Shown: positions 1 through 64,000 of the stretch, one piece after another
Layout: each line of letters begins with the position of its first letter
Numbering within the stretch: the stretch's first letter is position 1
Source of the DNA: Methanothermococcus thermolithotrophicus DSM 2095
GTDB lineage: Archaea > AGJL01 > Methanococci > Methanococcales > Methanococcaceae
DNA length: 64,000 nucleotides
NCBI RefSeq assembly: GCF_946463545.1
Contig: NZ_OX296583.1
Coordinates: 496,001 to 560,000, forward strand
Direction: 5' to 3'
Notes under the pieces: model-generated
Databases searched by the model: none
The model's input: only the letters and a program-made list of their open reading frames with translations
What the model was told of the DNA's origin: nothing
Made by a program: the position numbers and the translations under genes

Positions 1-29
1 AGTATTTTATGTGTTTCGTGATTGCATCA

Positions 30-1910
30 TTATCTAAATATTGGCTGTACTGAGCATTTTAATGGTAATGGTAATGGCTTATATGGACAGCCTGCAGTTT
101 CTTCTTTTATTCTTTCAATCAACTGTTCAACTGTCATTTTTTCTTTTAATGGTTTCTTTAAGGTTGATTCTTCCCTTATTGTTATGGTTAAAATATTATT
201 TTTAACCTCTTCATCTCCAACAACCACAACGTAAGGAACCCAATCCTTACCTGCATTTCTTATCTTCTTACCTACGCTTTCGTCTCTGTCTTCAAAGTCA
301 GCTCTTATCCCATTTTCTCTAAGTTTTTTTGCAACTTCTAATGCATATTCCTCGTGTGAGTCAGAAACTGGTATTACTCTTACCTGTATAGGTGAAAGCC
401 ATACTGGCAACATAGGAGCTCTTCCTTTTTGCGAGTCTAAATATGCTCCCTCTAACAACCCACACATAACTCTTTCAATACTTCCAGTTGGTGAGCAGTG
501 GAGTATTATTGGATTTATTTTTTTATCTCCGTCGTGAACAACGATTCCAAATCTTTTTGAGCTCTCAACATCTATTTGAACTGTTGGGTTTTCAATAGGT
601 CTTCCAAAGCTGTCTATTACTGCCATGTCAACTTTTCCTACCCAGTAATGATGCCTTCCAGGTAACAATTCCAATATAACATCTTTTCCATATTTTTCTT
701 TGTATTCCTTCGCTATTTTAAAGAACCAGTCTTTGTTTTCTTCAAAGAAATCCTTGGTATATCTGAATATAACTGAGTATGGTGTTTTTAAATCGTCCCC
801 AGTTTTTAAACACATCCAGAACTGATTTTCGAATTCATCTATGGCCTGCTTAATATCCATACATACGGTATGCATATCAGGCATTGTAAAGCATCTTAAT
901 CTCTTTAAACCTACCAATTCCCCTCTTTGTTCGTATCTGAAGCTGTAAGTTGAAAGTTCATAGAGTTTTAACGGCAAGTGTTTTGGTAATAGGTACATGT
1001 CCTTTTTCATCATGAACTGACCAAAGCATGCCGCAAATCTTAACATTAAATCTTTGTTTCCTTGTTTGAATCTGTACTGTCTTTCTCCAAACTTATCCGC
1101 ATGTTCTTTTATTGCATTGTTTCCTAAATCATACATTACTGGAGTTTCGACAGCCATAGCTCCATTTTCCACAACTAAATTATAAACGTATTCTGACAAT
1201 AAGTCCCTTATCAATTTACCTTTTGGATACCATCTGAAGTGACCTGCATCTGAGCTCGGCTCATAGTCACAGATTTCTTTTTCTTTTATATATTTAACAT
1301 GAGGAGGTTCTGACTCTTTGTTTTCGTTTTTTTCTTCTTTGATTCCAAGTTCGTGTTTTGCCAAAGCTTTTAATTCTTCGTCTTCAATAACATCTATATT
1401 TTCTTCGGTTAATTCTATCATTTCCTTTGTATCTGGTTTTAATAGGTAGAATTGAGTTTTTGAAGAAGTTTTTTCTTTATCTTCTTTTTCTTCCCTAGGG
1501 GTTATTTTTCTTGAGAGCTCACTTAATGGGTGACCTTTACAACTTATTTTAAATGCCTTATACCATCCAAACGGAGCTCTTAGTACATCAAAACCTTTAT
1601 TGACTAATTCAGCTTCAATGCCTTTTAAAACTTCTTTTGCAACTTCTGGAGAAGATAACTCATTGGACAAATGAGCGTATGGATAGACCACTACATTTTT
1701 TACCTTTAAGGTTTCGGTGGTTTTTATTATCTCGTCCACGGCACTTTTGATTATTCCTTCAGGATTATCTTCATCTTCCTTTTCAACTGCTATGAATACA
1801 GTTAAACATTCATCCATTTTTCCAGCTAATACTTCGGTATCTTCTGCTATTTTGGTTTTCTTTTTTGCTTCAAATTCTAGATAATCAGAGTGTATCAATA
1901 AGGTTTTCAT
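30..1910 (-). CDS. thrS: Threonyl-tRNA synthetase, archaeal type
   Basis: Charges tRNA-Thr with threonine in the cytoplasm. The 626-residue protein has the archaeal layout: an N-terminal editing domain of the D-aminoacyl-tRNA deacylase fold starting MKTLLIHSDYLEFEAKKKT, a charged Glu/Lys linker near residues 140-210, the class II catalytic core (FRYEQRGELVGLKRLRCF is motif 2; LRFAACFGQF carries the zinc-ligand Cys) and a C-terminal anticodon-binding domain (IPVSDSHEEYALEVAKKL). The length is normal for archaeal ThrRS. The start is preceded by GAGGGAT. Its 5' flank holds two tandem terminal-inverted-repeat elements that separate it from the divergent permease gene. The identification is secure. 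Confidence 0.96.
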   Translation of the reverse strand: MKTLLIHSDYLEFEAKKKTKIAEDTEVLAGKMDECLTVFIAVEKEDEDNPEGIIKSAVDEIIKTTETLKVKNVVVYPYAHLSNELSSPEVAKEVLKGIEAELVNKGFDVLRAPFGWYKAFKISCKGHPLSELSRKITPREEKEDKEKTSSKTQFYLLKPDTKEMIELTEENIDVIEDEELKALAKHELGIKEEKNENKESEPPHVKYIKEKEICDYEPSSDAGHFRWYPKGKLIRDLLSEYVYNLVVENGAMAVETPVMYDLGNNAIKEHADKFGERQYRFKQGNKDLMLRFAACFGQFMMKKDMYLLPKHLPLKLYELSTYSFRYEQRGELVGLKRLRCFTMPDMHTVCMDIKQAIDEFENQFWMCLKTGDDLKTPYSVIFRYTKDFFEENKDWFFKIAKEYKEKYGKDVILELLPGRHHYWVGKVDMAVIDSFGRPIENPTVQIDVESSKRFGIVVHDGDKKINPIILHCSPTGSIERVMCGLLEGAYLDSQKGRAPMLPVWLSPIQVRVIPVSDSHEEYALEVAKKLRENGIRADFEDRDESVGKKIRNAGKDWVPYVVVVGDEEVKNNILTITIREESTLKKPLKEKMTVEQLIERIKEETAGCPYKPLPLPLKCSVQPIFR

Positions 1911-1980
1911 TATTATCCCTCAAATTTTTAAGTTTTATAGGTTTATTAACAAATTTAATTTAACTTTGAGATAGCTTATT

Positions 1981-2094
1981 TATAGTCGTTCTACGAAGGT
2001 GTTATAATATTTATTAAATTAATTTTACCTGTTTAACAAATATCTAATCAAATTTAAAGTATATTGAGTGATATATAATTGCAGAACGACTATA
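1981..2094. repeat. TIR element, family A copy 1 (MITE-like)
   Basis: About 114 bp, opening with TATAGTCGTTCTACGAAGG and closing with ATTGCAGAACGACTATA, so the two ends are inverted repeats with few mismatches. The core is AT-rich and non-coding. The same ends recur near 2194, 32869, 33771, 45944 and 49621. It lies between the divergent thrS and permease genes. No transposase is encoded, so a non-autonomous element is inferred. Confidence 0.75.
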
Positions 2095-2096
2095 TA

Positions 2097-2112
2097 GTGG
2101 TGTGCAATTTTA
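2097..2112. repeat. Half-element, family C end
   Basis: The 16-mer GTGGTGTGCAATTTTA is identical to 9523-9538 and close to 55311-55327, where it forms the left end of another terminal-inverted-repeat element. Here it sits directly between two family A copies and no matching right end was found. It looks like a remnant that was interrupted or trimmed. Confidence 0.5.
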
Positions 2113-2191
2113 TTTAAACTAATGTTTAATTTTATAAATAAAAAAAACAAAAATAATATTTAAATCTTTATTTTATAATTATCCTAAAAAA

Positions 2192-2311
2192 GGTGGTCGT
2201 TCTGCGAATGAGTGGTATAAAATTTTATTAAATTTAATTAGATTGTTTAACACCAATTTAATTTAAATTAAATGAAGTATGTTAGATATTATTTATTGCA
2301 GAACGACTATA
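2192..2311. repeat. TIR element, family A copy 2 (MITE-like)
   Basis: About 120 bp, left end GGTCGTTCTGCGAATG and right end ATTGCAGAACGACTATA. It finishes about 10 bases before the ATG of the amino-acid permease, so the promoter and leader of that gene are almost entirely element sequence. Together with the copy at 1981 it forms a tandem pair. Confidence 0.75.
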
Positions 2312-2321
2312 ATGTGGGAAT

Positions 2322-3440
2322 ATGGGACAATTAACATTAAAAGATGCGGTATTTTTGACAATAACTTCCATTATCGGAGGGGGTATATTCGTACTTTCCC
2401 CTTTAACATACTTAATTGCAGGAAAATCTGCAATATATGGGTGGATTTTACTCTTAATAATAAGTATGATTTTAGTCCTACCCTTTGCCTATACTACGAC
2501 TAAAATAAGCAAAAGTGGGGGACCGTATAAGTATATAATGAGAATGTTCGGGAAACGGACTGGAGTGGCATTTGCCTATACGTTATGGCTTGCGGGAATG
2601 GTGGCTATCTCAGCGGTAGTATCATTTTTTGGTGTAATATTTAATGTTTATTTTAGTTTTAAGTATGTGGAGGTTATATTGGTTGTATTCTTAACTTCTC
2701 TTATAATAAATGGAATCAATGTAGTAGGAAACTTTATTAGAACTTTTGGAGTTTTAACAATTATGACATTATTATTTATTGTATTTTCAAATAAAATTGA
2801 CCCATCAGTCTTTAATGTAGAATTTGACTTATTTAAGGTTATGACAGCGAGTTATTTCGGGTTATGGACTATGACCGGTTGGGAAGCAATAACTATTCCA
2901 TCAGAGGCATTTAAAAATCCAGAAAAGGACATATATTATGGATTAATTATCGGGACATTTATTATTGGAATTTTGTATCTTCTATATTCACTTGTTGTTG
3001 TTTCTTCAAATATGACATTTGCTAAATTGGATGATATTATAGAGGTATTAATTGGAAATAACCTTATTGTATGGGTTAGTATGTTGTTTATAATCGGCGG
3101 TTGTGTATTTAGTTGGTTATTTTCTTTAGGCTGGATGCCTTATGCACTGTCCCACGATAATCTACTTATTCCAAAGTTGAATACATTTACCAAATTAAAA
3201 AAAGGAGTTCCGATAAATGGAGTTCTGTTGAATTCACTTGTTATAGTAACTCTCTCAGTATATCCTTCAAAGACATTAGTAGATTTTGCAATGTTTTTAA
3301 CCCTAATATCGTACTTTGTGTTATATCTCGCTGTTTTTAAAGAGGATGAGCTAAAATTAAAAATAAAAATTATGTCATTATTGGCGGCGGTAATTACCCT
3401 ATTAATTGTAATATTTAGGATTTATTTGGTGTTTAAATAA
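2322..3440 (+). CDS. APC-family amino acid permease
   Basis: Predicted cytoplasmic-membrane transporter for amino acids or related cations, by cation symport or exchange. The N-terminus LTLKDAVFLTITSIIGGGIF is the classic first helix of the APC superfamily, with the GGGIF substrate-binding break. About 11 hydrophobic helices follow, and WEAITIPSEAFKNPEKDI matches the conserved E-A-NP loop after helix 6. At 372 residues it is shorter than typical APC members (about 420-480), so one terminal helix may be missing. Substrate unknown. The start is chosen by homology because the Shine-Dalgarno site is poor; its leader is a terminal-inverted-repeat element. Confidence 0.85.
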   Translation: MGQLTLKDAVFLTITSIIGGGIFVLSPLTYLIAGKSAIYGWILLLIISMILVLPFAYTTTKISKSGGPYKYIMRMFGKRTGVAFAYTLWLAGMVAISAVVSFFGVIFNVYFSFKYVEVILVVFLTSLIINGINVVGNFIRTFGVLTIMTLLFIVFSNKIDPSVFNVEFDLFKVMTASYFGLWTMTGWEAITIPSEAFKNPEKDIYYGLIIGTFIIGILYLLYSLVVVSSNMTFAKLDDIIEVLIGNNLIVWVSMLFIIGGCVFSWLFSLGWMPYALSHDNLLIPKLNTFTKLKKGVPINGVLLNSLVIVTLSVYPSKTLVDFAMFLTLISYFVLYLAVFKEDELKLKIKIMSLLAAVITLLIVIFRIYLVFK

Positions 3441-3550
3441 GCTGGTATATAACTTTAATTAAAAGATAAATGCCCATGTATAGATATTAAAGGAAATAAG
3501 TTCATATTGTTAGTATTGTAAAAATTAATGTACTATTAAAAATGTTAAAC

Positions 3551-3568
3551 ATTCGCAGAACTATAGTC
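3551..3568. repeat. Solo family A end
   Basis: ATTCGCAGAACTATAGTC resembles the right end of family A elements (ATTCGCAGAACGACTATA) with two bases lost. No convincing left end was found in the upstream 110 bases. It is probably a decayed element upstream of kae1-bud32. Confidence 0.35.
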
Positions 3569-3646
3569 TTGAATTATCAACGAATAAAACACCATATAAC
3601 ATTATGTTAATTATGTTAAAAATCATTAAAAGTAATCGGTGAAATT

Positions 3647-5260
3647 ATGATTTGTATTGGATTGGAAGGAACTGCGGAAAAAACAGGGGTTGGTATTGTT
3701 ACTTCTGATGGGGAAGTCCTATTCAACAAAACAATAATATACTCTCCACCAAAACAGGGGATACATCCAAGGGAGGCTGCAGATCATCATGCCGAGACAT
3801 TTCCAAAGCTTATAAAAGAGGCTTTTGAAGTTGTTGATAAAGATGAGATTGATTTAGTTGCATTCTCTCAAGGTCCGGGGTTGGGTCCAAGTTTGAGGGT
3901 GACTGCAACAGCTGCAAGAGCTCTTTCACTATCTTTAAAAAAACCAATAATTGGAGTAAATCATTGTGTGGGGCATATTGAAATTGGTAAATTAACCACA
4001 GATGTAGAAGATCCACTCACACTGTACGTTAGTGGAGGGAACACTCAAATATTGGCATACGTAGGGGAAAAATACAGGGTTTTTGGAGAAACACTTGATA
4101 TAGCCATTGGAAATTGCCTTGACCAGTTTGCAAGAAATTGTAATCTTCCACACCCTGGAGGAGTTTACGTTGAAAAACTTGCAAAAAATGGGGAAAAACT
4201 ACTTAAATTGCCATATACGGTTAAAGGGATGGATATCTCATTTTCAGGGCTTTTAACCTCTGCACTAAAAAAGTACGAAGCTGGGGAAAAACTTGAAGAT
4301 GTATGCTTTTCACTTCAGGAAACCGCCTTTTCCATGTTAACTGAGATAACAGAAAGAGCTCTTGCACATACCAACAAACCAGAAGTTATGCTTGTTGGAG
4401 GAGTTGCGGCAAACATTAGACTTAGAGAGATGCTTAGTATAATGTGCAAAGAACAGAACGTAGATTTTTACGTCCCTGAAAAACAGTTTTGCGGAGATAA
4501 TGGTGCCATGATAGCTTGGCTCGGGATTTTGCAGCATATAAATGGAAAAATCATGGACATAAGTGAAACCAGACCAATATCAAATTATAGGGCAGATATG
4601 GTGGAAGTTAACTGGATTAAAAATAATAATAGCTCAAATCGAAAAAGAGAAATTCCCGAACATTTAGTTGGAAAAGGAGCTGAAGCAGACCTTAAAAAAG
4701 GATGTTATTTGGACTGGGAAATCGTAACCAAGGAAAGAATAAAAAAGAGTTATAGAATTGATGAGCTCGATGAATTGATAAGGACCAGAAGGACAGTTAA
4801 GGAGGCAAGATTTTTATCTACAATTAAAGACTTTGGAATCCCCTGCCCATACGTATTTGACGTTGATAGGGAAAAAAAGAGACTTATGATGAGTTACATT
4901 CATGGAAAGCTTGCAAAAGAAATTATTGAAGAGGGAAACTTGGATTGCTGTTATAAAATTGGTTGGATCGTAGGACAACTTCACAAAAACGGCATAATAC
5001 ATAATGACTTGACAACCTCAAATTTTATAGTTGATGACAACAACGTATATGTTATAGACTTTGGATTGGGAAAATTCTCTGACCTTGTTGAAGATAAAGC
5101 CGTAGATATGATTGTCTTGAAAAAGTCCATTTTAAGCATACACTATAAAAGGTTCAATGAGATATGGGATAGAATAATTGAAGGCTATAAAAATTATGAA
5201 AAATGGGAGGAGGTTATTGAAGAGATGAACGATGTGGAAAAAAGAGCAAGATACTTATAA
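3647..5260 (+). CDS. Kae1-Bud32 fusion, KEOPS tRNA t6A synthesis
   Basis: Two KEOPS subunits in one chain. Residues 1 to about 330 are Kae1 (TsaD family), which transfers threonylcarbamoyl to A37 of ANN-decoding tRNAs; the metal-binding His106 and His110 are in NHCVGH and the ATP-binding loop is YVSGGNTQ. Residues about 335-537 are the Bud32 kinase/ATPase with HNDLTTSN near residue 451 and the DFG triad near 471. The fusion is known from Methanocaldococcus jannaschii and other methanogens, and 537 residues is the usual size. GGTGAAATT precedes the ATG. The marC gene follows 12 bases later, so a kae1-marC-hisA-pfkB operon is likely. Confidence 0.96.
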
Positions 5261-5272
5261 GATGGTGAAATT

Positions 5273-5905
5273 ATGGATCTTAATCTATTACTTTATTCTT
5301 TTACATCTCTATTTATTATTATGGACCCAGTTGGACTGGCCCCCATATTTTATGTTTTAACTGGAAATTATCCTGAAGAACGAAAGAAAAGAATAATACA
5401 CAAAACATTAATAGTGGTCCTAACGACTTTACTAACATTCGCCTTTTTTGGGACATGGATATTTAAGTTCTTTGGCATTACTATAAATTCATTTAAATTA
5501 GCCGGCGGGTTGTTGCTTTTAAAAATAGCTTGGGACATGCTTCACGCAGAGATATCTGGGATAAAACAAACTTCAAAAGAAGAAAAAGAACTCGAATATT
5601 TAGAAAATATTGCAGTAGTTCCCTTGGGCATACCCCTACTTGCTGGACCTGGTACCATAACTACCACAATTATTTTAATGGATAGTGCAAATACAGTATC
5701 TGATAAAATTACAGTATTAATTTCAATATTATTGGTATCTATGATATCAGGAATTATGCTGTATCTCTCAGAACCTATTGCAAAGGCCCTAAAAACATCG
5801 GGAATAAATGCCATAGTAAGACTTATGGGTTTAATTCTAGCAGCAATCTCAATAGAGATCATATTCAGTGGAACTTACGGCATGATAAAAACAGCAGTAG
5901 TATAA
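5273..5905 (+). CDS. MarC family membrane protein
   Basis: 210-residue integral membrane protein of the MarC/UPF0056 family (NAAT-type), whose biochemical role is unsettled. Visible features are about six hydrophobic helices, the family signature near the start (SLFIIMDPVGLAPIFYVLTG) and a second conserved stretch VPLGIPLLAGPGTITTTIIL near residues 118-137. The length is typical. It lies between kae1-bud32 and hisA with short gaps (12 and 15 bases), each gene with its own GGTGAA ribosome site, so it is probably co-transcribed with genes it has no obvious functional tie to. Confidence 0.9.
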   Translation: MDLNLLLYSFTSLFIIMDPVGLAPIFYVLTGNYPEERKKRIIHKTLIVVLTTLLTFAFFGTWIFKFFGITINSFKLAGGLLLLKIAWDMLHAEISGIKQTSKEEKELEYLENIAVVPLGIPLLAGPGTITTTIILMDSANTVSDKITVLISILLVSMISGIMLYLSEPIAKALKTSGINAIVRLMGLILAAISIEIIFSGTYGMIKTAVV

Positions 5906-5920
5906 TACCTAGGTGAAAGA

Positions 5921-6637
5921 ATGATCGTTATTCCGGCAGTTGATATGAAAAACGGAAAATGTGTCCAGTTAATTCAAGGTGATCCCAATAAAAAGCATGT
6001 TGAATTGGAGAATCCAGTTGAAGTTGCAGAAAAATGGGTGAGCGAAGGGGCAGAAATGCTTCACTTAGTTGATTTAGATGGTGCAATTGAAGGAGAAAGC
6101 GTTAATAGAGAACTAATAAAGGAAATAATCCAAACTGTAAATGTGCCAGTTCAGATTGGTGGAGGAATCAGAACAGTTGAAGATGCACTGAATCTAATCG
6201 AGATAGGGGCTAAAAGAATAATTTTAGGCACCGTTGCAGTTGAAAATCCAGATATTGTTGAAGAAATATCAAAAAAGGTAGGTAAAGAAAAGGTAATGGT
6301 GGCGTTAGATGCAAAAGATGGCAAAGTTGTTATAAAAGGTTGGAAAGAAAAAACAAAATATACTCCTGTTGAAATGGGAAAGATATTGGAGGAAAAAGGT
6401 GCAGGAAGTATCTTGTTTACAAATGTCAATGTAGAAGGACTATTAACTGGAATAGATGTGGAGCCAGTTAAACAGTTGGTGGAAGAGTTGGAAATACCAG
6501 TTATTGCATCAGGTGGTGTAACTACAATTGAAGACCTGATTAAACTAAAAGAAGTCGGTGTTGAAGGGGTAGTTGTAGGTTCTGCAATTTATAAAAACCT
6601 TATAGACTTGAAAGAAGCTATTAAAGCCTGTAGGTGA
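5921..6637 (+). CDS. hisA: HisA, ProFAR isomerase of histidine synthesis
   Basis: Catalyses the Amadori isomerisation of ProFAR to PRFAR, the fourth step of histidine biosynthesis. The protein is a (beta/alpha)8 barrel of 238 residues, the usual length. Catalytic Asp8 is in [14 protein letters not shown] and the second acid lies in [17 protein letters not shown] near residue 130; phosphate-binding loops are VQIGGGIRT and [10 protein letters not shown]. The ATG follows CTAGGTGAAAGA. The tail overlaps the ribosome-binding site of the next gene, so translation may be coupled. Confidence 0.96.
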
Positions 6638-6641
6638 TAGA

Positions 6642-7586
6642 ATGGAAGATCCAAAAAGCTCACGATGTAAAACAGGAAAGATAACCGCAGTAGGCCATAT
6701 TGCATTGGACTATATTTTTAACATAGAAAAATTCCCAGATCCAAACACATCTGTTCAGATACCAACTGCAAAAAAATATTATGGTGGAGCTGCATGTAAT
6801 GTTGCAGTAGGGGTAACGAAGTTAGGTTTAAATTCAGGAATTGTCTCCTGTGTAGGTTATGACTTCAAAAATTCAGGTTATGAAAGATACCTGAAAAATT
6901 TAGGTGTTGATACATCCAACATCTACCACTCCGATGAAGAAGAAACTCCAAAGGCATGGATATTTACAGATAAGAAAAACGATCAGATAACCTATTTTTT
7001 ATGGGGTGCTGCCAAACACTACAAAGAACTTAATCCCCCATGTTTCAGTGCAGATATCGTTCATTTAGCAACGGGGGATCCTGAATTCAATATAAGCTGT
7101 GCTGAAAAAGCTAAAGAATGTGGAGCTCTAGTATCCTTTGATCCTGGACAGGATTTACCACTTTACAGTAAGGAAGACATGGAAAGAATACTTAAAAATG
7201 TGGATTTCTTGTTTATGAACAATCATGAATACGATAGAGTATTAAAGTTATTGGGCGATAATGCGGATGAATATATGAGCATGGTTGAAATACTGGTTGT
7301 CACCCATGGTAAAGAAGGAAGTATAATTCATAAGGAAAATGAAGAAATAAAGGTTCCTGCACTAACTGCAAATGCCAAGGATCCTACTGGTGCAGGAGAT
7401 AGCTATAGAGCAGGGTTTTTAACTGCCTATTTAAAAGGTTATGATTTAAGGGAATGCGGCCTTATAGGGTCCGGTGTAGCATCTTTTGTGGTAGAAAAAA
7501 AAGGTTGTCAAACTAATTTGCCATCCTGGGATGATGTGATCAACAGGTTGGAAAAAGAAATCGCACAAATCCGAAGGATTTGCTGA
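6642..7586 (+). CDS. PfkB-family sugar/nucleoside kinase
   Basis: Cytosolic ribokinase-fold kinase of 314 residues. The N-terminal PfkB signature is in YYGGAACNVAVGVTKLGLNSG (residues about 46-66), and the catalytic DPTGAGDSYRAGFL loop near residue 248 contains the anion hole GAGD and the base Asp. The family includes the broad-specificity nucleoside kinase MJ0406 of Methanocaldococcus jannaschii, which is the closest known role; the substrate here is inferred only. It begins 4 bases after hisA. The last codons (IRRIC) are encoded by a perfect palindrome with the loop GAA, so the C-terminus may have been reshaped by a repeat. Confidence 0.9.
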   Translation: MEDPKSSRCKTGKITAVGHIALDYIFNIEKFPDPNTSVQIPTAKKYYGGAACNVAVGVTKLGLNSGIVSCVGYDFKNSGYERYLKNLGVDTSNIYHSDEEETPKAWIFTDKKNDQITYFLWGAAKHYKELNPPCFSADIVHLATGDPEFNISCAEKAKECGALVSFDPGQDLPLYSKEDMERILKNVDFLFMNNHEYDRVLKLLGDNADEYMSMVEILVVTHGKEGSIIHKENEEIKVPALTANAKDPTGAGDSYRAGFLTAYLKGYDLRECGLIGSGVASFVVEKKGCQTNLPSWDDVINRLEKEIAQIRRIC

Positions 7587-7607
7587 TTTACTCGCTTCGC
7601 TCGTAAA
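7566..7607. repeat. Palindromic hairpin block at pfkB 3' end
   Basis: The perfect inverted repeat CAAATCCGAAGGATTTG (7566-7582) is followed by a second imperfect hairpin, TTTAC..GTAAA around CGCTTCGC (7587-7607). The CCGAAGG loop is shared with the palindromes inside metG and trm5. The first hairpin contains the last codons of the kinase gene. It may act as a terminator or be a member of a dispersed palindrome family. Confidence 0.55.
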
Positions 7608-7803
7608 ACCCATAATTTATTTTTATACATTAATTTATATCTTATTAACTATTCTTTATAGATTAAATTTTTGTCACTTTAACAATTTTAAAAGGAGCAT
7701 AAAACCATATTATATAACAAATTATAAATATTGATGATAGATGATTAACTATTGTTTTGTTAGTTTTTTAACATTTTAGGTTATTATTTAATTAGGTGGT
7801 TAA

Positions 7804-9324
7804 ATGGCAGAAAGAGAACAGTGGGGTTCAAAGATTGGATTTATATTGGCTGCGGTCGGTTCAGCCATAGGTCTAGGTAACATTTGGAGATTCAGTTACC
7901 TTGCCTACAGTAACGGTGGTGGAGCATTTTTAATACCATACTTTGTAGCGTTACTTTTTGTTGGAGTTGCAGTGTTGCTACTTGAGCTCGCATTAGGTCA
8001 CTCAACAAAAGGATCTGCACCATTGGCATTTAAAAGACTACACGAAAAAAGTGAGTGGATAGGCTGGCTTGGTGTTACATCAGGTTTTATTATAACCACG
8101 TACTACATGGCCATTATTAGTTGGGGGGCATACTATCTTTACAAATTGCTGCTAAATGGATTCCCTACAACCAACTTTAGTGATTTCTTCTTTGGGAGTG
8201 TATTACAGCTCTCATCAGGTCCCGGAGATATTGGAGGATTTGCAAACGGTATATTAATTTCAGTTTTATTTATATGGTTGATTAACTATGTAATTGTTAA
8301 TTCAGGGGTTAAAAAAGGTCTTGAAAAAGCAAACCAAATATTCATGCCCCTGCTCTTTATTTTAACTATAATATTAGTGATTAGGGGAATAACCCTACCT
8401 GGAGGTTTAGAGGGTATAAATTGGTACTTAACTCCAGATTTTAGTGCTCTGACAAACCCGAGAATATGGCTTGATGCATTCTCTCAAATATTCTTTACAT
8501 TGAGTCTTGGTTTCGGTATTATGATAGCCTACTCAAGTTACTTACCTAAGAAAACTGATTTAACTACAAGCGCCTTCACAATATCCCTACTAAATTGTGG
8601 ATATTCGTTCTTAGCAGGTTTTGCAGTATTTGGTACTCTTGGGTATATGGCATACACATCAGGACTTCCATTTAATGAAGTTGTGGCCCAAAGTATCGGT
8701 CTAGCATTCGTTACATTCCCGGAGGCCCTTTCATTAATGCCTGTAGGGAGCCTCATATTGGGAGCCATATTCTTCCTTTCACTGGTTATTGCAGGACTTT
8801 CTTCATCAGTATCTCTTGTAGAAGCCATAACCTCCGCTGTAATGGATAAATTTGAAATTAGCAGAGGTAAAGCAGTTGCATCAGTTACCATATTGGGATT
8901 CCTCGGAAGTTTATTATACACCACAAAGTCAGGGCTTTATTGGCTTGATATCGTGGATCACTTCACAGCTTCATACCTCCTCCCAATTGTTGGAGTTTTT
9001 GAAGCGGTTGTGGCAATATGGATATTCAAAGGAGAAAAATTAGAAGCATACTTAAACAAATTATCGGATATAAAAATAGGAAACTACTGGAAGTTCTTTG
9101 CAGGAATATTAACCCCGGTAGTCCTTCTATCGGTTATAGGTCTTGATGTAGTAAGTATGATGTCTAACCCATATGGAGGCTACGCTTGGTCATACTTGGG
9201 TGTAGGCATAGGTATCGCAATACTTGGTGTAATAGTTTCATTTGCCCTTTCAAGAATTCCTTGGAAGAAAAAAGTAGAACCTTGGGATGAATTTGTTAAA
9301 AAACAGGAGGATGATGCAGAATGA
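7804..9324 (+). CDS. SNF-family sodium-dependent transporter
   Basis: 506-residue neurotransmitter:sodium symporter (NSS/SNF) homologue for Na+-coupled amino-acid uptake. The N-terminus WGSKIGFILAAVGSAIGLGNIWRF is the hallmark of helix 1 with the unwound substrate/Na+ site, and about 12 helices follow. The paralogue MJ1319 in M. jannaschii belongs here. The start follows TTAGGTGGTTAA. It overlaps a tiny downstream gene by 4 bases (ATGA), which is how NSS transporters with a MetS-like small subunit are organised. Amino-acid specificity is not readable from the sequence. Confidence 0.94.
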   Translation: MAEREQWGSKIGFILAAVGSAIGLGNIWRFSYLAYSNGGGAFLIPYFVALLFVGVAVLLLELALGHSTKGSAPLAFKRLHEKSEWIGWLGVTSGFIITTYYMAIISWGAYYLYKLLLNGFPTTNFSDFFFGSVLQLSSGPGDIGGFANGILISVLFIWLINYVIVNSGVKKGLEKANQIFMPLLFILTIILVIRGITLPGGLEGINWYLTPDFSALTNPRIWLDAFSQIFFTLSLGFGIMIAYSSYLPKKTDLTTSAFTISLLNCGYSFLAGFAVFGTLGYMAYTSGLPFNEVVAQSIGLAFVTFPEALSLMPVGSLILGAIFFLSLVIAGLSSSVSLVEAITSAVMDKFEISRGKAVASVTILGFLGSLLYTTKSGLYWLDIVDHFTASYLLPIVGVFEAVVAIWIFKGEKLEAYLNKLSDIKIGNYWKFFAGILTPVVLLSVIGLDVVSMMSNPYGGYAWSYLGVGIGIAILGVIVSFALSRIPWKKKVEPWDEFVKKQEDDAE

Positions 9325-9416
9325 ACACATCTGCCATAATAATGTTCTTATTTGGAGCTATTGTGTTGTGGGGTGGTTCAGCCTATTTCCTCATGAAATC
9401 TATGAAAAGCGATTGA
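9321..9416 (+). CDS. MetS-like small subunit of NSS transporter
   Basis: 31-residue single-helix membrane protein (begins MNTSAIIMFLFGAIVLWGG, ends in a Lys-rich tail). Its start overlaps the stop of the transporter in an ATGA junction, and the transporter tail supplies the ribosome site (AGGAGGATG). Small partners with this arrangement are known for MetP/MetS of Corynebacterium and annotated widely as MetS family NSS small subunits. Function in the complex is inferred from that family and the coupling. Confidence 0.85.
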   Translation: MNTSAIIMFLFGAIVLWGGSAYFLMKSMKSD

Positions 9417-9517
9417 TAGATTGGCAATAAGTTTTAGTTCAGATGCCCTCGATATCCTCTTACCCTTAAAAACACTTTTTTATCTTTTACGATGATAATG
9501 GCATCTTAGATTTCTAT

Positions 9518-9668
9518 ATAGGGTGGTGTGCAATTTTAAGTTAACTAATCAGTCTTTGTAAATCAAATATCCGTTAAAAATAAACCATATTTTCAATTAA
9601 CAGTTTATTTTATATTTAATAAAATTTACCTGTATTACTAGTTAAGTAAGTAATAAATACACACCTCA
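9518..9668. repeat. TIR-like element, family C copy (uncertain right end)
   Basis: The left end GTGGTGTGCAATTTTA (9523-9538) is identical to 2097-2112 and similar to 55311-55327. The possible right end ACACACCTCAATTC near 9655-9668 matches poorly. It occupies the otherwise empty stretch upstream of the CBS gene, an AT-rich 335-base gap in which nothing else was recognised. Confidence 0.4.
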
Positions 9669-9751
9669 ATTCAAAACCCAAATCTTTTATAAAACATAAG
9701 TTTTTAAATTTAAACTAATAATAGTTTCATAATAATATCATGGTGATTAAT

Positions 9752-10717
9752 GTGCTTTTCAGGAAACTTTCAACTGTAGAAAGGGTTTACAACATAGGAT
9801 TAGAACAAAAAGTACTATCGGATGTATTTAAATGTATTAGCGGTTTTATTAAAGAAGCAGAGGAGGATTTAATAAAACTCTATGATCTGAGAATACTTGA
9901 TAAGATCCCAGTTGATCAAATAATGACCAAGGATGTTGTATTGATTAATGAAGAAGATAGCGTTGATGAACTAGAACGGATTATCAAAAAGTACAAACAC
10001 ATGGGCTATCCGGTTGTTGATAAAAACGGAAATCTAGTTGGTATTGTAACATTTAAGGATTTGGGCAAGAAAAAGGGGGGCCTATTTTTGAAAAATAAAA
10101 TTAAAGATATAATGACCCCAAAAGAACAGCTCATACTAATTTCTCCCGATACGTCAGCATCGGAATCCCAAAAAATCATGGCCAAAAATGCCATAGGAAG
10201 ACTGTTAGTCGTTGATGAAAATGAAAATATTGTGGGAATAGTAAGTAAAGGAGATATTGTAAGAACGTATCAAATATACAGCAATAAAGTTACAAAAATC
10301 AAAGAATGTAGTCGTATAACTAATTTTTATTTTTATGACTGTGAAAAATCAAAAATGGAAAAACTCGCAGATGATTTAGTAATATTATTGGGGGGCAGAG
10401 GATTTATTATATCAGAAAAAGAAGATTATATTGAAATATTAACAAGAGATTGGGAACCACTAGCTAAAATAATGAAGAATAGAGGCAAAATAGATCATAT
10501 CTCCCTAACCACTAAGTTATTGGACATATTGGAACTAAGTATTGTTAATGAGATATTGGGGCTTATTGAAAAATATAGTTTTGAGGAAATCGTCATAACT
10601 GACCATATAACACTGATTGATGAAAGATCATCAATACAGAGGATCATAACAGATGTGACATCATTTAGAGATAGTAAAAAAACATTTGGTACCATAACAA
10701 TAAGATCTGATTTCTAA
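9752..10717 (+). CDS. CBS-domain pair protein
   Basis: About 321 residues. An N-terminal helical stretch of about 50 residues precedes two CBS domains: first VDQIMTKDVVLINEEDSVDE to GNLVGIVTFKDL, then IKDIMTPKEQLILISPDTSA to ENIVGIVSKGDIV. CBS pairs bind adenosyl ligands (AMP, ATP, SAM) and act as regulatory switches. The remaining C-terminal 150 residues match no domain I recognise. GTG at 9752 is preferred because GGTGAT lies four bases upstream; ATG at 9740 is an alternative lacking a ribosome site. The gene stands alone, so its regulated partner is unknown. Confidence 0.85.
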   Translation: MLFRKLSTVERVYNIGLEQKVLSDVFKCISGFIKEAEEDLIKLYDLRILDKIPVDQIMTKDVVLINEEDSVDELERIIKKYKHMGYPVVDKNGNLVGIVTFKDLGKKKGGLFLKNKIKDIMTPKEQLILISPDTSASESQKIMAKNAIGRLLVVDENENIVGIVSKGDIVRTYQIYSNKVTKIKECSRITNFYFYDCEKSKMEKLADDLVILLGGRGFIISEKEDYIEILTRDWEPLAKIMKNRGKIDHISLTTKLLDILELSIVNEILGLIEKYSFEEIVITDHITLIDERSSIQRIITDVTSFRDSKKTFGTITIRSDF

Positions 10718-10821
10718 TAACGCATATATTATATCATTTCTTTTGCAGCTCACCTGTTGTAATAGATTAACTTCTGAACCCCAAATATATTATATTTATA
10801 AAAGTTTAGGTGTGATAGATA

Positions 10822-11721
10822 ATGTATCAAATTGTTAGGTATGAAGGAGGAGTTTACAAAAACAACGTCCTGAAGGAATGGATAGAGGATATTGGGGGCT
10901 TTATAATTCAGGAACACGTTATGCAACTGGATGTTTACATGACTGTTGCTTTACCTCAAAATGAAATAGAAAACTTCAAAAAAGAATCCAAAAAATACAA
11001 GGGGAAGGTAGTCGAAACCCCACTTGCAGGAACTGAAATTGCAGTGGTGGCACCTAGTTTATCAAGACATCATCTCCCACACATAGCCTGTGATGTTTCT
11101 GAATATGTAAGGAGATTTGGTGCTAAACCCAACATGATAGGACTTTCTCACGGAGCTGGGAAGAATATTAGTGAACTTAGGGAAAAAGAAAAGAGATTGA
11201 TTGAAGAACACGACATTGCAATATATGTTATGGGTAACTTTGAAAGCTGTATAAAGGATAAAACCCATTTATTCAACGTTGATATTCCAATAGTTGTTAC
11301 TGGCGGACCAGAAAAATTAGATATTCCATACGTATATGTTGGAAACTTAGGTAGGAGAGCTCATAGGTTAAGGCATGGAGATGAAATAAGAGCATTAAGA
11401 AAAATGATAGATGAAGTTACAAGGTTGATCAATGAAAGAAGGACAGAACTATCTTACGACCCCCCAATAGTTCCTCCAGTTGTTGTAAAGGATGAAATAG
11501 AAAAACGTGTAGATGAAATCTATGGAATATTTGCCCCGATGCCTATTGTAACCCAGTTGGATGGATTAAGGATTAAATTAGACTACGATACCTACAAGGA
11601 AAAAATAGAGAATGTTAAAGTTGGTAGATATATTTTAAAGGACATAGCATACATAACAAGATCTGAAATGAAAAATTATATTTTAGTTAAGATAAAGCCA
11701 ACATCCGAAGTTAAATATTAG
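10822..11721 (+). CDS. mmp7: Methanogenesis marker protein 7
   Basis: 299-residue methanogen-specific protein. Mmp7 is part of the ATP-dependent complex, with McrC, Mmp17, Mmp3 and component A2, that reductively activates the nickel of F430 in methyl-coenzyme M reductase. Recognised by the family's whole-length pattern (MYQIVRYEGGVYKNNVLKEW; SRHHLPHIACDVSEYVRRFG; YVYVGNLGRRAHRLRHGDE). The start follows TTAGGTGATAGATA. It precedes the 144-residue unknown gene by 15 bases with a strong GGAGGAG site, so the two are probably co-expressed. Confidence 0.9.
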   Translation: MYQIVRYEGGVYKNNVLKEWIEDIGGFIIQEHVMQLDVYMTVALPQNEIENFKKESKKYKGKVVETPLAGTEIAVVAPSLSRHHLPHIACDVSEYVRRFGAKPNMIGLSHGAGKNISELREKEKRLIEEHDIAIYVMGNFESCIKDKTHLFNVDIPIVVTGGPEKLDIPYVYVGNLGRRAHRLRHGDEIRALRKMIDEVTRLINERRTELSYDPPIVPPVVVKDEIEKRVDEIYGIFAPMPIVTQLDGLRIKLDYDTYKEKIENVKVGRYILKDIAYITRSEMKNYILVKIKPTSEVKY

Positions 11722-11736
11722 TTTGGAGGAGAAAAA

Positions 11737-12171
11737 ATGAATATCGAAACATTGGAAAATGAAAACATTGAAATTGTTGAATTACCTTTACCGCCTGGAA
11801 TCCCACAATCAATCATTGCTAGATTACTTGACATTTGTAATATTGAATACGAAGTTAAAAAGGACGAAATTCTGGATAAAGAATATCCCATACTATATGG
11901 AAGTCCGGAAAATATTGAAAATGCAAAGAAATTTATTATTTTATTCACCGAAACCAGATTGGCATTAAGGGATATTGCAAGACTTGCTAGAAGATTCAAA
12001 ACAACGGCTAATCTATACACCGAAGATGATGAACTTAAGTATGTACTCGGAATTGTTGCAAACGATGTAACAAATAAGGATAAAATTGAAATTTTAGACA
12101 GCAAACCAGAGGGAGAATTCGAAACTATAAAGATTTGTGATAAAGATTTGCATGTCCATATAATTGATTAA
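11737..12171 (+). CDS. Unknown 144-residue protein downstream of mmp7
   Basis: I do not recognise the family. The protein is acidic and soluble, with no Cys cluster, signal or membrane helix. It begins with a Pro-rich motif (ELPLPPGIPQSIIARLLDICN), has a central helical Arg-rich stretch (TRLALRDIARLARRFKTTAN, about residues 75-94) and a beta-rich end. It has its own strong ribosome site (GGAGGAGAAAAA) 15 bases after mmp7. Position suggests a link to methyl-coenzyme M reductase maturation; that is inference from gene order only. Confidence 0.8.
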   Translation: MNIETLENENIEIVELPLPPGIPQSIIARLLDICNIEYEVKKDEILDKEYPILYGSPENIENAKKFIILFTETRLALRDIARLARRFKTTANLYTEDDELKYVLGIVANDVTNKDKIEILDSKPEGEFETIKICDKDLHVHIID

Positions 12172-12207
12172 TATATTTCCATAACAAACTCATAAGGGGT
12201 TATTGAG

Positions 12208-12849
12208 ATGAAGGAAATAGAAAGCTGGCATAATGAAGCAGTTGGTAAGAAAGTAGTAGACGCACTGAAAAAGAACCTTTTTGACGCAGTATATTTTCCA
12301 ACTGCTGAAGAAGCCGTTGAATACATTTTAAATTATGTAAATAAAGGAGATAAGGTAGGTTTTGGGGGCTCCATGACTGTAAAATCCATGAATATCCAAG
12401 ATAAAGTTAAAGAAAAAGGAGCTGTAGTTTTAGATCATGGCGATCCTAACTTATCCCCTGAAGAAAAACTTGAAGTTATGAGAGCTCAGCTCACCTGTGA
12501 TTTATTCCTATGTAGTAGCAACGCGATAACTTTAAATGGTGAGCTCGTAAACGTTGATGGAGTAGGTAACAGAGTTGCAGCCCTGTCATTTGGACCTAAA
12601 AAAGTAATAATCGTAGCAGGAACTAACAAAATTTGCAAGGATGAAGATGCAGCATTTGAAAGAATAAAGATGATAGCAGCACCTAAAAACACAAAAAGAT
12701 TGAACTTATCTAACCCATGTATTAAAACAGGTTTTTGTGTAGATTGCAATAGCGAAACAAGAATTTGTAGAATCTACACAGTTATAAAAAAGAAACCTAT
12801 GCTTTCAGACATCACAGTTGTTATAGTTGGGGAAGAGCTCGGACTCTAA
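12208..12849 (+). CDS. LUD-domain protein (LutC/YkgG-like)
   Basis: 213-residue LUD (lactate utilisation) domain protein. GDKVGFGGSMTVKSMNI is the family's GGS loop, and NGELVNVDGVGNRVAALSFGPKKVIIVAGTNKI is the conserved core. In bacteria LutC is one of three subunits of iron-sulfur lactate oxidase, but stand-alone LUD proteins such as this have no proven function. Four Cys cluster near the C-terminus (NPCIKTGFCVDCNSETRIC), suggesting a metal or Fe-S site. It starts 36 bases after the unknown gene behind mmp7 and may share its transcript. Confidence 0.85.
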   Translation: MKEIESWHNEAVGKKVVDALKKNLFDAVYFPTAEEAVEYILNYVNKGDKVGFGGSMTVKSMNIQDKVKEKGAVVLDHGDPNLSPEEKLEVMRAQLTCDLFLCSSNAITLNGELVNVDGVGNRVAALSFGPKKVIIVAGTNKICKDEDAAFERIKMIAAPKNTKRLNLSNPCIKTGFCVDCNSETRICRIYTVIKKKPMLSDITVVIVGEELGL

Positions 12850-12890
12850 CATGTGAAAAATAAAAAAATAGGTTAAGTTTATTAAGTTTA

Positions 12891-13835
12891 TTATAAAACT
12901 CCCATTTTAGCCAGCAAGGCACACAACTGTATCCTTTCGTTTGCACCTTCTACTATTCTAAAATCACATTCTCCAACAGCTTCGACTAAATGAACTTTTT
13001 TCTTTTCTTCAATATCTAAATTAGGAACTTCCCTAAATATCTGTAGGAGTATATCCTCCCCACTCATACCCCATTCAATCATGAGCTTGTATAGTTGATC
13101 TCTAGCCTCATTGAATTTCCCATCTAAAGCTAATTCAATCATTTTTTTAATTTCTTCTGGTCTAGCCCTTGAAGAAACTTTATAAACAATCTCATCGGTT
13201 ATAACATTTGAAACCGCCGCTGCAGTTTGTAGTACGTTAATGGCTTTTCTCATGTCCCCCTCTGATACATAGATTACAGCCTCAACACCACTATCCTCTA
13301 AGACTAAACCTTCTTTTTCAGCTATCTCCTTTAATTTTTTTACAATGTCTTCCATTTTCAATGGTGAAAATCTAAATATGGCACATCTTGACTGTATAGG
13401 AGGAATAATCTTGCTTGAATAGTTGCACGAGAGTATAAATCGGCAGATATCTAAATACTTCTCCATGGTTCTCCTAAGGGCATTTTGAGCATCGCTTGTT
13501 AAAGCATCGCTTTCATCTAAGAATATTATTTTAAATGGAGCATCCCCAATTGGCTTTGTTCTTGCAAAATCTTTAACTTTAGTTCTAATTACATCAATAC
13601 CTCTTTCATCACTGGCATTCAGCTCTAAGAAGTTGTCTCTCCAATGTTCACCAAACAAATCCCTAGCTAAACATAGAGCTGATGTGGTCTTTCCAGTTCC
13701 AGGGGAACCGCTAAACAACATGTTTGGCATGGATTTATTTTTTACATAACTTTTAAGTCTATTTGTTATTTCATCGTGTCCAGCAACTTCATCCAAGGTT
13801 TTTGGTCGGTATTTTTCTACCCAAGGTTTTTCCAT
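12891..13835 (-). CDS. rfcS: Replication factor C small subunit
   Basis: Small ATPase subunit of the clamp loader that opens PCNA onto primed DNA. 314 residues with Walker A GSPGTGKTT (about residue 43), Walker B FLDESDAL, the arginine-finger SRC motif (IQSRCAIFRF) and a C-terminal collar. The size matches the intein-free protein, whereas the M. jannaschii homologue carries inteins. It stands alone, convergent with the LUD gene; the large subunit lies about 18 kb away at 31402. Confidence 0.97.
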   Translation of the reverse strand: MEKPWVEKYRPKTLDEVAGHDEITNRLKSYVKNKSMPNMLFSGSPGTGKTTSALCLARDLFGEHWRDNFLELNASDERGIDVIRTKVKDFARTKPIGDAPFKIIFLDESDALTSDAQNALRRTMEKYLDICRFILSCNYSSKIIPPIQSRCAIFRFSPLKMEDIVKKLKEIAEKEGLVLEDSGVEAVIYVSEGDMRKAINVLQTAAAVSNVITDEIVYKVSSRARPEEIKKMIELALDGKFNEARDQLYKLMIEWGMSGEDILLQIFREVPNLDIEEKKKVHLVEAVGECDFRIVEGANERIQLCALLAKMGVL

Positions 13836-13944
13836 AGTTACCCTCTTATTTTATTGTTAAATTCGTTATAATGCATAAAAAATAAATATTTAGATATTAA
13901 ATGTATTTATGGATGAGTTTATTATACTTACGCTTTAAAAAAAA

Positions 13945-15051
13945 TCATTCTTCAAAGTTTATATACTTCAGTATCTCTCCAAATCTAGATTTTACAATAT
14001 TTCTTTTTCCTAAAACCTTTGCATGAGCATCCAATTCAATGATTCCATAATCATATAGCTCTTTTATTGGATGATAGAGTCTAGGACCATCACTTATTCC
14101 AATGGTTACAATATTTTCATTTATTTCTTTCAATTCCTCAATAGGTAGAGCATGGGGAACCCCTGAAACTACAACTAAATCAGGTTTAATTTCTTTTAAT
14201 ATCTCTACTGCTTTTTTTCCAGTAATTGGATATTCGTCTAAACCGCCGGTTATATAATCGATATTAATATTATTCTTCGAATATTCTCCAAAAATATTCT
14301 TTGCATCATTTTTAACCTTCTCAAAGCCCACATTTTCATCTAAATTGGCTATATTTACACAGTCAAATATCCTGTTAATTTCAATCAAAGGATGGGCAAA
14401 TAAATAGGCAGTTTCCTTTTTTGCATTTAATACACAGGCCACTTTAATATCTTCCCCATTTTTAGCCCTTTCTTTTAGTTCCCTTAAGAGCTCTATAACT
14501 TCGTCAACGTCATCTTCATAGGTGGGCTTTAAATATTTACTCTTAGCCATCCCCCTATTTTTCTCAACTTCTGTAGCTTTTATAAGCATGTCTTTCTGCC
14601 TTTCAAATTCTTCTTTGCTTATTAGCCCTAACTCCAAACAGCTTTTCATGGTTCTTATGGCCCCAACGGTATTATCCATTAATCCGCTGTGGATTTCAAC
14701 TGGAACTATGATGTCTTCGTACTCGTCCAATATACTATATAGGTCTTCACCAATTATCATACTTGCACAGGTCCCAACAACGCCGATAATGTATTTTCCA
14801 TCTTTTGGTTTGTTGGATTTTAAATATTCAACTACATCATCTAAAACACTTCTCAATTTTTCCATTGCTCCAAAAATAAAGTCATTTTCTCCCATCGCAG
14901 TTGTAAAAATTCTTACACCGTCTAACTCTAAAAGTCTAGCTGTTCTAAAACAACATCCGCTTGGTCCGTGTAGTACTATGGCATCAGCCCCAATATCTCT
15001 CAATTGATACATTGCTGCAGCTATAGGAGAGGGTCTTGGATGTAATATCAT
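13945..15051 (-). CDS. cfbD: CfbD, F430 synthesis reductive cyclase subunit
   Basis: Catalytic subunit of Ni-sirohydrochlorin a,c-diamide reductive cyclase, a NifD-like component that with the NifH-like CfbC reduces the macrocycle on the way to coenzyme F430. 368 residues from the chosen ATG (MILHPRPSPIAAAMYQLRD). Cys residues expected to bind the Fe-S cluster lie in HGPSGCCFRTARLLEL and GVVGTCASMIIGEDL. The reading frame is open 37 codons further upstream, but that extension is hydrophobic and unlike the family, and GTGAT precedes the ATG at 15051. cfbC is not in the window. Confidence 0.93.
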   Translation of the reverse strand: MILHPRPSPIAAAMYQLRDIGADAIVLHGPSGCCFRTARLLELDGVRIFTTAMGENDFIFGAMEKLRSVLDDVVEYLKSNKPKDGKYIIGVVGTCASMIIGEDLYSILDEYEDIIVPVEIHSGLMDNTVGAIRTMKSCLELGLISKEEFERQKDMLIKATEVEKNRGMAKSKYLKPTYEDDVDEVIELLRELKERAKNGEDIKVACVLNAKKETAYLFAHPLIEINRIFDCVNIANLDENVGFEKVKNDAKNIFGEYSKNNINIDYITGGLDEYPITGKKAVEILKEIKPDLVVVSGVPHALPIEELKEINENIVTIGISDGPRLYHPIKELYDYGIIELDAHAKVLGKRNIVKSRFGEILKYINFEE

Positions 15052-15100
15052 AACTATCACTTTTTTTAAGATGTTACAAGTTATTGGTATAAAAACATAA

Positions 15101-15110
15101 TATATAAAAC
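15101..15110 (+). promoter_or_regulatory. TATA box, DUF211 gene
   Basis: ATATATAAA-type box about 75 bases before the TTG of the DUF211 gene, in the divergent cfbD/DUF211 spacer, consistent with an archaeal promoter. Assigned by composition and position only. Confidence 0.35.
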
Positions 15111-15179
15111 TATAAAAACCCCATGTGATATAATAGAAATATAATAAACTACGATATTTCACACTGGGAGGAATAGAAG

Positions 15180-15473
15180 TTGACCGGATTAAGAAGAATA
15201 GTTCTTGATGTTTTAAAAACTCATGAACCTAAATTAAACGATTTAGCCCTCAAACTATGTGGATTAAAAGAAGTAGATGGTGTAAACATTACTGTTTATG
15301 AGATAGATAAATCCACGGAAAATATTAAAATAACAATTGAAGGAACAAATTTGCAATACGAGCCTATCAAAGAAATCATTGAATCCATGAATGGAGTTAT
15401 ACACAGTATTGATGAGGTCGCAGCTGGAAAAAGAATTATCGAAGAAGTAAAAACGCCACAAGATAGGCATTAA
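15180..15473 (+). CDS. DUF211 family protein
   Basis: 97-residue small ferredoxin-fold protein of the archaeal DUF211 family, whose members form oligomers but have no agreed function. The whole-length pattern is diagnostic (LRRIVLDVLKTHEPKLNDLAL; VDGVNITVYEIDKSTENIKITIEG; GVIHSIDEVAAGKRI). The start is TTG, supported by the strong GGGAGGAAT site nine bases upstream. It diverges from cfbD across about 130 bases. No metal-binding motif is evident. Confidence 0.9.
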   Translation: MTGLRRIVLDVLKTHEPKLNDLALKLCGLKEVDGVNITVYEIDKSTENIKITIEGTNLQYEPIKEIIESMNGVIHSIDEVAAGKRIIEEVKTPQDRH

Positions 15474-15512
15474 CTTTTTCCTACCATAGCAAAGGAACTA
15501 TAAAATCATATG

Positions 15513-15532
15513 GTTTGTTCAATTGAACAAAC
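15513..15532. repeat. Perfect 20-bp palindrome
   Basis: GTTTGTTCAATTGAACAAAC is its own reverse complement. It lies 40 bases beyond DUF211 and before the IS605-type segment. It could be an operator for a dimeric regulator or a weak hairpin terminator. Confidence 0.6.
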
Positions 15533-15570
15533 ATACAAATATAGTTTTATTTTATTTTGATTTAACATAA

Positions 15571-15624
15571 AAACGGCTATCTATTATTTTTGCTATATAT
15601 TCAAACTACTAAATATAGCCGTTT
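15571..15624. repeat. Stem-loop at left side of tnpB segment
   Basis: AAACGGCTAT (15571-15580) pairs perfectly with ATAGCCGTTT (15615-15624), leaving a 34-base AT-rich loop. Sub-terminal hairpins are typical of IS200/IS605 ends, so this may be part of the left end of the tnpB-bearing element. Exact boundaries could not be fixed. Confidence 0.5.
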
Positions 15625-15734
15625 GAAACTGTTTAAAAATTCGTAGACAAATATGGGCATTTATAGTTAAACAATAAAGAAATTTTTATATATCTGATAA
15701 AAGATGAGATTATTAAAAACAAACAAACAATGCT

Positions 15735-16976
15735 ATGTCGAATAAAACAAAATCGAAAAATAACCAAGAATTGACTTACCAAGTCGTTCTATCTTACAAA
15801 GTTAGTCATAACTATCCACTTAAAACTTTTTTAACTGAATGTAAAGACAAGTTAAACATAAGCATCGACATAATTTGGAATAACATCGAATACACTAAAA
15901 AAGGTTATCCAAAACTCCCGAAATCAAACGAATTCAAAAGAAATTTAAGAAACAAACTCTTAGAAAATTGGAATTATGCCTCTCATTATATCGATGGGGT
16001 TATAAAAACCGCTTATTCAGTCTTAGAAAGTTGGTTATCTAACTATAAAAGAGGTTATAGAACTAAAACAAAACCGAAAGTAGAGCGGCTATTCGTTAGG
16101 GTTAAGACAACTCTAATAAAATACGATAAGGAAAAAGGAGAGATAAGGATAACCATAAAACCGAGAAAAGAATATTTAGTTTTAAACATTAAAAACGAAT
16201 GGTTTTTCGATAAAGTTAAAGATTTATCAATAGGAGAAATTATTTTAAAAGAAAATGAGGCATTTTTAACGTTCAAAGATAATCTAAACTATTCAGATAA
16301 AGAAATAGTTGTTGGGGTGGATAGCAATCTAAAATCTCTCGATTTGTTCCATCCGATAGAAGGCTGGATAAGAGTTGATTTAACCGAATTACATCGACTT
16401 AAAGAAGTTTATGATAAAAAAATCGACTTTCTTAAATCATTGCTTAAAAAATGCCCTTTAAGAGTTATGAGAAAGATAGAAAGGTTATTCGAAAGGAGAA
16501 GGAACAGAGTTAAAGATTTTTTACACAAACTCACAATCCAATTATCTCGATTATTTCATAACGCGATTTTTGTTTTTGAGGATTTGAATAAGAGGAAGAT
16601 GTATAAAAATAAATACTTCAATAGAAGAATAGACAGGACAAATTGGAACAGCATAATACAAAAAATCAGCTATAAAACGATTGTTATCTTAGTTAATCCT
16701 GCCTACACTTCGACAACCTGTCCTATATGCAGGAGTAAAATGGAGTCCCAAGAGGGGCAGGTTGTTTGCTGTAATTGTTCAGACTCTTTTAACCGTCAGT
16801 TAGTTGGCTGTTTAAATATTTTTAAAAGAGGTTTAGGAAAAATTAAAGAGTTGATGGGTGGCTCAGGGGTTACCACGACAGGGACAGAGGTTTCCTTTAG
16901 AAAACTGATGACGTCCAATCCAAACGTGGTCTATTGTGTAGATTATAACGGAAAATACTTAATAAGAGTTGGTTAA
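15735..16976 (+). mobile_element. tnpB: IS605-type TnpB, catalytic RuvC-III residue lost
   Basis: 413-residue TnpB of the IS200/IS605 superfamily, normally an RNA-guided nuclease that promotes element retention. RuvC-I Asp196 (VGVDSN) and RuvC-II Glu282 (FEDLNK) are intact, and the zinc ribbon is CPIC...CCNC. The RuvC-III motif, usually DRDVxAxxN, reads NRQLVGCLN: Asn353 and Gln355 replace both acidic residues. No tnpA lies nearby, no Shine-Dalgarno site precedes the ATG, and the reading frame is otherwise full length. It could be an inactivated relic or a nuclease-dead guide-RNA-binding repressor; the downstream 130 bases would hold any guide RNA. Confidence 0.88.
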
Positions 16977-17107
16977 ATGTCTATAATTGTCTATATTTGA
17001 CCATGTTTGGAGAACCCCGTTTAACGAAGATAGTTATTAAATCCAAAATTTTAAGCGTTTCATATAAATTGTAAAATCACTATACTCATGATTTTAAGAG
17101 GAATACA

Positions 17108-17809
17108 ATGATAGACAAAACTGTTGATATCAACCATATTTTTGAAGAGGACGAAATAAAACTACTAAAGGACATGGGCTGGAATAGGTCAATAGCTGTT
17201 CAATATCACAATGAGTACGATAAGGAAAAATTTGATAAAGCCAAAGAATATGGGGAGAAACACGGTTTAGAGATATATTGTGGAATTAAAATAAAGACCG
17301 ATTCCTCAAAAGATTTAACAAAAGCCATTAAACGTTTTAGAAATAAAGCAGATGTTCTTTTAGTCGAAGGAGGGATCGTAAAAATCAATAGAAAAGCCCT
17401 TGAATCCCATGAAGTAGATATTTTATCAACCCCTGAATTAAATAGAAATGATAACGGTATTGACCACATACTTGCAAGGTTGGGAAGCACCCACAGGGTA
17501 GCAATTGAACTAAATTTAAACAGTTTGTTGGAAAAAAAGTACTATGAACGAGCGAGGTTGTTGTGGTCATTTAGGAGAAACATATTTCTTGCAAGAAAAT
17601 ACGATACCCCAGTTGTGATTTCAAGCGGTGCAAAGGACATTTACGGTATAAAATCCCCAAACGACCTAAGGAGTTTTTTAAACACCCTTATAGATCCTAT
17701 TTACTCAAAAAAGATAATGGAAACCACAAATAAGATTTTAGATTATAGGATTTACCTAAAAAAGAACAATGTGGTAAGGTATGGTATAGAAATTGTAAAG
17801 GAAGAATAA
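17108..17809 (+). CDS. rnp3: RNase P protein component 3 (p30)
   Basis: 233-residue archaeal RNase P subunit, TIM-barrel-like and homologous to eukaryotic Rpp30; with the RNA and other proteins it trims the 5' leader of tRNA precursors. Recognised by ADVLLVEGGIVKINRKALES, VDILSTPEL, GIDHILARLG and VVISSGAKDIYGIKSPNDLRSFL. GAGGAAT precedes the ATG. It stands between the tnpB segment and the convergent beta-CASP nuclease. In many archaea p30 sits in ribosomal or exosome operons; here it appears isolated. Confidence 0.93.
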   Translation: MIDKTVDINHIFEEDEIKLLKDMGWNRSIAVQYHNEYDKEKFDKAKEYGEKHGLEIYCGIKIKTDSSKDLTKAIKRFRNKADVLLVEGGIVKINRKALESHEVDILSTPELNRNDNGIDHILARLGSTHRVAIELNLNSLLEKKYYERARLLWSFRRNIFLARKYDTPVVISSGAKDIYGIKSPNDLRSFLNTLIDPIYSKKIMETTNKILDYRIYLKKNNVVRYGIEIVKEE

Positions 17810-17845
17810 AACAAAATATAATAAAATATAGCATCATAATAGTAC

Positions 17846-19135
17846 TTACAAAACCTTATCCAAATCTATTTTATCCCCTAGTTTTGGAGTAAATGTAATG
17901 TAACCATTTTCAACCGCCCAGTCATTAAATAGTGAAATACTTTCTTCTTCTCCATGTTGTACTATAAGAGCTCCAGGATCTGCTTTTTTTACAATCTTTC
18001 TAAGTTCATTCATATCCCCATGGGCTGAAAATTCATACAAACTTACCTCAAACTTTGGTTTAACACTGAGCTCCCCAAGAGAAAGTTCTCCAGTTTCAAT
18101 CAACCTTCTTCCTACAGTATCTTCAACTTGATAGCCTGTTAGAATAAGTGAGCTCTTGGTATCATTCCAGAAATTCCACATATATGTCACTACAGGTCCA
18201 CCTTCAAGCATTCCTGCAGTGGTAACCACAATACCGCCATTTTCCTTTAAATCTTTAATTACATGCTGCCTATCTTTGTTATCGACTTCATAAACATTGA
18301 GAAATACTTTTTTAAGATCTTCAGGATTTTTAAGGTATTCAGGATATCTCAACATTATTTCAGTTATCTTTTTTGCAAGTCCGTCAAAATAAATCGGGAT
18401 ATCTAACCCCAAATTATTTAAAACCAAAAGTATTTCCTGACTCCTATCAACTGCAAAAACAGGTATTATTGCAACTCCCTTTCTTTCTACAGTTTCCTTC
18501 ACCTTTTCTAAAAATTCTTTTTCTATTTTTCCCCTATCGGGATGAACTTCACCACCATATGTTGATTCAACTATTAACACATCTATACTCTCTTTACAGT
18601 AACTCAGATCCGCCCCTTTTACGAGCTCAGTATCTAAAACCTTTGTGTCCCCGGTATAAACCAACTTTTTATTTCCATAATCGAGTAATATGGAGGCACT
18701 TCCTGGAATATGGCCTGCATTGAAAAATTCAAAATCAAAATCTTTAAAATGTTTTGTTTTATTGTACTTCGCTTTTCTATGGAGTTTTATAGTTTTATGT
18801 ACGTCCCCTCTATCGTAGAGCTCTTCTAAATTTTCAGCCAAAGCTATTTTTAAAGAATCCTTTAGGAGCTCTTTTGTTAGTGCCTTTGTCATGTGTGTTG
18901 AAAATATAGCAGGATTAACTCCAGAATGGACCAGTACAGGTAGAGAACCAGTATGATCCAGATGAGCATGAGATATAAAAATACAGTCTGGGTTTGCATC
19001 CTTCAAAATTGGATATTCAGGGCCTTCTGGTGATAATTTAATCCCGCAGTCAAATAATACACTACTTTGATCAGTTTTAACCTCTATACAACTTCTCCCT
19101 ACTTCCATTGCTCCTCCCCTAAAAAAGATCTCCAT
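17846..19135 (-). CDS. beta-CASP metallo-beta-lactamase ribonuclease
   Basis: 429-residue archaeal beta-CASP RNase (aCPSF2/MJ0047 type) acting in RNA processing or decay. The metal-binding signature is SHAHLDHTGSLP near residue 58, with further motifs GHIPGSASILL, TGDTKVLD, the beta-CASP insert and FSAHGDMNEL followed by VQHGEEES. There is no N-terminal KH region, so it is not the transcription-terminating aCPSF1. The frame opens 8 codons earlier at a TTG, but the strong GGGAGGG site lies inside that extension, so the ATG at 19135 is the better start. Confidence 0.92.
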   Translation of the reverse strand: MEIFFRGGAMEVGRSCIEVKTDQSSVLFDCGIKLSPEGPEYPILKDANPDCIFISHAHLDHTGSLPVLVHSGVNPAIFSTHMTKALTKELLKDSLKIALAENLEELYDRGDVHKTIKLHRKAKYNKTKHFKDFDFEFFNAGHIPGSASILLDYGNKKLVYTGDTKVLDTELVKGADLSYCKESIDVLIVESTYGGEVHPDRGKIEKEFLEKVKETVERKGVAIIPVFAVDRSQEILLVLNNLGLDIPIYFDGLAKKITEIMLRYPEYLKNPEDLKKVFLNVYEVDNKDRQHVIKDLKENGGIVVTTAGMLEGGPVVTYMWNFWNDTKSSLILTGYQVEDTVGRRLIETGELSLGELSVKPKFEVSLYEFSAHGDMNELRKIVKKADPGALIVQHGEEESISLFNDWAVENGYITFTPKLGDKIDLDKVL

Positions 19136-19192
19136 AAAAACCCTCCCTTCTAATTCCAAATTACAATATTAATTTCAAATTTTGGTCATTAG

Positions 19193-19240
19193 GAATAGTA
19201 AATTACCCCTTAAGTTAATTTTTGTATTAATTTACTATTC
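19193..19240. promoter_or_regulatory. Perfect 13-bp inverted repeat in divergent spacer
   Basis: GAATAGTAAATTA (19193-19205) and TAATTTACTATTC (19228-19240) are exact inverted repeats 22 bases apart, between the divergent beta-CASP nuclease and TatD-like genes. Suggestive of an operator for a dimer or of a small hairpin element; no regulator is identified. Confidence 0.45.
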
Positions 19241-19341
19241 ATAACTTTATTATATATGATTTTAATAATATATACTTAATTAGTGGAAAAGCTGAATATA
19301 TTAAATTAAAGTTCTGTAATAACTCCATGAGGGGAGAAACT

Positions 19342-20103
19342 ATGATTGATTCACACATTCATGCAGATACTAGGCCCTACGAAGATTTTGAACTAATGGC
19401 AACGTGTATGGAAGGAGCTGTAACCCTTGCACACGATCCTTTAAAAATGAGATCCATGGACGTGCTCCTTTCTCATTTCGATAGAATTTTAGAAAATGAA
19501 GTTGAAAAAGCTGCTAAAAACGGTTTAAAATTATATGTATGTATAGGAGTACATCCAAGAGCCATTCCACCAAATTTAGATTTTGAAGTTGTTAAGGAAT
19601 ACTTAAAAAAAGATCACGTTGTAGGGGTTGGTGAAATAGGACTTGAAAAGTGCACTAAAGAAGAAATAGATGTGTTTACAGAACAGATTTTAATTGCAAA
19701 AGAGCTTAAAATGCCTGTAGTTGTCCATACCCCTAGAAGAAATAAAGAAGCAGTTACAAAGGAAATTCTAGAAATATTGGATTCTTTAGACTTGGATAAA
19801 GGAGCTCAGCAAAAAATAGTAATTGAACACTGTACAAAAGAAACAGTCAAATTCGTTTTTGACACTGAAATGTTTATGGGACTCACGGTTCAACCAAGTA
19901 AATTAACTCCAATGGATGCAGTTGACATAGTGAAAGAATATGGTGGAGAAAGGTTTATGCTAAATAGTGATAGTTCTTCTGCCCCGTCAGATATTCTAAG
20001 TGTACCTAAAACAGTTGTTAAAATGAAATCCGCTGGAATAGATGAAACAATAGTTAAAACAGTCTCTCATGACAATGCAATGAAGTTTTTTGGATTAAGA
20101 TGA
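19342..20103 (+). CDS. TatD-related metal-dependent hydrolase
   Basis: 253-residue amidohydrolase-superfamily protein of the archaeal TatD-like group (COG1099). The metal ligands are visible as MIDSHIHADTRPYED at the N-terminus, Glu in GVGEIGLEK, His in VVHTPRR, His in IEHCTKE and Asp in LNSDSSS. TatD proteins are 3'-5' DNases or of unknown specificity, so the substrate is left open. The start at 19342 is chosen because GAGGGGAG sits just upstream; a 5-codon longer start would place that site inside the gene. Confidence 0.9.
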   Translation: MIDSHIHADTRPYEDFELMATCMEGAVTLAHDPLKMRSMDVLLSHFDRILENEVEKAAKNGLKLYVCIGVHPRAIPPNLDFEVVKEYLKKDHVVGVGEIGLEKCTKEEIDVFTEQILIAKELKMPVVVHTPRRNKEAVTKEILEILDSLDLDKGAQQKIVIEHCTKETVKFVFDTEMFMGLTVQPSKLTPMDAVDIVKEYGGERFMLNSDSSSAPSDILSVPKTVVKMKSAGIDETIVKTVSHDNAMKFFGLR

Positions 20104-20129
20104 TCTACAAACAGCAAATGCTCTCTTTT

Positions 20130-20273
20130 TTATAAATATCCAAAATTAACTACTATAATGTATACTATATAAAGCGCGACCATTACCGCAGCAGCTTCCA
20201 TAATTATTGCTATTGCGGCACTTCCCTTCTTTGATTTTAACTTACCCTTTATTTTGTTTATGGCTTTTTCCAT
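20130..20273 (-). CDS. 47-residue membrane protein with pilin-like N-terminus
   Basis: A short basic head (MEKAINKIKGKLKSKKG) is followed by one hydrophobic helix and a short polar tail. The KKG-hydrophobic junction resembles the class III signal peptides of archaellins and archaeal pilins, which are cut after Gly, but the mature part would be only 30 residues. A GGTGATTAA ribosome site precedes the ATG, and the gene lies 17 bases after the DJ-1/PfpI gene on the same strand, so an operon is likely. Function unknown. Confidence 0.55.
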   Translation of the reverse strand: MEKAINKIKGKLKSKKGSAAIAIIMEAAAVMVALYIVYIIVVNFGYL

Positions 20274-20290
20274 TTAATCACCATAACAAA

Positions 20291-20788
20291 TTATTCAAAT
20301 TTCTTTAGATATTCTCCCATAAACTCTGATAAATCCCATGGATGTCGAGATGAAACTAGATTATCATCTACTACAACACCTTTATCCACAAATATACCTC
20401 CAGCAGCTATTAAATCATCCTTAACACCATACCAACATACTGCTTTTTTTCCCTTAATTTCACCTGCAGATATTAGTACCTGTATTCCCTGACATATTGA
20501 AGCTACTGGTTTTTTATCATCCATAAAATTTTTTGTTATATTTACTGCATTTATATCTAAACGAACCGTTTCTGGTCCTATGCCTCCAGGTAACACTAAC
20601 CCATCATAGTCATCAGGATTTACTTCGCTAAATTTTAAATCCACTATAACTTTATATCCTTTCTTACCTTCAATTTTACGTTTATTTGAAGCTATTTGGA
20701 CATTATATCCCTCTTCCATAAGCCTAAAATATGGATAAAAAAGCTCCAGATCTTCAAAACCGTCTGCAGACAGAATTAAAATATTCAT
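20291..20788 (-). CDS. DJ-1/PfpI family protein
   Basis: 165-residue class I glutamine amidotransferase-like protein. GLVLPGGIGPE is the conserved oxyanion/Glu-side loop, and the nucleophile elbow is ASICQGIQVL near residue 98. In active PfpI/DJ-1 proteases and deglycases Cys is normally followed by His (CHG); here it is Gln, so classic Cys-His catalysis may be lost or replaced. RHPWDLSEF near the C-terminus is typical of the family. The start follows GAGGGGGTAGT. Probably co-transcribed with the small membrane protein behind it. Confidence 0.88.
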   Translation of the reverse strand: MNILILSADGFEDLELFYPYFRLMEEGYNVQIASNKRKIEGKKGYKVIVDLKFSEVNPDDYDGLVLPGGIGPETVRLDINAVNITKNFMDDKKPVASICQGIQVLISAGEIKGKKAVCWYGVKDDLIAAGGIFVDKGVVVDDNLVSSRHPWDLSEFMGEYLKKFE

Positions 20789-20815
20789 ACTACCCCCTCA
20801 ACATAGTAAGTTATA

Positions 20816-20923
20816 TTAGGGTATTAAACATTTTTGAATTACCCATACGTTTTGTTTATGGCCTACATTGCATAAATACCTGTTTATTTTTTCATCACCT
20901 TTCCATGGATTGATATTCACCAT
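20816..20923 (-). CDS. Possible 35-residue ORF upstream of PfpI gene
   Basis: ATG-initiated frame beginning MVNINPWKGDEKINRYLCN and containing two Cys and one His. It ends 27 bases before the DJ-1/PfpI gene on the same strand, and an AATTATATG box lies just upstream. No clear ribosome site. It may be a leader peptide, a gene remnant or chance; reported with low confidence because the rest of this 370-base spacer shows nothing else. Confidence 0.22.
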   Translation of the reverse strand: MVNINPWKGDEKINRYLCNVGHKQNVWVIQKCLIP

Positions 20924-21158
20924 TAGTAATTAATAATTCATATAATTTTACCAATTATTAATTAGTTTTTTCAAAAAAGATAAATATAACCTAAATCCTA
21001 ATTTATAGTAGTTTGCGTTAAATATTGAAAAATACACCAATAAATTTAAGAAAGATGGATTATTTTAAAATTTGAGGCGTAAACATTCTACAATCATTTA
21101 ATTTCGGAACATATAATAAATTTTAATAAATTTACAAACAACTATAATAGGGGGGAGT

Positions 21159-21782
21159 ATGTGGAAGAAATTTATAATCATTATAGGTCTAATTTTTATA
21201 GTGTTGTTATTCAGCGGATGTATTGGAAATACTCCAGAAGAAGCCATCAATTCTAAAATATCTGAAAAAACATTTATTTCTGAAACTTTGGGAGATTGGA
21301 AGGCCGATGGAGTTATTGGAAAAGATGAATATTCTCACAAAATCTCATTGAATGGTGGAAAATTCATAGCTTACTGGGGAAATGACGATGAGTATATCTA
21401 CATGGGGTTAAGGGGACAATCTATCGGATGGGTTGCTATAGGGTTTGAACCAACTAACGCAATGAAGGATGCAGACATGGTTTTTGGCTGGGTTAAAGAT
21501 GGGCACGTGGTTGTTTTAGATCTCTATTCAACAGGGACCTTTGGACCTCATCCTCTAGATGAAAGTCTTGGAGGAACTAATGATATACTCGAATATGGGG
21601 GCATAGAAGAAAACGGTTATACAACACTAGAATTCAAACGTAAATTAGATACCAAGGACAAATATGACAAAGCATTTGTAAGAGGTCAAAAAATAAGATT
21701 CATCTGGGCTATGGCAGATAGCGATGATCTAAATGTTAAACACAATATTGCAAAAGGAAATGGCGAATTAACATTAGACTAA
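21159..21782 (+). CDS. DOMON-domain lipoprotein
   Basis: 207-residue predicted extracytoplasmic lipoprotein. A signal peptide of about 20 residues ends in the lipobox LLFSGC (Cys21). The rest is a DOMON beta-sandwich, shown by YIYMGLRGQSIGWVAIGFEP, MKDADMVFGWVKDGHVVVLD and the closing FKRKLDTKDKYDKAF...IRFIWAMADSDDLNVKH. DOMON domains bind haem b or sugars; in cellobiose dehydrogenase and eukaryotic CYBDOM proteins they hand electrons to or from haem. The start follows GGGGGGAGT. The next gene, 14 bases on, encodes a four-helix protein resembling the cytochrome b561 partner. Confidence 0.85.
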   Translation: MWKKFIIIIGLIFIVLLFSGCIGNTPEEAINSKISEKTFISETLGDWKADGVIGKDEYSHKISLNGGKFIAYWGNDDEYIYMGLRGQSIGWVAIGFEPTNAMKDADMVFGWVKDGHVVVLDLYSTGTFGPHPLDESLGGTNDILEYGGIEENGYTTLEFKRKLDTKDKYDKAFVRGQKIRFIWAMADSDDLNVKHNIAKGNGELTLD

Positions 21783-21796
21783 TTGCTTATTTTTTA

Positions 21797-22168
21797 TTGG
21801 TGGTGGTCCTTATTGTACAGATATATCAAATTCACGCCGTCCTACAAATTTTAGCCCTTTTTTCATTAATCTTAGGTGCTTACTATGCAAAAAAACATAA
21901 CTTAAAAATACATCATCGTTTTATTTATTTAGCTTTAACTTTAATGACTATAGCAATTGGAATAATGCTTTATTGGGCTAGGGGCATCCCTTCATTTCAT
22001 GGCAAATTAGGAATATTAATTTACATCTACATATTGGGAACGGCGTTTAGCGGTAGGCTTTTTTTAAAGGGAAAAATAAAGAGAAGTACTCATAAAGCAT
22101 TGGCTATAAGTTCAATCTTTTTGTTTACCATGCAAATACTCTTTGGGATATATACCTATGTTCTCTAA
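21797..22168 (+). CDS. b561-like four-helix membrane protein
   Basis: 123 residues, mostly four transmembrane helices. His residues sit where cytochrome b561 binds two haems: IHAVLQILALF, KIHHRFIYLAL, SFHGKLGILIY and STHKALAISSI. The pattern FHGKLG resembles the HSWLG motif of b561. With the DOMON lipoprotein upstream it would reproduce, as two proteins, the DOMON-b561 architecture of eukaryotic electron-transfer proteins. The exact start is uncertain: TTG 21797 and GTG 21800/21803 are all in frame and the ribosome site is unclear. Haem binding is inferred. Confidence 0.72.
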   Translation: MVVVLIVQIYQIHAVLQILALFSLILGAYYAKKHNLKIHHRFIYLALTLMTIAIGIMLYWARGIPSFHGKLGILIYIYILGTAFSGRLFLKGKIKRSTHKALAISSIFLFTMQILFGIYTYVL

Positions 22169-22283
22169 CTAAATATATTGGTGTCTGACAAAAAGAAGCC
22201 ATAAAAACGCGTAATTTAAGTACAATCAAAAATGAAAAAATAATGGTTGAATCTCTATCCGATGTTAAGTAGGCACGTCAAAT

Positions 22284-23801
22284 TTAAAATCTACTTATTT
22301 TTTTAAGCATCATTCCTTCGACTCTTACTGGATATGACCTTCTAGCCAATTTAACCGCAGAATCTAATCTCTCTTCTGAACTTGAATATATGGTATATAG
22401 AACATCCCCTTTCTGGATCTTACCGCCCATTTTTGCATTTAAACGAACTCCTGCTTTTTTATCCCTTGGAGCTCCTGCTTCTTTAGCAACATCTGTTATC
22501 AATTTATTGGATATATTAGTAACATAACCACTTTTTGGAGATAATATCTCTGCCTTATACTCTCCAATTTCAATTTCTTCAGGTTTTTTAGGTTCTCCAC
22601 CTTGTTCGGTAATTATTTCATTAAATTTCTCTAAGGCTTTTCCAGTACATAGTATGTCCCAAGCTACATCGGATCCTTTTCCAGGTGACGCAACGCCACC
22701 TAATTCCAATATAACACCTGCCAAAGATACTGCCTTTTCAATTAAACTTTTAGGTGCATTTTTACAGTCATGAAGTGCTTCCAGAGCTTCTTTAGCTTCT
22801 AAAGCAGGTCCTATGGCCCTACCTATAGGCTGTCCCCCGTAGGTCAATACACATTCAACACGTAGGTTAAGCATATCTCCCAATTCGATGAATTTTCTAG
22901 CCAATTGGGCCCCTTCCTGTTCGTTTTTAATTTTTACCTCATTTCCAATTGGTATGTCTATTACCGTATATTTTACACCGGTGGCAATCTTCTTGGCCAT
23001 TACACTTGACAAGAGTTGAGGTTGCGGATCTATAGAAAGTGGTCTTTCAACGTTTATTATGATGTCGTCTGCTGGAGCAAGGTTTACCGCACCTCCCCAA
23101 ACCAAACATCCATTTGTAGTTTTTACAACACGTTTTATCTCATCATAAGATAAACTAACGTTTGTCAAAACTTCAACCACATCTGCAGTACCAGCTGCCG
23201 AAGTTATGGCCCTTGAAGAAGTTTTGGGAATTTTAATACCTGCTGCAGCCACAATAGGGATCGTTAAAAGTGCATACTTGTTACCTGGAACTCCCCCGAT
23301 ACTATGGACATCTGCAACAATTCCATCTTCCCATTCAATCATATCTCCTGTTTCAGCCATTCTTTTGGTCATCTCTACAACTTCATCCATTCCCATTCCG
23401 TTAATAAAAGTAGATGAGACAAAAGCTGCAATTTCAATATTTGAAAGCTTTCTTGAAACTATTTCATCAACTATTGTACGTATCTCATGAGGTTTTAAAG
23501 TCTGCCCTTCCATCTTTTTCTTAATATAATTTACTGAAACTGGTTTTTGGGCATGTCTTATTTTTATTTCTTCGCCTTCCTTAATAGGAATACTTTTAAG
23601 AATCTCGCTTAGAATACCAACTTCTCCTTTATTTACCATTTCTTTTGTTGAATAAAGTGTGCCTATAAAAGAACCTTCTGAGGTTTCCACTAAAACCCTA
23701 TCTTGAGGGTAGTATGGAGTGCCCTTTAAATCCTCTTCATTTATGATAACGGCATTTGCACCTAAATCCAAGTCCACATATTTAGTCTTTAAAAATAGCA
23801 T
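22284..23801 (-). CDS. deoA: AMP phosphorylase
   Basis: Converts AMP, CMP or UMP and phosphate to base and ribose-1,5-bisphosphate, feeding the archaeal type III RuBisCO pathway for nucleotide salvage. 505 residues: an N-terminal beta domain of about 85 residues specific to the archaeal enzyme, then the thymidine phosphorylase fold with the SIGGVPGNKYALLTIPIVAAAG phosphate loop (quoted from about residues 167-188 in parts), SSRAITSAAGTADVVE, and a C-terminal alpha/beta domain. GGGAGGGAG precedes the ATG. The gene stands alone. Confidence 0.93.
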   Translation of the reverse strand: MLFLKTKYVDLDLGANAVIINEEDLKGTPYYPQDRVLVETSEGSFIGTLYSTKEMVNKGEVGILSEILKSIPIKEGEEIKIRHAQKPVSVNYIKKKMEGQTLKPHEIRTIVDEIVSRKLSNIEIAAFVSSTFINGMGMDEVVEMTKRMAETGDMIEWEDGIVADVHSIGGVPGNKYALLTIPIVAAAGIKIPKTSSRAITSAAGTADVVEVLTNVSLSYDEIKRVVKTTNGCLVWGGAVNLAPADDIIINVERPLSIDPQPQLLSSVMAKKIATGVKYTVIDIPIGNEVKIKNEQEGAQLARKFIELGDMLNLRVECVLTYGGQPIGRAIGPALEAKEALEALHDCKNAPKSLIEKAVSLAGVILELGGVASPGKGSDVAWDILCTGKALEKFNEIITEQGGEPKKPEEIEIGEYKAEILSPKSGYVTNISNKLITDVAKEAGAPRDKKAGVRLNAKMGGKIQKGDVLYTIYSSSEERLDSAVKLARRSYPVRVEGMMLKKISRF

Positions 23802-24054
23802 CAGCTCCCTCCCTAGTTAATATACATACAAACTTTAAAATTTGAGGTATAAATAATTGATGATATAATATTCTAAAAATTTATGATAATTTTACAAATG
23901 AATACATTACAATATCTTAAATTTGATTTAAGTGATAATTACATTATTATGTTTGAATTGAACATGATATATTATTTTACTTAATCTTAGAGTAGATATA
24001 TTTGAAAAATAGTTAAAAATAATGGAAATAAGTAGATAAATATTACAAACTGTG

Positions 24055-26124
24055 TTAGCAAATCTTACTTCCAACAGGAACATCTTTGTCAGGTGTTAAA
24101 AGAGCTACAACATCATCTCCGGCTGCTAAAACCATGCCTTGGGATTCAACACCGCAGAGTTTTGCAGGTTTTAAGTTACATACTAAAACAATTTTTTTTC
24201 CAACGAGCTCCTCAGGTTCATAGTGTCCTTTTATACCTGCAACAACCTGTCTTTTTTCATCGCCAATATCTACAATCAATTTTAACAATTTTTTTGATTT
24301 TGGGATGTCCTCTGCCTCTAAAATTTGAGCTACTCTTAAGTCCAAGTTATCAAAGTAATCTATGCCAATTAATTCCATTTTTTCACCATTAGACTTTTTT
24401 GTTTTGTTTTTACCTTTATTTTTTCCATCTGTTTTTGGCTCCTTCGATGCCATCAATTTTTCTTTCATCTTTTTGATGTCTTCGTCTTCGACTTTTTTAA
24501 ATATAACCTTTGGTTTTTTTAACTTTTTCCCTCTCAATTCTAAGTCAACTTCTTCGCCCATTAAATCCAAAATTTCCAAGGTCTTTTTAGGCATGAATGG
24601 ATACAACAGGTATAGTATGTATTTGACTACGGTACAACAGGTGTATAGAACTTCTTTTAATCTTGTTTCGTCTTTAATTGTCCAAGGTTCCATACTCTGG
24701 AAATATGTGTTTCCTTCCTTTGCAAGATGGATTATATTCATTAATGCATCTTTGAAGTTGTAGCTCCTTATGTTCTTATCTACATTAGTTAGTGTTTCTT
24801 CACATTTCATTAAAAGTGCTTTATCTTCTTCTTTTAGGCTCTCCTTATCTGCAATTGGAACTTCTTTGAATTTTCTCTGAGTAAATACCAAAGTTCTGTG
24901 GATGAAGTTTCCAATAATATCGATGAGCTCGGTGTTTATTCTCTTCTGGAATTCGTCCCATGAAAAATCGCTGTCCCTATTTAATGGAGCATTTATCATC
25001 AAGAAGTATCTTAAATAATCTGATTCAAAGTTTTCAACAAAGTCCTTGACCCAGACTACCCATTTTTTACTTGTACTCATTTTTCTTCCTTCCAATGTCA
25101 GGTAGCCCCCACTGATTACAGAAGACGGTAGGTTATAGTCACCGTTGGCAAGTATCATACCTGGCCAAAATACGGAGTGGTGAACGGTTATATCCTTTCC
25201 AATAAAGTGATATATTTTTACATCTTCTTCATTTTCTTTACCAACTGGATTCGAAAATCTTTGATTTTCGTAACCTACTGGATTCGAAAACCGAAGGTTT
25301 TCGTAATTTTTTAACCAATATTCTTTCCAAACGTCCCCTAACTGTTTTGTAAATGAAATATAACCTATAGGGGCTTCCAACCAAACATACATGACTTGGT
25401 TTGGATTCTCAGGTATTGGAACTCCCCATTTTATATCCCTTGAAATATCCCAGTCGTGGAGCTCTTCAATCCATCTTAAAGCCAAATTCTTTACATGTTC
25501 CGGCATCTCTTCTGAGCTCTTAATGTACTCCTCTAAATCACTATTCAAGGCACTTAATTTAAAGAAATAATGTGTTGTCTTTCTGATTTCTGGTTTGGCA
25601 TTACAGTGAACACAGTATGGGTCTATTAACTCTGTAGGTTCGAGGTGTCTTCCACAGACTTCACAGTGGTCTCCTCTAGCTTCTCCATCGCAGAACGGAC
25701 AGGTACCTTCGACATACCTATCTGCTAAAAATCTGTCACATTTTGGACAGTAAAATTGCTCAATTTCCTTTTCGTATATGTATCCGTTCTCTCTTAATTT
25801 TTTATAGAATTCTTGGGCAGTTTTGATATGTATATCACTGTGGGTTCTTCCAAAGGAATCAAAAACCACATTTAAACTATCCAAATCATGTTTTATCTCA
25901 TTGTGGTACTTTTCAACAATATCTTCCGGAGTAACCCCTTCTTTTTCTGCAGTTAATGTAATAGGAACCCCGTGGTTATCTGTTCCACCAACATGTATGA
26001 CATCTTCCCCTTTTAATTTCAAATATCTCGTCATAATATCCGCTGGGATATAGGTACTCCTAGCATGTCCAAGATGCAAAGGACCGTTTGTATATGCAAG
26101 GGCAGTTGTAATAAGATACTTCAT
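24055..26124 (-). CDS. metG: Methionyl-tRNA synthetase
   Basis: 689-residue class I synthetase. HIGH motif [10 protein letters not shown] near the N-terminus, four-Cys zinc knuckles (CPKC, CPFC, CEVC, CVHC) in the connective peptide, KMSKS variant GRKMSTSKK, a Lys-rich linker and a C-terminal Trbp111-type tRNA-binding domain ([18 protein letters not shown]). ATG 26124 is chosen because GGAGGG lies six bases upstream; an in-frame ATG at 26142 would swallow that site. Residues about 271-294 (two copies of an ENxRFSNPVG-type unit) are an insertion encoded by a palindromic DNA cassette also found in trm5. Confidence 0.96.
25242..25312. repeat. Double-palindrome cassette inside metG
   Basis: Two tandem units, each CTGGATTCGAAAA, a short loop and TTTTCGTAA; the loops are TCTTTGA and CCGAAGG. 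The 70-base cassette is nearly identical, outside one loop, to the reverse complement of 30416-30478 in trm5. In metG it is translated as two ENxRFSNPVG repeats and keeps the frame open. Confidence 0.85.
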
Positions 26125-26332
26125 TATTTCCCTCCGTGACATTCGTATTATAGTATTTTAGTTGTGATTGATTAGCTTAACTATTAGCATTTTTAAATAT
26201 ATATTATTGTTTAAAACTAAAATGAATTTAATTTAAAAATATGAGATTGATTTACCAGAGCTCTCGGAACAACTACACTTAAAAAAAATTTTAGCCAAAT
26301 CATATTTCTTATGTTACTAAGAAGGTGGTATA

Positions 26333-26433
26333 TATAGTACTTCCACAATAATATATATTAAATTTAAATTAAATTAGATAATATTTTTCAAAACTAACAT
26401 AGTTAGTTTTGTTAACTTTGTGGAAGCACCATA
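26333..26433. repeat. TIR element, family B, upstream of gapdh
   Basis: The left end TATAGTACTTCCACAA and right end TTGTGGAAGCACCATA are inverted repeats matching at 13 of 16 positions; the core is AT-rich with a nested AAACTAAC/GTTAGTTT hairpin. It has the size and TATAG-type ends of the family A elements but a different end sequence. Together with weaker repeats near 26155-26276 it fills the 411-base spacer between metG and the GAPDH gene. Confidence 0.65.
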
Positions 26434-26535
26434 CATTAAAATCAATAATATTGTATGGCATTACCAAAGCTATTTCAAAACTGAAGTACAATAATGTATT
26501 TTGAAATGGCAATAGACAGCTTCAGGTGATTATAG

Positions 26536-27558
26536 ATGGCAAAAGTTTTAATAAATGGATATGGTTCAATAGGGAAAAGAGTAGCTGATGCAGTATCCAA
26601 GCAAGACGATATGGAAGTTATAGGAGTTACAAAAACTAAACCTGATTTTGAAGCTAGATTGGCAGTTGAAAAAGGATATAAATTATTTGCAGCAATTCCT
26701 GAAAGAAAACATTTATTTGAAGAAGCAGGAATTGAAATTGAAGGTACCATTGATGATATAATTGAAGATGCAGATATTGTAGTTGATGGAGCACCAAAAA
26801 AGATAGGAACAGATAACTTAGAAAAGATCTACAAAAAATACGGCGTTAAGGCAATATTACAAGGTGGAGAAAAAGCTCACGTAGTTGAAGATTCATTTAA
26901 CTCACTTTGGAGCTACGATAGATGTTATGGAAAAGACTATATTAGGGTAGTTTCATGCAACACAACAGGATTGTGTAGGACATTTTATGCCATCAACTCT
27001 GTTACCGATATATTAAAAGCTAGAGTAGTTTTAGTAAGGAGAGCAGCTGACCCGAACGATGCAAAAACAGGTCCAGTAAATGCAATTGTTCCGAATCCTG
27101 CAACCGTGCCTTCTCACCACGGACCTGATGTAGTATCCGTTGTTCCACAGTTTGAAGGTAAAATAATGTCTTCAGCAGTTATAGTTCCAACAACCTTAAT
27201 GCACATGCACTCTTTAATGGTTGAAACTACAGGAGTTACAAAAGATGATGTTTTAGATGCAATTGAAAAAACCCCAAGGATAATTACTGTAAAAGCTTCA
27301 GAAGGTTTGGACTCAACCGCGACAATTATAGAATATGCAAGAGATTTAGGAAGACCAAGATACGATTTAAATGAAATCGCAATCTGGGAAGAAAGCGTAA
27401 ACGTAGTAGATAATGAAATATTCTTAATGCAAGCAATACACCAAGAAAGTGATGTAATCCCAGAAAACATTGACTGTATAAGGGCAATGCTCCAAATGGA
27501 AGACGACAATATGAAATCCATTGAAAAAACAAATAAAGCTATGGGTCTTTTAAAATAA
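26536..27558 (+). CDS. gap: Glyceraldehyde-3-phosphate dehydrogenase, type II archaeal
   Basis: Phosphorylating, NAD(P)+-dependent GAPDH acting mainly in gluconeogenesis in methanogens. 340 residues, the normal length: Rossmann motif [17 protein letters not shown], catalytic Cys in [10 protein letters not shown] (about residue 140) and the archaeal-type [29 protein letters not shown] precedes the ATG. The gene has a long upstream spacer with a terminal-inverted-repeat element that may carry or displace its promoter. Confidence 0.97.
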
Positions 27559-27765
27559 ATACAAATGTTTTATTTTTTTAGAACATTATGATTATTTAAA
27601 TTTTGAAAAAATTAAGGCATTTACTCTTTAAAATACTTTTTTAGCTCAATTTTAGTAGTTTGACAGTCAAATATGGCATAATTATATTTACTAAGTTAAT
27701 AAGACATTACTTGCTTGGATTTTAATAATTTTTCGATTTCGTCAAGATCATACGTGCGTGAAACT

Positions 27766-28143
27766 ATGAAATACATTAGGGGCCGCTCTTACAAAGAGCT
27801 AATTGAAAAGATTAGAGAGCTCGGTACAGATGTGGAAGAAATATACTTAAATAAAGAGCTGTCAAAAAACTTAATTATTGAAATATTAGAAAATTGTGAA
27901 GTTAAAACCATTTATCTTCCCGAATCCCGATACAAGAGAACTAACAAAAAAATCCTAGACGCATTAAAAGAAATAGGTGTGGAAGTTAAGTGTATAAAGG
28001 GAAAATGTGGAAGACCAACAAATAAAAAAGAAATTATAGCCAAATACTTGGACAAAAGTCCTGAAGAAATCTCCAAAATAACAGGCATCAATCTCAAAAC
28101 TGTAGAATACCATTACTATAAACTTAAATCTAGAAAATCATAG
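27766..28143 (+). CDS. DUF1699-like protein with C-terminal HTH
   Basis: About 125 residues. The N-terminal half (IRGRSYKELIEKIRELG; VKTIYLPESRYKRTNKKILDAL) resembles the archaeal DUF1699 family. The C-terminal 45 residues (IIAKYLDKSPEEISKITG; LKTVEYHYYKLKSRKS) look like a helix-turn-helix of the sigma-70 region 4 / LuxR type, so a DNA-binding role is plausible. The start at 27766 is preferred over an in-frame ATG 17 codons upstream because the latter adds a non-conserved tail; the ribosome site GTGAAA is weak. Family assignment is tentative. Confidence 0.65.
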   Translation: MKYIRGRSYKELIEKIRELGTDVEEIYLNKELSKNLIIEILENCEVKTIYLPESRYKRTNKKILDALKEIGVEVKCIKGKCGRPTNKKEIIAKYLDKSPEEISKITGINLKTVEYHYYKLKSRKS

Positions 28144-28148
28144 ATTAA

Positions 28149-28212
28149 ACAAACACTTCGTGTTTGTAGCCCACAATTGAAATTGTGGCTTTCTTATTAT
28201 TCACTTCGTTCA
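28149..28212. repeat. Hairpin block downstream of DUF1699-like gene
   Basis: Three adjacent inverted repeats: AAACACTTCGTGTTT, then CCACAATTGAAATTGTGG, then TTATTCACTTCGTTCATAA. The phrase GTGTTTGTAGCCCACAA recurs in part at 30211-30224 and 37800-37811. May act as a terminator; the repetition suggests a dispersed palindrome family related to IS605-type ends. Confidence 0.6.
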
Positions 28213-28401
28213 TAATCGCAAAACAGGTTTTTGATTTTTAGTAACTTTTAAAACAAAATATTTATATAAATATAACAAATATTTTAGTGTTGGATTATAC
28301 TTTGTTTTTTGGCTATTTTGGTTTTAGCTTTTTTATCGAATTCTCTTTTTAGAAAAGGTCGATTTAAATATAATAATGTATAAATGTTCGGGGGTGCCAA
28401 A

Positions 28402-30204
28402 ATGAGTAAAAATCATGACTTGGAATTTACATTGAATGAACTGTGGAATGCAAATAGAGAATTTTATGAAATTTTGAAGACAAGCGATAGCATAGACTCT
28501 GCAAGAAAAAGAATTTATGAATATTTGGCCAGTTTAGAAAATAAAATTTATTTTGAAGAAATAGATCTTCATCCATTAGAGATAATTAACATGAAATCAT
28601 GTATAAAAGTCTTTAAAAATATCATGGCCCCAAAAAACGAAAAATTAAGCAAATTCAGTGCTTTAGAAACACTGTGGAATCTTGCAAATGGAAACATAGA
28701 CGAACTAGAAACAAATATTAGCATTGGATTTCTGGAGGAATTTAAACACTTGTTAAAAGGCATAATTGGCAATTCAGGAATATATAACAGTAAAGAAGTT
28801 CCAGAATTTTTAAAACTAAAAGGCAGGGAAGCTGCAATAGAAAGGTCAAAAGAGCTTGATAGAATTTATGAATACGCCAATAGATTCATGAAAAAATATC
28901 CTTCAGGATTGTTAGAAGAGGTTAAATCAAAAAGAGAAGAAAATAAAAGAAGAATTTTGGATTATTTTGGAGGGAATGAGGAAGACTGGGAAAACTGGAA
29001 ATGGCACCTTAAAAATATCGTAAAAGATAGACAAACTTTGGAAAATCTTATTGAACTTACTGAAGAAGAAAAAAGAGCCATAGAGTTAGCTGTAGAAAAT
29101 TCAATCCCATTTGGAATTACCCCATACTACATTTCTTTGATGGACAAAGATCCTAGTAGAAAATATGATCACGCAGTTAGAGCTCAGGTAATCCCTCCGT
29201 TAGACTACGTTGAAAAAGTAATTGAAGGTAGGGAAAATAATAAGAATATGGATTTCATGGGTGAAAACGATACTTCGCCAATTAGTCTTGTTACAAGAAG
29301 ATATCCTATGATAGCAATATTGAAACCATATAACACCTGTGCCCAAATTTGTGTTTACTGTCAGAGAAACTGGCAAATAAAAAATGTACTTGCAGAAGAT
29401 GCCATTGCTCCGAAAAGTGCAATTGAAAATGCAGTTGAATGGTTTAAAAATCATGAATCAATGAAAGAAGTATTAATAACTGGAGGAGATCCTGTCGTTT
29501 TAAATGATGATTTTTTAGATAAGCTTTTATCAGAATTTTCAGGAATTAATCATATTGAAAGGATTAGAATAGGTACAAGGATGCCCGTGGTATTACCTCA
29601 AAGAATCACAGATGATTTTGCAGACATGCTTGAAAATCATCATGAGCCTGGAAAAAGAGAAGTTGCAATATCAACACATGTAGAACATGTTTACGAGGTT
29701 ACAGACGACCTTAAAGACGCCGTTCAAAAAATTAGAAAAAGAGGAATTTGTGTTTATAATCAGCAAGTATTTACTGTCGAAAATAGTAGAAAATTTGAAA
29801 CTTCTGCATTAAGAGTGGCCCTAAGATTAATTGGTGTGGTACCATACTATACATTCAATACAAAAGGGAAAGAAGAAACTGCAAAATATAGAGTTCCTAT
29901 TGCAAGATTAATGCAAGAAAATAAAGAGGAATCAAGGCTATTGCCAGGATACAATAGAACCGATAGTCCAGTATTTAATGTTCCAAAGTTAGGTAAGAAC
30001 AACCTCATATCCTGGCAGGATCATGAATTAATATCGATACTACCTGATGGAAGTAGGGTTTATGAATTCCATCCATGGGAGAAAAATATGACCCTTACAA
30101 ACACTTACATCTATAAAGACGTCCCTATCTATGATTATCTCATGGAATTAAAAAGGAGAGGCGAAGATATAAATGAATACAATACCATCTGGTATTATTT
30201 CTAA
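28402..30204 (+). CDS. KamA-family radical SAM aminomutase
   Basis: 600-residue radical SAM enzyme of the lysine 2,3-aminomutase family. The cluster motif CAQICVYCQRNW (CxxxCxxC, near residue 313) is followed by LITGGDPVVLNDDFL and the PLP-lysine-type region near the C-terminus. It has an unusual 200-residue helical N-terminal extension relative to the bacterial enzyme (about 420 residues); the M. jannaschii homologue MJ0634 is similarly long. Methanogens make N-epsilon-acetyl-beta-lysine with a different, shorter AblA, so the substrate here is uncertain. The start follows GGGGGTG. Confidence 0.88.
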   Translation: MSKNHDLEFTLNELWNANREFYEILKTSDSIDSARKRIYEYLASLENKIYFEEIDLHPLEIINMKSCIKVFKNIMAPKNEKLSKFSALETLWNLANGNIDELETNISIGFLEEFKHLLKGIIGNSGIYNSKEVPEFLKLKGREAAIERSKELDRIYEYANRFMKKYPSGLLEEVKSKREENKRRILDYFGGNEEDWENWKWHLKNIVKDRQTLENLIELTEEEKRAIELAVENSIPFGITPYYISLMDKDPSRKYDHAVRAQVIPPLDYVEKVIEGRENNKNMDFMGENDTSPISLVTRRYPMIAILKPYNTCAQICVYCQRNWQIKNVLAEDAIAPKSAIENAVEWFKNHESMKEVLITGGDPVVLNDDFLDKLLSEFSGINHIERIRIGTRMPVVLPQRITDDFADMLENHHEPGKREVAISTHVEHVYEVTDDLKDAVQKIRKRGICVYNQQVFTVENSRKFETSALRVALRLIGVVPYYTFNTKGKEETAKYRVPIARLMQENKEESRLLPGYNRTDSPVFNVPKLGKNNLISWQDHELISILPDGSRVYEFHPWEKNMTLTNTYIYKDVPIYDYLMELKRRGEDINEYNTIWYYF

Positions 30205-30269
30205 CATTCTTATCCGTGTTTGTAGCTTAAAATTGTACATCACCATATATTTGCTCAAAGGTGAGATTC

Positions 30270-31355
30270 TTGGTAGTCTGTGTTAAGGTACCTGTTGAAA
30301 ATGGGGAAAAAACTAGGAAAGTTCTTCTGGAAAATAACATACTTGATAAAAGCTACAGAATAAAAAAGGAAGGGAATTATTTGTATATACCCCTAAATTC
30401 AGCAGGTTTAAAATTACGAAAATCAGAGATTTTCGAATCCAGTAGGTTACGAAAACCTTCGGTTTTCGAATCCAGTTGGGATTCTGGAATAGACGATTTA
30501 GGACTTGAGATAGTTGAATTAAATGAAGATGAGCTAGAAAAAGTTGAAAGAAAAAAATCAGAGAGTTTTAAGGATTACCTGTTAAAAAATTTCGAAAAAG
30601 AAATTGAAGAAGGGATTATTGCCCATTCCTATGATGTAGTTGGAGATATTGCAATCCTCCAAATATCTGATGAAATGGATTTAGAAACACGAAAAGAAAT
30701 TGGAAAAGCTGCCCTAAAACTAATACCTTCGGTAAAAACTGTTTTTAGGAGAAAAAGTGAGATACTAGGAGATTTTAGAGTTAGAGAATTGGAACATTTA
30801 GCTGGAGAATATAAAACATTGACATTGTACAAAGAAAACGGATATAGACTTTGGGTGGATGTTGAAAAGGTTTATTTCTCCCCAAGACTTGGATGGGAAA
30901 GAAAAAGGATTATGGATAAGGTAAATTATGACGATATAGTTGTGGATATGTTCTGCGGTGTTGGACCATACTCCATAGCCTGTAAAAATGCAAAAAAGAT
31001 ATATTCAATCGATATAAATCCTGATGCAATAGAGCTCCTGAAGAAGAACATCGAATTAAACCATCTTGAAAACAAAATTGTCCCAATATTGGAAGATGTT
31101 AGAAAAGTTGATGTCAAAGGAAACAGAGTTATAATGAATTTACCTAAGTATGCCCATGAATTTGTTGATAAGGCATTGGATATTGTGGAAGAAAATGGAG
31201 TAATCCACTACTACACCATCGGAAAAGACTTTGAAGATGCAGAAAAACTATTTGGTTCAAAATGTGAATTTGAAATTCTGGAAAAGAGAATTGTAAAATC
31301 TTATTCGCCTAGGGAATATGTTCTTGCCATAGATTTTAAAATATTAAAAAAATAA
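30270..31355 (+). CDS. trm5: tRNA (guanine37-N1)-methyltransferase Trm5
   Basis: Methylates G37 of tRNA with S-adenosylmethionine. About 361 residues: D1 domain, D2 domain with FRRKSEILGDFRVRELEHLAGE, and the Rossmann-fold D3 domain with VVDMFCGVGPYSIACKNA and NLPKYAHEFV. It matches MJ0883 closely except for about 21-24 extra residues at positions 49-72, encoded by a double-palindrome DNA cassette. TTG 30270 is preferred because it follows AAAGGTGAGA and matches the M. jannaschii N-terminus; GTG 30261 is the alternative. Confidence 0.93.
   Translation: MVVCVKVPVENGEKTRKVLLENNILDKSYRIKKEGNYLYIPLNSAGLKLRKSEIFESSRLRKPSVFESSWDSGIDDLGLEIVELNEDELEKVERKKSESFKDYLLKNFEKEIEEGIIAHSYDVVGDIAILQISDEMDLETRKEIGKAALKLIPSVKTVFRRKSEILGDFRVRELEHLAGEYKTLTLYKENGYRLWVDVEKVYFSPRLGWERKRIMDKVNYDDIVVDMFCGVGPYSIACKNAKKIYSIDINPDAIELLKKNIELNHLENKIVPILEDVRKVDVKGNRVIMNLPKYAHEFVDKALDIVEENGVIHYYTIGKDFEDAEKLFGSKCEFEILEKRIVKSYSPREYVLAIDFKILKK
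30416..30478. repeat. Double-palindrome cassette inside trm5
   Basis: Two tandem units, each TTACGAAAA, a loop and TTTTCGAATCCAG; the loops are TCAGAGA and CCTTCGG. In reverse complement it is nearly identical to 25242-25312 in metG. Here it is read as [20 protein letters not shown], a different frame from the one used in metG, so the conserved thing is the DNA and not the peptide. Confidence 0.85.
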
Positions 31356-31401
31356 ATAACTTTGATAAATAAACCTTTTTTAAAAATTATTTAAAATAGT
31401 A

Positions 31402-32853
31402 TTAAAAGAAAGCATCCAAAGTTACCTGTTTAGCTTTCTCTTCTTTTTTATCTGTTTTCTTTTTATCTTTATTATTTTTACCATCTTTATCTACCGGAGT
31501 TTTTTCTTTGCTCTCTTTTTTCAATTCTAGAGCTTCTGGTTTCTCTGTAATTGGTGCTTCTGTTTTACGTTTACTTTTACTTTTTTCTTTTTCTTTTTTC
31601 TCGTCTTTTAGGGTCCTATTTATCACTTCAAATATCTTCTTTGTTGTTTTTTTATCGGTTATGACTTCTACCTCATCTTTTGTAAATCCGTAGAACTTCA
31701 CGAGCTCAGCTCCGAGCTCAGTGTTGTTTTCAAATATGGCTTTTAAGAATATCAAATCCTCTCTAGCTCTTTTAGTTGATGAATGGGTTTTTATTCCTAT
31801 TTTACTTAGAATTTTTTTCATCCGTTCTCTTTGAGACTTTGTTTTGGATAGTTTTGTAAATATCGTTGGACGGGAATAATTTATAAATCCCCTATACTTT
31901 TCCTCCTTTGATAGTGCCACACCTGCAGTCATGAGAGCTGAAGCAAACCTCCAAAGCCCAAAATACTGTCTTTTATAAACTCTGCCTAAATATAGATCTG
32001 CCTTTGAAAGGTAGTCAAATCCTTCTACTAAATCCTTCTGTTTTTTATACTCCCTTGGTAAATTCTCTGAAATCCATTCTTCAATAGTATTCAAATCTTC
32101 TTTAACATCGTTTAATGACGACACTGCAATATCATAATGGGTTGTTTTAAGTATTATCCTGATTGCATCAAAAATACTCCTTTCACTGTTTCTGTCAGGG
32201 AGATCCTTAACTTCTTCAATATCTAATTTATTTCCTAGTGCTAACGACTCTAAGTCATTTATCGCAGCTCTTAAATCACCGCCAGCATGTTTGGCAATAA
32301 TTTTTAATATCTTGTCATCGACACTGAAACCTTCTTTTAATGCTATTCTTCTCAATACGGGAACTATCGAGTTTGTATGAACAGGATTTATTTTTATTAC
32401 CTTACATACGTTTCTTAAAGACATCAAGGTTGGTTTGTATATATCATTTGCAGTTAAGATTATAGGATTTTTTGAATTCTTTATTATCTTTACTATCTCA
32501 CTTACTCCTCCCCTATCCTCGTTTCCAGAAATGCCATCTACTTCATCAAGTATAATTAAAACTCTTCCTCCAGATAGGGATTTTGACATTGCAGCAGTTC
32601 CTACAACCTGTTTCATGACGTTGCTGTTTCTTTTATCGCTTGCATTTAATTCAATCACATCAAATCCGTATTCATTAGCTAAAGCATGGGCTAGCGTAGT
32701 TTTACCACAACCTGGAGGGCCTACAAGAAGTGCGGGCTTCTGTGTTTCTCCAGATAAATATTCTTCTACCCATTTTTTCAATTCCTCTTTTATTTTTGAA
32801 TGTCCTGCTACTTCATCTAAAGATTTTGGTCGATATTTTTCAACCCATTCCAT
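31402..32853 (-). CDS. rfcL: Replication factor C large subunit
   Basis: Large subunit of the PCNA clamp loader, 483 residues. Walker A GPPGCGKTT near residue 45, Walker B LIILDEVDGI, and a Lys/Glu-rich low-complexity tail from about residue 405 ending in the PCNA-interacting motif KQVTLDAFF at the very C-terminus. GGAGGG precedes the ATG. A family A element lies immediately upstream (32869-32991), so the promoter must be within or beyond that element. Confidence 0.96.
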   Translation of the reverse strand: MEWVEKYRPKSLDEVAGHSKIKEELKKWVEEYLSGETQKPALLVGPPGCGKTTLAHALANEYGFDVIELNASDKRNSNVMKQVVGTAAMSKSLSGGRVLIILDEVDGISGNEDRGGVSEIVKIIKNSKNPIILTANDIYKPTLMSLRNVCKVIKINPVHTNSIVPVLRRIALKEGFSVDDKILKIIAKHAGGDLRAAINDLESLALGNKLDIEEVKDLPDRNSERSIFDAIRIILKTTHYDIAVSSLNDVKEDLNTIEEWISENLPREYKKQKDLVEGFDYLSKADLYLGRVYKRQYFGLWRFASALMTAGVALSKEEKYRGFINYSRPTIFTKLSKTKSQRERMKKILSKIGIKTHSSTKRAREDLIFLKAIFENNTELGAELVKFYGFTKDEVEVITDKKTTKKIFEVINRTLKDEKKEKEKSKSKRKTEAPITEKPEALELKKESKEKTPVDKDGKNNKDKKKTDKKEEKAKQVTLDAFF

Positions 32854-32868
32854 TTGTAACCCTCCGTA

Positions 32869-32991
32869 TATGGTCGTTCTGCAATTAGCAAATTACGGCA
32901 TAATTTAAATTTTAAATTATAGAAGTTTTTAAACAATATATAATTAATTTAGATGATATAATTATGTGCCTACATTCGCAGAACGACCATA
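32869..32991. repeat. TIR element, family A copy 3, overlapping a stop codon
   Basis: About 123 bp, ends TATGGTCGTTCTGCAATTA and ATTCGCAGAACGACCATA. It lies in the rfcL upstream region and runs into the 3' end of the DUF447 gene, whose last codons (MVVLRM and TAG) are read from the inverted repeat. Confidence 0.8.
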
Positions 32992-33599
32992 ATATCCATA
33001 AATCTCTTTCCTAATTCAATATGCTTTTTAGATCCTACCTTTTTAATGTTCCTTAGGTATTTTTCCATTTCTTTCTTCATTTCTTCCCTAGTATCATCCG
33101 ATACAAGATTGAGCCTTGAATATAAAACAGCCATCTCCACAATAAGTCCATCTGCCCTATTGTAAGGTTTTAATTCATTATCATGTTTTAATACCTTTTC
33201 AAATACAGGGGTGCCATCTACGATCATCATTTTTGAAGAACCGTATTCATTTTTTGTTTCAATGAATTTCCTATTGTTTATCCTCACCAAGATTATTTTA
33301 TACGAGTCCTTAAGGTAACAAAATCTTTTACTAACGTTCTTATTATCATTGTTATTACCATTGTCATTATTGTTATTATCGTCATATTCCAAGTATTCAT
33401 AGTTTCCGTTATCATCTAAAACAGATTCTGCCACCAAATAAGGCTCGCAGATATTTAAAATATAAAAATCATCTTCTTTTAAGTTTTGATAAGTGTGGGA
33501 CCCTTCATAGAGATGTAAAGTTATTTTATTGTCACTCATAAAAGCCCCAATTGGTGCCCTATTTCCTTTACCTGATGTTACTACAATTTCAAACTTCAT
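32970..33599 (-). CDS. DUF447 flavin-binding-fold protein
   Basis: 209-residue protein of the archaeal DUF447 family, whose split-barrel fold is related to FMN-binding oxidoreductases; substrate unknown. Diagnostic stretches are VVTSGKGNRAPIGAFM and NRADGLIVEMAVLYSRL. Two oddities are visible: an Asn/Asp/Gly-only run near residues 73-90 encoded by a simple AAC/AAT/GAT repeat, and a C-terminus supplied by the end of a mobile-looking element. ATG 33599 follows GTGATCTTC, preferred over GTG 33608. Confidence 0.82.
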   Translation of the reverse strand: MKFEIVVTSGKGNRAPIGAFMSDNKITLHLYEGSHTYQNLKEDDFYILNICEPYLVAESVLDDNGNYEYLEYDDNNNNDNGNNNDNKNVSKRFCYLKDSYKIILVRINNRKFIETKNEYGSSKMMIVDGTPVFEKVLKHDNELKPYNRADGLIVEMAVLYSRLNLVSDDTREEMKKEMEKYLRNIKKVGSKKHIELGKRFMDIMVVLRM

Positions 33600-33770
33600 G
33601 AAGATCACTAATACAGCATATTATACATAATTGTGCATAATTTTAAGTAAAATCGTCGTTCCACATATATATTGTAAAACACATTTCTAAAATTTATATA
33701 ATTGCATTAATTTTATTGAATTTATAGAAATCCTGCAGTTATTATATTTATTATTAATGCAAACCACATA

Positions 33771-33916
33771 TATAGTCGTTCTGCAAATTCAGGCACTAAA
33801 TATAGCATAAGAAATTCTAAAATTTAACTATAATACTTAAAAATTCTACTAAAATTAATAGAATTAATGTAAATTATAATAAGCATAATAGTTGTATAAA
33901 TTGCAGAACGACTATA
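33771..33916. repeat. TIR element, family A copy 4, upstream of aroK
   Basis: About 146 bp, ends TATAGTCGTTCTGCAAATT and ATTGCAGAACGACTATA, AT-rich core. A degenerate end (TCGTCGTTCCACATATATA) lies 118 bases further upstream at 33654, so an older copy may have been interrupted here. The element stops 38 bases before the shikimate kinase ATG. Confidence 0.75.
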
Positions 33917-33953
33917 AGTTAGGATTATATATTGATTTTGTTATGGTGACATT

Positions 33954-34811
33954 ATGAAATGTTCTGCAGTTTCAATGGGTTCTGGTACAATAATTAATGC
34001 AATAGCTACTGGAAAAGGCTCTGCATTTGGTATTAACTTAAAAGTTAAGGCCACAGTAGAGCTCTTTGATGATGAAAAAAATGAAATTATAGGAGAGATA
34101 GCCGATCGTCCAAATGTGAGGGCAAACTTAATAGAACGATGTGTGAAGAATGTTTTAGACCATTTTGATTTAAAATATTCTGCAAAGGTTGTTACAGAAA
34201 CCGAAATCCCAATAAAATCCGGCCTAAGTAGTAGTAGTGCCACATCAAATGCAACTGTTCTGGCCACAATTGGAGCATTGGGCGAAAAGATAGATGATAA
34301 TTTAGTACTTGATTTAGCAATAAAATCATCATTTGATGAAGGGTTAACGATTACTGGAGCATACGATGATGCAACGGCTTCATACTATGGTGGTATAACA
34401 ATAACCGATAATATGGAAAGAAAAATATTAAAAAAAGATAGATTTAAAGACGATTTAGATGTTTTAGTCCTGATCCCTGACCTAAAGAAAAATGTAAACG
34501 TGGAGAGGATGAAACTTCTGAAAGACTATGTTGAAGTTGCGTTTAAAGAATGTTTAAATGGAAATTATTATAATGCACTATTTTTAAATGGGATACTTTA
34601 TGCATCAGCTTTAAATTTCCCAACAGATATATCAATAGAAGCCATAGAAAATGGTGCAGTTACCTGCGGGTTATCGGGAACTGGTCCATCGTATATAGCT
34701 CTAAGTTACAAAGAAAATACCGATGGTGTTAAAAAAGTCCTTGAAAAATACGGAGATGTTATTGTAACACAGTTAAACAATTCTGGAGCAAAAATATTGG
34801 AGCAGTTCTAA
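33954..34811 (+). CDS. aroK: Shikimate kinase, archaeal GHMP type
   Basis: Phosphorylates shikimate in the aromatic amino-acid pathway. This is the archaeal non-homologous enzyme of the GHMP kinase superfamily, 285 residues: [14 protein letters not shown] is the phosphate-binding GLSSS motif (about residue 88) and [15 protein letters not shown] the C-terminal motif 3. GGTGACATT precedes the ATG. The following cbiL starts 102 bases later with its own ribosome site. Confidence 0.95.
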
Positions 34812-34913
34812 TTTTCAATATGCATGCTTATTATACATTCTTTGTCTAATTTATCTATTTATTTATTATTCAATTATTATCTATTTATTTTTAAGTTGCG
34901 TTTTGGTGAAAAC

Positions 34914-35603
34914 ATGGTAAATAAGGTCTATGGTATTGGCGTTGGTCCAGGCGATAAGGAATTATTAACTTTAAAAGCCGTTAAAATACTTGAAAAAGTA
35001 AATACAATATTTGTACCGATATCTAAAAAAGATAAAAGTTCTTTTGCCTACGAAATAATAAAGGAGCTCATACTCTGTGAAGATAAAAAAATAGTTGAAC
35101 TACTTTTTCCGATGAGTAAAGACCGAGAATTTCTAAAAAAATACTGGGAAGAAGCTTCTGAAGCTATAATGAATGAAGAAGGAGAGGTAGCAGTTATTAC
35201 AATTGGTGACCCTACACTTTATAGTACCTTTTCCTATGTCTGGAGTATTTTAAAGGAAAACAATATAGAAACAGAAATTGTAAATGGAATATCCTCCCCA
35301 TTTGCAGGTGCAGGAAGGTTAAACATTCCATTAGTTGAGGGGGATGAAAAAATAGCCATACTACCGCAGGGTAGGGACTTAGAAAAATACTTGGATGAGT
35401 TCGATACCCTTGTGGTAATGAAAACTAACGATTTAGAAGATAAACTAAAGAGTTTAAAGGATAAAGAATGCGACTATCTCATAGGAGTAGTTAATAGAGT
35501 TACCTGCGAGAATGAAAAATTTATGCTGGGGAAAATAAATGAAATTGATTTTAGCCAATTTAAGGATTACCTGTCATTGGCAATAATAAAAAAATTAAAA
35601 TAA
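34914..35603 (+). CDS. cbiL: Cobalt-(precorrin)-2 C20-methyltransferase
   Basis: S-adenosylmethionine-dependent methylation of the corrin ring at C20 in anaerobic cobamide synthesis, needed for the corrinoid of methyl-H4MPT:CoM methyltransferase. 229 residues: VYGIGVGPGDKELLTLKAV is the family N-terminus and ITIGDPTLYSTFSYV the SAM-binding region. The frame is open 30 codons further upstream, but that part is hydrophobic and non-conserved, and GGTGAAAAC sits before the ATG at 34914. A Cys-rich mini-gene follows 20 bases later. Confidence 0.94.
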   Translation: MVNKVYGIGVGPGDKELLTLKAVKILEKVNTIFVPISKKDKSSFAYEIIKELILCEDKKIVELLFPMSKDREFLKKYWEEASEAIMNEEGEVAVITIGDPTLYSTFSYVWSILKENNIETEIVNGISSPFAGAGRLNIPLVEGDEKIAILPQGRDLEKYLDEFDTLVVMKTNDLEDKLKSLKDKECDYLIGVVNRVTCENEKFMLGKINEIDFSQFKDYLSLAIIKKLK

Positions 35604-35623
35604 ATCTAAAACGAGGTTTTAAT

Positions 35624-35782
35624 ATGAGTTGTAACTGTGGAAACGGATCTAATACATGTGGTTGTAAAAAAACCGAAGATATTGCATGTGAAGCTAGTTC
35701 TTTGAACTGCAATCATAAAAAATGCAAACACGAGACTATCACTGAACAAAAATCTTGCGGTTGTTGTTCAAGAAAAATTTAG
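35624..35782 (+). CDS. Cys-rich 52-residue metal-binding mini-protein
   Basis: Ten Cys and two His in 52 residues, arranged CxC (3,5), CxC (12,14), Cys22, Cys29, His31, Cys34, His36 and CxCC (45,47,48). The composition resembles metallothioneins or small metal chaperones but no family is recognised. The ATG has a good ribosome site (GAGGTTTTAAT), and it lies 20 bases behind cbiL on the same strand, so co-expression with the cobamide gene is likely. Metal identity is unknown. Confidence 0.75.
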   Translation: MSCNCGNGSNTCGCKKTEDIACEASSLNCNHKKCKHETITEQKSCGCCSRKI

Positions 35783-35788
35783 TTGTGT

Positions 35789-35934
35789 TATAATCGTTTG
35801 CGGAATTGACGTCAATTATCAACATAATAAATTTAAAGTATAATAGTAGTTCATGAGTAATATTAAATAAAGCATATTCATGCTTTTAATTTCTTGAAGT
35901 TATACTCAAATAACGCAAATGATTAAGATTATAA
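35789..35934. repeat. Diverged TIR element upstream of ilvD
   Basis: The left end TTATAATCGTTTGCGG and right end CGCAAATGATTAAGATTATA are imperfect inverted repeats about 146 bases apart; the left end resembles a decayed family A end. An inner inverted repeat AGTATAA/TTATACT lies at 35837 and 35900. It occupies half of the 289-base spacer before ilvD. Confidence 0.45.
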
Positions 35935-36071
35935 TGTCTCCAATTTACTACTGTGTTTGAGAAAGGCTTTTTAATCCTTAATTAAATAATTATAAGTTAG
36001 GTAGTTACTACCAATATATACAATCTTTTCATATCTTACTTTAATATTTTTTAATCATAAAGGTGAATCAA

Positions 36072-37724
36072 ATGATAAGTGATAATCTAAAAAAAGGAGT
36101 AAACAGATCGCCAAATAGAAGTTTATTAAAAGCTTGCGGATATACTGACGAAGAAATAGAAAGGCCGTTTATAGGTGTTGTAAACAGCTTTACAGAAGTA
36201 GTTCCCGGACATGTACATTTAAATACAATTTCCGAAGCCGTTAAAAAAGGAGTCTATGCCAACGGTGGAACCGCCTTTGAATTTAACACAATGGCAATAT
36301 GTGACGGTATAGCAATGGGGCATGAGGGAATGAGATACTCCCTTCCATCAAGAGAAATTATAGCCGATACCGTTGAAAGTATGGCTAAGGCCCATGGATT
36401 TGATGGTTTAGTTTTAATACCTTCATGTGATAAGATAGTCCCTGGAATGATAATGGGAGCTCTGAGGTTAAACATTCCATTCATAGTTGTAACTGGGGGA
36501 CCAATGTTACCTGGAGAGAGACAGGGAGAATGTTACGACCTTATAAGTGTATTTGAAGGAGTTGGAGAATACCAAGTTGGAAAGATAACTGAAGAAGAAC
36601 TTAGAGAAATAGAAGACTGTGCTTGTCCAGGTGCAGGGAGCTGCGCAGGTTTATTCACTGCAAACAGTATGGCATGTTTAACCGAAGCTCTCGGACTTTC
36701 ACTTCCAATGTGTGCAACAACTCCAGCAGTAGATGCAGGAAAGGTAAGGATTGCAAAAAAGAGCGGGATGAAGATAGTTGATTTAGTAAAAGAAAATATC
36801 AAACCAACAGACATTTTAACAAAAGAGTCATTTGAAAATGCCATATTAGTTGATTTAGCATTGGGAGGTTCAACAAACACAACATTACACATACCAGCTA
36901 TTGCAAATGAGATAGAGAACAAATTTATAACGTTGGATGATTTTGACAGGTTAAGTGACGAAGTGCCACATATAGCATCGCTTAGACCTGGTGGAGAACA
37001 CTTTATGATAGATCTACACAATGCTGGAGGAATTCCCGCAGTATTGAAGGTTTTAAAGGATAAAATCAGAGATGCAAAAACTGTAAGCGGAAAAACAACA
37101 AAGGAAATAATTGAAAGTGTAAAATACATCAACCACGATATTATAAGAACTGTCGATAAACCAGTTCATGAGACAGCGGGCCTAAGAATTTTAAAAGGAA
37201 ATCTTGCACCAAATGGAAGTGTTGTTAAAATAGGTGCAGTAAATCCAAAGATGTACAAACATGAAGGTCCTGCAAGAGTGTTTAACTCTGAAGAAGATGC
37301 CATAAAGGCAATACTTGGTGGAGAAATTAAAGAAGGAGACGTTGTTATAATAAGATACGAAGGGCCTGCAGGAGGTCCAGGAATGAGAGAAATGTTGTCC
37401 CCAACTTCTGCAATATGTGGTATGGGATTAGATGACAGTGTAGCCCTTATTACCGATGGTAGATTCAGTGGTGGAAGTAGAGGTCCTTGTATAGGTCACG
37501 TTTCTCCAGAGGCTATGGCTGGAGGACCCATTGCAATAGTCGAAGATGGAGATATAATATCCATCGACATGATAGGTAAAAAATTAGATGTAAAATTGAG
37601 TGATGAAGAAATAAAAGAAAGACTTTCAAAATGGAAAAAACCAGAACCTAAGGTTAAAAAAGGATACATAGCAAGATATTCAAGATTAGTTACTTCTGCT
37701 GACGAAGGAGCAGTTTTAAAATAA
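36072..37724 (+). CDS. ilvD: Dihydroxy-acid dehydratase
   Basis: Fe-S enzyme dehydrating dihydroxy-isovalerate and dihydroxy-methylvalerate in valine/isoleucine synthesis. About 550 residues, normal length. Cluster and active-site Cys lie in SCDKIVPGM (about residue 120) and [18 protein letters not shown], with [19 protein letters not shown] near the C-terminus. ATG 36072 has GGTGA five bases upstream; a GTG three codons earlier overlaps that site. The last 16 bases of the gene are repeated 121 bases downstream around a palindromic block. Confidence 0.97.
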
Positions 37725-37842
37725 TAACCTAAATATTCTTCTATATTTTTTGGATCCAACCTAATCATTCAATAAAATTGAATGATTCCCACAACACTTT
37801 GTGTTTGTAGGGTTTCTAAAGGTTGGAGGAGCAGTTTTAAAA
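37706..37842. repeat. 16-bp direct repeat bracketing a hairpin block
   Basis: AGGAGCAGTTTTAAAA occurs at 37706-37721 (end of ilvD) and again at 37827-37842. Between them are the palindromes TCATTCAATAAAATTGAATGA and ACAACACTTTGTGTTTGT, and an outer pair CCAACCT/AGGTTGG. The layout looks like an insertion flanked by a long target duplication. Confidence 0.65.
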
Positions 37843-37873
37843 CAATTCTGCAAGTTTTTATTTTTTGATTATT

Positions 37874-38047
37874 TTATTGTAGAGGATCAAGATCGAAAAT
37901 TTTATATAGGAAAAGACCTACCAAAATAATAGAGAGACTCGGAATAACATTTCCTATATTACTCTTTTCATCACTTGTGGCTATCAATTCGTACCATATG
38001 GGACGAATATCGGAATTATATATATCATGAGCCATATAGTAGCACAT
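37874..38047 (-). CDS. Possible 57-residue membrane protein
   Basis: ATG-initiated frame with a polar N-terminal half (MCYYMAHDIYNSDIRPIWYE) and one hydrophobic helix near residues 35-50. No good ribosome site or homologue is recognised. It may be a small gene or chance in AT-rich DNA; listed because the surrounding 695-base spacer contains no larger gene. Confidence 0.25.
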   Translation of the reverse strand: MCYYMAHDIYNSDIRPIWYELIATSDEKSNIGNVIPSLSIILVGLFLYKIFDLDPLQ

Positions 38048-38110
38048 AATTAAAATATACCCAATATGAAGAAAATACTAAAATTAAAGTTATATAAAAC
38101 GGGGGATAGC

Positions 38111-38185
38111 ATGAGCAAGTACGATGAAGAATGGGTAAAATTATTTAGTATTATATTATTTGTAATTGCTTTAGTGATAATCTAA
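38111..38185 (+). CDS. Possible 24-residue single-helix peptide
   Basis: Begins MSKYDEEWVKLF and continues as one hydrophobic helix rich in Ile and Leu. The strong GGGGGAT ribosome site five bases before the ATG is the main argument that it is translated. An upstream TTATATAAA could serve as promoter only for a very short leader. Function unknown. Confidence 0.4.
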   Translation: MSKYDEEWVKLFSIILFVIALVII

Positions 38186-38355
38186 GCCCAACAAAAGGGA
38201 TTATGCAGATTTAAATTTCCATACATCTCAGAAGATAAGGTATATCTCATGCTTATGGATAGAGAATTTAGAGGGGTCTTTTTTTATAAACAGAACAATA
38301 GCGGTGCTTAAAAAGAATTTCTAATTATAACAAATATTAACAAAAAAATAAATAT

Positions 38356-38404
38356 TTGAGGGCATAGTCATTCCTAATGAAATTTAGGAATTTACTATCG
38401 CCTC
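38356..38404. repeat. Long hairpin downstream of fbp
   Basis: Imperfect inverted repeat: TGAGG..CCTCA outside, ATAGT..ACTAT next, ATTCCTAA..TTAGGAAT around the loop. It lies just past the end of the FBP aldolase/phosphatase gene and could terminate its transcript or be a palindrome-family member. Confidence 0.5.
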
Positions 38405-38419
38405 ACCAAACAACTGCAA

Positions 38420-39565
38420 TTACTCCATATCTCCCCTATCCCTTACACAATCCAATTTTTTAGGTTCATCTAAGCTTACGAATTTATCTTTTAATTTTTC
38501 CATGATTTTAGGTACTGAGGAGTATTCCATCATTGATTCTGGTAATCTATTTGGTTGGAATGGCCCCATGCTTCTTATCATGTCAGCCATGTCCAAAGCC
38601 TTTTGTCTTGCGTTATCGAATCCTTTATCCGCAAATAAGTCGTTAGGTCCTACTAATCTTCCTTTTGATAGCTGGAATCCTAATGCCATAACTCTTGGAG
38701 GTCCGTCAAATCTTGATGGTAGTGCATCGTCTTCCCCTACAGGCATTAATGGTCCCCAGTGGCATCCTCTCATCCACCCTGGAACAAAGTGTGGGTTTGC
38801 GAATGCTTCCAAGAGCTCACCAACTGCCGGGAATCCACTCTGAGCTCTTACAACTGCAACAGGATCGTCTTTACCAACATATTCTCCTGCAATTTTATTT
38901 AATTTATCTGAACTTACTACTGCAGCTATTTCATTGTCTTTTCTTCTAAATACTCTTTTTATTGCATATTTTTCTAAGTTTCCGATTAATGCCAATAATG
39001 AGTATTGATCTTCTGGCGTATTTAATGAAATCTGTTTATTTTCGTACATATCCAATACATCAAATCTAAATCCACCAGTCATTGAGGAGTCATAGACTAA
39101 ACCTGCGGTGCTAAATGGATCAGCAAACATCTTGTAAAGTGGAAGACTAAATGCTGTTGGGTCTGTTTTATCACAGCAGAATACAATAATAGGTTCACTT
39201 GGTCTTTCAACAAATTCCATTTCAGCGCATCCTGGACCCATACCTTTTACGTTTCCTGAAAAACATTCAGCAAGTAAATCCTGACCAGCACCATATAGTT
39301 TAAGTTCCTTTGCAACTTCAGTAGCTTCTTCGAATGCATTCCATGCAAGTCCGTGGATTTTATCATTATCGGTTCCTAAGTTGTGGGTCATGATTAAATC
39401 TATGTCGTCACCACATCGTGTAACATAATAATCAATCAACAATTCATCAACTGCATTTTCAAGTACATACTCACAAGTATCCAAAAGTTCATCTGGAGCT
39501 ACTGTATGGCCACACAATCCTCCAACATCAGCTTTAATAACGCTTACAGTTATTTTTTCTTCCAT
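38420..39565 (-). CDS. fbp: Fructose-1,6-bisphosphate aldolase/phosphatase
   Basis: Bifunctional type V enzyme that makes fructose 6-phosphate unidirectionally from triose phosphates, the ancestral gluconeogenic enzyme of archaea. 381 residues of the usual length: ITVSVIKADVGGLCGH at the N-terminus and the metal-binding and aldolase regions (GPGCAEMEFVERPSEP; YVGKDDPVAVVRAQSGFPAV; PSRFDGPPRVMALGFQLSKG). GGGTGAATTC precedes the ATG. It complements the GAPDH at 26536 and the class I aldolase at 52073. Confidence 0.97.
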   Translation of the reverse strand: MEEKITVSVIKADVGGLCGHTVAPDELLDTCEYVLENAVDELLIDYYVTRCGDDIDLIMTHNLGTDNDKIHGLAWNAFEEATEVAKELKLYGAGQDLLAECFSGNVKGMGPGCAEMEFVERPSEPIIVFCCDKTDPTAFSLPLYKMFADPFSTAGLVYDSSMTGGFRFDVLDMYENKQISLNTPEDQYSLLALIGNLEKYAIKRVFRRKDNEIAAVVSSDKLNKIAGEYVGKDDPVAVVRAQSGFPAVGELLEAFANPHFVPGWMRGCHWGPLMPVGEDDALPSRFDGPPRVMALGFQLSKGRLVGPNDLFADKGFDNARQKALDMADMIRSMGPFQPNRLPESMMEYSSVPKIMEKLKDKFVSLDEPKKLDCVRDRGDME

Positions 39566-39724
39566 GAATTCACCCTTTACCTTTTACTTTTTGGACATAT
39601 ATAACTATTTGATATAATATATAAAGTTTAAAGAATATCGTATTTTGTTGTATCTTCCAAAAAAGTGCAATAATAGCTATAATATAAATATGGTATATAT
39701 TACTAACTTATATATTTAACCTAC

Positions 39725-40171
39725 TTACTCTTCTTCCTCAAGTTCTTTTAAGAATAAAGCTATTTTTTTAACTATTACTTTGGCTTCATCGTCATTTTCA
39801 GGGTATTTAACATTCAAAACTGGAATATCTTTTCTTCTTATTAAATATTTTGTTAATTCGTTTGTCCTTTCACACCCTACACAACCAAATCCAATTGGGG
39901 CTTTTGTCATAACTACTGCAGCTTCTGCTTCATCAATTAAAGGACCTATTAACGACATTCTTCCCCTTACTCCAGAAGGTACCTCTACCGCCGCATACCT
40001 TAGACCCTTTTTAGGATCCTCATCTGTAATGTTTAAGGGCGGGCTGTCGATTTCTGCACTTCTTACTTTATCCCCTATTACGTTATTTATCATTAAAGGT
40101 TTGTGACCGAATCTTTCTACCAAATCCGCCAATATCAAACTGTTTGGTGGAAATATAAACACCTTCTTCAC
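39725..40171 (-). CDS. mmp5: Methanogenesis marker protein 5
   Basis: 148-residue methanogen-specific protein of the marker-5 family, recognised by VFIFPPNSLILADLVERFGH, the PSGVRGRMSLIGPLIDEAEA stretch and FGCVGCERTNELTKYLIRR with a CxxC. The family occurs in all methanogens near methyl-coenzyme M reductase maturation genes; its exact role is not established. GTG 40171 is preferred because GGTGATACA precedes it; a TTG 11 codons earlier has no ribosome site. It follows the DUF2111 gene by 52 bases, likely the same operon. Confidence 0.88.
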   Translation of the reverse strand: MKKVFIFPPNSLILADLVERFGHKPLMINNVIGDKVRSAEIDSPPLNITDEDPKKGLRYAAVEVPSGVRGRMSLIGPLIDEAEAAVVMTKAPIGFGCVGCERTNELTKYLIRRKDIPVLNVKYPENDDEAKVIVKKIALFLKELEEEE

Positions 40172-40223
40172 TGTATCACCTATAATTTTATTAAGATATT
40201 CCAAAGAATTAATTAATACTTAT

Positions 40224-40613
40224 TTATTTTGGAAATACCTCATCAGGCAAAAACTTGGATAACTCTGGCCTTCTTGCAAGTAAAAGAACTTCTTCAAATA
40301 TTCCTGCAGTAATATCAACCGCCCCAATAGCCCCTAAAACTTCATCGCCATCCTTTATTGGAACTACTATAACAGGGAGTCCAGCATATGGGCCCATTGT
40401 TGGAGTTACCCTTAGTATATCTCCCGATTCAATAGCCAATTTTAAAACATAGCCTTCGTAGTTGTCATCGACTACCTTTCCTTTCTCGATCCTTACCCCA
40501 GGCTTTTCTTTAGACCTCATGGTTATTGGGATTTTGTTTACGAGCATATGAACGGCATAAGCTATAGGCAATATATCTTTTAACTCCCCTCTTTTTAAAT
40601 CTTCTTTTAACAT
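40224..40613 (-). CDS. DUF2111-type methanogen protein
   Basis: 129 residues, an archaeal family (DUF2111) I know only from methanogens, function unknown. The sequence GDILRVTPTMGPYAGLPVIV followed by GDEVLGAIGAVDITAGIFEE suggests a PAS/GAF/roadblock-like sensor fold, which is inference. GGTGA lies five bases before the ATG at 40613. It is upstream of mmp5 on the same strand, and taw3 lies 80 bases further upstream; the three probably form one transcription unit. Confidence 0.75.
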   Translation of the reverse strand: MLKEDLKRGELKDILPIAYAVHMLVNKIPITMRSKEKPGVRIEKGKVVDDNYEGYVLKLAIESGDILRVTPTMGPYAGLPVIVVPIKDGDEVLGAIGAVDITAGIFEEVLLLARRPELSKFLPDEVFPK

Positions 40614-40693
40614 TTTTTTCACCTAACTCTATGCATTTAACTCAATAGAACTATTTTCTTTTAAAGTATTTTAATATATTCATCTAGTTCCGT

Positions 40694-41284
40694 TCAATAT
40701 TTGTCTTGGAGACTGTCCAATCTTTCATGAAGAACTCTTAGGCGTTTTCTAGCTTCCTTTAGCTTTTTATTTCCAATATCAAGCAAGAATTTTAAGTAAT
40801 CGTCATTTACAAAAACTTTTCCATCAGCTCCGATGGGAGCATCCACCTTATAGGTAGGAAGTATCTCAACAATAACTCTTCTATCATTTACCGATTTTAT
40901 AGAAGACGCCTTTAATCCGTTGTGAATTGCCAGTTCAAGTAGTTTTTTAGCTGAATGAATATCTTTGGAAGCTATATGTAGTATAGGGGAGTTCATAACA
41001 AAAACCAGATATTCAAAGTCCTCTGATTTCTTATCCAGTGCTTCAAATATCTCATTGTATTCAGCATAATGGTGCCATTTTCCAAGCCATCTGGAGTAAA
41101 TTTTAGTATTTTTATTTTTTGGGAATTCCATTATTCCGCATCTTCCTATGCAGCTACTTGTGGTGTAGTAATTATTCAATTCATTTATTTTATCCACAAT
41201 ATACATGACCTCTTTATCTACAAGGTTGTTTTCTATAGCATGTTTAAGTTTCTTAAGAGTATTTCTTTTATCGTCCTCAAACAT
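40694..41284 (-). CDS. taw3: Taw3, wyosine-type tRNA methyltransferase
   Basis: SAM-dependent N4-methyltransferase of the TYW3 family acting on the tricyclic base at position 37 of tRNA-Phe. 196 residues with the signature TTSSCIGRCGIMEFP near residue 60 and FVMNSPILHIAS. It acts on the same tRNA position that Trm5 (30270) first methylates. The start follows GTGAAATC. A diverged family A element (41306-41402) forms its upstream region. Confidence 0.9.
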   Translation of the reverse strand: MFEDDKRNTLKKLKHAIENNLVDKEVMYIVDKINELNNYYTTSSCIGRCGIMEFPKNKNTKIYSRWLGKWHHYAEYNEIFEALDKKSEDFEYLVFVMNSPILHIASKDIHSAKKLLELAIHNGLKASSIKSVNDRRVIVEILPTYKVDAPIGADGKVFVNDDYLKFLLDIGNKKLKEARKRLRVLHERLDSLQDKY

Positions 41285-41305
41285 GATTTCACTTTAAATT
41301 TTATT

Positions 41306-41402
41306 TATAGTTGTTCCGAAAATTTAAATAATTTCTTTAAATTTAATTTTAACCATAATTATATTCGAATTAAATTTTTACTTAATTCCTGAAACAACCA
41401 TG
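41306..41402. repeat. TIR element, diverged family A, upstream of taw3
   Basis: About 97 bp, ends TATAGTTGTTCCGAAAATT and AATTCCTGAAACAACCATG, inverted with a few mismatches. The core is AT-rich. It begins 22 bases from the taw3 start. Confidence 0.6.
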
Positions 41403-41413
41403 TTTGTCAGCTA

Positions 41414-41530
41414 CCAACGAATAATTGAATAAACTCTTACGAGTTTATAGCCCGCAACAAAGTTACGGAGTCGTTGGCTTCCTGCCGAAGGAATCGTGAA
41501 ATGAGAACATACTTCAACGGATACTACTGG
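41414..41530. repeat. Complex palindromic block
   Basis: An outer pair CCAACGA/TCGTTGG encloses AATAAACTCTTACGAGTTTAT and a CCGCAAC..GTTACGG hairpin, followed by a CCGAAGG loop at 41484. The arrangement resembles 28149-28212 (GAGTTTATAGCCCGCAAC against GTGTTTGTAGCCCACAA). Probably a member of the same palindrome family. Confidence 0.5.
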
Positions 41531-41659
41531 TCAACAAGGCATATATAATTGTTAATATCATAAAAACAGTAATAGTGTAATTATATTTATATGTAGAACG
41601 TACTACAAAGAAAATCCATAAAAAAATAAAAATAGAAAAAATACCTAATATAATATTTA

Positions 41660-41799
41660 TTTAGAATTAACAACGTTATCGCTTTCTTTGAAACTTTTGA
41701 AAATTTTCATCAAAATAAGGCATTTCACTTTGCTCAATGCCTTTTAGTGGCTACAATACTATTCTATTTTAGAAATTAACAACGTTATCGCTCTCTTTT
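41660..41799. repeat. Duplicated dsrE gene tail around a hairpin
   Basis: The sequence ATTAACAACGTTATCGCTYT occurs at 41667 and again at 41775, the latter being the last codons of dsrE. The first copy still encodes KESDNVVN followed by a short extension and stop. Between the copies lies the hairpin AAGGCATTTCACTTTGCTCAATGCCTT (described by its AAGGCATT/AATGCCTT arms). This mirrors the ilvD tail repeat. Confidence 0.6.
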
Positions 41800-42113
41800 A
41801 CAAAGTTTACCAAATCATGCATTGTTCCAAACTCAACACCATCTATGAGGTCATCGTCACTTAAACCTCTGGCTTTTCCACAAGGTCCGCAGGCTTTTAC
41901 AACTGCCCCTGCTTCTATACAGTTTTTTAAGTATTCCATATAGTTTGGCACTTCAGCAGGATTTTGACCTTTTTTAGCCACAAAAACCCCATCTTCGATT
42001 AAAAATATGTTAACATCGATACCTTCTAAGAGAGAGGTAAGCGCGAATCTTAAACCTGTGTAGGCACTTTCTTTTCCATAAGGTGCAGAAGATAGTATTA
42101 CAGTAAATTTCAA
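41769..42113 (-). CDS. DsrE/F-like sulfur-relay protein
   Basis: 114-residue DsrE/DsrF/TusD-fold protein. The N-terminal strand and helix KFTVILSSAPYGKESAYTGLRFA and the central GAVVKACGPCGKARGLSD contain two Cys (CGPC), the second near the position of the persulfide-carrying Cys of TusD/DsrE. The start codon is TTG with GGGATAAC upstream. It follows the TusA gene by 18 bases, so the pair likely passes sulfur (or selenium) between them; the final acceptor is unknown. Its 3' end is duplicated downstream. Confidence 0.87.
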   Translation of the reverse strand: MKFTVILSSAPYGKESAYTGLRFALTSLLEGIDVNIFLIEDGVFVAKKGQNPAEVPNYMEYLKNCIEAGAVVKACGPCGKARGLSDDDLIDGVEFGTMHDLVNFVKESDNVVNF

Positions 42114-42131
42114 GTTATCCCTCTTTAATTT

Positions 42132-42344
42132 TTATTTTTTTATTACAATTTTAAATCCGTTGTCTGTTTCTTCAGCTGATAAAACGGTATGCCCGTGTTC
42201 TTCAGCATATCTTTTTAGGTTTTCAAGAGCTGGTTTGTAATCCCCAACTACAACTAATTCCTCCCCTTCAGACATTGAATCTAAAGCTTTTTTTGTTTTC
42301 AATACTGGTATTGGGCAAACTGTTCCACTAACATCTAACTCCAT
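42132..42344 (-). CDS. TusA-family sulfur carrier protein
   Basis: 70-residue SirA/TusA protein with the defining CPxP motif in DVSGTVCPIPVLKTKKAL, whose Cys carries a persulfide. The ribosome site GGGTGAT sits directly before two consecutive ATGs (42347 and 42344); the frame stays open 13 codons further upstream without a good site. Located just upstream of the DsrE-like gene on the same strand. TusA-DsrE pairs act in tRNA thiolation, cofactor synthesis or selenium trafficking; the specific role here is not readable. Confidence 0.9.
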   Translation of the reverse strand: MELDVSGTVCPIPVLKTKKALDSMSEGEELVVVGDYKPALENLKRYAEEHGHTVLSAEETDNGFKIVIKK

Positions 42345-42514
42345 CATATCACCCTTTTTTATGGCTACAATGCTATTAATATCCATAATGACCTTTAAAC
42401 TAGACTTCTAACGGAAATAATGAATAATCCTTAAAATTATATTCTTACAAAGAATATATAAAGATTATTATTTGATATTTAGCATATTTTAATTCAAAAA
42501 AATTATCAATAATT

Positions 42515-43198
42515 CTAATAACCTAGTAGATCATAATATTCATACTCTATAATATAATCCCTAACCATCCAGAGCTCCTGATACTTTTTCGACATAGTAA
42601 CTAAATCCTTCAAAGTCCCCATGTCTTTCCTACGGAAGACTTCTTCAACAATTAAAAATAGTATCTCTTCAAGGTGTTTTGAATCCTTTAAATAATGTAT
42701 TACCTGAGGTATTAGCTCGACAAGTTCATTTTCTTTAGAGTTGCTTAAAAACCTGTTTCTTAAAAAAGACATAAATGTAAATATGTTCTTTTTTTCGATC
42801 TGAGTAAGTTTTAAAAGATTTACCGCATCATTTAGCAAATTATCTTCTTTACTGATAAACTCTTCCCATAGATTGTACTTTAAAACCAGATTTTCGAGAA
42901 TTTTAAGAATTTCATCTTTGTCTTTATTTTTCAAATCTTCAAATATTTTGTTCCCATTTACATAATTCTTATTTTTAAATGATTCTAAAAGAGCGTAAGC
43001 GTGTTTACAGTTATATTTGTAAGGGCAGGAGCAAAAACCTGAAGAGTCTTCAAGGTTCAAAACTGTATCGTACTCTTCTCCACCTACAACCTTTCCATAA
43101 AGTTTTTTATTGTACTCAACGCAGAATTTAACCAGATTTTTACTGTAGTACTCCTTTCCCCTTTCCACTATTTTTTTATCGTATATTTCACTATCCAT
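42515..43198 (-). CDS. SWIM zinc-finger protein
   Basis: 227 residues. The N-terminal 75 residues hold a SWIM-type zinc motif, CSCPYKYNCKH (CxCxnCxH), in the usual context of IVERGKEYYSKNLV and GEEYDTVLNLE. The rest is helical and Leu/Lys-rich with no recognised domain. SWIM domains mediate DNA or protein contacts, for example in Swi2/Snf2-associated proteins. GTGATAAA precedes the ATG. It has no obvious functional neighbour and is transcribed away from korA. Confidence 0.85.
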   Translation of the reverse strand: MDSEIYDKKIVERGKEYYSKNLVKFCVEYNKKLYGKVVGGEEYDTVLNLEDSSGFCSCPYKYNCKHAYALLESFKNKNYVNGNKIFEDLKNKDKDEILKILENLVLKYNLWEEFISKEDNLLNDAVNLLKLTQIEKKNIFTFMSFLRNRFLSNSKENELVELIPQVIHYLKDSKHLEEILFLIVEEVFRRKDMGTLKDLVTMSKKYQELWMVRDYIIEYEYYDLLGY

Positions 43199-43336
43199 TT
43201 TATCACTGGAGCATGTATTAATTAATTATGCGACATAGAACTTTGATAACTTTTTTATTCAATCGTTTAGATAAGATAATAGTATAAATATTCAAAACTA
43301 TAGTATATGTGACATATAACAATTGGGAGGGGAATA

Positions 43337-45070
43337 ATGAATTTCAAGAAGGAAGTTTCCATAGTTCTGGGAGGGGCTGCTGGCCAAGGTATCCAAACTA
43401 TCGAAGAGATATTAACAAGGGTATTGAAGCTCTCAGGATATAATGTTTTTGCTACAAAAGAATACATGTCAAGGGTAAGAGGTGGAATAAATACAACCGA
43501 AATTATAGTTTCCTCAGAAAAAGTTAGGGCATTTGTTGATAGAATCGACATATTAATCCCATTTAAAAAAGGAGTTTTAGACCACTTAAAAGAAAGAATA
43601 TCCGATACAACTGTTGTTTTAGGGGAAAAAGACAATATTGATGAAGATTATCTCGATAATATAAATTTAATAGAGATCTCGCTATCAAATATAAGCCAAA
43701 AACTGGGAAATCCAATATACATAAATACAATAGGCTCTGGAATGGTAGTTGGATTGTTTGATGGGGATTTAGAAGTATTTAAGAAATATTTAACTGAAAA
43801 ATTCTCTTCAAAAGGGGAAGAAATTGTAAAAAAGAACATTGAAGCCGCTGTTGAAGGGTATAATTTGGGAAAAAGCTTATCAGAACAGTTAAGTATTGAA
43901 ATTGAAAAAACTGAGGATGTTAAAGAAGAAATACTTTTAAGCGGTACAGAAGCTGTCGCACTGGGGTCTGCGATAGGTGGCTGTAATTTTGTTTCTTTTT
44001 ATCCAATGACACCATCTACTGGGGTAGCAACATTCTTAGCTCAAAAATCTGAAGACCTGGAAATATTGGTTGAGCAGGTTGAAGATGAAATAGCTGCAAT
44101 AAACATGGCTATAGGTTCATGGTATGCTGGAGGGCGAGGAATGGTAACTACCTCAGGAGGGGGATTTTCTTTAATGTGTGAAGGATTAAGTTTGGCAGGA
44201 ATGACTGAAAGTCCTGTTGTAGTTTATCTTGCCCAAAGGCCAGGTCCAGCAACAGGTTTGCCAACTAGGACTGCACAAGGGGATTTAGAACTAGCCCTAT
44301 ATTCTGGCCATGGCGAATTCCCAAGAATTATTTATGCGCCCGGAAAAATAGAGGACGCATTTTATGTAAGCCAGCTGGCTTTCAATATGGCAGATAAATA
44401 CCAAATACCAGTATTTATATTATCCAACGAATATTTTGCAGACACCTATTACAATATACCAGATAGTGAGCTTAAAAGAACAAAAATGGAAAAACATATA
44501 GTAGAAACTGAAAAAAACTATAAAAGGTACAAATTAACTGAAAACGGGATTTCTCCAAGAGGTATTCCAAAATACGGTAACGGCGTTGTATCTATAACCG
44601 GGAACGAACATAATGAACTTGGAGACATTACCGAAGATAAAGAGCTCAGTGCATTGATGCAAGAAAAAAGAAATAAAAAACTTGAATTAATGAAAAAAGA
44701 GGCTTTAAAACCTGAGTTAATAAAATATGGAAATACTACCGATCCTGAGGAAAACGAGAATTATGACTACCTGGTAGTTGGTTGGGGGCCAACTTATTAC
44801 GCCATTGAAGGAGCTCTTAAAAAACTAGATAGGGATGATTTGGCATTCCTGTACTTTAATCAAGTTTATCCGATTAGTGAAGATTCAATAGATTACTTAA
44901 AAAAAGCTAAAAAAATAATATGTATTGAAGAAAACTACAATGCCCAATTTGCCAGATTGTTAAGAAGAGAATTTGGAATTGAAGCAGATGATAAAATTTT
45001 AAAGTACAACGGTAGGCCATTTTCAGTGGAAGAGCTCGTTGAAAAACTTAAAGAAGTTTTGGAGGGGTAA
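43337..45070 (+). CDS. korA: 2-oxoacid:ferredoxin oxidoreductase, gamma-alpha fusion
   Basis: 577-residue subunit joining the gamma domain (residues about 1-190, starting VSIVLGGAAGQGIQTIEEIL) to the alpha domain (FYPMTPSTGV near residue 228; EDEIAAINMAIGSWYAGGRG; TSGGGFSLMCEGLSLAGM). With the beta subunit 3 bases downstream it forms a two-subunit enzyme that interconverts a 2-oxoacid plus CoA with acyl-CoA and CO2 using ferredoxin. The YPMTPST motif favours 2-oxoglutarate-type enzymes, but the substrate is not certain. GGGAGGGGAAT precedes the ATG. Methanogens usually have split gamma and alpha subunits as well; this is the fused type. Confidence 0.92.
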   Translation: MNFKKEVSIVLGGAAGQGIQTIEEILTRVLKLSGYNVFATKEYMSRVRGGINTTEIIVSSEKVRAFVDRIDILIPFKKGVLDHLKERISDTTVVLGEKDNIDEDYLDNINLIEISLSNISQKLGNPIYINTIGSGMVVGLFDGDLEVFKKYLTEKFSSKGEEIVKKNIEAAVEGYNLGKSLSEQLSIEIEKTEDVKEEILLSGTEAVALGSAIGGCNFVSFYPMTPSTGVATFLAQKSEDLEILVEQVEDEIAAINMAIGSWYAGGRGMVTTSGGGFSLMCEGLSLAGMTESPVVVYLAQRPGPATGLPTRTAQGDLELALYSGHGEFPRIIYAPGKIEDAFYVSQLAFNMADKYQIPVFILSNEYFADTYYNIPDSELKRTKMEKHIVETEKNYKRYKLTENGISPRGIPKYGNGVVSITGNEHNELGDITEDKELSALMQEKRNKKLELMKKEALKPELIKYGNTTDPEENENYDYLVVGWGPTYYAIEGALKKLDRDDLAFLYFNQVYPISEDSIDYLKKAKKIICIEENYNAQFARLLRREFGIEADDKILKYNGRPFSVEELVEKLKEVLEG

Positions 45071-45073
45071 GGT

Positions 45074-45943
45074 ATGATTAAACTAGATTCAGTTTTTGAA
45101 AGAAGTGATGAAATAGATATCACTTGGTGTCCAGGGTGTGGAAACTTTAGTATTAAAGTAGCTTTGATGAACGCACTTGAAGAACTTGGATTAACTCCAA
45201 ATGATGTTGCATTAGTTTCTGGAATCGGTCAGGCAGGTAAAATGCCACATTACCTTAAGATTAACAAATTTCATGGACTTCATGGAAGGGCCATACCTAT
45301 AGCCACGGGAGTTAAAGCATCAAATCCTGAGTTGGTGGTTATTGCCGAAGGTGGAGACGGAGACATGTATGCAGAGGGGGGAAATCACCTAATTCATGGG
45401 ATAAGAAGAAACCCAAATATTACAGTTTTGATTCACAACAATCAGATATATGGGTTGACTAAAGGACAGGCTTCACCAACAACTTCAATAAATACTAAAA
45501 CACCAACCCAACCTTGGGGAGTATTTGAAGAACCATTTAATCCAATAGCCATGGCTATCTCATCGAACGCGTCATTCGTAGCAAGAACATTTTCTGGATA
45601 TATTGAAGAAACTAAAGAAATAATAAAAAAAGCCATAGAGCATAAAGGGTTTTCTGTTGTGGATATATTCCAAAACTGCCCTTCTTTTAACAAAGTAAAT
45701 ACATTTCAATGGTACAAAGAAAATACGTACTTCATGAAAGATCATGATCCTTATGATAGGGAGGAAGCATTTAAAAGGGCGTTGGAGAGTGAACCATATC
45801 CTTTGGGAATATTTTACATGTGTGAAAGACCAATATTTGAAGAAAAAATACCTGCTTATAAGTCCAATAAAACTCCATTATGGAAAAGAGAACCAAAATT
45901 AGACCGTATAAATGAAATATTGGATTCAAAGAAGAGATCATAA
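45074..45943 (+). CDS. korB: 2-oxoacid:ferredoxin oxidoreductase, beta subunit
   Basis: 289-residue thiamine-diphosphate-binding subunit. The N-terminal WCPGCGNFSIKVAL gives two cluster Cys; AEGGDGDMYAEGGNHLIHGIRRN is the GDG..N ThDP/Mg2+ motif; IHNNQIYGLTKGQASPTT is the conserved beta-subunit loop; a further Cys lies in NCPSFN. The length is typical. The gene starts 3 bases after korA with GGAGGGGTAAGGT as ribosome site, so the two are translationally linked. Confidence 0.93.
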   Translation: MIKLDSVFERSDEIDITWCPGCGNFSIKVALMNALEELGLTPNDVALVSGIGQAGKMPHYLKINKFHGLHGRAIPIATGVKASNPELVVIAEGGDGDMYAEGGNHLIHGIRRNPNITVLIHNNQIYGLTKGQASPTTSINTKTPTQPWGVFEEPFNPIAMAISSNASFVARTFSGYIEETKEIIKKAIEHKGFSVVDIFQNCPSFNKVNTFQWYKENTYFMKDHDPYDREEAFKRALESEPYPLGIFYMCERPIFEEKIPAYKSNKTPLWKREPKLDRINEILDSKKRS

Positions 45944-46054
45944 GTGTGGTTGTCCTACAATTAGGTCAAATACTAACTTCGAATTAATTTTTTTAAATAT
46001 TTTCCCATTAATAACCATATCTGTACAATCATTCGCAGAACGACTACGACTATA
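45944..46054. repeat. TIR element, family A copy 5, upstream of AGOG gene
   Basis: The left end GTGGTTGTCCTACAATTAG starts at the korB stop, and the right end ATTCGCAGAACGACTACGACTATA has an internal duplication of ACGACT. It fills the korB-AGOG spacer. Confidence 0.65.
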
Positions 46055-46089
46055 ACTAACAGAGATTTAAGTTATACTTGTGATAGAAT

Positions 46090-46875
46090 ATGGATACTAA
46101 AAAAATAGAGGAACTAAAATCAATATTAAAGGAACTTAAAATAGAGTGTGCAAGAAAAATAGAAGAAAAAGTCGATCTACAGTATGCTTCACTTGAAAAT
46201 CTCCATAGAAACCTTGAAAACGACGAAATATTTATAAAATTGGTTATAATTAACGCATTAGTTAGCTATCAGCTCTCAACTACTGGTGAATCCTGGTGGA
46301 ACGAATTTTCAGAGTATTGGTCTAATGAGGTAAGAAATACCGCCGATAAATCAACTGATATTTTTGAAAATTACAAGGATTTCATTGTAAATTCAAAGGG
46401 CAATAAAAGGCTTTTAGGAGCCAAACTAAAACGGATTGAAAAAATAAAACCGTTTTTAGAAAAACTGACCCTTGAAGACCTAAGGAAATACTATGAAAAT
46501 ATGAGCTCCTTTAGAGATGATCTGGTATCAACTCTAAAAACAAAAAAAGATGCTAAAACTGTAGTATTTGCAGTTAAAATGTTTGGGTATGCATCTAGGA
46601 TAGTTTTTAACGAGTTTATCCCATATCCTATGGAAATAGAAATTCCAAAAGATAGTAGAATTGAAAAATATACAAAAAGATATACTGAAGAAGATCCAAT
46701 AAAATTTTGGAATAGAATTGCACTAGAAACTAATATTCCGCCACTTCATATCGATTCCATAATTTGGCCAGTTTTGGGAAAATCTAAGGAAGTTAGGGAG
46801 CGTTTAAAAGAATACTTTGAAAATGAGACATTTATTCAAAAATTGAAGCTTATTTTTAAGCTATCGGATATGTAA
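46090..46875 (+). CDS. AGOG-type 8-oxoguanine DNA glycosylase/lyase
   Basis: 261-residue helical protein of the archaeal GO glycosylase family, which excises 8-oxoguanine from DNA. Features: KTKKDAKTVVFAVKMFGYAS near residue 155, the Pro-rich FIPYPMEIEIPKDSRIEKYT, and NIPPLHIDSIIWPVLGKS near residue 222, where the family has its helix-hairpin-helix catalytic region. The ribosome site GTGATAGAAT is acceptable. A family A element forms the promoter region. Assignment rests on the C-terminal motif pattern; I could not align it. Confidence 0.78.
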   Translation: MDTKKIEELKSILKELKIECARKIEEKVDLQYASLENLHRNLENDEIFIKLVIINALVSYQLSTTGESWWNEFSEYWSNEVRNTADKSTDIFENYKDFIVNSKGNKRLLGAKLKRIEKIKPFLEKLTLEDLRKYYENMSSFRDDLVSTLKTKKDAKTVVFAVKMFGYASRIVFNEFIPYPMEIEIPKDSRIEKYTKRYTEEDPIKFWNRIALETNIPPLHIDSIIWPVLGKSKEVRERLKEYFENETFIQKLKLIFKLSDM

Positions 46876-46956
46876 TCCCTTACAAAGAATATAACAGTAT
46901 AAACGAACATACTATATATACAAATAAAATCAACAAAATATACATAGGTGAATATT

Positions 46957-47121
46957 ATGGCAGTTTGGAAATGCACGATATGTGGATACATTCTTGATGA
47001 AGAAAAAGGAGACGAAAATAACGGAATACCTAAGGGAACCAAATTTGAAGACCTTCCAGACGATTGGAAGTGTCCAATATGTGGCGCTACAAAAGATTTA
47101 TTTGAAAGAATAGAAGACTAA
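46957..47121 (+). CDS. Rubredoxin
   Basis: 54-residue iron protein with the two CxxCG knuckles, WKCTICGYI near the start and [10 protein letters not shown] near residue 41, and the conserved hydrophobic core ([11 protein letters not shown]). It transfers single electrons, in strict anaerobes chiefly to rubrerythrin or flavoprotein oxidases in oxygen and peroxide defence; a rubrerythrin gene lies at 61935. AGGTGAATATT precedes the ATG. It is short of the usual ORF cut-off but unmistakable. Confidence 0.96.
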
Positions 47122-47156
47122 TTTAAATATCCCTACAGCTTATTATTTTATAACTA

Positions 47157-47552
47157 TTATTTTTGTACAGTCTCAGTTGGCTCATCAAACTCTATTGTCA
47201 CATTTTTTATATTGAATTCTTTCCCACCTTTTAACTTCAAATTCATACCTTCGCATTTTGGACATAATGCTTCAATTTCATCTTTTATCTCCAAATTACC
47301 TTCATAACCACAATCCCTACATACTATATATGGTTTTATATATTGAACGTTTAATTTAGCCCCATTGCAGATGGTATCTTCTGCTATAACTTCAAAAGCA
47401 AATTTAAGCTGTTCAAAATTTATAAGGGTGAGCTCACCAATTTCCAAGTTTATTTCAGAAACTTTTGTAACTTTTCTACCGTTAGCTTCCTGCTGATTTA
47501 CAGCATCCAATATTGAATTTAGTATCGAAGTAGCATAAGAAAGTTCATGCAT
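47157..47552 (-). CDS. hypA: HypA, nickel insertion protein
   Basis: Delivers Ni2+ to [NiFe] hydrogenase during maturation. 131 residues from the ATG at 47552 (MHELSYATSILNSILDAV); the N-terminal His-Glu is the nickel site, and the zinc site is built from CRDCGYEG and CPKCEG. TAGGTGTATTCT precedes this ATG; the frame opens three codons earlier but nickel binding requires the MHE start. It follows the COG1325 gene directly. hypD is at 55522. Confidence 0.95.
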   Translation of the reverse strand: MHELSYATSILNSILDAVNQQEANGRKVTKVSEINLEIGELTLINFEQLKFAFEVIAEDTICNGAKLNVQYIKPYIVCRDCGYEGNLEIKDEIEALCPKCEGMNLKLKGGKEFNIKNVTIEFDEPTETVQK

Positions 47553-47561
47553 AGAATACAC

Positions 47562-48008
47562 CTATTTTTCAAGTTCATTTAACATTATTTCCATTACCTT
47601 TTGCTCTTTATTTTTAGGTACATACACTTTAAAGTTTATAACTATTCTTACGGTATCGTCCCCATCCACCAACTTACATTCATTAAGATATGCCTTTTGC
47701 TTGTCAAATCTCAAATAGATTTTATTCCTTTCTATTCTCAAATTCATATCTTCTTTTAACTTGTTTATATTTTCTTCTTTACTCTTTAGAAGATTCATTA
47801 TGTGTTTGAAAACCTGTTTTGACTTTTTCTTCACAGAAATCTTATGTATGTTTATTGGATTTCCAAAATATCCTTCTGTCTCTATTGTTTCCAATTCTAA
47901 GTCTTCTTCATCGATTCCTTCAGGTAAAAAATAAGTCATTGCCTCTAAAACTCTATCTTCGTCCTCTGTAGCATGGGCGATTGAGGATATGCTTATACTG
48001 TTTATCAT
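47562..48008 (-). CDS. COG1325 RNA-binding/exosome-associated protein
   Basis: 148-residue archaeal protein of COG1325, annotated as a putative exosome-linked RNA-binding protein. Beta-rich start (SISISSIAHATEDEDRVLEAM), the ETEGYFGNPINIHKISVKKK core and a closing strand-helix unit match the family. It is the gene upstream of hypA, separated by 9 bases. Its start follows AAAGTGATAAC. In other archaea the family neighbours RNase P and L15e genes, and here rpl15e lies 180 bases upstream on the same strand. Confidence 0.8.
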   Translation of the reverse strand: MINSISISSIAHATEDEDRVLEAMTYFLPEGIDEEDLELETIETEGYFGNPINIHKISVKKKSKQVFKHIMNLLKSKEENINKLKEDMNLRIERNKIYLRFDKQKAYLNECKLVDGDDTVRIVINFKVYVPKNKEQKVMEIMLNELEK

Positions 48009-48185
48009 GTTATCACTTTAATTTAAAATTAAAATTTAGAATAAAATATTAGAATTATATAAAATCAGTAAAACCATTAATAAAAACTTATTGTTAAATA
48101 CATTAAATACATTTAAGTCAAAAATACAAAAGTAAATACAAAGTAAATAAAAAAATAATTGAGATTTTATTTATTCAATCCTCAA

Positions 48186-48770
48186 TTATTTAGCTTTTTT
48201 ACCGTTAGCTCTTACGCTAGGTCTTACTTTTTCAGCACCTTTACCTTTGTTTCTTAATCCTCTTCCTTTTTTACCTGCTGAGGTTAAGCCCCTGAATGCT
48301 CTACCTTTGTGTTTACCGGTGCATAACCAGTTGTAGGTAGGATCGTTCTTTATTGATGGGTGGTGAGGGTCTACTAAAATTACTTCATACCATTTTTGTT
48401 TACCGTCTTGACCTACCCAGTATGAGTTTAAAACTTCCATGTTTGGATATCTTTTAGCAGCCCTTTCTTCTGCTATTCTTTGGATTGATTTTGCCATTGT
48501 TATTTTGTTTATACCTAATGTTGCAGGTTTTTTGGAGTTCTTTGGTCTTGGCTTTCTCAATCCACCTCTTCTTACCTTAACTCTAACAACAATAATTCCT
48601 TGTTTTGCTTTGTATCCTAAGCTTCTAGCCCTATCTACTCTTGTTGGTTTTTCAACTCTTACAACAGTAGGTTCCTTTCTCCATGTTTGCATTCTTGACC
48701 ATAACAACTCTTTAACGTAAGTGTTTTTAGGTACTTTCCATGCATCTCTAACGTATTTGTACATGCTCAT
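48186..48770 (-). CDS. rpl15e: Ribosomal protein L15e
   Basis: 194-residue basic protein of the large ribosomal subunit (archaeal/eukaryotic eL15). Strong matches include [30 protein letters not shown]-type repeats ([19 protein letters not shown]) and a Gly/Lys/Arg-rich tail. The start ATG 48770 follows GAGTGATAAA; a TTG four codons earlier overlaps this site. It is preceded by a 130-base leader with several perfect hairpins, which may be regulatory. Confidence 0.96.
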
Positions 48771-48784
48771 TTTATCACTCAATA

Positions 48785-48898
48785 TATTTTTGCTAGGTTA
48801 CTGTTTATGGATTCGGCATTTTTAGCCACATTTCCTACGGGATTTTTTCCCGTTACTGACTTACTAGATTTATGGACCTAGTCTTCTATTGATGTGTT
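48785..48898 (-). promoter_or_regulatory. Structured 5' leader of rpl15e
   Basis: On the minus strand the leader contains ACTAGGTCC...ACCTAGC as a closing stem, ACGGGAAAAAATCCCGT as a perfect hairpin and a GGC..GCC hairpin, then the ribosome site. The GC content of these stems stands out from the flanking DNA. Candidate autoregulatory leader or small RNA; no known class matched. Confidence 0.45.
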
Positions 48899-48925
48899 AT
48901 AATTAATATATTAACTTAACGGTAA

Positions 48926-48934
48926 TTATATAAA
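48926..48934 (-). promoter_or_regulatory. TATA box, rpl15e
   Basis: TTTATATAA on the minus strand, about 25-30 bases upstream of the proposed start of the rpl15e leader near 48898. Confidence 0.5.
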
Positions 48935-49106
48935 CAATGGATTATAATATCAATTCAGTTGTAAGTATATGATGTGCTTTGACAGTTTGGTAAAAATATT
49001 AAAAATATTTATATTAATATTTCGTTAAAGTATCTACTCTTTTTTAATTACATTAAATGTAATTATTAGTTATATTTAAATTTAAATCATATATATGGTG
49101 ATAATA

Positions 49107-49520
49107 ATGGATTACTACAATTATGAAGAACTTTTAAAAAGAGCGAGAAGTCAGCTTCCTGAAGATGTCTTTAAAGATGTTAGGTTTGAAATCCCACCTG
49201 CAGAAAGCTTTGTTGAAGGTAGCAGGACGATTGTCAAAAACTTCAGAGATATCGCCAAAATCATTGATAGAGATGTTCAATACTTTGCAAAATACGTAAT
49301 GAGAGAGTTAGGTACTGCAGGGGATGTTGAAGGTTCAAGATTAATATTACAGGGTAAATTCGGTAACTACTTAATAAAATCAAAAATCCAGGACTTTGTA
49401 GATGAATACGTTCTCTGCCATGAATGTGGAAAACCAGATACAAAGATCGTTAAAGAGGGAAGAATACACTTCCTCAAATGTACCGCTTGTGGTGCAATGA
49501 AACCTATAAAGTTAATCTAA
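49107..49520 (+). CDS. Translation initiation factor aIF2 beta
   Basis: Beta subunit of the heterotrimer that brings initiator tRNA to the ribosome. 137 residues: helix and alpha/beta domain (MDYYNYEELLKRARSQLP; ELGTAGDVEGSRLILQGKF) and a C-terminal C4 zinc ribbon, CHECGKPDT...CTACGAMKP. GGTGATAAT precedes the ATG at 49107. Divergent from rpl15e. Confidence 0.96.
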   Translation: MDYYNYEELLKRARSQLPEDVFKDVRFEIPPAESFVEGSRTIVKNFRDIAKIIDRDVQYFAKYVMRELGTAGDVEGSRLILQGKFGNYLIKSKIQDFVDEYVLCHECGKPDTKIVKEGRIHFLKCTACGAMKPIKLI

Positions 49521-49620
49521 GAAAATTATATATAGTGTTTTTCTTAGGTTTACGGATGTATATTAATTCATTTGTTTCATTTTCTTACTTTTTTACTGGC
49601 AGAGATTTTGATTTGTGATT

Positions 49621-49733
49621 TAGTCGTTCCGCAATTAGATTAGTCAATATACTTAATTTTAATAGGTGTTATAATATACTTTAAATTCCAATTTGAAGAA
49701 ACATTCTATGGAACATATTCGCAGAACGACTAT
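49621..49733. repeat. TIR element, family A copy 6, upstream of nmd3
   Basis: About 113 bp, ends TAGTCGTTCCGCAATTAGATT (first 16 bases are the conserved part) and ATTCGCAGAACGACTA. It lies between aif2-beta and nmd3 and ends 43 bases before the nmd3 ATG. Confidence 0.75.
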
Positions 49734-49776
49734 TTTATTACTATAGTTTTAATTTACTTCATTTTCGGTGATATAA

Positions 49777-50877
49777 ATGAAAGGATTTTGTTATAGATGT
49801 GGTTATGAGGGAGAATTAATAGATGGTCTTTGTAAGGTGTGCTATGCAAATGAAAATCCATTAATTGAAATCCCCGAAGAGATTTATGTTGAAGTTTGCT
49901 ATATGTGCGGTTCCTATAAAAGAAGAACATGGCAAGATCCCAATGAAAGGGGATTATTTGAAATACTGGATGAAATAGCATATTTCGGAGTAAAGGACAA
50001 TATTAAAAAAAGAAATAAGAACATAGAAGTCGAAATAATACCTCAAGAACCTAGGCAGCTCCCTGGTGGAAAACGTTCCAGAGTTGAAATTCCTACAGTC
50101 GTAATTGCTACTGGAAAACTTGCTGGAGAAGATGATGAAAGATCCGAGGAAAGAAATGTTACAGTTTACCTAAGGATGGCCCAATGTCCAAGATGTGTAA
50201 GATCCATCTCAAACTACTATGAGGCCACATTACAGGTAAGGGCTATGAACAGGTTCTTAACAGACGAAGAAAAAGATGAGCTGGATAACTTCGTTAGGGA
50301 AGAAGTTGCTAAAAGATTAAAAAAAGATAGAATGTCGTTTGTATCAAAGTTTATAATCCAGAAGGAAGGTTTGGATTATCAGATCGGATCAATGGGCGGT
50401 GCAAGAAACATAGCTTCTGCGATAAAATCCAGATACGGCGGTAAAATAACTGAGACCGCAAAACTAGTTGGTGTTGAAAAAGATACTGGAAAAAATCAGT
50501 ACAGAATAACTATAGCAGTTAGAATCCCAGAGTATAAGATTGGGGATGTTGTAGAATATGAGGGAAATCCTTGTAAAGTACTTTCTATGAACGAAAACAA
50601 AATCTATTTATTAAAATTGGATAGAAGGGAAAAAATTTCTTTGAACTGGGCAGATGCTGAAAAAAATACCAAGTTGCTTAAAAGAAAAGACGAATGTGGA
50701 AGTGCCACAATAATATCCATAACCCCAGATATGATCATGGCTATGGATGATGAAACTTATGAAGTTTATGAATACGATAAAATTAAATTTGAATTTGAGG
50801 ATCTAAAAGAAGGGGAAAAATTAAGAATATTCAAAAAAGAAGGTCTAAACTATATTGTGGATATCATAGATAATTAA
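49777..50877 (+). CDS. NMD3-family 60S/50S export-type protein
   Basis: 366-residue archaeal homologue of eukaryotic Nmd3, a large-subunit assembly/adaptor factor. Zinc ribbons are at the N-terminus ([18 protein letters not shown]) and near residue 42 ([10 protein letters not shown]), with a third CPRCVRS pair near residue 134. The C-terminal 120 residues ([26 protein letters not shown]) form an OB/SH3-like domain. GGTGATATA precedes the ATG. Its archaeal role, presumably 50S maturation, is inferred from the eukaryotic protein. Confidence 0.9.
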
Positions 50878-50882
50878 TCCAA

Positions 50883-51854
<972 letters not shown>

Positions 51855-52072
51855 CTATTTTAATACTCTACTATATTTTAATTTCCCTAGCTTTTTTTAC
51901 CATTTAATGAAACTACCCCGAATTAAATAAAATCTATGTTTTAACTTTAACGACCGATTTATATTGAATAACTACTGATAATTTAGATGACTATATTTAT
52001 TTAAAAGTTGGCGTATAAAATAAATATGTTATCAGTTGATAAAATAGATAAAACTAAACTGGGGAGGGTAAA

Positions 52073-52999
52073 ATGGAGAATCTCAAGAATATAAGTAAAA
52101 AAGATGTTGTAGTACCGCTTGATGTTCCAGAATCTGCAAAAGAGACATACATAAAAAATTATCTTGAAATTACAAAAAACACCGGGAGATTAATGCTTTT
52201 TGCGGGAGATCAGAAAATAGAGCATTTAAACGATGATTTTTATGGGGAAGGCATATCAATGGATGATTCAGATCCCGAACATCTATTTAGAATTGCAGAT
52301 AAGGCAAAAATTGGAGTATTTGCAACTCAGCTCGGATTAATAGCAAGGTACGGTATGGATTACAAAAAAGTACCTTATTTAGTTAAATTAAACTCAAAAA
52401 CACACCTTGTCAAAACTTCACAAAAAGACCCAATAAGTAGAGCTCTAGTTGATGTAAAAGATGTAGTTGAATTTAAGGAAAATTCTGGACTCAATATATT
52501 GGGTGTTGGTTATACGGTTTATCTTGGAAGTGAGTATGAAAGTATCATGTTGTCTGAAGCTTCAAAGATAATATATGAAGCCCATAAAAACGGGTTAATC
52601 GCTGTACTTTGGATGTATCCAAGGGGAAAAGCTGTTAAAAATGAAAAGGACCCTCATTTAATAGCAGGTGCTGCAGGAGTTGGAGCCTGTTTAGGTTCAG
52701 ATTTTGTTAAAGTGAACTATCCTGAAGGTGAAAATCCAGCAGAGGCTTTTAAAGAAGCGGTATTGGCTGCAGGTAGAACAAAAGTCGTTTGTGCAGGTGG
52801 AGAAAGCACAGATGTAAGGGTATTTTTACAGAAGCTTTATGACCAGATATATATAAGCGGTGCCGCAGGAAACGCCACAGGTAGAAATATACATCAAAAA
52901 TCCCTTGATGATGCCGTAAGAATGTGCAATGCAATTTATGCAATTACAATTGAAGGAAAAACCGTTGATGAGGCTTTAAAAATCTATGAAGGCATATAA
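52073..52999 (+). CDS. Class I archaeal aldolase (MJ1585-type)
   Basis: 308-residue (beta/alpha)8 Schiff-base aldolase of the archaeal fructose-bisphosphate aldolase class IA/DeoC-FbaB group. GRLMLFAGDQKIEH is the family start; a Lys follows GSDFVKVNYPEGE (Schiff-base region); YISGAAGNATGRNI is the phosphate loop. MJ1585 is the M. jannaschii counterpart. Its paralogue MJ0400 makes an aromatic precursor, and I assign this protein to the MJ1585 side on sequence feel only. GGGGAGGGTAAA precedes the ATG. Confidence 0.85.
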   Translation: MENLKNISKKDVVVPLDVPESAKETYIKNYLEITKNTGRLMLFAGDQKIEHLNDDFYGEGISMDDSDPEHLFRIADKAKIGVFATQLGLIARYGMDYKKVPYLVKLNSKTHLVKTSQKDPISRALVDVKDVVEFKENSGLNILGVGYTVYLGSEYESIMLSEASKIIYEAHKNGLIAVLWMYPRGKAVKNEKDPHLIAGAAGVGACLGSDFVKVNYPEGENPAEAFKEAVLAAGRTKVVCAGGESTDVRVFLQKLYDQIYISGAAGNATGRNIHQKSLDDAVRMCNAIYAITIEGKTVDEALKIYEGI

Positions 53000-53067
53000 T
53001 ACATAACGAGAACATAATAGATACCCTAAATAAAAATAAGAAAATAATAACTAAAGAAGTGATTTAC

Positions 53068-53247
53068 ATGGACATGGAAATGTTAGTTAATATAATAGAT
53101 ACCCTTGAAAAAAAAGGAGTGGGATTACAGTTATCAGTTGAAGGACAAAAAACAGTTGAAATTACTATAAAAAACAAAAATATAGATATCAATATTGTAG
53201 AACCATCAAATATTGGGAAGTTAATAAAAGAATTGAATATTAAATAA
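53068..53247 (+). CDS. Small unknown protein behind FBA
   Basis: 59-residue acidic/basic mixed protein, no Cys, no membrane helix; an N-terminal helix (MEMLVNIIDTLEKKGVG) leads into beta strands. The start at 53068 follows GTGATTTAC; an ATG three codons upstream lacks a site. It lies 68 bases behind the aldolase gene on the same strand, and convergent with the AIR-synthase relative. Not recognised. Confidence 0.6.
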   Translation: MDMEMLVNIIDTLEKKGVGLQLSVEGQKTVEITIKNKNIDINIVEPSNIGKLIKELNIK

Positions 53248-53262
53248 AATTATTATATTAAA

Positions 53263-54609
53263 TTAAATTTTCTTTTTTAATAATTTCACAATAAAGTTTT
53301 TCTTTTTAATGGCATTATCACAGGCTTCTTTAACTTTTTCTTTCATTATTTCAAAGTCTTCTGGTTTTTGTTCACCAACAACTTTTTTAACTGGTGTATA
53401 TGCAGCTTCCCTGAACATTGGTATTAATGGAATTTTTTCATTTTTATCTATTAGATAACTTGTATCCCCTTCTTTAACCTCTCCAACAACTTTTGCACCG
53501 GTTTTTTTGCTTATTTCATCTGCATACTCTTTTGGGGCGATAATCAAAAGACTATCTACTGAAACTCCCAATGGGTCAATATTCAACTTATTGAGCATAT
53601 CCAATACTTTAGGGTTGATTAAATCATAAACTTTCTCCTTATCAAATTCCAATGAAACTTTTGCAGTTTTTGAAATCTCGTATGCGTCTCCTCTTAATCC
53701 ACCGTTTGTAACATCAGTCATTACATGGATGTGTTTTAATAAATCGTATTTTATGAGATTTTTACATGCCTTTAAAAAATCAACGTTCAGGGTTTCGTAG
53801 ATTACATCAAACATTCCATAGTAAAGTGCGGTAGTTGTTATGGTCCCTCCACCGCTACCTTCAGTCATTAAAATAACGTCTCCTACTTCAGCTCTCTTTC
53901 TTGCAGTTGGTCTTCCATCTTCAATTACTCCTATAGCTCCAACTGAGCTCACCATCCTGTCCCCTAAAACCATATCTCCTCCAACTCTTAAAGTACTTCC
54001 TGAAACCAAAGGGACTCCAATAGCTTCTGAAACTGCACAAACTCCGCCGGTATAATCAAAAATCTTAGAAACGTCTCCATCGTCTGCTAAATGAATATTA
54101 CTTATGAGGGCTTTTGCATCAGCTCCCATTACAAAAACATCTCTTAACGCAGCTCGTGTAACATGAAAACCTGCTAAAAAAGGAAAATCACTTAATCTTG
54201 AGTGTGTCCCATCAACTGCAACTACAATATATTGGGCGTTTGCTTTTACAACTCCCGCATCATCCTGCTCTCTACTGTCAACTTCTGTTTTTTGTTTTGT
54301 ACTCTCAATAATTCTTGCTATTTCTCTATGAACAAAAAAGTCTCCTTCTCCCCGACTTCCTACTCCCATTTTGCCCATTGTAACTTCCGACCTTGGGAAA
54401 TCCAAAATATACTTCAAATCCTTATCCTCAATTTCTTTATATTTTTCCGTTGTTCTTACTTCCTCTAAAACAGCCTTAACAAATCTCTCCGCCCAATCTT
54501 CACTAACGCCTTCTTTTATCTCCATTACTTTTTTGAACCCATCTTCAATAATCTTATCTTCAGATGTGTTCTTCCTCAAACATCTCCTTATATAACCCTC
54601 TATATCCAT
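53263..54609 (-). CDS. PurM/AIR-synthase-related protein
   Basis: 448-residue ATP-binding protein of the PurM-PurL-SelD-HypE fold. DDAGVVKANAQYIVVAVDG is the ATP/metal loop; GGTITTTALYYGMFDVIYET and MTDVTNGGLRGDAYEISKTA are the conserved second half. An N-terminal helical extension of about 130 residues distinguishes it from AIR synthase and HypE. Archaea carry several such paralogues of unknown function, so the substrate is left open. ATG 54609 has GGTGAAAAA in front; the frame starts 15 codons earlier without a site. Confidence 0.8.
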   Translation of the reverse strand: MDIEGYIRRCLRKNTSEDKIIEDGFKKVMEIKEGVSEDWAERFVKAVLEEVRTTEKYKEIEDKDLKYILDFPRSEVTMGKMGVGSRGEGDFFVHREIARIIESTKQKTEVDSREQDDAGVVKANAQYIVVAVDGTHSRLSDFPFLAGFHVTRAALRDVFVMGADAKALISNIHLADDGDVSKIFDYTGGVCAVSEAIGVPLVSGSTLRVGGDMVLGDRMVSSVGAIGVIEDGRPTARKRAEVGDVILMTEGSGGGTITTTALYYGMFDVIYETLNVDFLKACKNLIKYDLLKHIHVMTDVTNGGLRGDAYEISKTAKVSLEFDKEKVYDLINPKVLDMLNKLNIDPLGVSVDSLLIIAPKEYADEISKKTGAKVVGEVKEGDTSYLIDKNEKIPLIPMFREAAYTPVKKVVGEQKPEDFEIMKEKVKEACDNAIKKKNFIVKLLKKKI

Positions 54610-54756
54610 TTTTTCACCATAGTATGTAAATAAGCCGAACTTCAGTTTCTCCACAAATTATAAAATTATAAAGTTAAATCTGAGTTTTCATACAATTAAC
54701 ACGTAATCAAATCCATAAAACTGAAAATAAAATAGATAAAAATCATTTCAATTCAA

Positions 54757-55131
54757 TTATTCGCTCAATTTCAAAATCGCCTCTGCCAAATCCCCATTAC
54801 ATTCTTCTAATGCTTTTCTCGCTTCTTCTTTTGATACATTACACTGGTTAGCCACCATTTCAATATCTTCGTCGGTTATTTCTAATTTAACCTCTTCATC
54901 AGCTATCTTTTCAGCTTCTTTTTTAACTTTTTTAGGCTTTCCAGTTATCGAATAGGTTTTTGTCCCCATCATATCCATTATTTGCACTTTTGGATTTTCA
55001 AAAATCAATTCTTGATCCTCGAGCTCAATTATGACTTTTACCGCCTTTAAATCCTTAGCATCCATTCCAAAATCTTTCATCATTTTTTGCATTTGTTTTA
55101 ACATTCTTGGGTTCATTCTTCCTGGAAACAT
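54757..55131 (-). CDS. Nascent polypeptide-associated complex protein
   Basis: Archaeal NAC, a ribosome-bound homodimer that contacts emerging chains. 124 residues: N-terminal MFPGRMNPRMLKQMQKMMKD, the NAC beta-barrel (IELEDQELIFENPKVQIMDM) and a C-terminal UBA domain (VSKEEARKALEECNGDLAEAI). The length and the Met-rich start are typical. GAGGTGAATATGT precedes the ATG. Stands alone, divergent from hypD across a long repeat-bearing spacer. Confidence 0.95.
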   Translation of the reverse strand: MFPGRMNPRMLKQMQKMMKDFGMDAKDLKAVKVIIELEDQELIFENPKVQIMDMMGTKTYSITGKPKKVKKEAEKIADEEVKLEITDEDIEMVANQCNVSKEEARKALEECNGDLAEAILKLSE

Positions 55132-55307
55132 ACATATTCACCTCATTAATATATTATTCTGCAAATTACCTGATTGATAAACACATGAAAATAAGTATTA
55201 ACCTAAACCTAATATAAATATATGGACTGGAATACGCCAATATGGACGATATTAAAAACAACACTAATAAAACATTCAACTGTAAAATATATACAGTCAT
55301 AGCATAT

Positions 55308-55506
55308 TATAGTAATGTGCAATTTTAACCATACTTATTTCATACTATTTAAACTTAGATCGAGATAAATTCATTTTAGAATTTGTCGACTCACGAAACC
55401 AAAGTTTCGTCGAGAAATACAAAAAATTACATTATTTTTATTATGAAAGCAATATTTATGATAATTTTATAATCAATATCATTAATAAGTCATGCACACC
55501 ACTATA
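55308..55506. repeat. TIR element, family C copy, upstream of hypD
   Basis: The left end TATAGTAATGTGCAATTTTA and right end TGCACACCACTATA are inverted repeats about 200 bases apart; the left end matches 2097 and 9523. The right end stops 6 bases before the hypD ribosome site. A further hairpin, ACGAAAC..GTTTCGT, lies inside at 55393-55412. Confidence 0.6.
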
Positions 55507-55521
55507 TTTCGGAGGAAAAAT

Positions 55522-56589
55522 ATGGATATCAACAACAAAGAATTAATTAAGAAAGCGGTTCAAGCCATTAAAAAGCTCTCTGAAAAAATAGAAGACGATG
55601 TAAAAATAATGCACGTTTGCGGTTCTCACGAACATACAATATGTAAATATGGAATAAGGGATGTTTTACCTAAAAATATTACTGTTGTTCCAGGCCCGGG
55701 ATGTCCGGTCTGTGTTACAACTCAGAAGGAAATAGATGAAGCAATATACTTGGCAGAACAGGGGTACACAATTGCAACACTTGGAGATATGTACAGGGTT
55801 CCAGGTAGCAAAAAATCGCTTATGGAATTGCAATCAGAAGGTGCGGATGTAAAACTGGTCTATGGTATAGGGGATGCTGTAAAACTTGCAAAAGAGCAGG
55901 AAAACAAAGTTGTATTTATTGCCATAGGTTTTGAAACTACGGCACCAACAACTGCAGCAGAGATATTGACCAATCCAGAGAATTTCTATATTTTAAACTG
56001 TCATAGACAAACTCCTCCTGTGATGGATTTTCTTTTAAGCGGGGGAGCTGAAAGAAAAATAGATGGTTTCATATGTCCAGGGCATGTTTCCACAATAGTT
56101 GGATTAAAACCTTACTATGAACCATGTGAAAAATACAATGCCCCTATGGTAGTTGCAGGTTTTGAACCTATGGACGTTTTAATGTCTTTGGTTATGATTT
56201 TAAAACAGTTGATAAATGGTGAGGCAAAAGTAGAAAATGAATATAAGAGAAGTGTAAAAGAGGAAGGTAACTTAATAGCTCAAAGAATAATGAATGAAGT
56301 ATTTGAACCTTCAGATGTCCCGTGGAGAGGTTTCCCCGTCATTAAAGATGGCGGTTTAAAATTAAAAGAGAAGTATAAAAAATATGATATTCACGAAAAT
56401 GAAGACATTCCAGAGATAAAAGAGAAAATAGTTAAAGGATGCATATGTAGTGAGATTTTGAGGGGGGATAAATTACCAAGTGATTGTAAACTCTTTGGAA
56501 ACGTATGTAATCCTTTAAATCCTGTTGGAAGCTGTATGGTGTCTGACGAAGGAACCTGCAGAATATTTTACAAGTATAAAAGAATTTAA
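55522..56589 (+). CDS. hypD: HypD, [NiFe]-hydrogenase maturation Fe-S protein
   Basis: With HypC it carries the Fe(CN)2CO unit to the hydrogenase large subunit. 355 residues: VMHVCGSHEHTICKYGIRD, GPGCPVCVTTQ (conserved Cys), NCHRQTPPVMDFLL and a C-terminal four-Cys 4Fe-4S site within CICSEILRG...CKLFGNVCNPLNPVGSC. ATG 55522 has GGAGGAAAAAT in front; an in-frame ATG ten codons earlier would be inside the repeat end. hypA is about 8 kb away. Confidence 0.96.
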   Translation: MDINNKELIKKAVQAIKKLSEKIEDDVKIMHVCGSHEHTICKYGIRDVLPKNITVVPGPGCPVCVTTQKEIDEAIYLAEQGYTIATLGDMYRVPGSKKSLMELQSEGADVKLVYGIGDAVKLAKEQENKVVFIAIGFETTAPTTAAEILTNPENFYILNCHRQTPPVMDFLLSGGAERKIDGFICPGHVSTIVGLKPYYEPCEKYNAPMVVAGFEPMDVLMSLVMILKQLINGEAKVENEYKRSVKEEGNLIAQRIMNEVFEPSDVPWRGFPVIKDGGLKLKEKYKKYDIHENEDIPEIKEKIVKGCICSEILRGDKLPSDCKLFGNVCNPLNPVGSCMVSDEGTCRIFYKYKRI

Positions 56590-56597
56590 CCTAATTT

Positions 56598-57389
56598 TCA
56601 TATCTTTTTGATTGCAGTTTTAAGTTTGTATAGGTCACATGAGTCATTCTTATCTTCATCGATTATTTTAACATCCTTTAAACTATTTAAACCCTGTTTT
56701 TCAGCTGTTTTTTCTATCCCTAGAGTTTTATCAGTATCCATACTCAATATATAAGCTTCTAAACTAGGTACTTTTAATAGACAGGCAGCTACAGCTCTAT
56801 GGTGACCGTCAACTATTATGTATTTATTGTTGTTTGTCTCTATAACTATGATGGGCTCTGCAAGACCTCTATTCAATTCATATATTCTTCCAAATAATTC
56901 ATCTTCATAAACTTTAGATTGAGTAGGTTTAAGTTCATTAACCGGAATAGATTCTTTTTTTAATTCAACATCATATCCTAGGTTTTTATAAGATTTAATT
57001 ATTTTTTCAAGTTTAGTTGGAGTAGTTTTTTCTATTTGAGATCTTATAACATCGGTGTTCGTAATTATCCCAACTAAATTATTCTCTTCGTCAACAACTG
57101 GAAGCTTTGAAAATCCTGTTCTAAACATTATCCTTCCAACATCCATTACATTTGCTTCAGGCTTAGTAATTATCATTTCTTCCCTTTTTGTCATTAAGTT
57201 CTTTATCTTTTCGGATTCGTCTTTTCCGATAAGGTCGTGAACTGAAACAATCCCCTGAAGTTTCCCATCTGATACAACTGGAAAAGCATCATGGGACGTT
57301 TTTTTTATCAAACCAATTACATCTTTAACTGTATCCTCTGGGCTAACGCAATCAACCTTTACTGTCATGTATTCCTTTACTCTTACCAT
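56598..57389 (-). CDS. CBS pair with ParB/SerK-like domain
   Basis: 263 residues. Two CBS domains occupy residues 1 to about 115 (VKEYMTVKVDCVSPEDT; KNLMTKREEMIITKPEANV). A C-terminal ParB/sulfiredoxin-fold domain carries the LAEPIIVIETNNNKYIIVDG strand and IVDGHHRAVAACLLKV, the same GHHR signature as ADP-dependent serine kinase SerK of Thermococcus. Kinase or partition-like function cannot be told apart from the sequence. Adjacent and same strand as UPF0248 (4 bases between), so one transcript. Confidence 0.83.
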   Translation of the reverse strand: MVRVKEYMTVKVDCVSPEDTVKDVIGLIKKTSHDAFPVVSDGKLQGIVSVHDLIGKDESEKIKNLMTKREEMIITKPEANVMDVGRIMFRTGFSKLPVVDEENNLVGIITNTDVIRSQIEKTTPTKLEKIIKSYKNLGYDVELKKESIPVNELKPTQSKVYEDELFGRIYELNRGLAEPIIVIETNNNKYIIVDGHHRAVAACLLKVPSLEAYILSMDTDKTLGIEKTAEKQGLNSLKDVKIIDEDKNDSCDLYKLKTAIKKI

Positions 57390-57393
57390 GTTG

Positions 57394-57666
57394 TCAAACC
57401 CTCTTTTTGTAAATTATTTCCCCTGTTTTTAGATTTTTAATCTCCAAAATCCTATGGAGAGGAATATGAGATTCCTCGTAAATTATAAAAGAATCCTCGA
57501 TAGAAATTTTATCCATTGGGATGGTTTTTTTATTGTTTTCAGCCCCTCTATGCAGATAAACTATTTCATAATCTCCTGGATTAAGTTCGGGATGCCAGAT
57601 TATTTTGTTTATTAAGTTCTCCAGTGGAGAGCTCCGAAATTTCCGATCTCGTTTAACTTTAATCAT
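57394..57666 (-). CDS. UPF0248 / DUF504 protein
   Basis: 90-residue archaeal protein of the DUF504 (UPF0248) family. The whole-length pattern is clear: PLENLINKIIWHPELNPGDY, EIVYLHRGAEN and IPLHRILEIKNLKTGEIIY. The fold is related to the MJ1316-type RNA-end recognition domain of RNA ligase/cyclic-phosphate proteins, so an RNA-end role is plausible but unproven. The start follows GGGGGTGTT. It is the first gene of the pair with the CBS/ParB-fold protein. Confidence 0.85.
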   Translation of the reverse strand: MIKVKRDRKFRSSPLENLINKIIWHPELNPGDYEIVYLHRGAENNKKTIPMDKISIEDSFIIYEESHIPLHRILEIKNLKTGEIIYKKRV

Positions 57667-57763
57667 AACACCCCCAATTAATTAAGACAAAGAAAATATT
57701 GAGATAGTTCCAAAACTGAAAAAACTGAAATTAACTAAATATATGTTGTTTTGAAACGATATA

Positions 57764-59236
57764 TTATTCGTTACTTTCTGAACCATTATTTCCTTCTTCA
57801 ACCCCTACAGCTTCAAAAATTTTAGCCTGTATGGCCTCCTCGACTAATTTTCTAAGTGCATTTTTATCTGAAACTGATTCAAAAATACCCAATTCAATAC
57901 TTGCTGCTGCAGATGATTGGTGACCCCCACCACCAAAGGCTTTTTTCATTATATCCCCTACATCAATTCTCAGATCCTTTGTCCTTGAACTAATATGTAT
58001 TTCATTTTCAGATATTCCAAATACATAGGTAGTTGTAATCCCTTCCATCTTAAGTAAAAATTCTGCAGCTCTTGGTAATGCATCCCTATTCTTTATCATT
58101 CCAACGTAAGAAAGAGCAATATTACCTTTAATAATTTTTCTGTTTAGTATGGCCCTTGCAAGTACTTCCATTGTCTCAGTATCCATTTCAGGATTCTCTA
58201 TCATTTCCAAAACTTTAGCATCCATTAGCCCCTGCAAATACCCTGCAGCTTCAAAGTCCTTTTTTGAAGTTTTTCTTTTAAAATAGTTCGTATCTGATGC
58301 TATTGCATAGTAAAGTGCAGTTGCCAAATCTCTACTTGGCGTCATATCCATTTGCATTAAATACTCTGTTAAAATAGTAGCAGTTGCACCAACATCCTGC
58401 CTAATATCTTCATATTTTGCATTTAGATCTCCGTTCTCGTGATGATCTATTAATATAGCTATCTCCGTGTTTTCGGCATCTATTGGAAGGGTTTTTGAAC
58501 TTGAAGAATCCACCACTGCAATCGAACAGTAGTTTTTCAAATCAACATCATCTATGTGCTTTAATTTAATGCCCAATAAGTTTATCATTGCCTTATTTTC
58601 GTCATAACCTATTTTCCCCCCATATACAATTTCAGAATTTACGCCCCATTTTTCTAATATTGTTTTTAAGGCCATTGAACTTGCCATTGCATCAGGATCG
58701 GGATTTTTATGCGTAACTATTAAAAAAGGAGCCTTAAACTCACTATCAGTTGACTCCTTATCTTCTTTCTCACCATAATATTTGTTAAATTTTCTCCGAG
58801 CATCTAAAGCGAGCTCCCTAAGGTCTGCCAATTTTCTCCTTAACTTCGACTTTTCAATTTCTGCTATAACATCTTTTGCAGCACTTTCTAATGGATATAT
58901 AACCTTATCGACATCAAGACCGCTGTAAAGATCAGGATACTTAACTACCCCTCTAGCTATAAGATAACCCCTTTGATTTAATTGAGTTACTAGTTCTGCA
59001 ATTTTTCTATTTATCTCGTAGTTATTTGTTAGAATTAGTATTGTGTCAGCATCTTTAATTCTTGCTCTATTGAGAGTATCCTCTTCAGTGGCATCCCCCA
59101 CAATATAATCAAAATCAATTTCCTCAAGTGATTCAAATACAGCTTCGTTTTTATCAATTACCACGATTTTATCAAGATTTTTGGCATTATTCACGATTTT
59201 ACGACCAAACGAACCGTAACCAATAATTAATATCAT
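57764..59236 (-). CDS. RCK-DHH-DHHA1 phosphoesterase
   Basis: 490 residues: an RCK/TrkA-N Rossmann domain (ILIIGYGSFGRKIVNNAKNL; DYIVGDATEEDTLNRARIKDA), a linker, then a DHH phosphoesterase domain with THKNPDPDAMAS near residue 177 and the DHH triad in ILIDHHENG, and the C-terminal DHHA1 GGGGHQSSAAA motif. This family hydrolyses cyclic dinucleotides or nanoRNA; related archaeal proteins are proposed c-di-AMP phosphodiesterases, in line with the RCK domain's link to K+ and nucleotide sensing. Substrate is inference. GGAGGTATACT precedes the ATG. Confidence 0.88.
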   Translation of the reverse strand: MILIIGYGSFGRKIVNNAKNLDKIVVIDKNEAVFESLEEIDFDYIVGDATEEDTLNRARIKDADTILILTNNYEINRKIAELVTQLNQRGYLIARGVVKYPDLYSGLDVDKVIYPLESAAKDVIAEIEKSKLRRKLADLRELALDARRKFNKYYGEKEDKESTDSEFKAPFLIVTHKNPDPDAMASSMALKTILEKWGVNSEIVYGGKIGYDENKAMINLLGIKLKHIDDVDLKNYCSIAVVDSSSSKTLPIDAENTEIAILIDHHENGDLNAKYEDIRQDVGATATILTEYLMQMDMTPSRDLATALYYAIASDTNYFKRKTSKKDFEAAGYLQGLMDAKVLEMIENPEMDTETMEVLARAILNRKIIKGNIALSYVGMIKNRDALPRAAEFLLKMEGITTTYVFGISENEIHISSRTKDLRIDVGDIMKKAFGGGGHQSSAAASIELGIFESVSDKNALRKLVEEAIQAKIFEAVGVEEGNNGSESNE

Positions 59237-59403
59237 AGTATACCTCCAAAGGCATGGGACATTATATTCTAAACGATATAGTTCACAAGTACGTAGTAAT
59301 GTAAGTAATAATGGGGTCTAAAACATCACTTTTAATATAATCTCAAAATAATGGTATATAATTTTAATGTTAAGACATGCTATAAAAAGAAAATGAAACA
59401 AGG

Positions 59404-61200
59404 TTACATTCCCCAGAATAGGTTCCCTTCGAGTTTTTGTTTTAATTCCATGTATTTTGAGAGGGCTTCCCGTTCATCTCCTCTTAATTCTCCCTTATAT
59501 TCATGGTAGAGCTTTCTAACTTCATGTTCAGGAACTTCCACATATAGTATATCATTTTCCTTGGCGTTCCTTCCCAACACTATATTACCTTCAATTGAAA
59601 TAGGAACCTGCATGCCAACTTTTGCCTCTTTAATATTCTCCTGCTTTTGGTTTTTAATTTCTTTCACATAACCTAATTTTTTTCCATCCTCAGTCATTAA
59701 AGGACTGCCTACTTTTAAGGTCCCATATATAACTTCAACACCACAGATCGCAGGATTTTTCTGCCTGAATATACAGTTAGGAAGTATTTTAATGATTGCA
59801 GGTTTTGTAAGTTTACTTAATTCATCGGATTTCATCTTTTCATTCATTTCTTTTAACCATTCATCATAGTCTTCAACTAACTTGTAGATAATGTTTCCTT
59901 CAAATACCTTTACATCGGTTTTTTCTATTTCTGTTTTTGCATCTGGAAGTATTTTTGTGTTAAATGATATTATAGCCCCATTTAATGGGTTTGATTGAGC
60001 ATAGGATGAAGCTTCAATAACGTCTTTTTTAGAAACGTCCCCAACTTCTGCTTTTTTAATTTTAACATTATTTTTTCTTAACTCATTGGCAAGAGCTTCC
60101 AATGAACCCATAGTGTCTGCCTTAATGATGATTCCTTCTTCATCTGTCTCTATGGCTACTTCTTCAATTTCTTTCAAAATTTCCTCTTTAGCCTCATCTA
60201 CCTTGTTCTTTGGAACGATCCTTAAAGGACTTCCTGCAATAACGTTTTCCAATTCAGGAGCTGATATTTTAACCCCTGCAGATGCAACAACCTCTTTAAC
60301 AGGTTTAAACTTATCCCTTGGATCTCTCATTTCATCCAATGGTTTAGGTTTTAAAAGGGCCTTAATCTTTGAAACTAAAACTCCATCAGGATTTCCAACC
60401 ACTATATAATCTCCTCTTTTTGCAATACCGTCATAAATTATCGCATCAATAGTTTTTCCCAGTCCTTTTTCTTCTTTAACTTCCAAAACGGTACCTTTTG
60501 CATAACCTTCAACATTTAAGCTCAAGTTCTGTTCTAAAAACTTCTGAGCCAAACCTGCAATCATAACCAGTAAATCTGGGATTCCTTCTCCAGTCATAGC
60601 TGAAACTGGAATTATGTTAACAGTTTTTGCAATGTCTTTAACCCTCATAAAAAGGTCTGCTTCAAAGCCCATTTCGTTTAAAGGCTTTATAACATTTTCA
60701 TAGAGTCTTATTTCGAATTCAGTCAATGCATTAGGATGCTGATTTTTCTCATTAAAATTTAAAACAAATGGCCCTTCAACAGAGCTCCATCCTGGGATAA
60801 GATCAATTTTATTTGCAGCTACCACGAAGGGGGTTTTACATTGTTTTAAAATATTAATAGCCTCAATCGTTTGGGGCTTAAACCCTTCATTAATATCTAC
60901 TACCAATATGGCAATATCTGCCAGAGCTCCTCCCCTTTTTCTCAAGGAGGTAAAAGCCTCGTGTCCTGGGGTATCAATAACCAAAAGCCCAGGAATCGTT
61001 ATTTTAGCATTTAACATATTTAGTAGGTTTCCAGAAATCTTCTTTATAACGTCTATTGGGATTTCACTGGCCCCAATATGCTGGGTAATTCCACCAGCTT
61101 CTCTTTTTGTAACCCTTGTTTTTCTTATTTTATCAAGTAAACTTGTTTTACCATGATCCACATGCCCTAAAACACTAACTATAGGAAATCTTAAAGCCAT
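59404..61200 (-). CDS. infB: Translation initiation factor aIF5B
   Basis: 598-residue GTPase that promotes ribosomal subunit joining (archaeal IF2/eIF5B). P-loop GHVDHGKTSLLD near residue 12, switch II DTPGHEAF, NKID, then domains II-IV. The size is that of the intein-free protein, while some Methanococcales carry an intein in it. GGTGATTTTTT precedes the ATG. Stands alone. Confidence 0.96.
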   Translation of the reverse strand: MALRFPIVSVLGHVDHGKTSLLDKIRKTRVTKREAGGITQHIGASEIPIDVIKKISGNLLNMLNAKITIPGLLVIDTPGHEAFTSLRKRGGALADIAILVVDINEGFKPQTIEAINILKQCKTPFVVAANKIDLIPGWSSVEGPFVLNFNEKNQHPNALTEFEIRLYENVIKPLNEMGFEADLFMRVKDIAKTVNIIPVSAMTGEGIPDLLVMIAGLAQKFLEQNLSLNVEGYAKGTVLEVKEEKGLGKTIDAIIYDGIAKRGDYIVVGNPDGVLVSKIKALLKPKPLDEMRDPRDKFKPVKEVVASAGVKISAPELENVIAGSPLRIVPKNKVDEAKEEILKEIEEVAIETDEEGIIIKADTMGSLEALANELRKNNVKIKKAEVGDVSKKDVIEASSYAQSNPLNGAIISFNTKILPDAKTEIEKTDVKVFEGNIIYKLVEDYDEWLKEMNEKMKSDELSKLTKPAIIKILPNCIFRQKNPAICGVEVIYGTLKVGSPLMTEDGKKLGYVKEIKNQKQENIKEAKVGMQVPISIEGNIVLGRNAKENDILYVEVPEHEVRKLYHEYKGELRGDEREALSKYMELKQKLEGNLFWGM

Positions 61201-61446
61201 AAAAAATCACCGTTTTGTAAATTGTTTCACACTAAAAATATCCGATATCTCACAATTCACATTGTTATATAATATTTATCAAAATACATATCAATAAACG
61301 TTTTTTAAATAGAGACGATAATCACTTATAATATAGATATTTTACTAAAATAGATCGAGGTTATATAAAAAGATTTATTATTTAAAATATATTGCACTGC
61401 ACCACTTTTTATTTTTTATGGCAATTTTAAGAAATATCGCCATAAA

Positions 61447-61851
61447 TTATCTTCCAAAAAATAGACTTATTTCTCTCTCTGCACTTTCTTTTGAATCAGA
61501 TGCATGTATTATATTATCAGGAGTCGATAAAGCAAAATCTCCCCTGATAGTCCCAGGTTCTGCTTCTTTAGGATTTGTACTTCCGATCATTTTCCTAACA
61601 ATCGATATTACATTTTCTCCTTCAACAATAAGAATTACGATTCTACCTGATGTCATGAAATTTATAAGTTTCTCATAAAACCCTTTTCCTCTGTGTTCCA
61701 TATAACACTTTTCAACCATTTCTCTTGAAAGGGTTAACATCTTCATATCTACAATATCAAGCCCTTTATCTTCGAATCTCTGGATAATTCTTCCGATTAA
61801 TTTTCTTTTAACTGCATCTGGCTTTAAAGCCACAAAAGTTCTCTCTTTCAT
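61447..61851 (-). CDS. ndk: Nucleoside diphosphate kinase
   Basis: Transfers the gamma-phosphate among NTPs and dNDPs through a phospho-histidine. 134 residues: MKERTFVALKPDAVKRKLIG, the Kpn-loop region and the active-site His in TPDNIIHASDSKESAEREI. The frame starts five codons earlier, but ATG 61851 has GGGATTACT in front and matches the family start. Confidence 0.97.
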   Translation of the reverse strand: MKERTFVALKPDAVKRKLIGRIIQRFEDKGLDIVDMKMLTLSREMVEKCYMEHRGKGFYEKLINFMTSGRIVILIVEGENVISIVRKMIGSTNPKEAEPGTIRGDFALSTPDNIIHASDSKESAEREISLFFGR

Positions 61852-61934
61852 AGTAATCCCTAACATACCACAAAGACTGCAAAAGTTAAAAACTGTTAAA
61901 TGATTAAATAAATAATAATTAAGTATATTTTATT

Positions 61935-62504
61935 TTAAAGAGAAAGCATGTCCCTAGCAACATAGTAGCTCTTTGCATGCCCACATGATGGACACTTTTC
62001 TGGAGCTTCAGTTCCGTTATGGATATACCCACATTCAAGACAAACCCATTCTGTTTCCTCATCTCTTTTAAACATTGTTCCGTTTTCAACTGCTTCAAGG
62101 ATTTTTTTGTACCTTGCCTCATGATGCTCTTCTGCCCTACTTATCGCCCTAATTCTTTCTGCTATATCTTTAAGTCCTTCTTTTTCAGCTATTTCTGCAA
62201 ATTCTGGATACATGTATGTATTTTCATAATGCTCTCCATCTATCGCAGCTTTTAGGTTTTCCACGGTGTTTCCGCAAACTAATGGTGCTTCAATTTCGGT
62301 TTTTATGGCGTCATCTTTTCTAAGTTCCTGAATAAACTCAAAAAAAGTCTCAGCATGTTCTTTTTCATTGTCAGCAGTTTCAAGAAAGACCTTGGATATA
62401 AATACATACCCCTCCTTCTTTGCAATCTTTGCATAGAAACTATATCTATTTCTTGCCATACTCTCTCCAGCAAATGCCTTAACCAAGTTTTCAATAGTAC
62501 CCAT
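61935..62504 (-). CDS. Rubrerythrin
   Basis: Diiron peroxidase of anaerobes. 189 residues: an N-terminal four-helix diiron domain with Glu/ExxH ligands (FAGESMARNRYSFYAKIAKK; ETADNEKEHAETFFEF; GEHYENTYMYPEFAEIAEKE; SRAEEHHEARYKKILEA) and a C-terminal rubredoxin domain (WVCLECGYIHNG; CPSCGHAKSYY). GGGGAGGTACACT precedes the ATG. Works with rubredoxin (46957). Divergent from purE. Confidence 0.96.
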   Translation of the reverse strand: MGTIENLVKAFAGESMARNRYSFYAKIAKKEGYVFISKVFLETADNEKEHAETFFEFIQELRKDDAIKTEIEAPLVCGNTVENLKAAIDGEHYENTYMYPEFAEIAEKEGLKDIAERIRAISRAEEHHEARYKKILEAVENGTMFKRDEETEWVCLECGYIHNGTEAPEKCPSCGHAKSYYVARDMLSL

Positions 62505-62610
62505 AGTGTACCTCCCCTATTTTTTGTGAATAAATATATAAATCTCAAACAATAAGAATCTTTCCATACAATATACAATATATAGTTCAAAAATATAAAC
62601 GGTGAAAAAG

Positions 62611-63081
62611 ATGATATGTATTGTAATGGGAAGCGAAAGCGATGTTAAAATAGCCGAAAAGGCTGTTAATATTTTAAAGGACTTTGAAGTAGAATTTGAA
62701 GTTAGAGTAGCTTCAGCCCATAGAACACCAGAATTAGTTGAAGAAATAGTTAAAAATTCAGATGCAAAAGTTTTTATAGCGATTGCAGGATTGGCTGCCC
62801 ATTTACCAGGTGTTGTAGCATCTTTAACAACAAAACCAGTTGTTGCTGTTCCTGTTGAGAGCAAACTGGATGGAATGGATGCATTACTAAGTGCTGTTCA
62901 AATGCCTCCAGGAATCCCAGTAGCTACTGTTGGTGTAGATAGAGGTGAAAATGCTGCTATTTTAGCCCTTGAAATGCTGGCAATATCTGATGAAAACATT
63001 GCATCAAAATTGAAAGATTTCAGAACTAAACAAAAAGAGAAGGTTATGAAATCCGATGAAAAAGTTAAAAACATGTTTTAA
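62611..63081 (+). CDS. purE: PurE, N5-CAIR mutase / AIR carboxylase
   Basis: Carboxylates aminoimidazole ribonucleotide in purine synthesis. 156 residues: [19 protein letters not shown], the substrate loop [12 protein letters not shown] and the core [20 protein letters not shown]. No PurK is in the window; archaeal PurE can use CO2 directly (class II), which is not decidable here. ATG 62611 has GGTGA five bases before; a GTG three codons earlier overlaps that site. Confidence 0.95.
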
Positions 63082-63082
63082 A

Positions 63083-64000
63083 TTACATCTCAACAAATAT
63101 GTCTTTTCCTTTTTTCATTGCACTTAAGAGCTCTTTTCCAATGGATGTTTTTTTGTTTAATTTTACAGTACCATTTGAACTTACGGTAGCAGAGCAGAGA
63201 TATTCTCCATCAATATAAATTTTAATATTCGCTCCAACAAAATCCTCCCCTGCATCTACAACGATATGTTTTCCAGTCTCAATTAATCTTGTAGTTTCAT
63301 AATCGCTCATATATTCGTACTTATCAACTTCTTCATCATAATGACCTTGAGTTTCAGCTCCAGAATCTGAACCCAATTCTCTAACACTTATTTTTAATCC
63401 TATTATATCTTCCAGCTTGGATATTTCCTTTCCCCCTTTTCCTATAATTGAAGGAATGTACTTCTCATGAACTCTAAGTTCAATTGTATCGTTGCCCAAT
63501 ATTTTAATCTCAGGTTTTGCCTTTTTTGGAATGTATGGTTTCAAAGCCTTCTTTATATTTTCTTCGGCATATTTGTAAACTGGAGGTACTTCGCTAATTT
63601 CTTCTTCCTTTATAGGCATGACTACAACCTGTTCCCCATAGGTGTATATCTCGTATTCGGGTTTTTTTGTTACAAAGTCTTTAATTTCAATAACAGGCCT
63701 TGCCAAATCTGCCTCTTTCATTCCATGCGGAACTTTAACTGTAAAGCCCACTTCATAAACCTTTTCAATTTTTCCATCTTGAATAAATACAACAGTATCT
63801 ACAATCTGAGGAATTATACCGAGCTCTACTCTACCTATGAGTCTCTGTATAGCATCTATTGGCTTTGAAGCATGAACTACCCCAACCATTCCAACTCCTG
63901 CCATTCTCATATCTGCAAATATTTCAAAGTCCCTTGTCTTTCTGACTTCATCGTATATTGTGTAATCAGGCCTTACTAAAAGTAAAATATCGCAGGTTTT
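63083..64000 (-). CDS. PIN-KH ATPase, C-terminal part (cut by window edge)
   Basis: Partial, 305 residues to the edge with the 5' end outside. The visible part has VRPDYTIYDEVRKTRDFEIF and MRMAGVGMVGVVHASKPIDA (PilT/VirB11-type ATPase core), then a KH domain with PSIIGKGGKEISKLEDIIGL, and a beta-rich C-terminus. The family (MJ1533-like) combines an N-terminal PIN domain, an ATPase and KH, and is thought to act on RNA. Convergent with purE, 1 base apart. Confidence 0.9.
   Translation of the reverse strand, partial: KTCDILLLVRPDYTIYDEVRKTRDFEIFADMRMAGVGMVGVVHASKPIDAIQRLIGRVELGIIPQIVDTVVFIQDGKIEKVYEVGFTVKVPHGMKEADLARPVIEIKDFVTKKPEYEIYTYGEQVVVMPIKEEEISEVPPVYKYAEENIKKALKPYIPKKAKPEIKILGNDTIELRVHEKYIPSIIGKGGKEISKLEDIIGLKISVRELGSDSGAETQGHYDEEVDKYEYMSDYETTRLIETGKHIVVDAGEDFVGANIKIYIDGEYLCSATVSSNGTVKLNKKTSIGKELLSAMKKGKDIFVEM

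Follow-up and report, generated by a model that had tools for sequence, protein, structure and literature searches.

Two adjacent genes of the methanogen Methanothermococcus thermolithotrophicus DSM 2095 encode a DOMON lipoprotein and a small four-helix membrane protein, which together probably form an electron conduit that consists of two proteins, faces outward and is expected to work with haem b. They were found in a 64,000-nucleotide stretch of contig NZ_OX296583.1 (positions 496,001 to 560,000), which is called the window below and in which coordinates are given. We favour the conduit because of the DOMON profile and fold of the lipoprotein, the invariant Met-His pair of the one protein and the six invariant His of the other, the co-occurrence of the two genes, the parallels with the proteins HYP1 and CG8399, the tree, the fusion of a related DOMON to c-haem motifs, and the profile-profile match to archaeal DUF420. 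Counted against it are the lack of any Pfam or PDB match above threshold for the four-helix protein, the missing haem synthesis, the lack of a partner gene, the existence of broken copies and the lack of a known electron-carrying role in DUF420 proteins. In the usual view, Methanococcales and most Thermococcales have no cytochromes.

The first gene (21159-21782, forward strand) encodes a lipoprotein of 207 residues with the lipobox FSGC (Cys21) and a DOMON domain at residues 69-185. Its sequence is preceded by a purine-rich ribosome-binding site, GGGGGGAG (21148-21156, forward strand). After a gap of 14 bases follows an open reading frame of 123 codons with a TTG start (21797-22168, forward strand), which encodes the four-helix protein; both frames are where the first-pass annotation had put them. 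The true start of the second gene may be an ATT codon (21812-21814, forward strand) rather than the TTG at 21797, which would widen the gap to 29 bases, because the homology of its relatives begins there (profile match at G000:517812) and a Shine-Dalgarno-like GGTGGTGG (21799-21806, forward strand) precedes it. Read from this codon, the N-terminus is MVQIYQIHAV, and that of the Palaeococcus pacificus counterpart is MVAPYQIHAV. An ATT with such a good Shine-Dalgarno match could be either a rare start or a sign of early decay. We ruled out that the second frame is a chance one, since its Thermococcaceae relatives, mostly 44-58% identical, are conserved over nearly the full length and its six His are invariant. 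The pair is preceded, at a distance of about 4 kb, by a TnpB/IS605-type transposase-like gene (15735-16976, forward strand).

The DOMON identity proposed by the first-pass annotation is confirmed by profile search and fold alike. The lipoprotein matches Pfam PF03351 with 97.7 bits (E = 7e-28), well past the curated cut-off of 32.7. Its AlphaFold model (pLDDT 81) is a beta-sandwich resembling, in Foldseek searches, the DOMON domain of dopamine beta-hydroxylase (4zel, 4e-7) and the cytochrome domain of cellobiose dehydrogenase (4QI3, 9e-5); it also matches ethylbenzene dehydrogenase gamma and nitrite oxidoreductase C, both haem-binding DOMON-like structures. Met/His ligation is a signature of haem b in DOMON domains. 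Met102, His131 and His195 are invariant among 12 archaeal relatives, and Met102 and His195 are the candidates for the expected axial ligands of haem b. They are 93 residues apart, a spacing identical to that of Met286 and His379 in CG8399, an insect DOMON-b561 protein with four b561 His in TM1-TM4 (PMC10691727). In another archaeon (G254), a protein (L015, 697-2196, forward strand) joins a DOMON of the same subfamily to a stretch that holds six CxxCH motifs and to a membrane helix at the C-terminus, and this fusion is a candidate extracellular electron-transfer protein.

AlphaFold modelled the second protein, from an alignment of 14 sequences, as four helices (residues 2-32, 36-61, 67-90 and 96-122) with a mean pLDDT of 93.3. 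All of its six His, namely H13 (in IHAV), H34, H39 and H40 (HH), H68 (FHGKLG) and H99 (THK), are invariant in the 20 intact sequences; the chance that all six land in the 15 invariant columns of the 123 aligned is about 1e-6. The four-helix fold and the b561-like His pattern that had been read from the sequence were thus both recovered. H13, H40 (or H39), H68 and H99 mark the starts of helices 1-4, at the membrane edge. Lys and Arg cluster in the loops that follow TM1 and TM3, so that both termini should be outside; in this charge-based topology the outer side would hold H13 and H68, and the inner side H99 together with H40 (or H39). H13/H68 are the candidate haem ligands of the outer pair, and H40 (or H39)/H99 those of the inner pair. 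In the b561 scheme of DOMON-type insect proteins, which covers TM1-TM4, the first and third His are non-cytoplasmic and the second and fourth cytoplasmic (PMC10691727). The archaeal protein likewise has a conserved His in each of the four core helices, on alternating membrane faces as predicted from the loop charges.

The resemblance to cytochrome b561 proposed in the first-pass annotation holds for the layout of helices and His, but not for the profiles. Against Cytochrom_B561 (PF03188) the protein scores 13.6 bits, under the cut-off of 23, and seven of 14 relatives match this family weakly (best E 0.0015). A PF03188 scan of 336 archaeal genomes gave four weak matches, in frames that do not look like b561. 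The nearest Pfam family is DUF420 (PF04238), with 21.6 bits for the methanogen protein and 28.3 bits for the best relative; every member scanned stays below the cut-off of 30.5. A profile-profile comparison, whose alignment took in one mis-picked row (L088), matched the group to archaeal DUF420 (88.8%, 2.5e-6), most aligned members of which do not conserve H13. Foldseek found nothing at E<=0.001 for the four-helix model, and the b561 structures 4O6Y and 5ZLE were not among the best 50 matches, which is weak evidence; helical bundles match poorly. The top matches, insignificant ones, were to the four-helix part of cytochrome oxidase subunit III (COX3-like), and sequence searches of the PDB returned no solved relative above threshold. 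Because PF03188 is sub-threshold and DUF420 nearest, we assign the protein, on its profiles, to a separate, DUF420-related group that is b561-like in layout only. We know of no electron-carrying role for CtaM or other proteins of the DUF420 family. One half of the haem A synthase CtaA has been proposed to descend from DUF420 (PMC8239418), which keeps the four-helix protein among haem-related four-helix proteins.

The four-helix gene is present in 22 of 94 Thermococcaceae genomes and the DOMON gene in 33. Nearly all genomes with the former also have the latter (21 of 22; Fisher p ~1e-11), and in 20 of the 22 the DOMON gene is directly upstream on the same strand; there too, the two open reading frames are separated by a stop. 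None of 34 other Methanococcales genomes has the pair, the sole trace there being a weak N-terminal match to the lipoprotein in one genome (G002), and phage, plasmid and viral collections contained no relatives. A tree built from the joined proteins, for which DOMON-only relatives of other archaea served as outgroup, places the methanogen pair as sister of the P. pacificus pair (support 98/99) inside Thermococcaceae (100/99). Since its pair is nested there, the methanogen probably acquired it horizontally from a relative of Palaeococcus in the Thermococcaceae, the tree pointing to transfer in this direction. The G+C content is 36% for the DOMON gene and 32% for the four-helix gene, compared with 33% for the window. 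That of P. pacificus is 43% (PMC4574382), and the host-like composition of the pair, set against this value, suggests that the transfer is old. By its distribution and tree the unit is mainly one of Thermococcaceae, with this methanogen as a probable recipient, and is not peculiar to the latter; on the tree, we rejected a methanogen invention. The mobile plasmid pT26-2 was considered as a route and dropped, as the paper describing it reports no exchange between these orders.

Frameshifted copies of the DOMON or the four-helix gene occur in four Thermococcaceae genomes (G297, G366, G402 and G414; L017, L055, L075 and L050), a number that draft assemblies may inflate. Several broken copies indicate that the unit is dispensable though useful. 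Rubrerythrin genes are often near the Thermococcaceae pairs (15 of the genomes examined). Other genes nearby encode a peroxiredoxin, a FUR-family regulator, an NADH:rubredoxin oxidoreductase, a flavodiiron protein, a ferritin-encapsulin fusion and redox lipoproteins (PF03640, PF00174). This context hints at iron and oxidant handling, and we take it as a hint only because the immediate neighbours are unrelated in P. pacificus and the methanogen; at the methanogen locus, no known partner gene adjoins the pair. A rubrerythrin/ferritin-like domain fused to encapsulin (Linocin_M18) is encoded near the four-helix gene in genome G407 (L084, 3138-4178, reverse strand).

A haem protein in this methanogen raises the question of the haem source, as the first-pass annotation had already remarked, and the question is real. 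A profile search for AhbA/B of the siroheme-haem route (PF17805), whose controls matched as expected, and one for ferrochelatase both found nothing in the methanogen genome. In Thermococcaceae, AhbA/B gave one sub-threshold match only (G401), and ferrochelatase was detected in one of the 14 genomes tested (G402). These enzymes were used and AhbD left aside because the AhbD profile matches radical SAM proteins of every genome, always below cut-off. With AhbA/B and ferrochelatase missing, the pair must either rely on scavenged haem or bind another ligand. We infer that the methanogen takes haem from its surroundings, and this is the weakest link of the haem reading. A survey found AhbABCD in none and SirC in all of 20 Methanococcales, which make siroheme precursors and F430 and do not make haem (PMC8351635). 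The Thermococcaceae genome with ferrochelatase is unusual for the family: the same region (L074, G402:C2:315000-334500) encodes a CydA/CydB-like cytochrome bd oxidase, an NDH-2/SQR-like flavoprotein, UbiA/UbiD-like proteins, a polyprenyl synthase and a FecCD-type importer, and the DOMON gene of its pair is frameshifted. Its assembly has 2% contamination, so that the binning of the cytochrome bd and ferrochelatase region needs caution.

A literature search returned no paper treating DOMON, cytochrome b561 and archaea together. The pair had been described as the CYBDOM architecture split into two proteins. In the plant CYBDOM protein HYP1, a Met/His pair combines with His pairs on TMa/TMc and TMb/TMd in a modelled three-haem ferric reductase (PMC10784544). 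The archaeal pair is predicted to share with Arabidopsis HYP1 and Drosophila CG8399 an extracytoplasmic DOMON with a conserved Met/His, spaced as in CG8399, and four helices with alternating His pairing, TMa-TMc outside and TMb-TMd inside. In contrast to CYBDOM it consists of two proteins with a stop between the frames, its DOMON is lipid-anchored, and the four-helix part has only 118-123 residues, with His spacings of 27/28/31 against 34/33/36 in HYP1. The analogy thus stands for the DOMON, the four helices and the ligand candidates, and fails for the Cytochrom_B561 profile, which is not significantly matched (13.6 bits). To our knowledge, neither ascorbate nor quinone is expected in these archaeal hosts. 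DUF420 proteins (PF04238; CtaM/YozB) also have four helices with His at the helix starts and give the best profile match of the group, but those of archaea are longer (about 160 residues) and mostly lack H13, and the link of the family is with the assembly of haem-copper oxidases and not with DOMON. The DOMON fold and the Met/His ligation of haem b recur in AIR12 and in the cellobiose dehydrogenase cytochrome domain (4QI3, 9e-5), but these have other partners and no adjacent membrane cytochrome gene.

The gene pair, the folds, the invariant residues, the co-occurrence, the phylogeny and the missing haem-synthesis genes are direct results of the analysis. The putative haem binding, electron flow and physiological acceptor can be combined as follows. 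A soluble cytoplasmic donor, possibly rubredoxin or ferredoxin, would hand electrons to the four-helix membrane cytochrome, in which they would cross the membrane from the inner haem (H40/H99) to the outer haem (H13/H68). From there they would pass to a third haem (Met102/His195) in the DOMON lipoprotein, held on the outer face of the membrane by its anchor. The lipoprotein would in turn reduce an external acceptor such as Fe(III), some oxidant or a redox lipoprotein acting as partner. In this reading the pair would do the work of the eukaryotic DOMON-b561 ferric reductases, with two genes instead of one and a smaller four-helix part.

The two proteins might instead capture or store haem, the DOMON lipoprotein taking up what neighbouring organisms release and the four-helix protein receiving or holding it in the membrane, on behalf of a host unable to make haem. 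The lack of AhbA/B and ferrochelatase in the methanogen, the lack of ferrochelatase in 13 of 14 Thermococcaceae, and the combination of a surface lipoprotein with a membrane protein, which is also the layout of capture systems, would all suit this role. Haem auxotrophy has moreover been proposed for methanogens that have haem-binding proteins without haem synthesis (PMC8351635). Nevertheless, a four-helix protein of 118 residues is small for a transporter, no transport partner adjoins it, and four His at both membrane faces, together with Met/His ligation, are what electron-transfer cytochromes typically show; we consider haem capture unlikely. That the proteins bind, in place of haem b, another tetrapyrrole made by methanogens, of siroheme type, or a metal held by the His, would agree with the siroheme precursors and F430 of Methanococcales (PMC8351635). 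It conflicts with the haem b signature of the DOMON ligands and appears highly improbable. Nor are the Thermococcaceae, the main carriers, known to us to make tetrapyrroles.

That DUF420 is the nearest family raises the alternative of an assembly or stress factor like CtaM, which assembles haem A oxidases (PMC9145763); the four-helix protein would then carry no electrons but help to mature a metal centre outside the cytoplasm, or to protect it, and the DOMON protein would be an accessory. However, most aligned archaeal DUF420 proteins do not conserve H13 whereas all six His are invariant in the four-helix group, and strict pairing with a DOMON of electron-transfer type differs from CtaM. We know of no reason to expect a haem A oxidase in an anaerobic methanogen either, and we hold such a role to be quite unlikely. 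Finally, the acquired pair could be decaying and functionless in the methanogen, as the possible loss of an ATG start (ATT at 21812), the long branch of the four-helix protein and the broken copies common in Thermococcaceae would suggest. This is very unlikely in view of two open frames, the strong ribosome-binding site ahead of the DOMON gene and the retention of every ligand candidate at about 40% divergence. The base composition, adjusted to that of the host (36% and 32% against 33%), also implies that the pair has been kept for long.

We hold it to be evenly balanced whether the two proteins represent a new family of minimal four-helix di-haem cytochromes with DOMON lipoproteins, which would provide Thermococcaceae and one methanogen, organisms thought to be without cytochromes and haem synthesis, with an outward electron path through scavenged haem for iron reduction or oxidant removal. 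If true, these archaea could pass electrons out of the cell by means of borrowed haem, and it would become directly testable whether archaea of hydrothermal sites are haem auxotrophs. It would also suggest that the DOMON-b561 reductases of animals and plants have a small prokaryotic counterpart.

Follow-up and report, generated by a model that had tools for sequence, protein, structure and literature searches.

The in-frame insertion of palindromic DNA into protein-coding genes has precedents in Rickettsia, in other bacteria, and in Methanocaldococcus. Rickettsia palindromic elements (RPEs; Ogata 2000, 2002) are 105-146 bp (PMC2229807) or about 150 bp (PMC10969869) in length, and one of their ends was reported as CGTC (PMC3733652). 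In Archaea, Suyama, Lathe, and Bork (2005) described palindromic elements that are fused into protein-coding genes in M. jannaschii, as cited in PMC2229807 and PMC2996958. Bacterial intragenic GTAG/CGTC REPs are single stem-loops of 20-40 bp that are found in ORFs singly, as dimers, or in groups (Di Nocera 2013, PMC3733652). More than half of them form dimers or groups encoding 20-30 aa, the dimers being mostly head-to-head and sometimes tail-to-tail, and their host genes also include those for tRNA synthetase and tRNA modification (PMC3733652). Here, we analyzed a family of 33-bp palindromic units located in metG, trm5, and other genes of a methanogen.

The 33-bp unit in metG and trm5

Two copies of a repeat unit, located head-to-tail and forming an array of 66 bp (22 codons), were found in each of the genes metG and trm5 in the window, i.e., the whole stretch of 64,000 nucleotides analyzed. 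The unit is exactly 33 bp long and reads TTA-CGAAAAYC-NNN-GRTTTTCG-AATCCAGTAGG on the coding strand. It thus consists of TTA, an 8-bp stem, a 3-nt loop, and the 11-nt tail AATCCAGTAGG. Both genes and their units, with E-values from a covariance model (CM), are as follows:

24055..26142, minus strand: metG (methionyl-tRNA synthetase), host gene; ORF of 695 aa including the 22-aa insert, with Pfam domains tRNA-synt_1g and tRNA_bind
25241-25306, minus strand: metG array of two units, 66 bp
25274..25306, minus strand: metG unit 1, TTACGAAAACCTTCGGTTTTCGAATCCAGTAGG; CM match with E 1.1e-8, and junctions
25241..25273, minus strand: metG unit 2, TTACGAAAATCAAAGATTTTCGAATCCAGTTGG; CM match with E 7.5e-9, segment missing in 29 orthologues
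30261..31355, plus strand: trm5 (tRNA m1G37 methyltransferase), host gene; ORF of 364 aa including the 22-aa insert
Trm5 protein, Pfam domains: Trm5_N at residues 7-46, TYW2_N_2 at 109-183, TRM5-TYW2_MTfase at 188-332
30414-30479, plus strand: trm5 array of two units, 66 bp
30414..30446, plus strand: trm5 unit 1, TTACGAAAATCAGAGATTTTCGAATCCAGTAGG, encoding the peptide LRKSEIFESSR; CM match with E 3.8e-9
30447..30479, plus strand: trm5 unit 2, TTACGAAAACCTTCGGTTTTCGAATCCAGTTGG; CM match with E 2.7e-8, segment missing in orthologues and in MJ0883

An earlier note on this DNA had recognized both arrays and their two-unit layout, whereas its coordinates deviate slightly from those listed above, and the lengths it gave, 70 and 63 bases, are replaced here by 66 bp for each gene.

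Four matches to the unit pattern were found in the window, compared with 0.04 expected from shuffled sequences, and none of the shuffles reached four. Among 15 distinct units, the stem positions are paired in 95.8% of cells. Compensatory changes in the stem were found in 13 cells, compared with 4.5 in shuffles (0/500), and all controls with slid partners were far below this value. This hairpin also forms when representative units are folded as single-stranded DNA (z between -2.6 and -4.4).

Two other repeats were observed in the window. The motif TTGCAGAACGACTA has 12 matches, compared with 0.66 expected, located at 1983-2092, 2194-2309, 32871-32989, 33773-33914, and 49621-49732, with single copies at 46033 and 58988. 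These copies mostly form inverted pairs, 110-142 bp apart, around AT-rich intergenic stretches, several of them just upstream of start codons; the motif is a candidate for a MITE-like element or a paired start-site motif. The sequence TAGTGGTGTGCAATTTTA has four matches, compared with 0.11 expected, at 2095, 9521, 55310, and, in a weaker form, 30228.

Distribution and reading frames of the units

The source genome is a single contig of 1,706,496 bp and the one genome of its genus among the Methanococcales compared. In total, 20 units at 14 loci were found in the whole genome at E < 0.002, with a CM built from 12 units and with some of the 20 matches belonging to its training set. Genome positions of these units are as follows:

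77567: isopropylmalate/isocitrate dehydrogenase family gene (herein leuB), one unit
159127: SNase gene, one unit in the opposite orientation
521241 and 521274: metG, two units
526414 and 526447: trm5, two units
591556 and 591589: NnrE/NnrD gene (nnr), two units
622794: HAM1 gene (ham1), one unit
846056 and 846089: gene for a putative PHP-domain protein (no Pfam match), two units
994599: gene for a PP-loop protein (putative LarE-like), one unit
1095413, 1095446, and 1095479: UPF0146 gene, three units
1152371: MBL-fold gene, one unit inside a larger composite insert
1432313: gene for Nog1 GTPase (nog1), N-terminus, one weak unit
1583215: intergenic composite, one unit
997873 and 633635: intergenic, one weaker unit each

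At least 10 of the loci belong to protein genes, metG, trm5, nnrE/D, HAM1, UPF0146, and SNase among them, and the host proteins have no function in common. Thus, what the earlier note took for one cassette in two genes is a family of 33-bp units, which the genome search proposed in that note recovers both inside and outside genes. A scan with the right end of the unit alone revealed two additional composite sites, at 605217 and 984293; larger composite elements with this right end are located at 605217, 984293, 1152371, and 1583215.

Weak hairpins in the genes for Cas3 (80757) and RadB (1157313) have the stem and lack the tail, and were left outside the family count. Bare stems CGAAAAYC..GRTTTTCG in other intergenic hairpins were likewise not scored as units. 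The genome is rich in other short intergenic hairpin repeats, such as chains containing CGATTCACAAAAACCTTTGGTTTTTGTCGAACTCA and hairpins that precede CCCTTAACGGGAAG, which apparently represent several REP-like families sharing interchangeable stems.

Two reading frames of the unit are used in the host genes. In metG, leuB, ham1, UPF0146, nog1, and an unannotated gene of another genome (G022), the unit starts at codon position 3 and encodes YENxRFSNPVG. It starts at codon position 1 in trm5, nnr, the PHP gene, the PP-loop gene, and the MBL gene, with an RKSEIFESS-type peptide in trm5. A start at codon position 2, which would place the consensus TAG in frame, was found in none of 11 cases (chance 0.012). 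Four of the six frames of the unit are open, including two in the reverse orientation. Nevertheless, 11 of 12 insertions have the same orientation (two-sided p 0.006, with the SNase unit of two genera counted as one). The use of two reading frames, the avoidance of the stop frame, and the compensatory stem changes indicate that conservation acts on the DNA palindrome. The earlier note had reached this view from its translations of metG (ENxRFSNPVG) and trm5 (RKSEIFESS-type, in the other frame), both of which were confirmed; the frames and the stem co-variation agree with it. The trm5 and nnr dimers are alike at 65 of 66 positions, which suggests joint movement of the two units of a dimer.

When 84,980 GTDB genomes were scanned, the only locus with the unit outside the source genome (L060) was at the end of contig JASGMZ010000119.1, which is binned to a Bacteroidales MAG. 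This locus is identical to the source genome over about 700 bp, throughout the upstream region and in UPF0146 units 1 and 2, whereas its third UPF0146 unit is a copy of unit 2 and not the third unit of the source genome. Provided that the contig end was assembled correctly, it comes from a strain of the source organism whose array differs; the array difference could be an assembly artefact. Because this contig is identical to a methanogen over about 700 bp, the Bacteroidales MAG appears to be contaminated. Matches in Chryseobacterium, Chloroflexia, and Ileibacterium (L059, L061, and L062) have the appearance of chance and were rejected. No exact match to the unit was found in IMG/VR, and only sub-threshold matches were found in Rfam.

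The unit in the G022 gene is followed by TTACGAAAA, which may be the beginning of a degraded second unit. The SNase unit is present at the same site in the source genome and in Methanotorris igneus (G035), whereas the congeneric genome G034 reads NNINFN without the unit and has a protein shorter by 11 aa. Because two genera share this unit, the insertions include at least one that is old or else site-specific. No match to the unit model was found at E<=0.05 in the genome whose Trm5 matches MJ0883 (G004) and which was taken as M. jannaschii.

Insertion into host genes and possible origin of the units

Alignment with other Methanococcales genomes, as proposed in the earlier note, revealed that the segments are missing from 29 MetG and 29 Trm5 orthologues, in which the corresponding loop or linker is variable in length. 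Both segments are also extra relative to the solved chains of Pyrococcus MetRS and Trm5 MJ0883, the latter as stated in the earlier note. The trm5 insert falls within the linker joining the Trm5_N (D1) domain to the one that follows. A surplus of whole units relative to aligned orthologues was found for metG, trm5, ham1, UPF0146, leuB, nnr, the PP-loop gene, the PHP gene, and SNase; for metG, trm5, and nnr the loops vary in length, and the alignment cannot prove the exact net length of the insert. At the aligned insertions the host frame is kept, and all lengths are multiples of 33 bp. Relative to the closest relatives, the PHP protein is longer by 22 aa and the PP-loop protein by 11 aa. Several insertions are located in loops, domain linkers, or domain ends; by Pfam boundaries, the inserts in trm5, nnr, UPF0146, and nog1 fall between or before domains.

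The ham1 protein reads ...KI[NYENHRFSNPVG]KP, compared with KIKKP or KIEKP in relatives. Removal of the 33-mer gives AAAATAAAAAAACCG and restores the KIKKP of relatives; the solved HAM1 chain 1b78 lacks 11 residues at the place of the insert. A 389-bp 3' fragment of ham1, 95.6% identical to the source gene, was observed in M. aeolicus (G023, L180:1503-1890), adjoining an apparent gene for P-type ATPase; it was probably transferred recently from a near relative of the source organism. The start of the fragment coincides exactly with the 3' edge of the unit, and since its upstream homology is only about 13 nt, it is no proven empty site. An open frame of 785 aa was found for the PHP-domain orthologue in a genome of Methanocaldococcaceae (G001:C1:1516525-1518882); it contains a large internal insertion that may be an intein.

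At eight clean junctions, neither a consistent target-site duplication nor a consensus target was found. In ham1 and UPF0146, the insert is flanked by AAA on both sides, and a 3-nt duplication could have occurred at these two sites. No match to PF01797 (Y1 transposase of the RAYT family / IS200-type) was found in the source genome, compared with matches in 6 of 14 control genomes; M. aeolicus has a broken copy.

In favor of a chance likeness of AT-rich palindromes in two genes, short inverted repeats of this composition are frequent in the genome, and a relaxed stem pattern with two mismatches gives 35 control matches. The full-unit pattern, however, has 11 strong copies genome-wide compared with none for the reversed-pattern control; together with the excess in the window and CM E-values down to 3e-9, this refutes chance similarity. 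The near-constancy of YENxRFSNPVG in metG, leuB, ham1, and UPF0146 could instead reflect a functional loop or linker peptide that spreads because it is useful. This explanation is largely refuted, and we regard it as very improbable, because trm5, nnr, the PHP gene, and the PP-loop gene read this DNA in another frame, intergenic units exist (1583215 and 997873), the hosts share no function, and the stems co-vary as DNA. Equally little credit can be given to the loss of the segments before or during translation, by archaeal intron removal or by ribosome skipping. The byp elements are small hairpin insertions and resemble those found here in essential genes. However, no bulge-helix-bulge was predicted by RNA folds around the metG or ham1 insertion, and neither multiples of three nor avoidance of the stop frame, both observed, would be needed for removal or bypass.

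A further alternative is an origin of the units as MITEs from a DDE-type insertion sequence, either resident or lost. Their defined ends, the scattered near-identical copies, the presence or absence between relatives, and the four larger composites with the same right end are consistent with this origin. It is nevertheless improbable, given the junctions without consistent target-site duplication, the inverted repeat that is a single internal hairpin rather than a terminal pair, and the head-to-tail tandems, which are unusual for MITEs. With good confidence, we consider the units to be a very small palindromic repeat family that inserts as whole units, dimers, or trimers, like intragenic REP or RPE elements, although the copy number of 20 is modest.

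Members of this repeat family would insert whole or as head-to-tail dimers or trimers without target-site duplication, and their spread would depend on single strands or hairpins and not on a DDE transposase. Candidate routes would be a tyrosine HUH transposase acting in trans or since lost, or, alternatively, hairpin template switching at replication forks; tandem expansion or conversion by slippage could follow. Since 33 bp equal 11 codons and four of six frames are open, an insertion would usually cost only a short added peptide. Selection would retain copies at permissive sites in an open frame, with no benefit to the host protein required, and by the frame statistics the insert would be translated and not cut from the message. 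More speculatively, and with a low probability, hairpin units may be inserted whole by a putative transposase-free or other process that causes no target duplication, prefers one strand relative to host transcription, and can also add or remove single units precisely (SNase in Methanotorris and UPF0146 in the sister strain). If true, this would be a new mode of gene elongation by multiples of codons.

A selfish-looking small DNA element would add peptide segments to housekeeping proteins, providing a clean natural experiment in the addition of peptide to essential enzymes by mobile DNA. The presence or absence between sister species and the change between near-identical strains make its rate measurable. 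Because the host is probably a thermophilic methanogen that can be cultured, tests of translation, tolerance, and mobility should be feasible.

Comparison with known palindromic elements

Like RPEs and the coding palindromes of Wolbachia, the units are in-frame palindromic DNA in many unrelated conserved genes and are apparently tolerated in loops. Of the features of the RPE-like class, location in several unrelated genes (at least 10), a preserved frame, and absence from orthologues were found here, and the likeness to RPEs drawn in the earlier note holds for the in-frame location, the two frames, and the orthologues without the segment. RPEs measure about 100-150 bp and bear a CGTC tag at one end, whereas the units are 33 bp long, tandem, archaeal, and without a CGTC end. 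The elements of M. jannaschii are reportedly about 100 bp long. They belong to the same archaeal order, are palindromic, and, according to the papers citing their description, have some copies in protein genes (Suyama 2005). The 33-bp unit, whose model has no match in G004, may differ from them. Compared with bacterial intragenic REPs, the units are arranged head-to-tail, belong to an archaeal host, and have no RAYT found; their GTAG is located in the 3' tail, 6 nt (AATCCA) from the stem, and not at the foot of the hairpin. MITEs are similarly small and dispersed with defined ends, whereas the present units are 33 bp long and have neither paired terminal inverted repeats nor a consistent target-site duplication.

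Given the precedents in Rickettsia, bacteria, and M. jannaschii (2005, as cited), the view of the earlier note, which was aware of no description in Methanococcales, is wrong for the phenomenon. The 33-bp family itself appears to be new, with its head-to-tail arrays and strand bias, and is set apart from RPEs by length and ends and, going by the G004 result, possibly also from the M. jannaschii elements. With its very small unit of exactly 11 codons, in-frame elongation of genes by palindromes is now seen in a second archaeal family.
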